A stretch of 64,000 nucleotides of DNA, taken from assembly GCF_021134715.1 (NCBI RefSeq), contig NC_060018.1, forward strand, positions 4,791,501 to 4,855,500, written 5' to 3'. This DNA is from Daphnia pulex (taxonomy: Eukaryota > Arthropoda > Branchiopoda > Diplostraca > Daphniidae). The notes under the pieces are model-generated. The model was not told the origin of the DNA. It saw only the letters and a program-made list of their open reading frames with translations, and did no database searches. This document shows, piece after piece, positions 1 through 64,000 of this stretch (its first letter is position 1; each line of letters opens with the position of its first letter). Position numbers and translations under genes: made by a program.

Positions 1-3000
1 TATCGACCTAAAGTCAGTCGCCAGCTTGCCCAAAGTGTTGTGTGTACGCTGCCCTGTTGTTGTATGTGTATCGAGCATTTGGGCTCCAAAATGCGTTTTT
101 GATATTCATGAAATTCCAATGCGAGGGGGGATACTTTTTTTTCTTCTAGGAAATGAATCTGCTTCTGGAGGACGTTGGGCACACACACATACACGACACC
201 AACGGTGGATCACACCGGATCGCACCGAAATACAAAATGGTGTTGTTGCTCGGCCGGTTTTGCCAACCGGAGCCACTCGTTTTCTTTGTTTTTTTGTTTG
301 TTTGTTTTTTCGTGTCGAAGAGAAGAAGAAAGACAACTCGATTATTTCGACGAACCTTTCTGACCTCAACGCCTGTCGTGAAACGTTTTTGTAGCCAGGG
401 CCTCCCAGGACTGGTGATGTATGTGACCCAACTCTCTCCGGATTTTTCTCCTTTTGTGTGTGTTGGGTTTGGTGCGCGCTTGGTGTTATGGCAGATTGTA
501 GCTATGAGTGCTAGTCGTCGGTATAGTGTTTCAACGGCCAGAAAACACGACGGCCAACACGGCGTATAGTAGGAGCGCAGGGAGAGAGAGAGGGAAATTC
601 GTTCCACTATTGAGATTTCCTGGAATGTTTGGGGGTTGTTTTTTTCTTTTTCGTTTCGGTTGTCCCGCGAGAGAGCCAACAAAACGCAGAGGCTCGTCGA
701 CGCGGCTTCGAATTTCACAGGAAATTTCCTCATTTTGAGTCTTTTCTTTTTTTTTCTTTCCATCACTTTTTCACCTCCCGAGTTTCTCTCTGTTTCACTC
801 AATCTCTTCGCATAGCGGCCGGCCCCATTAAGAAATGAACATAACAAGCACACACACACACGCCAACAACTTGTCTTCCTCTATTTTTCCGCCCTTCTTT
901 CCCCCTCGACTTTGTCGCCTATGTATATATCCCTGTGCGGGATATGTACTGAGCCCAATTTCTTTTCTTTCTCTCTCTCTCTCCCAATTATCCGGGAAAA
1001 TGAAACGAGACACTCTGTCCAACTTGATGGTAATCTATTCTGCCCTGTTCGTTATGAGTCAAACGCACTGGCGAAGGGAAAAGAAGAAAAACAAAAAGGG
1101 CGGCAATCATTTGGAATACGAATTTTGTTCGGGTTTGACTGAATTATTTTCGCCCCCACCAGACCAGTTTTGCCTCGTTTACTTCTCCGCCAAATGTCAG
1201 CAGAAACAGCAGCAGCGACATAAAACAGAAAATGCCGTCGCTGATAAGCCATTAACGATGAGATGGCTCGACGTCATCTTAATCATTTAAATGAGCCTTT
1301 CGTATCTTAAACAAACAAAATGTCCCGTTGGAGTTTTTTTTTTCTTTTCTTTTTTTCTTGTTTTGCTTTCAGTGTAGACTAGGATCGGTGGTGCGAGTCG
1401 AATCGACTTGGAAATTTCTTGGTGAAGAAATAGGAAAAAGAAAAATAGAAATGGGGAAACATTTCTGAGCGATTCATTTCAATCACGTTGGACACATTTT
1501 AGATTGAACCAGCAGCCAGGGAGAAGTCGAAATGTAGGAAAATAAATAAATAAATCAAGTAAGAACTTGGTGAAATAGACAAATCAAATGAGGCATCGAG
1601 CGAATAGGACCGGTTTTATCTGTTAGCCAAGATGATTGATGGTGTCTGTCTGTCTATCATCGGCGTTACCGTTGGTAACGGATGGAAATCGTGCTCTGGG
1701 GCCCTTGATTTTGTACTAAATGTTGTTGTTGTCTGTTTTGTGTTGACAGAATATCGGTGGCGGCTGGAGGAGAACGAATGGAACAATGAGGAAAGGAGGC
1801 GTTCCCCTTCCATCCATCCCAACAGCAGGAAGTCGATCGGCTGAGTCGTTGGCTCTTTTGATATCTCCCCAGTCGGGACTCGGGAGAGAGAGACAACACG
1901 GAGAGTTGCGGCGAAGGGAAGAAAAAATAAAATAAAAAAATAAAAATGAACGCCAAAAGATTCCGGATGAGCGCGCGGACATGCAGCCCCCCTTTAACTG
2001 CACTCAACTCGGAGCGGATGGGCGGATCCTTTTTTTATTCCAAGACGAACTCGATTCACCTCCATTTCGGCCGACTACGACGACCAGGTAACAGGTAAGA
2101 AAAAAATCCATCCAAATAACAACATGTAACAACAATAACCCACCCAAGAAAGTGGAGGGGGGATATCATCTTTCGCTATTAGACGCATCCAAAAGTAGTA
2201 AACTTGAATTTCTTTTCTCCAAAATAAAATAAAAATAAAATAAAAAATAAAGTCAAACAAGACGGAGAGGGAATATGGCACATCATCAGTCCGGGATTTC
2301 TTTTCCCACTTTTTTTGTTGGGTTGTTACCGTGTTTCCTCACTCAGCGCGCAATGTCTACTCCCTCCATTTCCCAGTTGTTCATTATTTTATTTTTTCCC
2401 CGTCGTCCTTCCCGCTGGCTTTTTTTCTTTCTCTCTCTTTCTCTCTCTCCTCTTTATCCGGTCCGTGTGTGTGTGTGTGTATCGACGACTAGACGAGGGA
2501 TTGTGTTTGCGCGCATGCCCGTCCGTCGCTCGTGTGTCTGGGGCCGAGGGTTTAAAGCAACGCCAGCGTCGTTGTCTAGCCCGCAGTCTTCCGCTGGCTT
2601 CTCGACACTGCACACCTACTACTTGTACCTTGGGTCTGCCGAAACATTTTTGGACCGTTTCCTTCCATCCTCGTCATCCCCCCCCCCTTTATTTTTTTAA
2701 AAGCCAATTGCCTCCCCTCATTGGTTCGTTCGCTGTTCTTTTTCGCCTCCCTCTCATTCGTCTTGTCCTCTCTCCCGATATTACACGCCTTCGTCTCTTA
2801 AGACTTTGGTGATGGAATTATACATTATAGTGTTGTGTGTAGACACTGTCGGCTCATCAATCCTGATCATCATCATCCCAGTGAAAAACCCAGCGCACCT
2901 CCAAGGAAAAGTTCCAGCTCTCGGCCCAGCCCAACTTCAGTCAACTTTTTTTGGGAGGAATGCACAGAGGTTAGTTATTGCTTGGTTTCTATTCATCTTT

Positions 3001-4977
3001 TTTTTCTGTCTTCTGTCTTCTTCTTCCTTGAATTTTCATCCCCTCCAACCTCAACAACCGACAATTGATCTATCGAGTCGCCACACGACGACGACGTAAG
3101 GGAAGAAAAAATTGTTGAGGGCCGACTTTCCCTTATTGCTGTAGTCTCTTGCGCGTACCTCGCTGTACCTGGTATGACGGTGCTGGTGCTGGTGCAGCCG
3201 AGAACAGGGAAATCTTTTGTGTCCTGCTGTCTTTTTTTCTTTCTCTCTCTCCTTTTTTTTTGTATTTTTGACGTCCGTCGTTTCGGAAAATAGGCGCAGT
3301 GGCGTACGAAGGAAGAAGCCAGTCCAGTTCTTTTCTTTTCTTTCTTTTTTTGCAGGAACAATAGTGAAGTCTACAAGGCGAAGAAGGGAGAGAGACTTCT
3401 CTCTCTCTCTCTGTGCTGTGTGTATACAAATCACATCGAAATATATATTTATATTCAATTCTCTTGTTGTTTGGGACGGAGAATGGACCACAGGGCTCTA
3501 GGGGGAGATGGCATTCTGTGCACAGGCTCGTGAGTCGTGACTGTGCGGGGGCATGGGCTCTTAAATATCTATTTATACGTGTATAAATATGTACGGACTA
3601 TGCAGTCGAAATGGAGGGAAACCTTAAGCTTATAACACCCTCCGAGCTTCACTCTCTTCTCTTCTCTCTATCTCTCTCTCTCTCGCCATCTATCATCCTC
3701 TTTTCTATGGCGCAAGCAACGAAGCCTTACATCTTCCCCCCGAGTCATTTTTACGTAGAATCGGTGCGCTGCAACCGCCGCGCTGGTGGAGCCCAGCCGG
3801 AGCGTTTCAACGTCAACTTAACATTGAATATATCCACTGCGTCTTGTATATGTATATTGAATGATGGATTTGGATAATGAGCCTACCTGCATTGGCTGTC
3901 AGGGAGAGACCAAAAGGCAGTCGACCCTTTTGTGTTGTTTGGGTCGGGAGAAAGTTTGGGTCGGCGCTCCGGGAAACCAGCTCAAAAGTTAAACCTCTCC
4001 CACACCGGCGCTCACAAATGAAAGCAAATTCAATTCAGCCAAGAAACACAAGAGAGAGAGAGAGAGGAAAACGGTGTATGGGGGTTGTTGTCGATTCTAA
4101 ACCAACACCTGTTCTTTTATTCCTCGTCATTAATTGATCAGATGCTGCTGCGTGCTCCAGGATATCGTTCTGGTCCTTTCGTTTTTCCCCCCATTTTTGT
4201 TTTCTTCTTTGGATTCTTTTTTCTTTTTTTGACCGGATTTTTCCCCTGACGAAATCGATCATTAAGGTATTTCCTGGTTGGGTGAATTTGAGTCCACTAG
4301 TACTCATTAGAGCGTGACGGCAACTCGGTGGGCGCAGATCGTCGACAGTCAGGTCACGGCCATTTTTTCTTTTCTTTTTCTTTCTTGTTCTTTCCCCGTT
4401 TTGTTTATCTTAGATTTGATCGTCATCCCAGCTCTTTTCTTTCATTGACGTCAATAAAATACATTCAAATCGCTGGTGCGTAACTTTGAGACAACCGTTC
4501 CCGTCGTTTCGATGGCACCGCCTCGGCACAACTCCCGTACGCTCTTGTTTGACAATTTGAAATGTAAATTGTCGCGCCAAATTCAAGACATTTTTCCTTT
4601 TTCTTTTCCTGTTATTTGCCTTGCGTGTTTTTCATCCGGTTTGTTTTTTTCTCGACGTTTGTTGAGAAAAGGAAAGGGTCTGAATGGATTGAGAGAGGAC
4701 CGAGTGGATCGGCAACGTCAGCCAATCCGCTCGCCCATTAATTCGCCGATGCGCTGCCTTTTGAACGGATAGGACACGAACGAGAATTTCTTTTTGTCTT
4801 TTTTAAATATATTAACGATTTCTGGCGGTTGTGACATTTGCCTCGCTCTCTTCCGCAATTATTCACAGTTTCTCTCGTGAAACGATATCACTGTGTGTGG
4901 GTGTTTCGAATGATAATCCCTCCCATCCTGTCTATATGTGCGCCACCACCGATCCCCCCTTAACGTTCCCTGCACAC

Positions 4978-4980
<3 letters not shown>

Positions 4981-5008
<28 letters not shown>
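4981..5008. repeat. (TG)n microsatellite
   Basis: Uninterrupted TG dinucleotide run of about 14 units, one of many in the first 28 kb. Confidence 0.95.
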
Positions 5009-5010
<2 letters not shown>

Positions 5011-5636
5011 GTGTATGAATTATTGATTGATAAGCTAGTCGCCCATTTTTTCCCCTTTTTTTCGATTCTTTTCTCTCCTTTTTTTTGGAAGTATCTTTCC
5101 CCTCCTTCCGTTCCGGGAGCCCTCCCGGCGATCCAATAAAGAGACTTTTGGTCACACATGGACGAACCCATATATTATCCCGCATAATCCTATCCATTAA
5201 GCCTTGCCTCTCTCGTACCGAGCCACTGTCTCTAGCTCCATCCACTGCCGTTCGTCAAACATCTGCAGCTTCTTCTTCTTTTTCTTCCTTTTATTTTTCT
5301 TTCTTTCTCTTTTTGTCGCATCCGGCGATTTTACAAGCGCTCATAACATGCGCGTCTACACTGTTTTTATGCGCACAAAAAAAAAGGCATAGAACCGCAG
5401 GAATGGTCGAAAAAAAGGAGGAGGAAGAAGAAGAAGCTACTGTGTATAGATATGAAAAGAGGGATACAAAAGAGCCTAGCGAATGAGAGAAAGAAAAGAA
5501 AATGATAATCATAAAAAAAATGCACATAAAAAAAGAAAAAAAGAAGCCTTTTCCTTCCTTCCTTCTCCCAGACCCGTATGGAATTTACACAGCGACTTAC
5601 GACCGTGTGCGGATACCCGCAAGATGAGGGGGGCCA

Positions 5637-5716
5637 TATACTATATATATATTGTATATATTGTATACCAGTGTATATCTTATATATATATATATATATA
5701 GTGTGTGTGTGTGTGT
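5637..5716. repeat. Compound (TA)n/(GT)n microsatellite
   Basis: An imperfect TATA-rich stretch leads into about ten TA units and then about eight GT units. Alternating purine-pyrimidine DNA of this kind is prone to unwinding and length change. Confidence 0.9.
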
Positions 5717-8291
5717 AGTTGTAGTCGTCGATAACTCTTTTTCTCTCCCGCACGTTCCGGTTGCCACCGAATCTCTCCCGGCCCAATGGAAATGAACTCG
5801 GGGACATGCGGACCCATCACGAGTATCCCACAGCGAATATAATGGAATCGTTAACTCACAAACATGTGAGTGAAGAGGGAAAAAGAGAAAAAAAGAAGAA
5901 GAAAAGAAGAAGAAAGGAATGAGAACGAGGAAAGGACAGACGAGACACACACACACACAAAGGAAACCTTACGTCGTGCATTCTGGCATTGCCAATGGTG
6001 ACTGAAGAAGAAGGTGACTAACGACCCGCAACGGTTGTAACAGTAAAAAAGAAGAGAGAGAAAAAATAGAAGGAGCGACAAGTCAAAGAAGACCCTCAAC
6101 AGAGGAAAAAGAAGAAAGGAAGAAACAGATAAAAGGGGACAAAAGAAAATGTAAATATAATCAAAGACGGGTGATGTGGGGTGGGGTGGAAAGAATAAGG
6201 AAACCCGATTCACATGTACGTGATCGCCGATTCGGCGTACGCGAGAAAACCCAAAGGTGCGGCTTAATTATATTTCTATCAAAAATGTGACCGAAACCAA
6301 AAGTCACACTCATCAATTTATTATATACATACATTTTTTTGCTGTCCTTCTAGAGTTTCTTTTTTATTTATTATATTATATTATTTTTTTGGGTGGGTTG
6401 TTTGTCGTGTGAGTGCCGTGTGTCCTCGTTGACTTGTCCCTCAATTCTCTCCCGTAAATGGTCACTTCCGTCGACGTGGGTGCGTGCACCTCTTTGTGCC
6501 TCGGCACTATATAGCGACTTGTTTGTTCTGATCAAATATTTGTTTTATTACCGACGTTCTTTTCTCTTCTTCTACTTCTTCTTCTTCTTCTTTTTTCCCC
6601 ACTCGTCAGTGCGCGTTGCTCCTGTATGGATTCTTGTGGAAAGACAACAACTCGCGCACAATCCCCCACAGAAACGTGAACAATTTTTGGGGTCCCCTTC
6701 TCCAGCCTATGCGACGGAGGGCCTCGTTGCGGACTCGATGTATGTGCGATGGGCGTCGGCTGTATTTTTCTTTTTTTCTTCCGCCCCACCTTGGCCTCTC
6801 TTATTCGAGCCTGGCACAATGGCTTCTTCCTTTTGTTGCATCGAGTGTCTGTAGAGGTCTCTCGACAGTCGTCTGGCTTCCTTCCTCTCCTGGTCGATGT
6901 AACTTTTTTTTGGCTGCTTTTAATTCGATATACATTCCCTTTGCTCTTTTTTATTTGTGTGTGTGTGTGTGACGGCCTGGGCCTCGTCCCCTCACCTGTC
7001 CGCGCGAGCCAGTCAGTTCGTTCTCCTTTTTGCGTTTGTTATTTTTTTTTATCGTCTTGGTTGTCAACGTTACGTCCTTTCTTTTTTCTTTTTTTCTTTT
7101 TATACGGCGTGTCGTGTCAGTGTATGTGGAAGCTATAAAGAAAACAACAGTGCGCGGATGCATCGGGAAATTACCAAAATGAGAGGGGAAAGAAAGAAAA
7201 AGAAAAGAGAAAATCTCACAAATCGTGACGAGTTCAAACCGCAGCTACTGGATGGCTGTGCAGATCACCGTTAGATCAGGTCGTCTATTCCCCGGATGGG
7301 TCCCCCTTTATTTTCGTTTGGTTAACGCAGCAGCTAATATTCTTTATCAAAAAGTCCTTCATTTCTTTTTTTCGTCTGAAACTTTTTTTTTTTAGCTTTT
7401 TTCTTTTTCCCCGAGTCGAATTTTGTGGCTGCTGAGGGCAGACGAAGGGGTCAAAGTCTTTGGGTCGATATCAAGACAAACTTTTTCTTTTTTCCACCTT
7501 TTTTTATTACGTCGCCTTTTACAAGACAAAGAAGAGGAACAAAGTATTCAAGAAAACATGGTGGCAATCGAGAGATACCAGGCCGAACCTTCATGTTCTT
7601 CTTCTTCCCACCACCCAGAGTCGCCCACATATAAACCCTCAACCCGTTTTCCATTTTATTTCATTTTTCAGGGAAAAAAAAGAGAACACGAGATAAAAAA
7701 GAAACAAATAACAGGTCCCTTGGCAAGTTCGTAGAAGGCAATACGAATGGATCAATGTCGTCTGAAAAAAGTAAATCGACGACGACGACGACGACGAATT
7801 TAACTATGGGAAGTGTCGTCGAGCTGCGAGGGGGAAATAATGATGATGGAAGGGCCATTTGAATTTGTGTTGTCTCGAGTGTTGTATGTCTGTGGTTACG
7901 TGTGTGTGTCTACGTACGATCCTTTTGATTTGAAAATGAGCGAGCAGCCGACTATGAGTTGTTGCGTGTCGACTCTACTACCAGACGGACAGACAAAGGG
8001 AAGGCGTTTGTTGACCGAGATAAGAAGAACAGAACAAAAAACAAAAATAAAAGGGAAAACATCTAACGAAGTGACAAGTTTCAATCAAAAGAATCACCAA
8101 ATGGTCGATGTGTGAACATTTTCTGGCCTCCTCTCGCAACTCTCTCCCGTTTCCTGTAACGTTTTTTTTTTGTTCTGTCTGTCTCCCCCCACTTCCATCT
8201 TGAACAAATTCAAATATTCAAAAAGGGAATTTTGTTGCGGTGGAGACTGGCAACGCCCATCGCCAGTGTAGTTTTTTGTGCAATGCTTTTT

Positions 8292-8293
<2 letters not shown>

Positions 8294-8325
<32 letters not shown>
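8294..8325. repeat. (TG)n microsatellite
   Basis: About 16 uninterrupted TG units, the longest clean dinucleotide run I noticed in the left part of the window. Confidence 0.95.
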
Positions 8326-8326
<1 letters not shown>

Positions 8327-9391
8327 CGTTGATGGATGGAAGCCCAACTAGTTAATGTCTGTCCGTACGATTTGATTCAGACGATACGCCGCCGCCACAC
8401 AAAAAAAAAACTTATCGCGCTGGCACATTTGATTATATTCGAGAGAAAATTGTCTTCCTTCGTTTTAATTGATTGAAGCTGCTCCGTGACAGACCACACC
8501 ACATCCAGACTGTAGATTATGTACATAACATTTTGCGTGAGTGAGCATTAACACACTCACACACACACACAAGTTTACAAATGCTCAATTCTCCTTATTC
8601 TCCCCCCTGTTGTTTGCAAATGGCGCCGTTGCTTTTCGTCAGCATCAATTGTTGTTAGGATTCGGGAGTCGAGCCTATTGTTTCCGGCTTTCCGAGATTG
8701 TGGCCGGTTGCCATGAGCGGCGACGTTGCTATAATGGGTTAATTAGTGAGCAATGCAACGGAAAAAAAGGGGGGGGGGAACGACGGGCAAGTTCGTGGCG
8801 GCGGCGTTGCTTAATGGCAAATGTGTGGGGCGCTGCAAAGGATCGACCCACTTAGTAGCTCGGTAATGATCCGTCGGGAAACCCAAAAGATTTATCCCGC
8901 ATATACATATCTAGTCGAGATAAGGAATTGAAACAAGAGTTCGGCCGCTGCCTCTATATAAGAGTTTATAACAATGTTTGGTGTTGGGAATGAACTACGG
9001 AGCAGAGAAAGGGGATGCCACCATTTGATATAGGAACAGGAATCTGGAATGGAGGCTCTCGTGTAACCGAGAGACATCACGCTATCCGCCATTGTATCGT
9101 GCATCCTTTTTTTTTAGAGGGGGGTCTTCTAAATCTGTCGAGGATTTGCGCTCGACGGGATGGACTTAATCTAAGCGCTGCTCGCATAGCATTTTCGTGT
9201 GTATTTGAGGTTATTACGCCCGTACTTCCTCTCTCTCTCTCGCTCTTGCCGGAACTGATTTCCATTTGATTAAATCCATTTGAACGGAAACTACTTGCGC
9301 TGATAATTCCCCATTTCGACGTGACTACCACCGCCCTTGTCATTTTGTTGGTATTCAACGACAATTTTCTTTTTTTTTTTTTTCTATTCAG

Positions 9392-9530
9392 GATCGTTCG
9401 TGAAGCGGCCATCTTGTGGACGCCGTGATAACGAAATGGCGTCGCCCCAGCACGATGGAACGTTCGGGAGAAAAGGCGCTGCCAAACGGGGCGAAATGAA
9501 CAATCCTCGTCCGTAGAGCCCACGCCACCG
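9392..9530 (+). other. Probable internal non-coding exon (host-transcript candidate)
   Basis: A 139-nt segment is flanked by a strong 3' splice site (a long T tract ending CTATTCAG) and a strong 5' splice site (ACCG followed by GTAAGTG). Its base composition is balanced, unlike the simple repeats around it. All three plus-strand frames contain a stop, and the longest one starting with ATG (9436) gives only a 26-residue peptide, so I read it as a non-coding or 5'-untranslated exon. It contains GCCATCTTG, a YY1/Pho-like motif. It lies about 16 kb upstream of the miR-87 hairpins on the same strand and could belong to their primary transcript; that link is inference. Confidence 0.45.
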
Positions 9531-9872
9531 GTAAGTGTGAACGAAAAATTTGTTGTGTTGCCTAAAAGAATGATGTGTGATCGGTGAGCCGACGCCGTGC
9601 TGGGTGTTGGTTCTACATAACGGGTGTTGCTGCAGTTCAGTAGTAGGAGTAGTAGTGGGCTGGCTGTGTGTGTATATATAGACTCATCTTTTCTTTACCT
9701 GGTTCCACTCCATTTTGGTCGTGAACATTATTACGTACCTGATCAGGAGCTTTAATGAGACTCATTGGAGAAGCCGTTAAGGGTCTCTGTGATCATCATC
9801 GTCATCATCGCCATCGTATTTCAATTCCAAATAAGGGGATGGTGGAGAATGGAGGCAGGGATGGGAGAATTG

Positions 9873-9900
9873 GGAGAGAGAGAGAGAGAGAGAGAGAGAG
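9873..9900. repeat. (GA)n microsatellite
   Basis: Clean GAGAGA run. Arthropod GAGA-factor proteins bind such repeats, but nothing here shows this one is functional. Confidence 0.95.
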
Positions 9901-12900
9901 TTATAGGACCGGCGGCGTTCAACGGACGCCGGACCCAGAAAAATAATAAAATCTAAAATCAAAAGAACGCCCCGTTCTCTTTGTCTTTGTAGACGTTACC
10001 TGTGTGTGTGTGTGTGTGCTGATTATGTGTCACATGTAAACCGTCGAACGAAAGTTGCCGGTTCTTCTTTTTCTATTTTGTTTTTCCTCCTCCAACAATT
10101 TTTGAGGGTGTGGGAAAAAAAACAAAAAAAAAAAAAACAAACGTCGAAGTTAAAAACCCTAATGAGGTTATAAGGTTTCCCCTGGCTGATCTTTTTTTGT
10201 TAGATGATGGCATCTTCGTGCCGCATGTCGATCCGAGATATTTGTTGATTACAGACGCGGTAAATACCCCAAGTCGTTCAAACACACGCAACTTGTCCGG
10301 CCCGTGAGTTAAAAAAAAGACGATGGACAAGTTGAAGCGCTGGAACCGAGAAAACCCAAAAAGAAAATTTGACGATGATTGCATTCCGTTGGTAGCGTCA
10401 TACCCTAGTCCAATCATCTTTGCTCGAGTCGTTTGAGTCCAAACGAAAATGCACAACAAGTCAATGGGAAATGGAAGGGAATTTTTTCTTGGTTTCTCTT
10501 GTTTTGTTTTGATGACGCCCGTGTGCGGTATAACTTAATTCGACTCGACCAGCACCAGAGTTCTTCTTCCTTTTCCCTTTGTCTCTTTCTAGCAATCGAA
10601 TGTCAGGGTCTAATGATCATTCATTTTCTTCGTTTTGTTTTTGTTTTGTTTTTTTGTTTTTTCACCCGTTTGGAAAATCCCGGGGCCGGTTGGTGGTGGT
10701 GACGACGCCGCCGCCGCCGCCGCCGCCGCTTCTTTCTTTTTCTTTCCAACCGTTTGCCTCCGCCGGTCCGAGTCCAAGGCCGCGACTAATCCAGCCCCTT
10801 CTCCTCCCCCACATCCCCCCACCAACCAAAAAAAAAAAAAAGGTGTATGGAGCACCTTTGCTGCTGCAGTCGAGACTCTCTCACGGTTATTCACGCGTAC
10901 CACTCTGGACGTCTAGGCGTTGCATTCCCGCATAGTTTTCGTCCTTTTCTTCTTCTTCTATTGAGCGGTGGCGGGGGTATATCATCTGACTCTCTCTCTC
11001 TCTCATTCTCCCTTGATTCGTCGAAAGAGCACGTTGAACTTTTTGAACGGGGGGTCCCTCTCACTCGAACGTGGCCAAGCGCTGCTGCTGCTACGTACCA
11101 CGTCGATGTCGGCACGTTGAAATTTTTGGTTTTTTTTCCCCATTTCTTTTCCCCCCTTGGTCGTTCTGTACCAGTTCCCTTATAAGGTCGCCTCAAAATG
11201 ATTCGACAAGGCGCACAAAACATCTTTTTTTTTTTATTTTTGAAGAAGAACCACCTGTTTTTTTTTTCTTCTTTGCGTGATGAGGATCTTTCGTGATGAG
11301 TAGCGACGTTTCCGTCGTGTCAGCGCGGCCCACCTTTTCAACTTACCAGCCGACCGAAACGTTACCACCGAGAAGAAGAAGAAGAAAAAAAAAGGAATCT
11401 GAAAGAGATGGTGGGAGAGAAGAGAGAAGAGGACGAAGAAGAAGAAGTCGGAGAATAATAATAGTTGTAGACAATCGTGCAGCAGCGTGAATTCCCCGAT
11501 TCTTTTTTTCTTCTTCTCTCCATCTGGAGGAAAAAAAGAGGGCGCTCTAAACAACAACAACAACAACCGCACGACAAAAAAAAAAGAAGAGGAAGAAAGG
11601 CGAAATGAAAAACATTTGGGTAAAAGAAAAAGAAGAAGAAGAAGAAGAGGTTTTATAAGCCTGCGGGAGCTGCTGCTGGTGAGGGAGCCAACTTACCTTG
11701 ACCAAGGACGTTGTGACGTCACCACCAGCAGGATGTGAACATGATCGTAAAATATAATCATCTCTCCCCTTTTTCCCGCCTCTCCACTACTCTTTGGCTT
11801 GATCCCGACCGAAGAAGATGAAGAAGAAGAAGAAATTTCCGAGTTTTCCAGAGGTGTGTGTGACTAGGGTGGGTGGGTGGTACCTGGTGGTGGTGGTTGG
11901 ATACAAGAGGAGGACGCCTATGGTTTGAAAGAAAAGAAAAGAAAAAAGAAAGAGAGAGAGAGAGAGAAAAAATGCGTTTAATTGATATAACGATTCCTCC
12001 TTTTTCTGGAACCGCTTGGAATGCCTTCGTGTGTCATTTAAGGTCTTTTTATTTTTACTTCTTCCCATATTTTATTGTCGGTTAGAAGAGAATGAGCCCA
12101 AGAAGTGGTTGATGAAAAGAGGGGCCAACCGAGAGAGAACTGGATAAAGCAAGTAGTAGGGGAAATAAAAGCTTTAGAGTCCTCCAAGGGGAACAAAAGT
12201 GGCAGCCAAGAAAGACGAAGAAGAAGAAGAAAAAGAAAAAGAAGAGAGAAAAAAAAGAAAGAAAGAAGTCCGGTAACGTTTTTCCAACGCAGTCTCGTCC
12301 GAACCGGATGAATCAAACTCTAATAGCGATGACGGAATACGGTGGTCATACAATCGAGTCGAAATGCAGCCAACAGCAGAGGCCCAGAGTTGCTGAGTCA
12401 CTTCCAACGCCGCCCGCTCTTCCAGCAGCGCTGGAAACAAAAGAAATAAAGAAGAAAAATGAGGGGAAAATCCTGAACCAAAAAATAAAATTCAATAGAA
12501 TTGGACATCCGCGAGAGACTCTAGCTACTACTCCGGCGGACAGCACCGTTGACAAACAACAACAGGTTTCGAAAATATTAACCCAAAAAAAAAAAAAACC
12601 CTGGGCATGAAAGATTAGTCCGTGCGATGATGGAATTTCCAGTCCATGAACCGGAATCTAAAAAAAGAAATAAATAAACATGTAGTATTCCCCCTCGTGC
12701 CAAAGCCGGAAGGGCGTTTACCTCTCGACTGTCAAAAAAAGGGGAAGAAGGAAAAAAAAAAAGAGAAAAAAGATTTGTGTGCGGCTGTAAAAAAAAACCC
12801 TCCCGTTTCACTGCAAGGGCCGTCTAGTCGCTTGTTCTCTCCTCATCCGCTGTCGGATTGCAACCGAAAAACAAAAAAACAAGGACAAATCCGGGGGCCA

Positions 12901-15900
12901 GGAACAAATAATCAAAAGAGAAAAAAGAAAAAAAAAGGCGGAATGACATCATCCGAACGTCAACTGGAAAGTCGGCAGGAGCGGATCTCGATTCTAACGG
13001 AATCAATAGCGAGGACGGATCGAGCCAAACACGACAAACGGAATAGGATGGCGTGTAGAGCCAAGCCAAAGGGGCGTCGATATCGGTCGTATCCCCCAAC
13101 TGTTTATCTCTCGATCCATCTAGATTGTCGGTTCATTTCCTCTCTATTCACGTTGCACGGGCTACTACCACTACTACTGTAGACTGGGCTCGTCATTTTC
13201 TCTCTCTTTCTCTCCCACGGTCCAAATGATTTGATGATCGTTATCCCAACTTTTGTCTCTTTTCGCCGACCCTCACGTTTAAGAAAACTAAATGACGCCC
13301 TACTCGCCAGCAGCAGCAGCAGCGCAGTTTTCTGTTTTGTTCCCAACTTGAGTAGCCAATCGATTGTTTGCCGGGAACTCGTATCGGGGGAAATGTATCT
13401 ACGCCGGCTGTCTAACAAAACTGCATGGCGGTGCATACGCGAGCCCTTGTTACGACTCGCCCACGATTCAGCCCGGCTCTCGTTATCTGCTCGAAATAAA
13501 AAAAAAAGAAGTGCGCAGGCAGTGTAATAGTGCTGTGCTGCTGCTGCTGCTGCATGTGTGTGTTCTCTTTTTATTTTTTATTTTTTCCTTGTTTCTTTTA
13601 TACACACACTGTGTGTATGTGTGTACCGGGGCTGTGCGTCATTTGGCCAGGACCGAAAAGGACGCTAGAGAGAAACTCTGGTGGCGTTTTGTTGTTTTTT
13701 CTTTCCCCCCAGTATTTTTATTTTATTTTATTTCTTTTCAAAAAGGAGGAGAACTCGGGGAGGTCGCTGCAGCTGTTTTGGCACACCAGCGTTTCTGTAT
13801 ACTGGCTGTATCATTTCTAAATGTGTGCATGCTTGTGGGTGTGTGGGTGTGTGTCGGCCGCGTGTGTGTTTATATGTGGAGAGAGAGAGAGAGTCTATCT
13901 ATGGTTCTGCTATACCGGCTGTGCCCAGTGTATCAATGTGCTGCTGCATTAGATCACCACTCGAAAAATCACCCCATAGACAATCTATTTGAATGTGACA
14001 CATTCTCTCTCTTTTTTTGGCCTCACCTCGGTCATTTGGGTCTCGGTAAATCAATTCGATTGGCCAATAATTGAAAGGCGATTGGAGAGAGAGAGAGAGA
14101 GAGAGAAGACAGTTGACACTTGTGTCCATTCATCCAACGGGTTTCGTCCACCTGGTTAATAAAAGCCAAAGAGTTCGTCGTATCTGGCAGTGAGCCATGT
14201 TAACATCTTTCCTATCTCCTCTCTTCGTTTGAACGAACATATGGTCACCTCATATGGTCAAACGTAATTCACTACTCTTATTGAATGTATAAATACCCCG
14301 TTTTTGAACCCCTTCGCAACTTTGAACGAAGATAAAAACTGATAGGAATCTGCCCGAAAATTAATATCGTGAAAAAATTAATTTTTTTTTCTTTTTGGTT
14401 TGTTCGGGAATTGAGTTCAAGTTCGCGCCTCTCGGCCTTCCCAAAAAGACAAATCAACAGGGGGCATCTTCTTGTTCCATTTTGTGGTCGATGTTTTTCT
14501 GTTTTTTGTTTCTTTTTCTTTTCCATTTCTCTCTGGCGTCGTTATGCGGTGGTGTCCCTTTATAGTGGCCGATGTCGTCGACTCTCTCGTTCGGTCGTCA
14601 TCGGTGCTTGTGCCTGTTCCGGACGGAAACTTAACAGAAAGAGAATGAAAGAGTCAAATAAATTCTGGTCAAGAAAAAAGGAAGAAACAAAAAAGAATAC
14701 GACGAGGGGGGAATATAAAACTGAAAATTAGAAATAGAAACGCGCCAGTTGATTAGAACTGGTATTGAGCGGGAAAAAAACAAAACAGAACTAGATACCC
14801 TGAAGGAGAAAAAGGAAGGGGTTTTTTGAACGACAAACGACCCGACGAAATTTTTATTTCCGCTGCGGAACGTGAATTCACGAAATTTTATTTGATTTTT
14901 TAATTTTTTCTTTTTTTTTTTCAATTTCTCAAATGAATTTTCGGTTTTTATCAAATCGTGAAGGAAGTTGATGGGTCGGGAGCGCGCTTCTCTGCCGACA
15001 CGGTTCCGTCACTCGAGAGGAAAAGGTAGGCAGGGACTTGGCCGCCGCAATGGCGCCAAAAGATTCGCAGCCCCGAGTTACTCAGTTGAAGTGGGGAGGA
15101 GAGAGACGAGAGAAAAACGGAGTTGAAAAAGAAAAAGAGACCTTCTTACTTCTTCTTCTTCTTCTTTTTATGTTGTTGTTGTTCTGGAAGAAGCAAAAGA
15201 AGAAGCAAAAGAAGAAAAAAGAAGAATTAAAGTCAGCATCCTCGGCATCTGAGCCCAGCTGCAGCAGCAGCTCGGGACCGGCGCAAGTTTCGGGAGTCGG
15301 TAGAGTTGCAAGTTTGGACCACTAGAGGTGCTGTCGTCTGGTCTGACGTCAGCCCCTTGAAACGGGAAAGAGAGGGAGGGGGGATGAATAACAACAGGCA
15401 GTCACGCTCGCTCAGTCGACAGTCTCTTTCCAGCTACCACCCTTCTCTCTCCCTTCTTTCTCTCTCTCTTTCTCCCACTTGTTTTTCATTCGGTCCAGAC
15501 CCCGAAAAAGTCAAAAGGAAAAGAAGAAGAAGAAGAAAAAAGTGTGCGCGTTCTGCGTGTGCGCGCCGTGTGGTGGATTGTGGTGGCGTGCGCTCCGGCA
15601 AGGCAGTCACAGTCCTCGCCCAGTTGCAGTTCACACCGGATCTCTCTCCAAGCTCTTTTTTAATTTAATTTTTTTTGTTGTGTGTCGGTAAATTTTATTT
15701 TATTTTTTTTTCTTCCCAGTTTTTGCCCCCCAGCAACGGTCGCCCCCTCCACATCTCATGTCGCACGTACCGAGTCACACAGACTCTCTTTAGTGTGGAA
15801 CTTTTTTTTTTTTTTCTTTTTCTTCTTTTTCGTTTTGGCATTTATCACGTCCCCCACAGCCAAACCGACAGAGATAAGAAACAAACAAGAAACCCAACTG

Positions 15901-18718
15901 AAACCGGAGAGGATCGTTTTTCCCTTTTTTCTTTTCACAATTTTTTTTTTATTTTATTTTAAAATTTCGAAATCGCAATCAGGGAAGAAAAAACAAACAA
16001 AAAAACAAACAAATTTGTGTGTTTGATTTATCGTGGTGAATTTCAGTGTCGTCCAAACAAGTTGAGTGCTCCTTCGAAAAAAAAAAAAAAAAAGATCGGG
16101 TGAGTTTAAATTTCAATTGATTTAGTTGGATTTTTTGTTTTGTTTTTGGGGTTTGAGCCGGGGAAACCACCCAAAACCACATTTTGATCGATAAAAAGGC
16201 AAAAAGAAAAAGACGGTCGTGTGTTGGTTGGTCTCGGTTTTCGTGGTAATTTGAGTTTATGTGACGGGATTGGCGTTGCGTTTCTCCCGCCCGCCAACAT
16301 GTTGTGTCCTTCTCATGTAGAGTGGAACGAAACAAACACTCTGCTTGATTAGTAACAACTTTGGCTGCACGGAATGGGACAAAATGGGCAGGAGAAACAA
16401 GTTGAGCAAATGTGGCATGCCCAAGCCAGAAAAAAAGTACAAGCGGCCCATCGATTTTTTTTCTCTCTTTCTTTCTACTTCATTTCGGTTGGTGGATAGG
16501 GGAGGAGGGGGTGGGGAGACCGTGCGGGAGCCCCGGCCATTTTCTTGTTGTTTGCCTGCCGGTTTTTTTTTTTGTCATGTCAGTGTGTGTGTGTGTATAA
16601 GGGGTGTTCCCTTCACCGGCTTCATTATTTGAATTAATTTTTGTTCGGTTGCCATCTTATATGTATGCGTGTGTCAATAGAACGGAGAGGTTTTTTTTTC
16701 TTCTTTCGGATTATGTGATTGCAGTACGTGGAACTGAGCTCACGGTGAGTTCCGAGTTTGGTACGTGCCTTTTTCTTTTGCAAGTTTTTTTTTCCTTTTA
16801 GTTTAAAACAAGAAAAGAAGAAAAGAAGAAGAAAGGAACGGCAACCTTGGGGTCTGCCACCCGGTCATGCGGGTCCGCGCGTTTTATTTTTAGGTCGAAA
16901 CGAAAATTCGCGGGAACCGGAATCGTTTAGTTGTTTTTTCTTCCCTTCTTCTTCTTCTTTTTTTTTGTCCCGTTACGTGTTTTTCCCCCCTTTCACTTGA
17001 CGAGATTCTCCTCCTCCTTTAATCAAATTCAAATGACGTGCATGTACTTGTAGGTGAGTGGAGGGGAGAGAGAGAGAGAGAGAGAGATTGAGTGGGAGTT
17101 TCTGTTGAAATTCAATCCCATTTGTTTCCCGTCCCAGTGCGGACGACAAGCTCCCGCCGTGGGAAGAGGCAAGGACGTCAACGATGACGACGAACGACGT
17201 GATGTGGTTTTGCACGGCGTTTGACACGATCCTCTCTCCTCCCATCACTTACTCCGACGACTACGGTACTACTCCGACCCGGGATCTTTTGTCTTTTCTA
17301 TATAGATAGTTGAGTTAAGAGAGAGAGATAATTAATGACTCGATTAATTGTTCTTCTTCCTCTTTTGTTCATCTTCTGCGCTTCTTTCCGTTACATCCGT
17401 TTCGGGCTCCTGGCTGCTGTCGCTCATCTCTCTCGTCTCTCTCGGGTTTCTCCTAGAGAGAGAAAGAGAAAAAAGAAAAAGTCCACCCGACCCTTTGCGC
17501 CATGTCTGTCGGTTAATTGAATTACACACGCAGCGAGTGAATGCGCTGGCTCCTACATATAGGAGCCGATTGAGGGGGAAATAGGAGGGCACACGAGGAG
17601 ACAACACGAAGGAGAAAATGAAGGGCGGGATGGAAAACAAAAAGAGCAAAGAGAGAGAGAGACGACGACGCTCTCCATGTAGACTTGGCCTACTCTGCAC
17701 TTCACTTTGTAGTTTCGCATCTAATGAAAAGAGAGAGAGGGACTGCACACACACACACACTTGTTTCAATTCGCTTACATAATTGTGCACGAGAGAGAGA
17801 GGCTGGCGCTGGCTAGCAGACTCTCTCCGGCCAAAAAAAATAAAACCAAAAAAGTTTGTTTCCCCCCTTTCGCAATGGGGTCGCGCCCCAGCTCTCAAGT
17901 GGACGCCGAGATTGCCAGTCGCCCCAGTGTGGGTGGAGGACATTTGGTCGACACGAGAGAAAATATCTGAAAGAAGAAGAAGCGAAACAAAAGAAAGAAG
18001 AAGAAGAAGTACATATAAGAAGAATTGCGCCACAGGGCGAATAAGAGAGAAAGAGAGAAAACTAGTTTCTTATCTAAAAGGTAACCTCGTTTCCTGGTGT
18101 TTCCCTCCGTGTAGATCAGCGTGCGTTTCACGTCGCATTGGCTATCTCGCCATCAAAAATCATCACTCTCCCCCCGCCATCGCAACGCCCGGCCGTTCAA
18201 CCACCCCTCTTCCACCACCCTATTGCCTCAACTCCTCCGTGTGATCTGCCCAGCACTTGGGTAAAGCGGCGTTCTCTTGACGCCGTGTGGCGTCTCCCGC
18301 TCTTATCCCGCATCCATTTTAATATATCATCGCTCGCCCCAACCGAGTTCCCTCGTGACTCGTCTAGATTTCCACGATATATTTATACATATCTAATATC
18401 TCTCTCTCTCTCATCCGCCTGCACACACACACACACAACAAGGACGGCCCTTTGTTGTGCGAGCGAGCTGGAGCATTTCTAGTCTATATGGACGACGTGT
18501 ATTTTTATTTATATTCATCGGGACTGCCGTTTCTTCTTTCGCCTTTTTGCGCAATTTCCCTCGGCGTGTGCACAAGGCGGGCCCAGCCCTTTTCGCCCGA
18601 TTATCCAGCGCAGGCCACCACCACCGCGTCGTTTAGATTTTTTGGTTTTCTTTTTGTTTTTTTACTCGTTACAGTCGGGTCCGCGTGTAGAGGCGTCGTC
18701 TCATCCCGATGGAATTTT

Positions 18719-18749
<31 letters not shown>

Positions 18750-18910
18750 TTTAATTCAATTCTAAAAACAGAACGAAAAAGAAAATTGAACCGGCACGAA
18801 CGTTGGGTTGGTTTATTTCCTTTTTAGCCAAAGGAGAATAACCTTTTTTTCTTGTTTTGTATTTCCCCATTTATTCAGCGCCGAGCATTACGCACAATCG
18901 ATCCAAGGAT

Positions 18911-18932
18911 ACACACACACACACACTCCCTT

Positions 18933-18962
<30 letters not shown>
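18911..18962. repeat. (CA)n followed by (TTC)n
   Basis: About eight AC units, a short spacer, then ten to eleven TTC units. Homopurine-homopyrimidine TTC/GAA tracts can form triplex DNA. Confidence 0.9.
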
Positions 18963-18963
<1 letters not shown>

Positions 18964-21900
18964 TTCTGGCGTCGTGTATTTTACGAGTGTGTGCGTGTGT
19001 GTGTGTGGGATGGGTGGGGTGATACTATTACTAGTAGCCAGCAACCGGATTGATCGCATTTTTGCTTTGCTCCTCTTTTCTCGCTTGCCGTACTTTTTAT
19101 TCACGACAGTGCGCAACCCCTGCCGCTAAAAATAAATGGTGACTCTGTGCCAGCAGCAGTGGCAGTGGCGCACTGTACGTGTACGGACTGTCCTCCTCCC
19201 GCGTGAGCGGCAGGGTAGATTTGTCTGTTCCCCTTCAAACCGACCGTGAAAGGTCAAACATCCAAATGCCCACGTGAGTCCCTTTTATTTTATCCCCGTG
19301 AGTGCCGTGTGCACTTTTGGGTGTGTTTGCGTAGCGAAAAAAAAATGAAAATAAAATGAAAATAAAAAGAGCCAACGAATTGGAGAGAGTCGACACAAGT
19401 TTGCTCCTTTCGTCGCTAGAGAACGTCATCAAGCCGACCTCCCCCTCATCCAACCCCACCCTTCCCACCCTCCCAGTTTCAACACGCAACTTCTTTTTGG
19501 GGTCCGCCGGTGTATCGCTTTCCTTTTTGGCTTTTCTCATTTCAATTCTTCTTCTTCTTCTTCTTATTCGCCCCCGTAGATTTTATTATTTGTAATTTTT
19601 TGCGTGATTTCAATTGACGTTGTTGTCGTTTTCTTTTGTCGTCGGGACAGAAAGGCGGTCGTGTCGTGCGGGATACGCGTGGCGGCCGGGAAATTATTCG
19701 GGATGGAAGTTAAGGAGGGTGGAGAGGGGGACTGTGTCGTCGATGCGGATAACTCGGCGGCAGTCGAGCGTGTCGTCGTCTTTCTGGGCGATGTACGGCA
19801 GCGAGTTCCTCTTCTTCTTCTTCTTCTTTTGTTCTCCTTTCGTCTCTTTTGCAACCGGGAGAATGGAAAGAGAAAGAGGAGAGAGAAGAGAAGAGAAAAA
19901 GTCGACCGAAAACGAGGGGCGTTGGTCCCGTCACGGACTCATTCTCTCCTAACCCCCCCCCCCCCCCTCTCCACCTCCACCCCCCTTTTTTTGTGTCGTG
20001 ACTTATCACCGTGAACTGAAAGAGCAGAGGCGGAGGAGCGACGGGTCCCGTAGTTTTTCAAGTTTCTTTTTGTCATTTTCTTTTCATTCAAAAAGAAGAA
20101 GAAGAAATCTGTGGAAAACACACGAAATCCGCCTAATTTGAGCCGATCGACAGATAAGCACGTCATCTGCCGTCTAACCCATGTCAAGTTACACGAGTGG
20201 AAGCTGGAGATGAGAGAGAGAGAGGGGAGATTGATCCAATCCCAGCCCAACTTTTGTTGTGCAGCTCAACGGTCGGTGCATCCGCACCAGACTGTGAATG
20301 CGGCGGAGAGAGAGCATAGACCAACGGGCAGGCACAGTCATTGGATCCCCCCCGTCAGCTAATTAGGGACCGGACCCCGTCACCGATTTCCTTCTTGTTG
20401 TCTAGGGACGGAGGGTGATGCGATTTTTCCGTGACCATCTAAAACTTTTGACTTTTTTTTTTCCTTTTTCTTTTTGCCCGGCGCCCCGTTTCCTTGCCCG
20501 GCAAAGAGAACTCTGCATGAGCGAGTTGATTGAACATGGCGATTATGTATAAACAGGGACTCGGGACCGGCCCTCTCCATCCTACGCCTCCGCCTTTTCT
20601 CATTTGATATTAACGTGCAACTGGCGATGGCGATGGAGAGAGAGAGAGAGAACACAACCGACGGGCGGGAATAAGTCTAGCAAGAGAGAAATTTTTCCAA
20701 CCAAATTTTGTGTATTTTAGATTCTTTCCCGGCCAGTGGTTTCTGAGTGATCCATCACGTTTCTCTCTCTCCCCCTTCTGCAGCGCGACTCTGCTGGGTT
20801 TGTTACCATGTGCTAACTCGTTTGATATTTTTTGTTTACACCAAACGAAGAATTCTTTGGCGTAAACTCCTCGGTTTGTTTTTTTGTGCGCAAGACTTTC
20901 GGGATTTTGGATGATGAAGAAAAAAAGTTGAATTTCTTCTTCATCATCTTGACGCGCCAAGTTGTTGGTATCTCATCTCGGGTTGGTGTTGTTTCTTGTC
21001 TCACTTTGTCAGTTTGTTTTCAAGTGCGTTTTTTAATTTTTTTTTCGTTCGGGATGGATGCCCGAACGAGCGGGTCAGAGTTCGTGTCGTGTAGCCAAGA
21101 AGAAGAAAAAAAAAATTATTTTCTTTCATTTTAACTGGCAAACGATTGGAATGACGAAGGTTGTGGGAAAATTGAGCCATTTGCGGGTCTGATGGAAAAC
21201 CGCTTGTGAAGGATGAGACCCAAGTGAGAGAGAGAGAGAAAGAAAAGAAGGAGGAAGAAGGAGGGGACGGACGCTATGACATAATAAGTAGAAGATAAAC
21301 GACGTGAAAAACACGGGGCTTCTCTTTGCGGCCTTGCGGAAGGCGGGAAAAATGAAATGCCGAGCCGAGAGAGAGAGAGAGACTGGAAGAAAAAAGAAGA
21401 AGAAGAAGCAATCTGGTTTTTCCCTCAAGTCTCTCGTCTTTTTGATTCGACGGCTTTTTTCAGACGCGGTTGCGCCGTAATAAGTCGAGTGGCCCTGCCT
21501 GGCAATCAAGTCGCGACGTCGTCGACACACACAACATACACAGAAAAAAAAAGAGTTGTTAATCTGAAAATAATGACCCCGCCCGTTGGCCATCTTGTCC
21601 GTCTTTTTCCCGTCGGCTGCGCCGTCTCTCTCTCTCGTCTCTCCACTCGTCGACATGTTTATGTCATTAAAGAAGAAAGAAAGAAACGGGAGACGACGAG
21701 TTGTTCTTTTGTGTGTCTTTTGGGATTTTTCATACATAGCGTCGACGTTGGTAGAGAGAAAATTTCTTCTTCGGTCCACGGCGGCGGGATCGTGCGTGTC
21801 GACGGACTTTTTTTTTTTTTTTTTTAGTTATTTTTTCGCCGGGCGGAAGGGGTTTCTGACCTCCTCGTGTTCCATTTTCCTCACTGACACTGTCACGCCC

Positions 21901-23763
21901 TTTTTTTGTTTTTTGAATTTGAATTTGAAAAAATAGTTTGTGTCCCGCTCTATCTTTGGACGTTCGATTTGACGATCCTTATCGAGCCGAACATTTCGGT
22001 TGCATTTCTTCTCGTTCGTTTTTCTTCCGCATTTGGCTAGAAAAGGAGGGGGAGGAAAAAAATCAAAACAAAAAAAGAGAATGTGCAAGTGTGAAAAGAA
22101 AAAGAGAGAGAGAGAGAGAAGGCCATTTTGGTGTTGTATCCAGATCGCCAGAACTAGCACGTTCGGTCGTGATGATCAACAGCTGCTTTTCTCTCTTGTG
22201 TGTTGAAGGCTCCTTTTAACCTTTCTCTCCTCTCCTCTCTTCTCTTTTACTTGACTTTTCATCCGCTTCGTCTCTCTCCTCGCTCTCTGGAGAGAGAAAG
22301 GTTTCTTTTCATTAAGGAGAAAAGTGATGGACGGAAACCCAGAAAACTCGCCCTCGACTTCTCTAAATAGTCACTCACTCACTGTTCAAACCAATGTAAA
22401 TATATCTACACTATGACTATACTCACTAGGAGGAGAATCAAAAGTTATTATGTCTGCTCAGCTTTTTATTTGCCGGGAAAAAAAAGGAAAAAAACTTCTT
22501 GAGAATCTGAAAATCCATTCTGACTTGCCTCATCACTTTTTGAAAGAAAACAAAATTGGTTGGGGGGAAATTAAATTGAAAAAAAAAATTCATCTATTTT
22601 TAAAATACATTTAAACGTCAAGATTACTCAGCGCTTTTTTATTCATTTCATTTCCATCTCTCAAGATTATTGCTATCATTACTATTATTATTTATTTTAT
22701 TCTATTTCCTCTAGTGTTGGTCAAGAAGCTGCTGCTGCTGCTGCTGGAAACACAATCCCGCCACCTCATCGTTGGGAAAAAACTTCGTTGCCGAACCACA
22801 GCCCGCTGGCAAATCACTTAAAAAAAAGAAAAAAAAAACTGGCGTTGTGGAGTTGGGGACAGAAGCTGAAACGAACAAGTTTCTAGACTCTCCTAGACGA
22901 AGAAAAAAGAGGAAGACGACGACGATGTGACTGGATAAAACCAAAAGTTCTGACAGTTTTAGATTCCCCTAGCTATATAGTACCATTATATATTTTGCTT
23001 TCATATTTCAGTAGTTTGTGTGTGTGTGTGCGCATGATAGATCTCTTCTTGTTCTTGTTGGCGTTCTTTTAATCTCTCTCTCACTGCGAAAGAAGAAGAA
23101 CACGGACTGGCTTTTTTTTTTTTTGGCATCTTTTTAGCCATGCGGGCGCCCCTCTTTTTCCCCGATGCTAAATCGTGAGCGCGCTCCCGCCCGTCCCTCC
23201 CCGTTATGCTCTTATCATTGTCTCTTTTTTTTTCCCTTCTTCTTCAACTTGAAGAAAAAGGAAAAGAACTTGGATTGAAGAGAGGGGAGGAGAAGAAAAG
23301 AAACGGATATCTGTCGACTAGACTTGATTTGATCGGGAGAAACAGAAAGAAGAGGGGTAAATAATAATTCAATTTTTTCTCGTTTGTTTTTTTTCTTTTT
23401 TCCATTTCTCTTGCGTTTTGGTTAGTAACGATTTTCTTTTGTTTCTCGGACGAGAGAATATCTCTTTCGCCTGCCAGTTTTTCTTCTTCTTCGTCTTCTG
23501 GTTTTCGAGCCGGATGGGTGTGAAGCACGCGCGCGGTCACGACGAAGCGCGTGCGCTGGGTCTGGTCTGTAGAAAAGGGCGTCGTCCTTCTTCTTCTTCT
23601 TCTTCTTTTTCTTTCGGGTCGACAAAGACGTCCTCCATCCTCCCTTTTCGTTTCCTTTCGACGTCAGCGGCCGGACCAATCCCTGATCGCCTTGTGTTTG
23701 CCTCCGCAACGCCGAACCAAGCCGATGGTACGAGGGGGGGGTTGCAACATGCACGCCACTTAC

Positions 23764-23788
23764 CACACACACACACACACACACACAC
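23764..23788. repeat. (CA)n microsatellite
   Basis: About twelve CA units, flanked by GAAGAA tracts on the right. Confidence 0.95.
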
Positions 23789-25424
23789 CATCTTTGATGT
23801 ATATAAAAGGGAAGAAGAAGAACTGCCGAAGAAGAAGAAGAAGTAACACACACACAATCCCTCCTTACTATATTTCCCCCCTTTTACTGCTGTGTCTGTT
23901 GTTTCTTCGCCTTTTTACTCTCTTCCCTCAATTCTCTTCATTCTTGTTGAGTTCCTTTTAACGTTTTTCTTTATAGCCTCGAGACTCGGGAATGATGGAT
24001 CATTTTTCTTTCTTTTTTCTTCTTTTATTTTTCGTACGTAAGAAGAAGAAGAAGAAGAAGAGGGGGGTGGTGTTGTTACTGGGCCGGCATCTCCTCGACG
24101 CCCATCGGAGCGTGTTGGAAATGATTCGTTCAACTGTCACTGAATTTGTCTCTCGGCGCCCTGGACGCGAGCGTCCCCATACATCAGCCCGGCAACTATA
24201 CTCTCGGACGGACGTCGGGATCACAACGTTTGGCTATTATCTCGCCTAAAAGTTGCCCTTGCGCAATAATGCTTACGTTTACAACGGGAATAAGAGAGAA
24301 AGAGACATGTCTACTACTACCAAGACCCCCAAGTTCTACTGGACTTGAGTGCAGTCGTGTATCTTGGTCAACTTGGCCGGGATAGCGATGGAGGAGGAAA
24401 GAAGAAGAAAAAAGCTTTTTTGATTTCTAAATAATTTGATTTTTTTAAATCCCCCCTTTTTTCCTTTCCTTGTGCTAGCGGGGCTGTGAAGTCGTTTCCA
24501 AAGCGTCGGTAGTCATTTTTCATATTTCTTCCTTCAACTGTTGAGTATTTTCTTTTTCTTTCGTTTTGCCTCTTGAAAAATCTTTGCTGAAGAAAACTGC
24601 CCAAAGAAGAAAACCGGACCACACCGTCTTCCCCTTTTTACTGGGCGAACAAAATTTCCTTTTCCCCGAGTTCTTTTTTATTTTCAGATTTTGACTCCAA
24701 ACAGACGCATCACAGACGCGTAGATTTGAAAAGAGACTGACGGACAGACAGCTAAAGGTCCTTTTTTTCTTCTTCTTCTTTTTCTTTCCTTCTTCCCGTT
24801 CTCCCTTCTTCTTCTTTTTTGGGTTTTTGTTTTGTTTTGGAATTCCTTTTTTCCAGTCTCTGCAGCTCTTGACCAAACCCTCCCTGGAAAAAAAGAAAAA
24901 CTCCCTCCCTCAGTTTTGCCCGTCTGAAGAGCGCTTTCAGGGTTCCTTGGCCAGTCGGTATGGTGTAAGATCATCAGTATTTGCCCAGCCACTTACAGTC
25001 AAAGGCTGTGCCCGCAACTGCCGTGCCCGGTCTCTCTCTCTCTCTCTACTTTCTACTTGTGATTTGTAAATTGTGTCTGTGAAACATCTCGAGGCGTTTG
25101 TGTGTCGTGGCCGGACAAACTTAGTAGTAGTACTAGTGGACGAAAAGTAGAGGATAAAAGGTGGGTTCCTTTTTTCTGTTTTCTTTCCAGCTCTTTTTTT
25201 TATTTGTGTCTTTTTAGGAGCCATTATGAATTGAGCACGTCAAGGCACGAGCGTGACGGTGACATCATGACTGTAGTGTGTGTGTGTGAGTGTGGCGTCA
25301 TCGAGTTCGAAACCCTCACGCTCTGCCGGCCGAGCAAAGATTCTGACGTCTCGCCTTTTTATAAAATTTGATTTGTCGCCTTCACTTTGTCATTTGTTTG
25401 TGTGTGCCTCGACGTTTCACGTCC

Positions 25425-25530
25425 GCCTGCCGGGCCTGATCCTTTGCTCAACCTGTGATCGTAAACCTTGTATTACCCTCCTTTGCGGGAGGAGGTGAGC
25501 AAAGTTTCAGGTGCGTCAGTTGGATCGTCT
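25425..25530 (+). ncRNA. mir-87: miR-87 precursor, copy 1
   Basis: The 3' arm at 25495-25516 begins GTGAGCAAAGTTTCAGG, which I recognise as the conserved miR-87 sequence with seed TGAGCAA; it ends GTGCGT where the nematode form I know ends GTGTG. The 5' arm (CCTGATC then CTTTGCTC, about 25435-25450) pairs with it through CAGG and AGCAAAG, leaving a small internal mismatch. The terminal loop is unusually long, about 40 nt, and contains a second small stem, CCTCC/GGAGG, around 25478-25493. A second copy carrying the same 22-nt arm lies about 164 nt downstream. miR-87 is a bilaterian microRNA; insect work links it to neurons, which I did not verify. No host promoter can be assigned. Confidence 0.85.
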
Positions 25531-25607
25531 TTCTCACCGCACAATTGTTTCAAACAAAAAACTATTCAACAATTGCAAGGAAAATGTCCATCTAGATTTG
25601 GTGTATT

Positions 25608-25692
25608 TACGCTCTCAGCCTGATCCTTGCTCGACCTAAGCCTTTGACAATGAGCGAGGTGAGCAAAGTTTCAGGTGCGTGAGCGGCACCTC
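25608..25692 (+). ncRNA. mir-87: miR-87 precursor, copy 2
   Basis: The 3' arm at 25659-25680 repeats the same 22 nt as copy 1 exactly, starting GTGAGCAAAG. The 5' arm (CCTGATCCTTGCTCGACCT, 25620-25638) folds back on it with a normal loop of roughly 20 nt, and the base of the stem extends through CGCTC/GAGCG. This is the more canonical of the two hairpins. Arms and loops differ between the copies while the mature arm does not, the pattern expected when selection acts on the mature microRNA. The 164-nt spacing suggests both are processed from one primary transcript. Confidence 0.87.
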
Positions 25693-28648
25693 CAGTCGTC
25701 CTATCCGATCCGTTTTCCGTTATTATGTTTTTTTTTAAATTATTATTCGGTAAATTGTGAACTCTTTTATTTTGTGTGTGTGTGTTTGAAATGGGTTTTG
25801 TCGTCCGTTTGTTCTCATCTGAATAATACACGACGTGCGGCTTTTATTTCTCTTTCTTTTTCATTTGAATTTGATTGTTATTCGTTTTGAAGTTATTCGT
25901 TTTGGAGTCGCTTCGTTAGCGACAGATGAGAGTAAATGAGGACGGCAGTACGGCCGAGTGGCTTGCTCATGTTCACATCGTCGGTCGGTCGGTCGGGACA
26001 CGGCTGGGCAGACACGCACGCCGACCATTCTCTTCGATGGGAATTTAACGGCGGGCGTTTATTCGGAACGAGTGACACACACACGAGGGTTGAAGAAGAA
26101 GAAGAAGAAGAAGAAGATGGAGAAAACGACGAAACGGCGCGGGGGGAGAAAAGCCCCGACACGGCCCGCCATCACTACACAGCCATTAAATAATCATAAG
26201 AAGTCGAAATGAGAAACGACCGTGTCATCATGTTCGCTTGTTTTCTTTTTTTCTTTTTCGGGTAGACCTTCCCTCCTCCTCCCTGCCTCCACACACATAC
26301 ATACGTACCTGTTTGTATTATTACAGACTTGTTTTTCTCTTTTTCTCGCAAGTGGGCGACTCGGCCCTTGAGCCGATGAGCCGCTTTCGTCACATTCGTT
26401 CGGTAGTCGACTCACGGCCAAAAGTCGCAGTCAAACACGACAATTTTCGAAAGAAATACACAACAGCGCTCGGGCCTTTTCTTTTCTTTTTATTATTTAT
26501 TTACCAGCAGCCAGTCATAGTTTATGGTCAACATTGACTACCAGATAATTTCGCCGAGTTGATTTTTCAATCTCTGCCGGAGAGAGAGAGAGAGAGTTGT
26601 GGCTCGTCAATTTGTAAAAAGCGGACGTAAAAAAAAAACACATACAAATGAATCGCCGCGAGTTTTTTGAATAATTTAAGTCGACGACGAAAAAGACATG
26701 AAAAAAAAACCGAAATGGAGAAAGAAACTTCTCGCTCACGTCAGCGCGAAATTGATTTATGAAAGGCACGTTTGTTTGATTCTCTTCTTCTTTCTCTTGT
26801 TTTTCTCGGAAAAGCCAACTTAGACACGGACGACGTCGTCCATAGAGTAGACACACACAAGTATATATAGACACCCAGAGAAAGAGCCATTTGTTCACTT
26901 CCTTTTTCGGCGATGAGGGAAACGGCCGGGAAATATGGCGCGAATATAAATAAGAATGTTGGAGAGAGAGAGAGAAACAAAAAAGCATTTATATATACCC
27001 ATGCACAGTCGATTCTATATAGCTCTTTCGGTTTTAAACAATATCTCTTAATGTCTTTTTATATTTTTATTTCTTATGATGGGCTCTTCCGAATGGAGCG
27101 GCAGTTAGTTTCCCGCTCACTAATAACTATACACGTTTTGTGTGTTCTTTAGTGTATAGGGTGTGTGTGTGTGTATTGTGTATGGGAAAAGTGTCTGAAT
27201 AATAATAACCGGTCAGTGGGTCTGGTTCTCGTCTCGACCGACCGACCGGCTTGCCCAGCAGCAGACGTGGGCAGCAGCAGCAGCAGAGCCATTTATTATA
27301 GACTGTGCACGTACCACGCATATCACGCTCCGAAGGTGCTCCCTAACGGCCTCGATCATTTGTCAAAGCACCTCATTCCTTCTTCATATTCACCGACTTT
27401 TATATTTTTCTTCCTATATGTAGCCTTTTCTTGTTTTCACGCACACACATTTCGTCGGCGAGAGTCACGCTGGTTCGATTCCGTTAGGTTTCCATGAGCA
27501 ACTAAATAAATGCATCCATCAACAGGAGCCGCTTTCCGCTTTTGACGAGAGCTAATAAATATATCACGAGCGAAAAGTCAAAGAGTCGCCCACACCACCA
27601 GCAGACGGATCGATATATTCGCCACGTATTGATTGGCGCACCAATGCTGGCGGTTATTAATTTCGGAGAAAATGGCCACACGTAGCTCCCTCCTGTGAAC
27701 GTTTCAACTTGCGATCTTGTTGTCTTCTGGACGGGGATCACGAACGTTTGATTATATCCGAACGGCGCGGTTTTGATTCGATAGTCTCAGGGGAGAAGGA
27801 TGACGACGTTAGAAAAGAATCAAGTGGGAGGAACGCAAAGGTTGCCGGTATAGTTTAAGTACGTAGTTTCGTGTTATGTTATGTTATAGCTTATATGTAT
27901 ATACGGAACAATCCACCGTGAGCTTGCGGTTTGGAAATCCTCCCGAAGGAAGGAAGGAATGACATGAGACAAGGAAGATGAAGTGACCTCGATGTCATTG
28001 ATGAATATACTAGGGACTAGTTGGGCGGGGTTTCAATAGCTGCCTCGCCTATTCGATTCTCCCTTTTTTCTTTTTCTTTCTTTTCTCCGCCACCGACGAG
28101 TTCACGAAGCTCCTCTGCTTGGGCGTGGTCTCTACAAAAGAGACCGGGCTGCTACTAGCTCTAAAATCAATACCTCGCGGTTTCCTCGTCTCTCTGTGGT
28201 ATATATATGTTGAGTCGATCGTTTAGTGTAGTCGCTCACGGAAAATAGTGAACGACCACCTGCATACATAAACAATCTATACATGTATACATACATACCC
28301 GCTTGATACAAAATAAGGAAACTTCCGCCAACTCTCCCATTCTAATGATCGATAATTTACAGAGAAAAAACCCAAATTCATCTAGGGAGTTGGGTGTATG
28401 AATTATCAAAAAAAAATAGAAGGTTTTGTTAATATTATCAGATAAAGGAATAATGCATTGATAAATAGGACCCGGAACAAATTTGTGTTCTCGCGCACGT
28501 CAGATACACCCATGGGATATTTTCATTATTTTGTTTGGCAATGCCGCACGAAAGACTACGGTGAAAAAAAAGAAAAAAAGGATTCGATAGAAATTGAAGT
28601 TTATAATCGGATGTGTTTACATGGGATTATTTAAATTCCCTCACAAAA
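25693..28648. other. Non-coding DNA between miR-87 and ceramide synthase
   Basis: No gene recognised. It holds GAA repeats near 26092-26117, (GA)n near 26580, and a small perfect inverted repeat GGTCTC/GAGACC around 28126-28144. A TATATATATG stretch near 28201 could be a promoter for the ceramide synthase gene, but no upstream exon is clear. Confidence 0.5.
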
Positions 28649-30115
28649 ATGGTAGTCAATTTTATAAGCCAGATGTCTGAATCCTTTTGGTCATCAGATG
28701 TTTGGTTGCCTCCCGGAGTCACCTGGAAAGATATCGAACCTAATGACCAAAATCCAATCGCTTATCCCCGCTTTAGCGATATTTGGTATCCTGTTTTATT
28801 TTCGTTCGGTCTTACTTTCCTCAGGCTGTTGTTTGAAAAGTAAGTAGAAGTAAAACTTTGAAAACATTATAATGAGGATGTTTCTTATAACCACTGCTTG
28901 CTTTCCTATTCCACAGGTATGTTTTCTTTCCGTTGGGCGTAGCCAATGGTCTGAGACCTGTCAGGCCTTGGAAAGGCCAAGCACCAGATAATCCTACGCT
29001 AGAGAAGGCCTATCTTGTAGCGAGAAAAGGCAGATTAAACTACAAACAGATTCAAGGACTAGCCAAACAGTTGGACTGGACAGAGAGACAAGTGGAGAGA
29101 TGGATTCGCATGAGACGAATGATGGATCGGCCCTCTACACTTGTCAAGTTCATGGAGTGTGGCTGGAGGTTCAGCTACTATGGATTTATTTTTGCCTACG
29201 GAGTGTGGACTCTCTGGGATAAAGATTGGCTCTGGGACATTAATAATTGCTGGTACACTTTCCCTCACCAGGTAAACCAAACAACTCTAAATGTTCTGAC
29301 AGCTAAACAACATATTCAAATTTTTGTAGGGTGTGACCAACGATATTTGGTGGTATTATATGATTGAGCTTAGTTTCTACTGGTCTTTGCTCTTCTCAAT
29401 GTTTGAAGACATCAAGAGGAAAGATTTTTGGGAAATGTTGATTCATCATTTTGTAACTATTATTTTGTTGGTTCTGTCGTGGACATGTAACCTCGTTCGA
29501 GCAGGGACCCTTGTTCTTGTGATACACGATTGCGCCGATATCTTCTTAGAAATGGCCAAAATGATGAAGTACATAAAGTACCAACGAACATGTGATGTGT
29601 TGTTCGGGATTTTTACGGTTACTTGGATATGTTCACGACTGGTGGTATATCCATTCTGGTTCCTCTATAGGTATGTAAACCTTAAACTGCCAATTCGTAC
29701 GTCTCCTTTTAATACGTCTGTACTCATCTCGATATTTTTAACTTACAGCACGTGTATCGGCGCTAAAGAAATAGTGCCCATGTTTCCTGCTTACTATATT
29801 TTCAACTCGCTGTTACTAATGCTGCTTATTTTGCACGTCATATGGACGTATTTCATTCTCAAAGTATTATACCGAGCCATTCTTTCAGGACAGGTAAATT
29901 TCATTAGCTTTTCTTACATTTTTCACATGGAAATTAATTTTACTCCTTGCTGGTACGATCAGATGGAAAAAGATTCTCGTAGCTCATCCAGCGAAGATTT
30001 CAGCGAAGATAATAGCAAATCTGGCAATTCTTCGGCCTCACCTACGACTCCATCCAAACGATTGCCTGCCAGCTCCTTGAGCCAGCAAAGTCGAGAACAC
30101 AAGAATTCCAAATAG
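28649..30115 (+). CDS. CerS: Ceramide synthase (Lag1/TLC family with Hox-like domain)
   Basis: Five exons: 28649-28839, 28917-29271, 29330-29670, 29749-29893, 29963-30115; 394 aa, the usual family size. Ceramide synthases are endoplasmic-reticulum membrane enzymes that N-acylate sphingoid bases with fatty acyl-CoA. Residues about 64-135 form the partial homeobox-like region (RLNYKQIQGLAKQLDWTERQ and a WIRMRR helix) found in most animal ceramide synthases and in Drosophila Schlank. The TLC domain follows with several hydrophobic segments, including a His pair in LIHHFVTI near 221-222 and the Lag1 signature HDCADIFLEMAK near 248-259, whose His and Asp residues are needed for activity. The tail is Ser-rich and acidic, as in mammalian homologues where it is phosphorylated. 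An earlier ATG at 28613 and a later one at 28673 are possible starts. AATAAA at 30252 is a likely polyadenylation signal. Confidence 0.93.
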
Positions 30116-31575
30116 TCGTATAAATTAAATGAACGTGGTCCAAAAAAGTTTACAGTAGCCCGATCGTGGTTTTTCTCGTGTAAGTTATATACTGCTTGAG
30201 AAGCATCAAATACGGTACGATTTTCAAGCATCAAAGTATGAATTATTCTTAAATAAACGTAGGTCTATTGTTTTTACTAAAATGAATGAAGTAATTTCGT
30301 GTCCCAGAGTGGAGTGAGTGTGATTTCAAATTTTCTAGGAGTATGTATGCATTATTCTTTCTGTCGTCGACTTTTGGCATCAGCGACTTGTGCTGCTTGC
30401 GGTGTTTCAAGTTCCCGCCACCACCACCCGAGTGTCTTTTTTAACACCCTGCAAATGCCTTCCTTTAAGGTTTATCTGATTGATCCTTTGATGCGCATTA
30501 TCAGCAGTGCCTTTATTTACGCAAAGCAAAGAAAAACCGCTTCATGTTTCTATTTAATTTTCTCGCCAACTTGTTTTTTGTTTGTTTATGAATTTCTGTA
30601 ATAAAACAGTTTCGATGATTTCATTGTTGCATAAGTACTGCGAGTTTTGCAATCATCCCAATTTGTCCTGTGTTTGTTTTTATTGATCAAATTGTTGTGC
30701 TGTTCAATAAAGTAACCCGAGAGCTTGCGCTTGCCTGTACTACATGACTACATGTTGAATTACAGCTACATATCGTTAGCTTGGAAGTTGAAAACCTAAT
30801 TTATAATTACGTAATACCTTGTTACTATGTTGAAAAAAAAACGAACTTTTCGTTTTAGGAAGTTCATCAACTGTTTTGAATTTTCAATGTTAAAAAACAT
30901 TGCCCTCTGGCGATATTTTACTTCAAATAAGGATTTTTCGATAAAAAAAGTCTAATAACTTGCGATTTTCTAATGTAGAAGAAAAATGCATAAACAGTAA
31001 AACCAGTCAAACAACTAAACCACTTTTTGAGTTTTTGTAAAAATAATTATATTGGTCAATAAAAGGCAACGTAGCTTACAACCCTCTGGCGTTTACTTCT
31101 TTTTGTATTTGTTTTTATTTGACAAAAGAACAAGCAGACGCTATTACAAGTGGGGAATACCCTTTAAAAAAAAAGAAAAAAAACCTTGAGAATCGACTGT
31201 AAAAGTAAATAAGCGGCTTGGCTAGTGGCTTGAATTTTCCTGGTGGTATAGCCAAAAGGTTCTACATAACGCGTGGAAGTCGGTTTGTTTGCGTTAGTAC
31301 AATGTCAGCGTAAACCAAGTAAGCATATTCGTATACTACTCCTTCCAAATTACTCGAGGTATTTTGAAATCTTTACTGTTTTTAAACGTCGTAAACAATA
31401 AAACAAGGATTTATCGCTAAATTATTGCCTTAATCACGTCAACACCTAGGTTGATCTAATGTCTTGAAAGAAATGTGCAAACAATTGATTTTAAATGTTG
31501 TCACGTCTTTTGTGTGTCACCAAAAGAAAAAGAAAGTCCAACTGCTCAAACTAATTTGAAAACTTGGTTTAGGAA
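30116..31575. other. 3' UTR and spacer between CerS and BTB-ZF gene
   Basis: Several polyadenylation signals (AATAAA near 30252, 30600 and 30707) show transcript ends on the plus strand. An open frame at 30299-30601 has no recognisable features. Two CTCF-like CCCTCTGGCG elements lie at 30903 and 31082. Confidence 0.55.
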
Positions 31576-33366
31576 ATGGCTAATGATCAAGAATTTTGCT
31601 TGCGATGGAACAACCACCAGTCAAATCTCATCTCAGCTTTTCATGATTTGAGAATTGTAGAAGATTTTGTTGATGTTACACTAGCTTGTGAAGGTCAGAG
31701 TTTACAAGCACATAAGGTAGGCAAATGAAGTGATTCTTACATATTTTTAAAACTGTATAAATGGTTTTTTCATTTAAATTGATTAAGTAAATTTGTTGTT
31801 TCCTTCTTTACAACAGGTAGTCTTGTCAGCATGCAGTTCATTTTTCAGAGATTTGCTAAAGGTATATTTTCAACCCCACAACTTGCAAAATGTTAAAACC
31901 TTGAGTTGGAAGGCAAATAATTTTCTGATTATTTCCTTGTCTAGACAACTCCATGCAAACACCCTGTTATTGTCTTGAAAGATATTCTCTTTGCTGACCT
32001 ATTGGCATTGGTGGAATTTGTGTATAATGGAGAAGTCAGAGTAAAACATCATGGACTTCCATCCTTTCTGAGAACTGCTGAGGTTCTGAGAGTTAGGGGT
32101 CTCACAGAATCATCTTCCAAGTTTAAGACTTCCCAAATATCTGTTAGTAATTCAACAGCAATTCTCCATGTAGCCAATAACTGTCCATCCATATCCAGTT
32201 CTTTACCAGATGACATGCTTGGAAATAAGGTAATTAAATGGCCCTATAACTGTAATTAACTGACATTATTGAGCATAGTTTGTGTCAAAATTTGAATTTG
32301 AATTTATTGTAGTCGGCGGACTCTCCGATGTTCTCCTCGGGCATCGAGAACGCGGGTTCTGATTCAATTGGACCGTTGGCGGACGTCAAAGTAGAAGAAG
32401 TTGACCTTGATTCAGCTTCGGACGAAGACGAAGAAATGATGGGAGCCAGCGCAACATTCCGGTTTCAAGAAGTGCATGATATTGCTAGAGTAGAAGACAA
32501 GCGAAAGGGGCAACAAATACAGGAAAATGGTTTAAATCAACCTTTGCTGACTCTACAGAGTTTCGCGAGAATTCCGCTACTGGCTGCGCAAGACATCATT
32601 CCACCATTTGTTCATACTTCGCCTCAAGACCCTTATGTTTCTAATAACGGTGAAAGACAACCCCATCTAGAAACGTCTGGTGAGTTAATGCGATTAAGAA
32701 ACCTTTTTTTTTCTTTTTGGAACAATTTTAATATTCAATTTTATCTTATATTAGACCAAAATGAATCTGAAAATCTTTCTGGTCGGACACCAGGCCGTAC
32801 CTCATCTTCCGATCGACCCAGATGGCCTTGTCCTTTCTGCATGCGGCTTTTATCGAGTCGTTCCAGCGTAAGGCGACATATTGAGGATCGACATACAAAC
32901 GACACTTCTCGACACCCTTGTCCTCTCTGCGAACGTCTCTACAGGTCTGCCAAAAATTATGAAATTTTAGCGACAAAAATGATGTAATGTACTTTCACTT
33001 TATAGAACACGAAACAGTCTGCAATATCATTTATCGACTGCCCATCGCGACCGTGAACCCGGACCAAGAGGTAGACCGCGCACTCGCCCACGTTCTCCAT
33101 CAGTAACTACCGATAGTAATACGACCGGAAATAAAAGCCCTATTGAATCGGAAGTAAATTCCCGAAATCAGCAAAACCCATCGAACCCATTTATCATCTT
33201 GAATCGAAGTCCTTCGTTTGGGAATCCGCAAACCCCTTTAACTAGCGAGAGTAACGCGTCCGGAAATAAGAGCCCTGATGAACCGGAAATGAACTCAGTA
33301 AGAAATATTTCTAACTCATTTCGTAATCTAATTCGTAGCCCCTCTGCGGGGCTTCCCCCTACATAA
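31576..33366 (+). CDS. BTB domain transcription factor with two C2H2 zinc fingers
   Basis: Six exons: 31576-31716, 31817-31861, 31945-32229, 32313-32679, 32755-32944, 33006-33366; 462 aa. The start [19 protein letters not shown] is the hallmark of the insect Tramtrack/Bric-a-brac BTB group, whose BTB domain (about residues 6-120) mediates dimerisation. A middle region is acidic around [14 protein letters not shown]. Two C2H2 fingers follow: C305-x2-C308...H321-x4-H326 and C335-x2-C338...H351-x4-H356, separated by a nine-residue linker. The second finger is split by an intron with a weak donor (AG/GTCTGC), yet the frame is exact across it. The tail is basic, then Ser/Asn/Pro-rich, with a repeated GNKSP motif. 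This is probably a nuclear DNA-binding regulator. I cannot name an orthologue. Confidence 0.88.
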
Positions 33367-35222
33367 TTCTCATGTACATCAGTTTTAAAAAATTATTAGT
33401 TGGGTTGAGAATTTGAACTGTGGCAGTGTGATAACTGACTGTGTTGGGGAGGGAAAGGAAGTGGCTTGAACTTAAATGATGAATTGTCGGTGCCTTTTGC
33501 TGGAGGGTAGGAATGAACGAATAAGCGAATAAGATCCAGAAAGTTTGGAATTTTGTTGCAGATTAGATCTATCACATTTATGCTGTATCATTAAACTTTC
33601 ATTAGGTTAGGCTTAGGTGTAGTGCCGTTGAACAAAATTCCAGACATAGATTAATTGGCTCTAAATAATCTCGTGGCTCTGAATTTGATGTGAGTTCATG
33701 TATACCTACTGACTTGTTACCAATATTTTATTCAGAAAGGCTTGTGCCATATTTAACTATTCAGTAGGAAGCAAAACAATTTCAGTTTACGTTGCTAGTA
33801 TATTTATTTAGCATTTTTTAAGTAAATGTGACGACTTGGAGAACTTTATGTCTGATTGCCAAAGGCGCAATTTGCTATCTTCCTCTTGTTTACAGTTGTC
33901 GAAATTTCGTATTCTCTCTCTCCCGGTTACCGTTACCCATGTGATATACAGGAAATATACTCATTAATGTACTGATTGTACTAGCATAATGGCACTGAAT
34001 GTTATTTTAATTCGGGAACGTCAATACAAGATTCAGAGACGGTGAATTGTTAAAGAATTTGCTCGTGGTTTCAATGTAGGTTAGCGTAGTGCGCTACGAG
34101 AATTTGATGATCAGTTTTATCATAAAAATCAAACAATCTAATGAGGTTGTCAGTATTATCATGGAAACTAACGATGCATTTTTAGACAGATGGATATGCC
34201 ATATGCCTAGCTCCTCATGAAACTACCTTCCAGTTGCATGATTGACGTTGCCAAAACTGGCTGGTGTCGCACAAATTCTCAATGATGAAGAAAATATCAT
34301 TTTGTAGAAGCTCGTCCTTGGAATCGTGCCCCAAGGCTTCAAAACAACAACATTCGAATTTCGAAACTTCAGATCACGATGGATTTAGATCACGATGGAC
34401 TGTTATGGATGGCGATGGACTAAATCAAGCAACTAAATTTTATGGAGGGAATATGTAGGACGGACCTTCGATTGGGTGAGTAATATGCAGATGAATATGT
34501 AATATGATCGTTTGAAACAGTACCTTCTAAGCGAGATCAGAATACTAGAATAGGGTACTGTATTTACTGGTGATTTTAAAGCTTAACCAATAGTTGATCC
34601 ATTTTCAAATGCATTCCCAAATTGGACTAGTTAAACCGTGATTTGTTTATTGATAGTATTTTGCTTTAGCATTGTGCTTTTTTCTTGACCTTTTTAAAAC
34701 TGCCCGCGTTGGCGTTTTACAGCACACCATCTAGCGATTAAATTAGAAATCGCAAAAAAGTAAACAATTGCCAAGTTCGTCGTCGTTACATGTGAATCGA
34801 CAATCGTACAAGTTTGCATGTGAACATCGACGCTGATAATAATTATAAATAGAAACGTCTTCCAGTTCGACTTCATATACGTACGTACAACAGACGATGT
34901 AATTTTTTTAAATGTAAAATGACTTAATCTATTACGTTGTCATATTGTTTGTTTCGTGCCTTGAAATAATAACCTTATTGATAATCTAATATCTGTGACT
35001 GGTCCGCCCCCTTCACGCTTCGAGAATTTAAAACATGTTGTTGAGTTACAATACGTGACCTTCATATTCATACTTTTACCAGACATTTCTCTTTACAGCA
35101 GGTTGAGTGTCTTGCCTTCTCAAGGATACGGAGAACACAAATTCCGCAGTGTGTTATCTTATCTTTCAGTGGATCTTTTATTTTGGACAATTTGATCTAT
35201 TACTACCATCAAAGTTTTTAAA
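33367..35222. other. Intergenic DNA between BTB-ZF and ALDH4A1
   Basis: Short unconvincing frames only. A CACCATCTAGCG element at 34725-34736 resembles elements near other promoters in this window. Confidence 0.5.
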
Positions 35223-37596
35223 ATGATTTCATCTGTTTCCAAATCTACTCTTCATCTTTCATCAGCACAGAGACTTTTTGTTGGGTAAATAAGTTTAAAA
35301 AATGTTGACAGTTAAAACTAAGCGTACAACATTAATGTTTGCCCACTTTATAGGAAATCATTTTTTAGATTTTTGGGTGGACCATCTATTATTCAAGAAC
35401 CTATTGCTCAGCCAATTAATTTGGCAAATGAACCTATTTTAGGTAAAAGTTAAATTTACTTTTGATTTGATGCATTCATGATTTGTTTTTCATATTTAGG
35501 TTATTTGAAAGGCAGCGAAGAAAGACTTGGCTTGGAAAATGCATTACAACATAGACAATCTTCTGTTGAAGAAATTCCAATTGTTATTGATGGCAAAGAA
35601 TATTGGACTGATGATGTTCATTATCAGACAATGGTATTATATTTCTTCCGAACCACACTTATTGACATGCTTATTGTGTTGTTTTTTTTTTATTTATTAA
35701 ATTGCAGCCCTCTAACCATCAGAAAAAGATCGCAAAATTCTGCTACGCTACTCCCGTATTTTACTATAAAAAAAGTGTTATTTTTGTTTCTTAATTTTTT
35801 ATTTCCATGGAAATAGGAACTACTACAAAAAGCTATTGGCGTTTCATTGAAAGCCAGAAGCGCCTGGGAGAAGGTTCCTTTGAATAAAAAAGTTGATATT
35901 TTTTTAAAAGCCGGAGATTTGGTTTCCACAAAATATCGTAGTCAGCTCAATGCATCTACCATGCTGGGACAAGGCAAAACAGTTTTTCAAGCTGAAATTG
36001 ATGCAGCTTGTGAATTAGCGGATTTTTTGCGGTAAAACAAATATAGAACATATTGGTAATAATGACGTTACTCAAGAAGTTTTATAAAAATAGATTTAAT
36101 GCAGAGTTTGCTCAACGATTGTATGATTATCAACCAGTAAACGTTGATCCTTCGATAAAAAATTCGGTCAAATATTTATTTTCATTAAAGAAACCATAAA
36201 CTTTAAGATTAACTTAATTCATGTGCAGGTTCGACATAGAGGGTTGGAAGGATTTATCGCCGCTATTTCTCCATTCAATTTCACAGCCATTGGAGGAAAC
36301 CTTGCATATGCCCCTGCGATTATGGTACTATTCAACCATTCTTTATTTAAGAATTTATGGATGTTTAGAATGGTTTTGTGATTAGGGAAATGTTGTTCTG
36401 TGGAAACCCTCTGACACAGCAATGTTGTCGAACTATATAGTATTCCGATTGATGGAAGAAAGCGGAATTCCTCCTGGCGTAGTGAATTTCCTGCCTGCAG
36501 AGGGTCCTACTTTTGGACGAGCGATTACCAACTCAACGCATCTAAGCGCCATTAATTTCACAGGATCTGTTCCGTAATATTTTTAGATACCTGATGGTAC
36601 CGACGAAATTCTATTGCTATTATTTTTTTGGAAACAGGACATTCCACTTTTTGTGGAAGCAAGTAGGAGACAATGTTGACCGCTTCCAGAATTTGCCGCG
36701 TTTGGTTGGCGAGTGCGGAGGTAAGAATTACCATTTGGTTCATTCATCTGCAAATGTGGAGCACGTTGTCAATTCTACCCTTCGTGGCGCTTTTGAGTAT
36801 TCTGGACAAAAGTGTTCGGCAACGTCAAGGTTATATGTCCCATCCTCATTATGGAAACAGGTTAGATCTATTTGGTGTCTCATATTAATTTAATACTCTA
36901 CGTTTAAATGAATCTATTACATTTTCTAGATAAAAGAAGGGCTAATCGAGGGTATGAAGCAAATGAAAATTGGTCCAGTCACCGACTTTGACTCATTTAC
37001 GTCTTCGGTCATTGATAGTCGAGCTTATGATCGCATAACCTCTTACATTAAGCACGCCGAACAGTCACCGGACCTTCAGATTATTGCTGGCGGGCAGCGA
37101 AATAAAAGTGTTGGGTATTTTATAAATCCAACCCTAGTAGAAACTAAAAATCCCCGTGATCGCATAATGGTGGAAGAAATTTTCGGACCCGTTCTCACCG
37201 CCTTCGTTTATGACGACAGCGCACTAGAAGAAACATTAGACCTAATTGATTCTTCTACGTCCTTTGCTTTAACGGGAGCAGTTTTTGCAGAGGATAGAGA
37301 ATTTCTCGTTCAAGCTGCTGAACGACTGAAAATGTCCTGTGGAAATTTCTACATTAACGACAAATCGACTGGTGCTGTTGTTGGACAGCAACCTTTTGGA
37401 GGAGGTCGATTATCAGGTAAGAATAGTAAAACTATTACAAATTTATCATCAATTCCTTAATTCTTTAAATAAATATTTAGGAACCAATGATAAAGCTGGA
37501 AGCCCTCACTATTTACTTCGGTGGACAAGCCCACAGTCCATTAAACAATACTTTAATCATTTGACACAGTTCAAATATCCTCATATGGAAAAGTAA
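35223..37596 (+). CDS. ALDH4A1: Delta-1-pyrroline-5-carboxylate dehydrogenase, mitochondrial
   Basis: Ten exons: 35223-35284, 35354-35442, 35500-35633, 35817-36031, 36094-36166, 36229-36324, 36386-36573, 36638-36860, 36930-37416, 37481-37596; 560 aa, close to human ALDH4A1 (563). The enzyme oxidises glutamate-gamma-semialdehyde/P5C to glutamate with NAD+, the last step of proline breakdown in the mitochondrial matrix. The N-terminus (MISSVSKSTLHLSSAQRLF) has the basic, Ser-rich look of a matrix-targeting signal. Diagnostic segments are AAISPFNFTAIGGN, the Glu motif VGECGGKNYH (E311), the nucleophile motif SGQKCSATSR (C345), MVEEIFGPV, and the ALDH4-typical NFYINDKSTGAVVGQQPFGG. Every intron keeps frame and all catalytic residues are present. 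A TAAGAAT after GECGG looks like a splice donor but is coding, since GKNYH continues the conserved motif. AATAAA at 37998 may end the transcript. Confidence 0.96.
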
Positions 37597-38748
37597 ATTG
37601 TTTCTTATTCAGTTTCTTAGATGTAGTTTCATTTAAAAAAAACTACAATAGAAACTCAAGTTTTTAATAGAGCATTCTATCTCTGTAATGTCTGCTTTGG
37701 GGCAATTCAAATATTCGTTCATAGGTCAAGCTAAATTGTTTAGAAATAATGTTTTTCTATTAACACAATTTCAGTTCATTTGTTCTAGTCTGTCTTTCCA
37801 AATACATGTTGTTTTAAGGATAACTGCTGGATTTATATTACTACTTTATCATTTTTCTTGGGTTATCGTGGGTTGTGCGTTGTCGTACTGACGGTTTACA
37901 AAATTTTATCATATGTGCTATTTCATTGTTATATTTTGTCCGGTCTGTTGCTCCGCGATTGAAGAGGAGCCTTTCCACGAAGCATTGATTTTCAAGTAAT
38001 AAATAGGTGTCACCATCGAATAACTTCTCCTTATCTATCGAACGCGGGAATTACATTATATATCATGTCTTATATAATTGAACTAAAATAATACTCTTAT
38101 TGGAATTGGAAACGGCAAAAAAAATCTATGTTGGTAGATTGATCGACAGATATGCCGCATGGCGCATTGGCCGAAACTGAGAGACGCAAATAAATTTATC
38201 GGTGTATATTCTTATATTTTTTAAGAATTACAAATGTGTTTTTTGTGACTCGTATATTTATTGATTACTACTTGTTTTGCTTGTTTGTTGTTTGTTTGTT
38301 CTCGACAAGCTGAATAAAAGTGGGTGTGGCAACGTCGTTCCGAACGCCATCTGTGACTAGATATGTAAATTTTTTACCGAAGATTCGAACCACGCTGAAT
38401 TCAGCTATCATCACCACTCAGATACGCCATTGATGCTCTGCTCTCTCAGTCTTTCTCTCTTATGGGAGCATTGTCAGTTCCCGCCAGACACCATTTTCAA
38501 CGTTTAGAAGAAATAAAGAGTTACTTTCGTTTTCATTGTTGAGGTGAGTGATTAGCATTCAAATTCTGTTGTTATAATATCCTTATGTGACAGATTTTTG
38601 TTGAATGTTGGCAATAATTCAGTGGATTTTGATTGGCAAGAGAGGTTTCATGTGAATCAAACATTTACAATAGTGTCCTAACATGTTTCATGCTTTCAAT
38701 GGTTCTTAATTCATATCTTTTTATCTTAGGCTTAGATTAAACACAGCA
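37597..38748. other. ALDH4A1 3' end, tra2 promoter and 5' UTR
   Basis: Contains a likely ALDH4A1 poly(A) signal (37998), an AACGCCATCTGT element at 38343-38354, and a probable untranslated tra2 first exon ending at the donor GAG/GTGAGT (38543/38544), rejoined at the acceptor TTATCTTAG before 38730. No TATA box is obvious; pyrimidine-rich TCAGT initiator-like sites occur near 38450-38480. Confidence 0.6.
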
Positions 38749-39969
38749 ATGGATTCTCCAAGACGGAAGGATTCCCCTTCAGGGTATGTTTAATTTGTGT
38801 TCCCACTGTGTTTGTTATTGAGTCATGATTTGGTGACTGTAAAAATCTTGGTAATATTATTTTTTACTAGTTAAGTTTACCTAATAGGTTAGTTCCATGA
38901 TGCTGTGAAAGGTTGTGTCCATGTCCATAATAAGTTGTAATCTTTTGATCAGGAATTACCGTCACCACAAGGATAGTGGACGTAGTAGATCTCCTGGACA
39001 TCGCCATCAAGCACGGCGTTCTCGTTCTTATGATGAGGATAGAGACAGAAGGTCACATCATGATAGACGTGACAGAGGTGACAGGGGAGGTGATAGAGGA
39101 GGAGATCGTTATCACAGTCGTTCCAGATCACCAATGTCAGGCAGAAAACGCCACAACAATATGCATGGTGGCAGTCATCGGGGTGGAGGAGGAGGTGGAG
39201 GAGGTGGTGGTGGAGGAGGTGGAGGTGGAGGTGGTCCACCAGTAAGAGATTTTCATATATTTAGAAACTGATTGAGTTGTCTTTACAAATCAATTGTATT
39301 TTAGGACAATCCAGAACCCACCCGTTGCCTTGGTGTATTTGGAATGGGACTATACACAACTGAGACAGAATTGCAGCATGTGTTTGCCAAATATGGTCCC
39401 CTTGAGAAAGTACAAGTTGTTAAAGATGCTAAGGTATGATATTTTAGAAATTTCCAGTGTAACTTTTTGAATAATTTTACATGTTTACAACTTTTCAGAC
39501 CGGACGTTCACGGGGGTTTGCCTTTGTTTATTTTGAGAGTCTGGAAGATGCTAAATTGGCCAAAGAGCAATGTACAGGCCTAGAAATTGACGGTCGGCGC
39601 ATTCGTGTGGATTATTCAATTACTCAACGACCTCATACTCCTACTCCGGGCATTTATATGGGTAGACCCACAATGTAAGAAAATTCGAGTTCTAAAGTTT
39701 CATCTTCTTCAATTACTTGAATCAACCATTACTTGCAGAACTAGTGGGCGTTATGACAAATACGACCGTAATGAAAGAGGATACCGTCGGTCACCTTCGC
39801 CCTACTATGAGAAAAATTACCGTTCCAGCCGTCGAGGTTACGAGCGTTCACGCTCGCGATCTTATTCTCCACGTAAGTAGTTATTTAAATAGTTTAAATA
39901 GTCAACTGCTGGTTACAGTTTCAATTAAGGGTCTTATTTTCTCTCAACTAATTATTAGGCCGTTATTGA
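38749..39969 (+). CDS. tra2: Transformer-2 SR-like splicing regulator
   Basis: Six coding exons: 38749-38783, 38953-39241, 39305-39433, 39499-39674, 39739-39872, 39959-39969; 257 aa. Tra2 binds GAA-rich exonic enhancers and activates splice sites in the nucleus; in insects it works with Transformer in sex-specific splicing of doublesex. Residues 1-90 form an RS-type arginine/serine region followed by a run of 18 glycines. The RRM (about 112-190) carries RNP2 LGVFGM and RNP1 RGFAFVYF, followed by the Tra2-specific linker ([20 protein letters not shown]). A second RS domain ends in SYSPRRY, matching the end of animal Tra2 proteins. That ending needs the tiny 11-nt last coding exon; keeping the last intron would instead give SPRK and stop. 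Confidence 0.95.
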
Positions 39970-41570
39970 TGACAACCGATGAGAACGGAACCGTTTTTCT
40001 TTGTGCCCTTATCTTCATTCTAAACCTTTAGTTTTTCCCGTCTTTTAAAAATCGGATTTTCTTCACCTACTTAGTTTTTCAGTCGAACACGTGGGCAATG
40101 ATTTTTTTTAACCCTGCAAAATCCTTCTTTGTGTGTTACCCATCCCAAAACTCCCCATCAATTCAACCATCCCCCCTCCAGGCACTTAATACAATAGTCG
40201 GTGTGTCTGCAATTGGTGTAACTGTCGACTCAGCTTTGTTTAGTTTATTACTGCTAGATAGCGTTAAGGAAAGATCTAGTTTTAAGATTGACAATTTATT
40301 TCCCGAAATTAACGATGAAGTATATTTTTCCCTGTTTCTTGCAAGGTCAGCAAGACAAAACTCGCGAGAAGTTTTGGAAGAGAGAAGGTTGAAGTTGATT
40401 TGAGTCAAGAACAGAAAAAGGATAAAGACAGCTCAGAAAACAGAAAAGGAAAAGGCGCAGCTCAGAAAACAGAAAAATTTTAAGAACGATTTGCTGTGGA
40501 AAGGGGGGAAGATTTCTCACTGAACGAAGTCTTTACTCTGAAGAGATCACTTTGAAACTATCGGCTCAACTGGAGATCTCGACAAGCTTGCTGCAGTTGA
40601 AATTCAATTTCAAGATTCAAAAAAGAAGATATAAGTTTTCCTAGGATGTCAAGTTATTGGTTTAACGTTCATTGACATCCGACTGAATTGGAAAAAAATA
40701 ATGATAATCCAGTAAGTAGGGCTATATAAAGGCACTTATCTGACTGTATTGGTCTTTTCATCTCGTGATGGTGTAGTATTTGACTGAATCCACTCACACA
40801 GGCTGCTGTTGAAGACCATTTTATGTATTATTTCTGTTCTTCAAAGGCCTGGCAGCTGGTGATAAGCCCCAATACTAGACTGATCCATGTCCGTGAATTC
40901 TTGTTGGATCAAAATTGAGAAAAAAATATATAGTACACTCGACTGAACCGAGTTCGTCGTACCATGTGCACCGACCCACGCAGAAATAAGCCAATCGGAG
41001 GATCGTCCTTCAACATCAACATCGCCTCATGACCCTGCTCTTTACATTGAAGCCAGCTGCATTTATCGAACCGTGTCGTGACAGTCGAAGCGTGAAAAAG
41101 GCAATATATTTAATATACTGTCAAAGGTAAATGACAGTCGCCGTGCACGCGTGAAGGAGTTTGTATCCGGTATCCATCAATTTATTACGTAAGGCCAACC
41201 TCTCCATCACAGTATGTCTAACTCTATTGTCTCTTTTTCCTTTAAAAGTTACTGTTTTGTTTTAAATTAAATTTGAGAACTTGTTGAGAAAATTCAGTTT
41301 AAAAGAACCATCATAGATAATTGATAAGTTGTATTAACATTAAGACGTACATCAATTAATATTCAAAGTTTATAGCGTGAATAATGATTGTGGATTCCAC
41401 CGGTGGAAACCCGCCACATGTGTTGATATTTACCGTTGTTGAACACGACCGCCACTGACATCAATAGCTAAATTAGATTAACACGTATAGCAAATCTGAA
41501 AAGATCGCAAATTGGAAGCCGAACGGAAACAGCAAGTATGTGTTGCAAAGGACTGTCTTGATTAAATAAT
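39970..41570. other. Spacer between convergent tra2 and NPLP1 genes
   Basis: This should hold the 3' UTRs of tra2 (+) and the NPLP1-like gene (-). Short frames at 40098-40403 on both strands have no recognisable domain and probably are not genes. Confidence 0.5.
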
Positions 41571-44500
41571 TCAAAAAGGATAATGTGGCATGCGATTGTA
41601 GGTTCTTGAAGGACGCGCCCAACCGCCTTTAGCTGCCAATGACGCGATGTTGCGTTTGTTGGATGTTACCAGTTCACTGTAATCATCTATGAAAAGAACC
41701 AATAAGGTAAAAATTTGCATTCGCTTCAGCACTTTTATTATTGTTGTAGTCGTCTTCACATATTGCACACAGCAACGTTTGAACAATCTTACAAACTCAA
41801 AGACTGTTGAATCTACTGCGATATATTTATAATTTTTTTAGTTTTAGCTTAGGCTTTTGGGAATGTTAGATCTGCCTTCTGGCATTTCCTAATAATACTA
41901 CGAGCACGGAACTTATCTCAAAAGTTGACGTTACTGTATTATTGTTTTTGTTTTTACTTCGGTTTTGCGCACAGTATCGTTGAACAATTGGGTCTGTTCA
42001 AATGTCGCTTCTTTTTTAATTACGTGCTCTCATACCGAACTAATTGTTTGGGCTTTGGAGAATTTTTCATTATACAAAGAAAGTGGGGTTTTAAGGATTT
42101 TTTTTTTGTCTTACCTGTTTGGTCTTCGTCTTCTCCCATACCGAGCATGACGTCATCGGAATATACGTCTTCCAAAGGAAATTCTTCCACTTGATTGGAA
42201 AATTCAAGATGCGCATCAGTATCTGTTGCCTCAGAACGGTTGTCTAGAATGCGCGGTGCTCCCGAATTGATTAAAGTTCTTTTCCCTGGTAGAGGAATTG
42301 CGGTTGACCCTTTGTACTGTACAAAAGGGAGGATTGCTTTCGGACCAGATGCTGGAAGAGCGTTATTGCGGGCTAGTGCTCCCAGAAATTTCTTGCTGAT
42401 AGAGTTTGCACCGGCAGCAGAATTGGCTCTAGCCTCAGAAAGGAGTCGTAGCAGTCGGCTGACAGCTCTAGCCCTGGCTTCGTTGTGCGGTGGGGGGAGT
42501 ATCTCGAAATTTTTGTTGCTGCTCTTGCCTGAAATAATAGGGTTGTTCCGCATCAAGACCGGGTTGGGTCGTACACCACCATTTCTTTGAATTGCCGCTT
42601 GGATGACATCTGGGTATCGTTTGTCTTTGATGACATCTTCATCCAAGCCCTCCCCATAGTCGACAAAGTCAGCGCCAGGCGTCATAACTTTTTTCCTAGT
42701 GGTGGGTTCGATTGATAAACAAGGACAATATTTGAGCTTTCTCTTACCGAGTTGCACAACAACAACTAAATCATTTACCAATCCCATCCTGCTGATGACA
42801 ATGGCCACTCGGCTGGGTTGAATTTGTTGAATGGTCCTGGTAAGCCACGAAAAGCTGCAATCGAGCCGATATGTCTTCTTTGTCTCCTATTATCCATTGA
42901 AGCCGGTTTCTCATCACCCTTCTGCTGAGCTCTATCGTTGTTGTTTAGTTTCTCTGGGCCGTCAGTAGAAGATGGGTGATTTGCTTCGGACGCAGCATCT
43001 GATGGGTTGGTTGGGTCAACATCCTGCAGCGCCGATGATCCGCTACAATATCCTAGTCCCTGAAGAAAGAAACCCCGGCAAAATATTTGTATTCAATATG
43101 TTCAGAAATAGTTTAAAAATCTTGAAAGAATTAATGCTGTCTTTTGAACTCAATTCTTAAAACATCCCAAGTCACCAAGACGAAATAATTTGCCTTTGTA
43201 ATTCTCCTTCGCTTTCTAGTGCGGCCCTTTTATCTCGTTTAATCCCATAGCCAATCCCACATGCTTCAGCTGTCGTATGTCAACACACCAAGTATTGACC
43301 TTTCTGTCGAACCCTATCTGCTGTAGCTTTGGGCCTGAGATTCTAATACCCAAACGCTATATGGCAAACATCAACAAACATGATTGGCCAGAAGATTAGC
43401 TTTGGAGATTTTTATGCTTCAGATTTTCATAACATTCGAGAGCTTCTAAGGCTATAATTAGAATGGCAGTACTGTTGACTTGTTGTTATAACTTTATTGC
43501 CCACTTAAGTCGAACGAGTTTTTCCTTGAAAACGTGTTGTTTCATTTGCGCTGCAGTAGTGATTAAGATCGCCGCACTGCATTAAAAGGAAAGAATCAAG
43601 GCGCGTTCTCTTCGGTGATAAGGGGATTAGCTTAGGACTCGTACGCCAGTAGGAGAGCAGAGAAGCTTAACCATTCTTCATATGAAATCAATCTTAACTT
43701 AGAAACCTATGGTATTAGACTTTTTATTACAATGGCCGTTGTTTCACGATCTATTCCGCACATTGTTATGTTGATCTTTAATAATGTGTTTTTGTTTCGC
43801 ATTGCTTGCTCGTCTATAATAGTACGGGAAAATAGTGGTATACTCAAGGGAGAGGAGCGATCTCCTAGTGGCATCATATTTCATATAATCCATTAAATAA
43901 CTTTGCCAGCTTGACTAATACATGCTGACTTTTTGGGGGGGAAGTCTCATCATCAAATAGACAAATGGCTCTTATCTTATAAAACAAGGAAACATGGATT
44001 CGCCACTGCGCAAACCAGTGGGGTGTCTGCTTCAACAGTTCTAAAAAGAAATATTTTTTTACATGCGTTTCCCAAGAAGTAGATGAAATCCCCGTATTTC
44101 GTTTTTTTTAGGGGATATTTCTCTTGAGTTGTGCGATGTCAATCATTTTGTGAATCGCTGTGAATTTGAGACGACAATGGAATGTTGATTCACCAAAGAT
44201 GAAGACTCTTGAGGCGCTTGTAGATACGTACGCAATTTATCCCGCTTATACTTTTCTTAAAAATATATTTTGGTACGTTATTCGTGATAAAATTTACCTT
44301 ACAGAATACAATTGCGTCATTAGGTTTTCAAGAGCGTCTACTATTTTGCTCATCAATTCATCTGACTGTTAAATAACGTGCATGTTTCACGACTTTCTTT
44401 AGTTTGAGAGCGCATTTTTTAACCGTTATAAACGACAAAATGTTAGGTTAAGATTATGTACACGAATTACAATTTGACAAATTTGAATTATCATCTAAAC

Positions 44501-44574
44501 TTTGAAGTAAATCAACTCAGTCTGACCTGGAAATAATGTAGTAGAAGAATAATGGGAAGCAAACGGCGGAGCAT
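41571..44574 (-). CDS. Nplp1: NPLP1-like neuropeptide precursor
   Basis: Four coding exons on the minus strand: 44574-44527, 43059-42779, 42695-42115, 41686-41571; 341 aa. Exon 1 encodes a signal peptide (MLRRLLPIILLLHYFQ, continued by GLGYC), so the product enters the secretory pathway. Three segments match NPLP1-type peptides, a family whose members read roughly [NYH]-[IVL]-[GA]-S-[LI]-A with a downstream LP: RQRR/HIGSIAAFRGLP, KK/FLGALARNNALP and KR/NIASLAAKGGW. Each follows a dibasic cleavage site, and further KK, KR and acidic spacer segments lie between. Frame is exact across all joins (phases 0, 2, 1), including the 1467-bp first intron. The promoter has a TATA box and a perfect cAMP-response element. 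The precise mature peptides are inferred. A neuropeptide role rests on family likeness. Confidence 0.85.
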
Positions 44575-44704
44575 GTTGCTAATTTAAATGTATGTGTTGG
44601 TAGAGACGATATGTTCAAACTTGATTGCGAGTGTCGAGTTGTGGGACCTGTTAGAACTGTTAGATGTGGTGCCTGCCTTTGACCGTCTTCGACGCGCGTC
44701 CCGT

Positions 44705-44713
44705 CTTTATATA
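44705..44713 (-). promoter_or_regulatory. TATA box of the NPLP1-like gene
   Basis: Minus-strand TATATAAAG sits 131 bp upstream of the start codon in a GC-rich setting, a position that fits a 5' UTR of about 100 nt. Confidence 0.7.
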
Positions 44714-44768
44714 CGCGGGAGCGCTCAAGGGTGGCTGAATGGTCTTGCTCAGTAGCAAAGTAGGTCTA

Positions 44769-44776
44769 TGACGTCA
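44769..44776. promoter_or_regulatory. cAMP-response element (TGACGTCA)
   Basis: Full palindromic CRE, the binding site of CREB-family bZIP proteins, about 55 bp upstream of the NPLP1 TATA box. CREs are common in neuropeptide promoters, so the site fits activity-dependent expression. Confidence 0.65.
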
Positions 44777-45112
44777 CAATGCCACAATCCCCTTCCCCGC
44801 GTTCTCTACATAAGACATAGATGGCAACAAAAAGTCAAAGGAAGATACAAATGGTATTGCCACGTATATGCACTTCATTAATTATATAAATGAAATCAGA
44901 TGGTATTGCTTATGATTTTCTAATGGTTGTATTTTGCCTTTTCGTACGAAACTACGTTTTTTTTTGTAGAAACAAAGTAGTATTCAGAATTAACCCAAAC
45001 GTATATCAGCTAAACATTAGTGTACTAATTAAAGATTTTTGTGATAGAAACTAAAAAGTTAGAAAATGAATAGACGGAATCGCCGTGGAAGAATTCAAAC
45101 AATAGAAAGAAT

Positions 45113-47667
45113 TTAGTTATTTTCCGCCAAAATAACGATGCGCTGATTAATAGTCAGCAGCTGTTGCATGAACTCTGCATTGTTCAAAGCTAATGATATT
45201 TTCTTCAGGAGTTCAATCAAACCATCACGATCGCTAAGTTCCAACTGGGTTTGACAATGAAGTAAATTCTCTAATGTCGTTTCCGATAGATCGCGTGCAT
45301 TGTAAACATCGGAAAAACTTATTTTAAAATCAATTTGTTTTTGATTTTCGTCTTGGTAGAACAGTGAGAAAAAGCCTCGGTCAAAAGGCTTCAACCCAAA
45401 GTATAACCCAGCAAGAACTTTCCCTGATGCGTCTCGCTTCAATAATGACTTGAAGTTGTAAACCAGGTTGCGTCGCTCTGTGCAGTCAACTGGAGATAGA
45501 AACGCCTAAAACGGTACAAACAGGTATTAGTTATGTCATTATTGAAACTTGAAACTTTGTTCATACTAGATGGAAATATCAATGAAATACCTGATGCGTG
45601 TAAATGAGAGCAGATTCACATTCCTCAATTCCTTTGCGGGTTTCCTTGACATCCCAGAGTACGTAGCGACCACTTGGATGGAATGTATAATTATAGAGGC
45701 GTCGTGATCTACTAGTGCCACCAGGCTTGAACCAGCCTACAAGTAATATGAATGGAAAAAGTTATCGGAGATGATTTTTCGTATAATAATGTATGAACAT
45801 ATGTTACTACCAGTGTGAGGGTAGAGACCATCTTCCATGACTGTCACAGGTTGAGGGACGTGGTAACCAGTATCTAGTATTAAAACGCCTACACGATCTT
45901 CCAGTTCGATGTTCAAAGCAATGACGACATGTTCTTTTTCAGACGTGCGGGTATCTGGAGTTGGAGTCGAAACGTATCGATTTACGTTTCCAATATCCTT
46001 TCATGTTATACCACAAACAAACCGTTCAGTTAAACAGATATATGTAAACAGAGGACTTTTGTTGTCGATGTTGATCGACAGGATTATTACCTCTTCGCAT
46101 GAAGCTAGAAAGAGAGCCGATCCGATACCAGGGTAAGTCTTTTCTAATTCCATTATCTTCTCCGCCAAGTCTAAGCCCAAACCGACGCAAGTATGGTGCT
46201 TCGAAGTGATGGGAGGAATGTATTCATGATAGAAGTCTTCAAGTGACTTGGTCAAGTCCTTTCGTTCTTTGTAACTCTCATAGAATCTATATTTTTAAAT
46301 GTAAAAAAAAAAAAATTTAATTTTTTATTTTAAATATCCGATTTAAAAGAATTACGTTAAGAAGTTTCCAACGGTGTTGTAACAATGAGTTTTCAGCTGA
46401 TTTTGCACCAGTTCTGTCAACGCTACAATTAAATTAGCATACTGTTGTAAACTAACTATACGAAGACGAGTCTTGATCGCGCCCCAAGCTGGATATGGAA
46501 GCGGGCGATCGGGTGGCCATAAGATGTCTTCCAATCTACTAAGTTCGCTTCCGTATTCACCAGATTGGTGATGACGATTCTTGTTGAGAATTTCATTGAA
46601 TCCATCACGAATCTGGTAGCCGCTAAAAGGCAACGTCACATGGCCTTTGGTTGCATGACGTACAGTCACTTGAAAGATTTCATTGTCTTCGTGATTCCTA
46701 AGTGACGAAGCCTATTAAGAACAGGAAGAAAATAGAAAGGATGAAATATGTCTGTAACAATTTTGTCAAATAATTTATTGATTCAGCATTTATTGATATT
46801 CTAGGATCTTCACCTGTTGGTAGTAAAGTGACCCGGGATTCTGTTTTTCACAATCATTATCGAGCCGAAGTCCTGCCGAGATGGACAGTGGGAAGATTGG
46901 AGTGTTGCTGAGTCAGCTTGGCCATGTCGAGCCCCAGCCGAACCTGCGGTAATTTTCTGGCTCAGCCAAGCCAGCTACGCAGTCGTCGCCGATTTGCGAC
47001 TCCTGTGCCGTCCATTGGCATACTTTTCTCTCGGCTCTTTCTTTTCCCTCCAGATCTGTAAGCATGGAATACGAATAATATGGTAACTAAACTACGAATA
47101 ATAATGCGATGTGCCAGAACTTGATTTGGGTCCTTCACAGCTTAGTAACACGAAACCCGTGCGTCACTCGTCTTGCGCAATCGTTATTTCACAACTTATC
47201 GCGTCATATAAAAAGGTATTGTAACCTTTGATCAAAGAAAATGTGTTGCACAAACAAGATATATTGACAAGTAAAAATCCAAGTTGATTGTTTTACTTAT
47301 ATTGTTTTTCTTATATAAGATTTAGAAAAAAGTTACATCTTTCATAAAGGCACCAGAAATTTAAGATATATGGCCAACCAGTCAACCACTATCAACATTA
47401 CTGATAAAATAGTACAAAAAAGCACTTTTCCAAATGTTAACTTTCTGAAATGTATTCCAAATAAAAAGATCTTGACTTGGACAAAGATTAATTTTTAACA
47501 GCTTAAATGTAATTACTCTTTGACACAGTTACAATTTTTTGTTTGACTTAATTTTTAAAATCTTGTAAGTTAAGTTTACCTGATTTATTTATTTATCAAG
47601 TAAATCTAAAATTTAGCATTTAAGAGTTAAGACTAAGATCAATAAAAGTATAAATTTACTTACCCAT
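45113..47667 (-). CDS. Unnamed protein with possible NAT/transglutaminase-like Cys-His-Asp; in-frame TGA
   Basis: Seven exons on the minus strand: 47667-47664, 47055-46814, 46711-46356, 46286-46012, 45954-45811, 45736-45591, 45505-45113; about 519 codons. The first exon contributes only ATG-G. I do not recognise the family by name. A Cys in KHHTCVGLGLDLAEKI, a His in SEKEHVVIALNI and an Asp in VGVLILDTGYH occur in the order and rough spacing (about 67 and 19 residues) of the triad of the transglutaminase-like/arylamine N-acetyltransferase fold; this is inference. No signal peptide or membrane span is evident. Codon 49 (46915-46913) is TGA followed by C, yet the same frame continues sensibly (LSNTPIFPLSISAGLRL). 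Either the stop is read through, a 36-nt GT-AG segment (46943-46908) is removed, the allele is broken, or the base is wrong. The downstream exons join without error. Confidence 0.7.
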
Positions 47668-48828
47668 AAAAAATAAAAGCTCGGCCAAATAAAAAAGCAA
47701 GGTGTCTTCCTCTTTTCGTTGTTATAATTAACTGATGAGAAGGTTCGTGTGTACCTTTGTTGTTATGGAAAGTCCCCAAGTCTGAAACTTTTTGACAGCT
47801 TATATAGGGGCTGGGAACCATTCCAACGCCATCTGTACTCAAAAATTGTAATCTCGGCAATGTTTTTCATGTTTTTCAAAATAATCTCAGGTTCTTTTCT
47901 CCTGTTGTCGTTGCTAAACTGTTGCTACTAAACATTTTTGTGAAAAAGAACCATGGGATTAGATAAAGCATACCTTCATTTGCTTCAAATAAGTTTTTTA
48001 AAAACATCGATGGCTGGTGTTCGTATTCTATGGAAAAAGAACACTTCTAGAGAACAGCCTTGTCCTTGTGCCCCCACTCGTCAAAGACACTCAGATCGTT
48101 GCAAAACTCCTTCCAAGGTAAGTTCATTTCCATTTCACTTTCTTCCTAGATATCTAAAAGACTTTCCAACAATGTTAACACAATGAAATCCGTAAAGTTT
48201 TTCATCAGTATTGACTCGTGATCCTACTGTAGAATTTCCATCACGTAACACCCCAAATTCTCTTCTTTCTCTACGAATGCCACGTGTTTCATCTCTTGTT
48301 TACTATTCGGTGCTTACGTTTTATCATTCTTTGTGAAACTGCGTTTTTGAACAAATACTTCTTCTATTTAAAGCCTAGAAATAACTCGTGCTAAACTATG
48401 ACGTCATCCTTGTACGACAATGATAGAAGTGTGTTCTCGTTTTGCTGTACAGTTCCAACTTGTGCAAAACATGGGTCGTTGCTACCGAGAAAATTCTTGA
48501 AAGTAAAACAGTATTAGCTAGTGCATTTATTGGCGAGTTACACCCACTCTGCGAGCCAAATACGCCATTTCTAAACAGAACTTGGGTGCAGGGTTGTAAA
48601 CTTATGACATGCTCATGACAACAAAACTAAAAAAGATCAAATGGTGGCCAAATTTTGGCACGTTGAAAAATGAAATTACGTGACGTGAAAACTTCTTAAG
48701 GCTTTCCGACCGTGAATTACTTTAAGTAAACGTTGAGGAAATGTATGAATATCTGAAATTGCGTAATTTTTTTTTTACATTTTTATCTGTTCGTTTCCAG
48801 AATCACACCGCAAAAACCATTGAAAGCT
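47668..48828. other. Divergent promoter region and 5' UTR of the ankyrin gene
   Basis: Separates the minus-strand Cys-His-Asp gene from the plus-strand ankyrin gene. A possible exon for the latter ends at the donor AAG/GTAAGT (48117/48118). It carries ATG at 48010, with a frame that would run into the next exon and stop over the ankyrin start codon. Confidence 0.45.
47799..47806 (-). promoter_or_regulatory. TATA box of the minus-strand Cys-His-Asp gene
   Basis: Minus-strand TATATAAG, about 130 bp upstream of the ATG-G micro-exon. An AACGCCATCTGT element lies just upstream at 47825-47836. Confidence 0.55.
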
Positions 48829-49865
48829 ATGTTTGATTCGGCAATTTTTCTGGTATTTTCTCTTTCTTCGTCGTTGATTGCTGCTGTTGTCCTTTATGAC
48901 CTATATCGCCGCCAGAAAAAGCATTCTGATCAAGAAAAAGAAGACCTTGATCTTGTTTGCTACTTAGCAAAGGTTTCTTTTCAAATGACTCATATGCATC
49001 ATCAAGTTTCAAACAATTTTTTATTGATAACCTTTTTGCGCAGTTCCCATTTGAGATGAATAACGAAGATCGTTGTGTGGCTCTAATGAAAAAGCATCAG
49101 ATTTCTCCTAATGCACCGAGTAGCAATTTGCAGCGTTCCCATATAACACCTTTTTTGGTAACAGTTAAATTGATGCATTAACAAAAACATAACAAGATTT
49201 TTTTAACCTTCTTTCATGCTTTTTTATTAGTCAGCTTGCTTTGGAGGATCGTTTAAACTCATTCAGTTCATGCTAGAATTCGGTAATTTAAAAATCGAGT
49301 ATTTTTATTTCTAATATCGAACAAAGAGTGATGAACTCAACTTGCGTGCTCTCAGGAGCGGATAACGAATTCTACAATCTTAACGGAGATGGTGCCCTTT
49401 ACATGGCTATCTACGGAATCGCGTGTCGCCTTCAATCTGCTCAGTGTGCTCAAAAACGAAGCAGCGAAATTCAGCGTGGTGTTCTTATAATAGACTGCCT
49501 CACAAATCTAGGTACCGCTTTTAAAAACGTTTATACTCTGCCTTTTTAAAGCACCTTTTCGGAATAGGATGCGATGTAAACTCAAGGAACGAATTTGGTT
49601 TCACTCCTTTACACTGGGCTGCTACAACAGGCGAGAAATGGCTAGTTGATCATCTTTTGAAAAGAGGAGCTGATCCATTCATTTTGACTACTCACAGTAA
49701 AGCTCCACCTTCTGCTTTTGCTTCAGAGAAGAGTAAGTGAACATGCTATGGCTTAAGAGTTACACAAATCAATTCCCTCACTTTATATCTTTCTTATAAT
49801 TATTTTTTTTAGAACACGTCCAAATGCTATTGAAAGAGGCGGAGAACGTACACCGATCATTCTAA
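48829..49865 (+). CDS. Membrane-anchored ankyrin-repeat protein
   Basis: Six exons: 48829-48972, 49044-49157, 49231-49282, 49356-49511, 49568-49732, 49813-49865; 227 aa. An N-terminal hydrophobic segment ([20 protein letters not shown]) followed by RRQKK looks like a signal anchor. Ankyrin-type repeats follow: the clearest is [20 protein letters not shown] with [14 protein letters not shown]; weaker ones are [20 protein letters not shown] and [19 protein letters not shown]. Ankyrin repeats bind partner proteins; no catalytic domain is visible. The start rests on the hydrophobic N-terminus and lack of an in-frame upstream ATG; the first intron has a weak GTTTCT donor. The specific role is unknown. 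The gene is convergent with GABARAP, 255 bp away. Confidence 0.8.
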
Positions 49866-50119
49866 TTTGACTTCCGTGTATCTAACGCCAGTAACTGTAT
49901 TACAGATGTATCATACATACACACTGTACTGTACACGAAAAAAGACCAAACACCCAAACATGGTGAAACTGAAATTCTGATCGACAAAATGTAATAATTG
50001 GAGTATGATTATTAGTCAAGAAGATGTGGAGAAGGGAGCAACAGAATACAGTGTACAAAGTGCTCTAAAAGGAAATATGTCACTGACATTTCAATGGAAA
50101 GCACCTGTCTGAAAAATAA

Positions 50120-51603
<1,484 letters not shown>

Positions 51604-52032
51604 CTATTCAATACCTTCTCTCTTTTTCCACTTCTCTTTTAATTCAGCCAATTTTTCTGATTTTCTAGTGTTATCTTTACTCTTTTTTTCTAACAATCTA
51701 TTTTTTTGTGCCTCAATACTGTCCTCCCCATTGATTAGATTATCGAGTTTTTGGGTTAAGATTTCACGGGCTAATTCTCTGTTTTTAGCTAACGAGCGAG
51801 TCTGGTGACACTTAACAAGTAACCCTGAAGGTTTGTGACGTAAAAGTACAGCATTTGAAGTTTTATTTACAGCTTGTCCTCCAGGGCCACTTCCTCGTGT
51901 AAATTCCTCTTCTAAATCTTCAGGATGTAAAACTGGCACTTTTGAATTATCAAATGTATGTTTGTATCGATAATGTGCTGGACACACAGTTCTTTTCAAC
52001 GACTGGACTAGTACTGTGAATTTTTTAGCCAT
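51604..52032 (-). CDS. MTRFR: Mitochondrial translation rescue factor MTRFR (C12orf65-like), second cistron
   Basis: A single uninterrupted 142-aa frame on the minus strand starting at 52032. It carries the class I release-factor GGQ motif in [17 protein letters not shown] (GGQ at 51-53) with the following [15 protein letters not shown] typical of GGQ-only factors. There is no codon-recognition domain, and the C-terminus is a long basic helix ([20 protein letters not shown]), as in C12orf65/MTRFR. Such proteins release peptides from stalled mitochondrial ribosomes. The N-terminus [15 protein letters not shown], followed by basic residues, fits a mitochondrial targeting signal. The ATG lies 5 nt after the stop of the LYR-motif frame in the same exon, so both are probably on one mRNA. 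The upstream in-frame ATG at 52092 falls inside the intron. Confidence 0.9.
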
Positions 52033-52037
52033 ATTTG

Positions 52038-52308
52038 TCACAGCAATCTCCTCTTGGACAGAAAACTTTGTCCCTTCTGCAAAAAAAAACATATTTTAAA
52101 TTGAATTATCACTAATGAAACACTATAAAATAATTTCAACCTCGTAGGCTTTGCAAATTTCTTCTGGATTCGAAAGTGTTTTGTTCTTGTGAAACTCACT
52201 TTTGATTCTCTTTGAAACCAAACGTTTGTCGGATAGTTTTAACTGCCCACTGTAACGGATACAAGATCGGAACAACTCAAATATTTGAGTTTTGTTAGGA
52301 ACGTTCAT
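52038..52308 (-). CDS. LYR-motif (Complex1_LYR) small protein, first cistron
   Basis: Two exons on the minus strand: 52308-52141 and 52076-52038, separated by a 64-nt intron ending TTTTTTTTTGCAG; 68 aa. The sequence has a LYR-type motif (ELFRSCIRY), a downstream basic helix and the conserved Phe context [15 protein letters not shown], ending [11 protein letters not shown]-motif proteins are small mitochondrial factors that bind acyl carrier protein and help assemble respiratory complexes or deliver Fe-S clusters. I cannot tell which LYRM it is. A start 24 nt upstream (52332) is also possible. The stop codon TGA (52040-52038) is followed by CAAAT and then the MTRFR ATG, so this protein would be the upstream cistron of a dicistronic message. 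Confidence 0.8.
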
Positions 52309-52332
52309 TATAATAAAAATTGTGTTCATCAA

Positions 52333-54140
52333 ATTTGTCTTTTAACGACGAGGCTTTTTCCTTATTCTTTCATGGATTTTGTTTTCGTCTGCTGTTATTC
52401 ACCAATTTTATTTTACACTATACACTGCGGCTAGTTTAGTTGGCGATTGTTATACTAGATGGCTTTAGTGTTTTGTCACACTAGATGGCCATGAGATGGC
52501 TTTAGTTGGCGATTGATTTCACACTAGGTGGCTATTCAAAAAAATCACTTACTCAACTTATTTTATATAAATATAAATATAAAATTTTTATATTTTCCCT
52601 GTCATGAAAATGGTTACGTACGGCTGTACGTTTCGTCACATGTGGAAATACTTCAGAAGAACAGTAAAGTTGTTGGTGTAACTGTAACCCTTCACATTTA
52701 GTTATCTGATGACGTTGTTTCTGATAATAAGCGAGTTTTTATTTTTCTATCAACAGCATGGTGAAGTTTGAGCTTCTTCATTGCATTCCAAATGCGCTGT
52801 GCAGTGTGATTTATTGGAGACAGCTGGTGAAAGGTGTTGCTCTTGCAGGCTTCCTACCTGTACGAAATGTAGCTTTTGTCACATGCAGAAACACTTTAGA
52901 ACAATTTAAAGTAATTAAGTTGATCAACTTTTTACAGTAAGCTTACAAATTTACGACAAGTGACATCTTATTTTGTGCTTCTAAAAAAGTGTTTTTGTGG
53001 AAATTACTTGTAAAGAGTTGTAAACTTTTGTCGATGTATCAATAACAGAAATTCAAGAATTGCTTCTTAAAAGCTTGAAATGAAATTTTGATGATCTGTG
53101 ATTATCTTGATTTCTTTTTCTCTAGATAGTTTAGTGTACATTTCTTAAAGTAATCATTATTGGTATCTCTTCATATTTCAAATTTTTATTGGTTCATTTA
53201 TGTTCTTTTGCTTTGTAGGTTTCCATGGCCAGTTTTATGTTTGAGCTGTTTATGGTGTTGCTGTTTGGAGTTCAGTGGTTTTGCAGTCATTTTCCAGTTG
53301 AGAGGTGCACAGAGCTTGTGCAGGCTTGCAGTTGAACATTATACTTTAATGTGTCATTTGCCTATGTTGGTGTCCATGCAGTATATGCTTATTTTATCGG
53401 CAGAATTTTGTCGATATGTCGACTATTGCTACCTGTACCGCCGTTGAGGTAATGGTTGATGTACTGTAGGCCTACACTTGTACAGTCTCATTTTTATTGA
53501 CTTTTAGTTATAATAGCCTATCTCCTTTTTCATTTCAGTTGATTTGTTTGCCGCGGTTCCTTAGACTTGATCCACCGGTGAAACTAAGAAGACTTTTAAT
53601 GTGAGTTTTCTTTAGAATTTCAAGAAGCCTTAAATCGATATAAAAAAGTAAAAGACTGAATTGCTTTCGTTTCGAGATGCATAAAATGGAACTGTGTGGA
53701 ATGCCAAGCAAGGAAGTATTGTAATATTACAATAAAAAATGTTGAAAATCCATTAATTCCCCGTAGGGATTCTGTACACAGGTTTTCGAGTCATCATCAA
53801 ATTCGTGAAAGTGTGGATTAAATTGAACTTGTCGTCACTTGCTATTCGTAGTCTGTCAGCAGCTATCAGTGAGTCAGTCCAGGTCAGTGACTGGGAGAGG
53901 TGGTGAACAACCAAAACCAACAAATGCCGAAAGTTCTTTCCTGCAGCTGTTTACTTTTTTAATGGCCCAAATTAATATCTCCAAAATATATGAAGGTAAA
54001 TCTGTAACTTTCATAATCTTTACATTTCTTTAGAATGTTCAAAATTAAATTTAGGTATATTTTCAACATGCTGAAACTAACACAGTGTTTATTAATAATT
54101 TTTTTAATTACTATTGTAGAGTTCAACCTGCAGACGGGCC
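52333..54140. other. Spacer with unexplained exon-like segments
   Basis: No gene recognised. CTAGATGGC occurs twice (52455 and 52481) near the likely LYR-MTRFR promoter. Open frames at 52758-52940 and 53160-53447 (+) are Cys- and Leu-rich with no domain, the second following an acceptor-like TTGCTTTGTAG. A short degenerate direct repeat (TCACATGTGGAAATAC near 52635, TCACATGCAGAAACAC near 52878) is visible. Confidence 0.4.
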
Positions 54141-54860
54141 GGGCAGTTTGCATGTCCTTCACGCTTGAAGGTCGCGGGGAAAATTACGTAAAACTGTCAA
54201 TGCGGTGGTGTAGAGGTTGGGTGAGAACTGGACGTATTGAATCATTATCAAGCAGGTACAATAGCCGCAAGGCCCAGCCATTTGATATTCATTTTGATAT
54301 TGGTTGTTGTAGACCCATCCCCCGCAACGTCTATCTGTAGAAGGAAAGGACAGTTTGCATTTCCTTTCTCGAAGGTCACGGAGATCATTTCGTAAAACGT
54401 GTCATGCGACGGCGGAGAGGTTGGGTGAGGACGACACGTTTTATCTTCCTTTATTTAAGGTCTTTAGTTAATTATAGTATTCTGTTAGGTAAACATTCGA
54501 ACTTTCTTGGAAATGTTTCGTTAATTAAAATAATCGAACAGTATCATTTCCTATGATTTTGGTTGAAGGTCATACGTAAAACTGTCCAGCGATGGTGTAG
54601 ACTGTAGAGGTTGGGTGAGAATAACACGTGATGCATCATTATCAAGCAGGTACAATAGCCGCAAGGCTCAGCCATTTGGTATTCATTTTGATATTGGTTT
54701 TTGTAGACCCATCCCGCAACGTCAACCTAAAGAAAGAATGGCCAGTTTGCATTTTCTTCACGCTCGAAGGTCACGGAGATCATTACGAAAAACGTGTAAT
54801 TCGACGGCGGAGAGGTTGGGTGAGGACGACACGTGTTACCTCATTATCAAGCAGGTACAA
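54141..54860 (+). repeat. Four tandem, partly truncated promoter modules of the Tyr-rich family
   Basis: The block GAGGTTGGGTGAGAA, ACACGTG-like sequence, TTATCAAGCAGGTACAATAGCCGCAAGG recurs near 54225, 54415 (truncated), 54615 and 54810. It is often preceded by AAGGTCACGGAGATCATTACG or a relative of it. The first three units lack the TATA box and transcription start of the complete module, so they look like fragments left by unequal exchange. Confidence 0.8.
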
Positions 54861-54960
54861 TAGCCGCAAGGCGTGAGAGGTGAATCAGGGTGAGGAAAAG
54901 TCGTATATAAGGAGAGAGAAAAGGTGTTTGGAAGCAGTTGAGTGAGCATCTCCGACACGG
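54750..54960 (+). promoter_or_regulatory. Complete Tyr-rich family promoter module A
   Basis: Contains AAGGTCACGGAGATCATTACG, an ACACGTG-type E-box, AATCAGGGTGAGGAAAA, and TATATAA at 54904-54910. The segment around GCAGTTGAGTGAGCATCTCCG, about 30 bp after the TATA box, is shared with the other modules and should hold the transcription start. Confidence 0.65.
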
Positions 54961-55790
54961 CAACATCTGCTGTGCACTATTTGTCACTAACTGCATTCTT
55001 CATTGTGTAATTAGTTCGTAATCAAAGTAATCATGAGTAAATATTCTTTTTCTTGTATTTTTGTATCAATTTATATTTTTTTTTTCCAATTTAATATGCC
55101 AGTTTTTTCATAGAATTGAATTAAAGTGCCAGGTGTTATTGCATATTTATCTTCAGTTTAAGTACAGTATGGCGCAATGCTGCTGTTGGATGTTGCATCG
55201 TTGATGGCTGGGTCGACAAAGCTCTGGTTAACCGATGTCTCCTGGGTATGGCGAATATTGAATCACACCATGTCCGTCTTGTTACTCAATATCAACCAAC
55301 ACATCTCCGGCTTACTTTTTCATCACCAGTTTGCAATTACGGGTAAATGTTCTGTTTTCTCCATGGAATTATGAATTAACTCTCCCTTTTTTAATTGTGT
55401 CCTAATTATTGCATATTGATGTTCAAATTATTTATTAATTTTTTATAATTATTTATTATAAAATCTAGATTTATGCTGTTCTTGATTGTTGTCTTCAAAT
55501 ACTACACCATCCAGGCACCAGAGTATTACACTACAACTATTGCTGGCCCAGTCCCGAATACTTCACTAAGCCCCTGGAATACTACATTACATCCTACGTT
55601 GCCCCAGCTTACTACACTACAACATACGCAGCCTCAGCTCACCACCCCGCAGCTCCCCACTATTACACCTCCAAGGCAACTGAGTACTACACGACTGCTT
55701 GTGCTGCTCCAACCTTCTATATATAGACTCAAGTAATACTCTGCTTCAGTTACCCCACCGAGGCTCCAACTTACTAAAATAAAAAAAAAA
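54960..55790 (+). pseudogene. Broken Tyr/Thr-rich secreted-protein gene, copy 1
   Basis: Downstream of promoter module A. The signal-peptide exon is still visible near 55168-55250 (GCTGCTGTTGGATGTTGC then LMAGST). It shifts frame after that and runs into a second unit whose start codon context reads ACGGGTAAAT instead of ATGGGTAAAT (55338-55347). A later exon at 55473-55736 carries the Tyr/Thr repeat (APEYYTTTIAGPVP), but its frame slips into PQLTTLQ-type sequence and ends early. No continuous frame joins the parts. The family resembles Tyr-rich repeat proteins of Daphnia cuticle or egg coverings; that role is inference. Confidence 0.65.
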
Positions 55791-55849
55791 GGAAGATAGA
55801 AAAAAGGAAGGAATTTTTGTTGTGTTCCCATCCTCAGCAACGTCAACTT

Positions 55850-56070
55850 GCAGAAGGAAAGGCCAGTTTTCACTTTCGAAGGTCACAGAGATCATTACGT
55901 AAAACGTGCCATGTGGTGTAGAGGTTGGGTGAGAAAGGGACGTGTTTCATTATCAAGCAGGTAAATACCCACAAGGCTTAGGAGGTGAGGGTGAGAAAAT
56001 AATTCGTATAAAATGAGAGAGAAAAGGATACAGACATCAATTGAGTGAGCATCACCGACACGTCAACAAC
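55850..56070 (+). promoter_or_regulatory. Tyr-rich family promoter module B
   Basis: Same element order as module A: AAGGTCACAGAGATCATTACG, GAGGTTGGGTGAGAA, TTATCAAGCAGGTA, then TATAAAA at 56006-56012 and the ATTGAGTGAGCATC start region. Confidence 0.6.
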
Positions 56071-56670
56071 TGCTGTGAACTACCTGTATCAACTGGCTTC
56101 TTCATCGCATTACCAGCTCGCAGCAATTAGTAAATATTCCGGTTCTCTACATAGAGTTTTTTATTACTAAGTCTACGATTGACTATGGGTTAATATGCCA
56201 GTTCCCAGTTGCTATTAAATATTAATGTTTAAATTTCTAATTTTTCTATTTAACTATGGCGTCGTGCTGCTGTTGGATTTTGTATCGTTGATGGCTGGGT
56301 CGACCACTGGTGTACCGACGTTTCCTTCACCAACCCCATCACCAACTGGATTGTTCATCGTTTAACCAGTTCGCAGTTATGGGTAATATTATGTCGAGTG
56401 TTTATCAATCCTTTGTTCTATTTGTTAATATGTCGGTTATTGAAGATTGATATTTTTAATGGTTTAGTCAACTTTAATGTCGTGCTGCTGTCGGATGTTG
56501 TATCGTTGATGGCTGGGTCGACCACTAGTGTACCAATGTCTTTTGGGTACGGATACCAAACCGCAATGCCGACGCCCTACTACACAACAACCATTTCGCA
56601 ATCATGGGTAAATATTCAATGTTTTTTACGGAGTTTTGTATTGTTACTACTTTTTACTATTTGTTAATAT
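56071..56670 (+). pseudogene. Chimeric Tyr-rich family copies 2a/2b
   Basis: Two signal-peptide exons occur close together. The first (near 56255) has CTGCTGTTGGATTTTGTATCG and LMAGSTTG, then fuses into the 5' leader of a second unit. That unit's micro-exon is ATGG/GTAATA (56379-56382) and its second exon starts at 56468. It encodes MVNFNVVLLSDVVSLMAGST, a good signal peptide, then FGYGYQTAMPTPYYTTTIS. It next runs straight into another ATGGGTAAAT leader (near 56607), losing the repeat domain. Both junctions look like deletions between misaligned repeats. The block 56082-56540 is nearly the same as 58465-58935. Confidence 0.65.
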
Positions 56671-56944
56671 TGAATATAGACATATAATAACGTGATAAGA
56701 CAATCAATAATGAAATACCTATGCGCATTAAGCAGCGATGCTTTCAAGTTAGTGACATCGTGTCTTTGTCACCATTAGTGAAAACCACGTGTTTTTTGTT
56801 TCATCTTCCTTTATTCTTAAAGTTATCTTCCTTTCTAGTCTTAAAATTAATTATAGTATTCTGTTAGTTAAATATGTACGACCCATAAATTCTAAATGGA
56901 TCTTTCGGGGAAATGTTTCGTTAATTAAAACAGTATCATTTCCT

Positions 56945-57140
56945 GTGAATTTTGTTGAAGGCCATACGTAAAACTGTCATGCGATGATGTAGAGGTTAGG
57001 TGAGAATGACACGTGGCATCATTATCAAGCAGGTATAATAGCCGCAAGGCTTGAGACGTGAATCAGGGTGAGGAAAAATCGTATATAAGGAGAGAAAAGG
57101 CGTTTGGAATCAGTTGAGTGAGCATCTCCGACACGACAAC
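56945..57140 (+). promoter_or_regulatory. Tyr-rich family promoter module C
   Basis: Carries GAGGTTAGGTGAGAA, ACACGTG, TTATCAAGCAGGTATAATAG, AATCAGGGTGAGGAAAA and TATATAAG at 57082-57089, followed by ATCAGTTGAGTGAGCATCTCCG. Closest to module A. Confidence 0.65.
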
Positions 57141-58560
57141 GTTTGCTGTGCACTATTTGTCACTAACTGCATTCTCCATTGTGTAATTAGTTCGTAATCT
57201 TGAGTAAATATTCTTTTTCTTGTATTTTTGTATCAATTTCTATTTTTTTTTTCTCAATTTAATATGCCAGTTTTTTCATAGAATTATATTAAAATGCCAG
57301 GTGTTATTGCATATTTATGGTCAGTTTATTTATTTTCTAGTAAATTATGGCGTAATGCTGCTGTTGGATGTTGCCCGTTGATGGCTGGGTCAACAACTGG
57401 TGTACCGATGTCTCCTAGGTATGGCGAATATTGAAGCACAGCATATCCGTCTTATTACTCAACATCACCGACGCTGCTTCAGCTTACTACACCAAGGCTC
57501 CAAAGTACTCCACCACCAATGTTCCAGAGTATTACAAGTTGAATCGCAGGAGAGAAAAGGTGAAATAATCAGTCGAGTGATAATCTCCAACACGACAGCA
57601 ACTATTTGGCTTTGCACTATTTGTCGTCAACTGCATTCTTCGTCGTATCACCAGTATGCAATCACGGGTAAATTTTCTGTTTTCTGCATGGAGTTGTGAA
57701 TTAACTCAACTTTTGTTTATTAAATGCCAGTTATTGAATATTTATGTTCAAATTTTTATTTTCTACTAGGCCGAAACTATGGCGTTATACTGCTATTGAT
57801 TGTTGTCCTCAAGTACTTCACCACCGAGGTTCCAGAAAATTTCACTGCAATTTATGCTGCCCCCCAGCTGCAGTACCAAAGAGCCTGAGTACTACACCGT
57901 GGCTTCCAAGTACTATACCACCAAGGCACCGAAGTTATACACGACTACGTATGCTGCCCCAACCTGCTAAACCGTGACTCAAAAGTGTTACTCTGCTTCA
58001 GTTACTACACCGAGGCTCCAACTTACTGTACCACCAAAGCTGCTGAATACTATACCGAAGCGCCCAAGTACTACACCTCCAAGGCTACAGAATGTTACAC
58101 CCATGCTGCATCGAGCTACTACACCGCAGCACCGAAGTATTATTGTGCCCAGAACCCGAGTACTTCACCGAGGTTCTGGATGACTACACTACAACCTACG
58201 TTGCCCCAGCTCACTACACCGTGGCTCCCAAGTACTACAACAACGAATCACCTGAGCACGACTACGTGTGCTGCCTCAACCTACTACACCGAGACTCCCA
58301 AGTATTACTCTGCTTCAGTTACTACACCGAGGTTCCTACTTACTTCACGGCCAAAACGGGTGAATACTACGCCGAAACGCCTAAATACTACTCTGTCCCG
58401 AGCTACACAACCACAACGCGCGGCGGCGGAGTATTTCGTAGCCCCAAATCATTACCCAATGTGAACCACCTGTATCAACTGGCTTCTTCATCGCATTACC
58501 AGCTCGCAACAATTGGTAAACATTCTGGTTCTCTACCTAGAGTTTTGTATTATTAAGTCT
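57141..58560 (+). pseudogene. Broken Tyr-rich family copy 3 with long repeat exon
   Basis: The signal-peptide exon near 57345-57420 has a frameshift (GATGTTGCCCGTTGA) that stops it. The next unit's start reads ACGGGTAAAT (57665). A long Tyr-rich exon at 57790-58464 still shows the family repeat in full: YYTEAPTYCTTKAAEYYTEA, PKYYTSKATE, YYTTYVAPAHYTVAPKYY. It moves between frames at least twice and contains stops. It is a decayed gene with the domain order intact. A diverged duplicate lies at about 61480-62170. Confidence 0.7.
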
Positions 58561-58763
58561 GCTATTGACTATGTGTTATTTTGCCAGTTTCCAGTTGCTA
58601 TTAAATATTAATGTTTAAATTTTAATTTGTCTATTTAACTATGGCGTCGTGCTGCTGTTGGATTTTGTATCGTTGATGGCTGGGTCGACCACTGGTGTAC
58701 CGACGTTTCCTTCACCAACCCCATCACCAACTGGATTGTTCATCGTTTAACCAGTTCGCAGTT

Positions 58764-59109
58764 ATGGGTAATATTATGTCGAGTGTTTATCAATCCTTTG
58801 TTCTATTTGTTAATATGTCGGTTATTGAAGATTGATATTTTTAATGGTTTAGTCAACTTTAATGTCGTGCTGCTGTCGGATGTTGTATCGTTGATGGCTG
58901 GGTCCACCACTAGTGTACCAATGTCTTTTGGGTATCGAAACCGGATACCAAACCGCGACTTACCGACGTCCTACTACACAACAGCAACATACGCTTCAGC
59001 CGGTTATTACATCAAGGCGCCAAGGAATTACACCACAACTTATGATGCCCCGATCTACTGTAACGAACGCCCTGAATTACAGATATCCTTCAGTTGCTGC
59101 AAGCAGTAA
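58764..59109 (+). CDS. Short Tyr-rich secreted protein, the one open copy
   Basis: Two exons: micro-exon ATG-G at 58764-58767 and 58853-59109, giving 86 aa. The N-terminus MVNFNVVLLSDVVSLMAGST is a signal peptide with likely cleavage near AGST. The mature part has family blocks SYYTTATYASAGYYIKAP and NYTTTYDAPIYC and ends CCKQ. It is shorter than the long repeat exon of copy 3, and the final codons overlap a good donor (GCA/GTAAGTG), so another exon may follow. Family members are presumably extracellular, perhaps cuticle or egg-covering proteins; this is inference. No complete promoter module lies directly upstream, so expression is doubtful. Confidence 0.5.
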
Positions 59110-59584
59110 GTGTGTGTTTCTTTTTATTCTCTATTGGTATCAGACCTCCAGCATTTTGTTTTAGTTGGCATGGGGTGAAGCCAGAAATGGAAACAAATAT
59201 GGGCCCAACGGTGTTGCTTTAATTCTCTCGTGTCTCTACACACTTAATGTCTGAAATATTTGAATAATTTTATGTGAGGTTTGAAGTAGAAAGGGCAGGG
59301 AAAACATTTTGGCTTAGGAAAAAAAGTGCTTTCGACTTATTTTAAGGGAAGTTCTACACAACAAGGCATTTAAACATGTGTGGTTTTGTATTGGAATGTG
59401 TGTGGGTTATGGGCTGCCAAATCTTTTCCAATAATTCTCTTGAATAGTATAAACCATGAAGCGTTGTTACTTCACTAGCACATGACTTTGTGTAAGGACT
59501 ATTGAGTTTTTACATGTTAAGTCATTTTTTTAATCATTCTCATTTTTCCAATTTCAATTGCTGTTTATAAAGTGAGATTTAAGA
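59110..59584. other. Unique spacer inside the Tyr-rich array
   Basis: Sequence with no open frame or repeat I recognise; it separates the open short copy from promoter module D. Confidence 0.4.
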
Positions 59585-59880
59585 CAAAACCATTTGGTGT
59601 TAATTTTGATATTGGTTGTTGACTTGTTGTAGACATATTCCAAAGTGCAAAAAGGCTTTCACATTCGGAGGTCACGGAAATCATTACGTAAAACGTGTCA
59701 TGTAGTGGTGTAGGGGTTGGGTAAGAACGGCGCGTGTTTCATAATTATCAAGGAGGTAGAAAAGCCGCAAGTCTTAAGAGTTGAGTTAGGGTAAGAAAAA
59801 ATCGTATAAAAGGAGAGAAGAGGTGATAGAGATCAGTCGAGTGAGCATCTCCGACTTGGCAACATCTGCACTCTTCCAAT
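59585..59880 (+). promoter_or_regulatory. Tyr-rich family promoter module D
   Basis: Contains GAGGTCACGGAAATCATTACG, GGGGTTGGGTAAGAA, TTATCAAGGAGGTAGAAAAGCCGCAAG, TATAAAAG at 59805-59812, and ATCAGTCGAGTGAGCATCTCCG. Confidence 0.6.
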
Positions 59881-61030
59881 TCTCAATGATAGGTAAATAA
59901 AAATTTTTAAACTAGTGTTTTGTGACAATTCAAATTTTTCCTATTTGTTGGTGTGTCACTTGTAATTAAATATTGATGTTGATATTTTCAATTTTTATTG
60001 TCTAGTTAACTGGTTTCGTGCTGCTTTTGAATGTTGTGCCTTGAATGTTGCTGTCTTACTACACAACATACGTAACGACCTGTTGCTACAACGGGACTCC
60101 AACTACTACACCGAAAAGGCTGAATGTTACACAAGGACGTATGCTACCCCAGTTTACTACACCGAGAAACCTAAGCATAACTCTGCTCTGAGCTACGACA
60201 GAGGTTTCTGTTTACTACACCACCATCGCCCTCGAGTGTTACGCTGCCCCCAACCGCTACACTGAAATTCCGAAGTACTACACCATCGAAGGAAAACCAA
60301 TTCGCATTCATGGGTAAATATTCATTTATGTATCGAGTCGTGAATTGAGAAATTGATGAGTTTTAATTCAAAGTCTCTTTTCGAACTGTTAATTGTTTAG
60401 ATTACTATGGTGTTGTGCTGCGGTGGTGTTGCTGAGTGTTGTATTGTGATGGCTGGGTCGACCATGGGTGTACCGATGTCTTCTGGTTATGGTGGTTTTC
60501 AAGTACTAGAAGCTATAGTTAGTAGCTAGCAGCCAAGTACACCACGTTGCTGCCTTAGTACTTAACAACGTCTACATTCGCAGCACCTACTTAGTACACT
60601 GATGTTCGTAAATACTGCACATCCAAGGTTCCTAGAGTACTTCACGAATATCTACGCTGCTCCGAGATAATGCACGGAAGTATCACTCTACCCCGAGTTA
60701 CATCAACAAAACGTCTGAATACTACACTGACGAAATACTACACCACCAAAGCTAAGTATTATACTACAACCTACGCTGTTCTATCTTACTATACTGATGC
60801 TTCGAAATATTATTCTGATCATAGGTATTACACCGAGGCTGCTGCTTATTAAACCAACAAAGCGGTTGAGTACCGAGGGGTCCAAGTACTACACTTCAAC
60901 CTACTGCAGAGCAGTATTTGTCAACAACTGCCATAATCGTATGAAACAATTGTGGGTAAATATTAATTTTTAATTCGAATCGTGAATTAATGCATTCGTT
61001 TCAAACTGTTAATATGAATAGTTAGAATTG
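59881..61030 (+). pseudogene. Broken Tyr-rich family copies 4 and 5
   Basis: Downstream of module D the leader reads ATGATAGGTAAAT, so the usual ATG-G is altered. The signal-peptide exon near 60006 has stops. A repeat exon at 60041-60300 drifts between frames (YYTEKAECYTRTYATPVYYT). The next unit does keep ATGGGTAAAT (60310-60319), but its second exon near 60403 is stopped by a GCTGCGGTGGTGTTGCTGA insertion-like change. A further Tyr-rich remnant (60670-60852) reads YYTTKAKYYTTTYAVLSYYT and then ends. Confidence 0.65.
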
Positions 61031-62800
61031 TAGATAACAATTCACATTGTTTATCGTATAGCTAACTATGGTGTTGTGCGGTGGGTTTTGCATCGTTTAT
61101 GGCTGGGTCGACAACTGGTGTATCGATGTCTCCTGAGTATGGTGTACATTAAAGCACAATTTCCGTCCTGTAACTCAATATCACCAACGCTGCTTAGTTT
61201 ACTACACCAAGGCTCCAAAGTACTCCACCACCAATGTTCCAGAGTACAAGCTGAATCGCAGGAGAGAAAAGGTGAAATGATCAGTGAGTGATTATCTCCA
61301 ACGCGGCAACAACAACTGCTGTGCACTATTTGTCATCAACTTCTTTATTCATCGTATCACAAGTGTGCAATCACGGGTAAATTATCTGTTTTCTACATGG
61401 AGTTGTGAATTAACTCTTCTTTTTTTATTATGTGCAAGTTATAGAATATTTATGTTCACATTTTTTATTTTCTAGTATACAATGGTGTTTTGCTGCTATT
61501 GATTGTTGTCCTCAAGTGCTACACCACCAAGGCACTGAAGTTATACACATCTACGTCAGCTGCCCTAACCTGGTAAAACGGGACTTCAAAGTAATACTCT
61601 TCTTCATCAGTTATTACACCGAGGCTCCAACTTACTGTGCCACCAAAGCAGCTGAATACTATACCGAAGTGCCTAAATACTACACATCCAAGGCTACAGA
61701 ATAGTTCACCATATCTTATTCTGCCTCGAGCTACTTCACCGCCCTAAAGTATTATTCTGCACCGAGCCTGAGTACCTTCAACAAGGCTCTGGAGTACTAC
61801 ACTACCACCTACGTTACTCCAGCTCACTAAACCGTGATTCCCAAGTACTACACCAATGAACCACCTGAGTACTACACGACTACGTATGCTGTCTTGCCTC
61901 AACCTACTACACCGAGACTCCAAAGTATTACTCTGCATCAGTTACTACACCGAGGTTCCTACTTATTTCACTACCTGAGAAGTTGAGCATTACGACGAAG
62001 TGTTTAGTATTACTCTTCCCCGAGTTACACAATCACAACGGAGGTGGTGGTGTACTTCGTAGCCAAATAACACAGCTGCTCCTTCCTACTAAATTGAACT
62101 ACAATACTACATCGAGACTCCAGTTTACTACACCAGAACCTACGCTACATCTAACTACTACACTTAAACTACTGCAATCTTCTTCGTAGCATCAGTTCGC
62201 ATTCATTGGGTAAATATTTTGTTTTACCTAAAATTATGTTAAAATGTCAAATGATATTGCATATTATGGACAGTTTTTTTTTTCTAGTAAATTATGGTGA
62301 AATGTTGCTTTTGGATGTTACAACGTTGATGGTTGGGTCAACAATTAGTGGACCGATAACTGGGGATATGGCGAATATTAAAGCACAACACATCCATCTT
62401 GTTAATCAGTATCAGCCAACACATCTCCAGCTTACTTATTCATCACCAGTTTGCAATCATAGGTAAATATTCTGTTTTCTCCATGGAATTATGAATTAAC
62501 TTTTCCTTTTTAATTGTATCCTCATTATTGCATTTTAATGTTCAAATTATTTATTATAAAATTTTATGTTGTGCTGTTCATTTCATATTCATTTATTTTT
62601 TTTTATTTTTTTTTTTTATAGAATACTGCTATTCTGATTGTTCAAATTCTACGCCAACCAACCTCCAGAATATAACACTGCAAGTTTTACTGGTCCAGTA
62701 AAAATTCGCCAGGTTACAAATACTTCCTCAACGTCCAAATACTACATTATTTATGGTAAAAATATTACACTACATTTTGAAATGTTATCTGAATTGAATT
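61031..62800 (+). pseudogene. Broken Tyr-rich family copies 6 and 7
   Basis: Signal-peptide exons are recognisable near 61063 and 62287 (LMVGST form). Both lose frame. Leaders read ACGGGTAAAT (61374), ATTGGGTAAAT (62208) and ATAGGTAAAT (62459), all without ATG. A Tyr-rich exon at about 61480-62170 is a diverged duplicate of the copy 3 exon, including AAEYYTEVPKYYTSKATE, and contains several stops. A last exon-like piece at 62638-62760 (QPPEYNTASFTGPVK) resembles the copy 1 repeat exon. Confidence 0.65.
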
Positions 62801-62811
62801 TATTGGTTAGA

Positions 62812-64000
62812 AAGAAAAAAGATGATAGAAAGAAAAAAGATGATAGAAAGAAAAAAGATGATTGATAGAAAGAAAAAAGATGATTGATAGAAAGAAAAAA
62901 GATGATTGATAGAAAGAAAAAAGATGATTGATAGAAAGAAAAAAGATGATTGATAGAAAGAAAAAAGATGATTGATAGAAAGAAAAAAGATGATAGAAAG
63001 AAAAAAGATGATAGAAAGAAAAAAGATGATAGAAAGAAAAAAGATGATAGAAAGAAAAAAGATGATAGAAAGAAAAAAGATGATAGAAAGAAAAAAGATG
63101 ATAGAAAGAAAAAAGATGATAGAAAGAAAAAAGATGATAGAAAGAAAAAAGATGATAGAAAGAAAAAAGATGATAGAAAGAAAAAAGATGATAGAAAGAA
63201 AAAAGATGATAGAAAGAAAAAAGATGATAGAAAGAAAAAAGATGATAGAAAGAAAAAAGATGATAGAAAGAAAAAAGATGATAGAAAGAAAAAAGATGAT
63301 AGAAAGAAAAAAGATGATAGAAAGAAAAAAGATGATAGAAAGAAAAAAGATGATAGAAAGAAAAAAGATGATAGAAAGAAAAAAGATGATAGAAAGAAAA
63401 AAGATGATAGAAAGAAAAAAGATGATAGAAAGAAAAAAGATGATAGAAAGAAAAAAGATGATAGAAAGAAAAAAGATGATAGAAAGAAAAAAGATGATAG
63501 AAAGAAAAAAGATGATAGAAAGAAAAAAGATGATAGAAAGAAAAAAGATGATAGAAAGAAAAAAGATGATAGAAAGAAAAAAGATGATAGAAAGAAAAAA
63601 GATGATAGAAAGAAAAAAGATGATAGAAAGAAAAAAGATGATAGAAAGAAAAAAGATGATAGAAAGAAAAAAGATGATAGAAAGAAAAAAGATGATAGAA
63701 AGAAAAAAGATGATAGAATGAAAAAAGATGATAGAATGAAAAAAGATGATAGAATGAAAAAAGATGATAGAATGAAAAAAGATGATAGAATGAAAAAAGA
63801 TGATAGAATGAAAAAAGATGATAGAAAGAAAAAAGATGATAGAAAGAAAAAAGATGATAGAAAGAAAAAAGATGATAGAAAGAAAAAAGATGATAGAAAG
63901 AAAAAAGATGATAGAAAGAAAAAAGATGATAGAATGAAAAAAGATGATAGAATGAAAAAAGATGATAGAATGAAAAAAGATGATAGAATGAAAAAAGATG
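62812..64000. repeat. 18-bp minisatellite array with 22-bp variant block
   Basis: Perfect or near-perfect tandem copies of GATGATAGAAAGAAAAAA fill about 1.2 kb and run off the window. Six early copies (about 62857-62985) carry an extra GATT giving a 22-bp unit. Near the right end a block of GAATG copies (from about 63716) alternates with GAAAG copies, a higher-order pattern. The plus strand has no cytosine. Because 18 is a multiple of three, a long frame of (MIERKK)n appears; it is a by-product, not a protein gene. Confidence 0.97.

Follow-up and report, generated by a model that had tools for sequence, protein, structure and literature searches.

Among described systems, the closest comparisons are a Drosophila gene and a human mRNA. 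In the fly, Hayden and Bosco (2008; PMC2276209) listed a conserved-peptide upstream open reading frame (uORF) of 70 amino acids ahead of the main frame of CG30100, which they label a 'translation release factor'. The uORF and main ORF of CG30100 lie on one annotated transcript, their Ka/Ks values are 0.08 and 0.09, respectively, the uORF was reported to be under purifying selection, and the most distant organism given for the association is the tick Ixodes (EST DN974785) (PMC2276209). The term 'LYR' is absent from the main text of that paper (PMC2276209). In human, the MIEF1 mRNA carries AltMIEF1 (L0R8F8), a LYR microprotein of 70 amino acids, in its 5' leader (PMC4383229, PMC5703645), and the LYR-domain microprotein and MIEF1 were pointed out as a candidate bicistronic pair (PMC4383229).

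The locus described here (Table 1) lies on the minus strand of a window of Daphnia pulex DNA, the window being the whole stretch of 64,000 nucleotides that was analyzed. Removal of a 64-nt intron gave a LYR-family frame of 68 codons. As an earlier sequence-only reading had claimed, the spliced sequence places the TGA of this frame 5 nt ahead of the ATG of a complete MTRFR frame in the same exon. Its claim of two complete, mitochondrial-type frames was likewise borne out by the frames themselves and by their Pfam matches (Complex1_LYR and RF-1); the frames are separate, and have one exon in common. The intron ends in a T9 tract followed by GCAG, and its GC content was 0.19 vs. 0.38 for the LYR coding sequence and 0.36 for that of MTRFR. 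The LYR splice is a prediction, backed by homology. A processed copy of the spliced mRNA was sought by comparing the 737-base unspliced locus with the whole genome, where it matched only itself. The locus is real and well formed, and it is probably functional.

Table 1. Features of the candidate dicistronic locus, in window coordinates.
Feature	Positions	Strand	Remarks
First coding exon, LYR-family (AltMIEF1-like) ORF, codons 1-56, start ATG 52308	52141..52308	(-)	168 nt; Pfam Complex1_LYR; AltMIEF1 match
Intron, 64 nt, GT..AG, GC 0.19 (predicted)	52077..52140	(-)	Homology continuous over junction
Exon 2 (begins 52076), LYR part: codons 57-68 and TGA 52040-52038	52038..52076	(-)	
Intercistronic gap CAAAT, 5 nt	52033..52037	(-)	
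MTRFR (C12orf65/mtRF-R) ORF, 142 aa and TAG 51606-51604, GGQ motif, basic tail	51604..52032	(-)	ATG at 52032; Pfam RF-1
In-frame upstream ATG 52329, possible 7-residue N-terminal extension of LYR ORF	52309..52329	(-)	
ATG 52092 inside intron, in frame with MTRFR, directly before T9 tract	52077..52092	(-)	
AATAAA, candidate poly(A) signal, 207 nt past MTRFR stop	51391..51396	(-)	

Other features were recorded in the window. The next same-strand feature downstream of the locus was an Atg8/GABARAP-type first coding exon (50693-50604, minus strand; best PDB match E = 1.4e-13 over 30 residues). On the plus strand, exons with homeodomain-like and TLC domain matches (28891-30115) presumably belong to a ceramide-synthase-like gene, and an aldehyde dehydrogenase exon was found at 36930-37460 (E = 1e-28). 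The same strand holds a direct duplication (56074-56589 and 58460-58983; 94.5% identity over 525 aligned columns) with further shorter repeats around it, and an 18-bp tandem repeat (62808-64000; about 65 copies, 99% match) with one open frame, in which ERKKMI is repeated, that reaches the window end.

The spliced first protein matched Pfam Complex1_LYR over residues 8-62 (E = 3.9e-9; 36.8 bits against a cut-off of 24.8), and this match crosses the splice junction after residue 56. In a PDB sequence comparison, its best relative was human AltMIEF1/L0R8F8, aligned without gaps (7-64 to 7-64, E = 1.4e-4) through an EKG..FL stretch that is encoded by the second exon; the mouse form (2e-4) and LYRM4 (8.8e-3) were next. 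At the place of the 'LYR' triplet, residues 12-14 are L-F-R, and Phe 39 aligned with a Phe of AltMIEF1. F may stand for Y in this triplet. The protein is conserved across species, in that it resembles both human and mouse AltMIEF1.

Complex1_LYR matches in the genome numbered 9, the window gene included. Comparisons were made with 7 of the other 8 genomic pieces, most of them single exons; the piece L009 was omitted because it duplicates the L011 exon. These two are near-identical LYRM4-like first exons on different contigs (L009, G000 C4:7339058-7339126; L011, G000 C12:8070712-8070777), so that one of them may belong to a gene copy or a pseudogene. The window protein scored 82 against human and 81 against mouse AltMIEF1; none of the 7 genomic pieces gave it a score above 47. 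When human AltMIEF1 was compared with 8 Daphnia-side sequences, the window protein again scored 82 (z 13.2) and the next sequence 51 (z 6.5). A human AltMIEF1 fragment matched only the window locus in the whole genome, weakly (E = 0.65), and a scan with exon 1 of the genome contigs (128 pattern matches) and viral contigs (39) gave no relative by tblastn.

LYRM5 was weighed seriously as a rival identity because the middle part is similar, and was set aside because a separate LYRM5-like exon (L013) in the genome scored lower (47, z 5.6). LYRM1-, SDHAF1-, LYRM4-, NDUFA6- and NDUFB9-like identities were rejected because each has its own exon elsewhere in the genome. These exons, and the LYRM5-like one, were named from human sequences. 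The window protein was nearer to AltMIEF1 than to the other LYR subfamilies compared, a set in which several subfamilies were absent from the PDB and LYRM2, LYRM7 and LYRM9 were left out. Because the PDB is without several LYR subfamilies, the identity is probable rather than proved: the first protein is probably of the AltMIEF1/L0R8F8 type, a putative large-subunit anti-association microprotein.

For the second protein, Pfam gave an RF-1 domain at residues 35-125 of 142 (E = 2.8e-23), with the GGQ motif as GSGPGGQ and with codon-recognition domains absent. The best PDB relative was C12orf65 (E = 5.9e-28, 100.7 bits), and a mouse-type homolog scored 85.5 bits; the next after C12orf65 was bacterial RF2 at 53.7 bits, among 45 sequences at E <= 0.001. 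Residues 1-25 are presequence-like (6 K/R, 0 D/E). Judged by these relatives, the second protein is C12orf65/mtRF-R. We take the fly CG30100 to be the MTRFR orthologue, rather than the ICT1 orthologue; a literature search for CG6094 together with ICT1 found nothing. From its length, order and partner, we infer that the CG30100 uORF is homologous to the window LYR protein.

Human data link the two proteins more closely. PDB entry 7A5H contains both C12orf65 (chain C) and the AltMIEF1 sequence; it has been described as a split large subunit that carries mtRF-R and MTRES1 together with the MALSU1-L0R8F8-mtACP module (PMC8786322). Loss of L0R8F8 in human cells led to less MALSU1 and less of the large-subunit proteins (PMC7312649). 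In the Daphnia genome, two exon matches indicated a MALSU1/RsfS-family gene. Given both counterparts in 7A5H, the effect of L0R8F8 loss and the presence of a MALSU1/RsfS gene, it is probable, by analogy, that both products act on one ribosomal subunit and not merely in one organelle. The mitochondrial role that the sequence-only reading had assigned to both products gained from the mitochondrial-type frames and from the human counterparts in 7A5H, with the role itself carried over from human. No AltMIEF1-MTRFR link in print was found in limited literature searches, among the matches listed (a part of the total in some of them).

We consider it quite probable that the locus is an old arthropod dicistronic mRNA that specifies an AltMIEF1-like microprotein and mtRF-R as separate proteins; a shared mature mRNA and translation of both frames are what we infer. 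The earlier proposal, that one mRNA co-expresses two organelle factors, held as the simplest reading and has a Drosophila precedent (PMC2276209), its single mature mRNA staying presumptive. A single nuclear gene would be transcribed and spliced into one mRNA, on which the two coding frames stay separate. If the human roles apply, the frame 1 product would attach to MALSU1 and to mitochondrial acyl carrier protein, and would hold the large mitoribosomal subunit back from association with the small one; mtRF-R, from frame 2, would act on split large subunits and free the nascent chain from peptidyl-tRNA there. A share of the ribosomes would start at the LYR AUG, and the rest would bypass it, or resume past the LYR stop, to reach the MTRFR AUG.

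The start contexts were A at -3 and A at +4 for the LYR AUG, which is not plainly weak, and A at -3 and G at +4 for the MTRFR AUG, which stands 212 nt downstream in the spliced sequence. Zero AUGs lie between the two starts; with the MTRFR AUG at this distance, leaky scanning is therefore possible, and the 5-nt gap makes reinitiation also possible. Weak first contexts and AUG depletion were described for green-algal bicistronic mRNAs (PMC11892635). The absence of internal AUGs was only mildly unusual here: synonymous resampling gave P = 0.15, and base shuffling gave P = 0.016. AUG depletion was rejected as proof of leaky scanning, being too weak by synonymous resampling. Upstream of the LYR ATG, a stretch of 392 nt holds 6 AUGs (5 out of frame, 1 in frame at 52329), so that simple scanning would be less easy if transcription starts far upstream, and the mRNA 5' end matters. 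A wider proposal is tentative, and we regard it as possible but rather doubtful: an ancestral arthropod mitoribosome-rescue dicistron, in which one mRNA would set the ratio of AltMIEF1, which holds split large subunits apart, to mtRF-R, which clears them. Stress that shifted initiation between frame 1 and frame 2 would then tip the system towards either assembly hold or rescue, and in vertebrates the microprotein gene would have come to precede MIEF1.

Several rival explanations were weighed against the dicistronic mRNA. MTRFR might have a transcript of its own, from a promoter in the LYR exon or intron or by intron retention, and would then be the first frame, opening either at 52032 or at the ATG in the intron (52092). 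It had been argued that MTRFR has no room for a promoter; this argument proved weaker than claimed, as its ATG has 276 nt of the LYR gene (exon, intron and exon-2 sequence) ahead of it and the intronic ATG is in the MTRFR frame. Consensus scans, run without background control, found one DPE-like hexamer (52277) in favor of such a transcript, but no Inr- or TATA-like match in 52308-52033, and placed TATA-like matches upstream of the locus (52592, 52569 and 52567). Read from the intronic ATG, the 20-residue extension would contain 3 acidic residues and 1 basic one, which is unlike a presequence, and the fly uORF and main ORF, which share one annotated transcript, also speak against a separate one (PMC2276209); we give this explanation a small but real chance. 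That frame 1 is mainly a regulatory uORF, which limits MTRFR synthesis and whose peptide has little role of its own, would suit its position and length, and the human MIEF1 uORF was reported to repress its main ORF partly via the encoded sequence (PMC7530721). We nonetheless find this improbable, since the full LYR domain is kept, the AltMIEF1 similarity is gapless, and the fly uORF, if a homologue, is under purifying selection at the amino-acid level (PMC2276209); regulation and a protein role may, moreover, coexist.

Two further explanations concern splicing. An isoform that fuses the frames, which the sequence-only reading had named as evidence against its proposal, could in principle arise. 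Of 9 AG dinucleotides that were tried as alternative acceptors, 4 (52066, 52051, 52048 and 52003) bring the frames into register, and would give a single LYR-MTRFR fusion protein. Such a protein would have a buried MTRFR presequence and would lose the last LYR helix residues, and the T9 tract precedes acceptor 52077, whereas the other AGs follow purine-richer or weaker sequence. Genes with a uORF-main ORF fusion in any annotated variant were, in addition, dropped by Hayden and Bosco (PMC2276209), and we regard fusion as very improbable. Least probable of all is an operon-like precursor, from which spliced-leader trans-splicing at acceptor 52077, 44 nt ahead of the MTRFR ATG, would release a monocistronic MTRFR mRNA; this acceptor is required to complete the LYR frame, and a limited literature search found no Daphnia example of a spliced leader or operon among the matches listed.

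If the pair of frames is kept across arthropods, gene order would independently support a joint role for the AltMIEF1 module and mtRF-R in mitoribosome rescue, as 7A5H suggests. It would also account for the conserved uORF of the 2008 fly list, for which no peptide function is stated in the available portion of that source (PMC2276209). Drosophila and Daphnia would, in that case, be simple systems for testing AltMIEF1/mtRF-R cooperation. A knock-out of the arthropod release-factor gene should be read with caution, as it may take out two mitoribosome factors together.

Compared with known systems, the locus is like the human 7A5H rescue complex in bringing together C12orf65 and AltMIEF1, and differs in that the human proteins come from separate genes. 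The human MIEF1 mRNA is like it in having an AltMIEF1-type microprotein as the first of two frames, whereas the downstream partner there is the fission factor MIEF1/MiD51, vs. MTRFR here. The Drosophila MOCS2 bicistronic transcript (CG10238) also encodes two functionally linked proteins on one animal mRNA; it belongs to another pathway, and in the same table as CG30100 its association was traced to zebra finch (PMC2276209). The nearest likeness is to the CG30100 uORF, a short conserved ORF (70 amino acids in fly, 68 here) before a release-factor ORF, with one transcript in fly; unlike here, the fly peptide is not named LYR or AltMIEF1, and no Daphnia case is given for CG30100, in the available portion of that source (PMC2276209). 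The dicistronic layout was thus already known from fruit flies and a tick in 2008, and the window locus adds a member. Its contribution is that the upstream frame can be recognized, from its sequence, as AltMIEF1-like, together with the functional link with MTRFR that this would imply, whereby the listed fly uORF becomes a testable claim about mitoribosome rescue.
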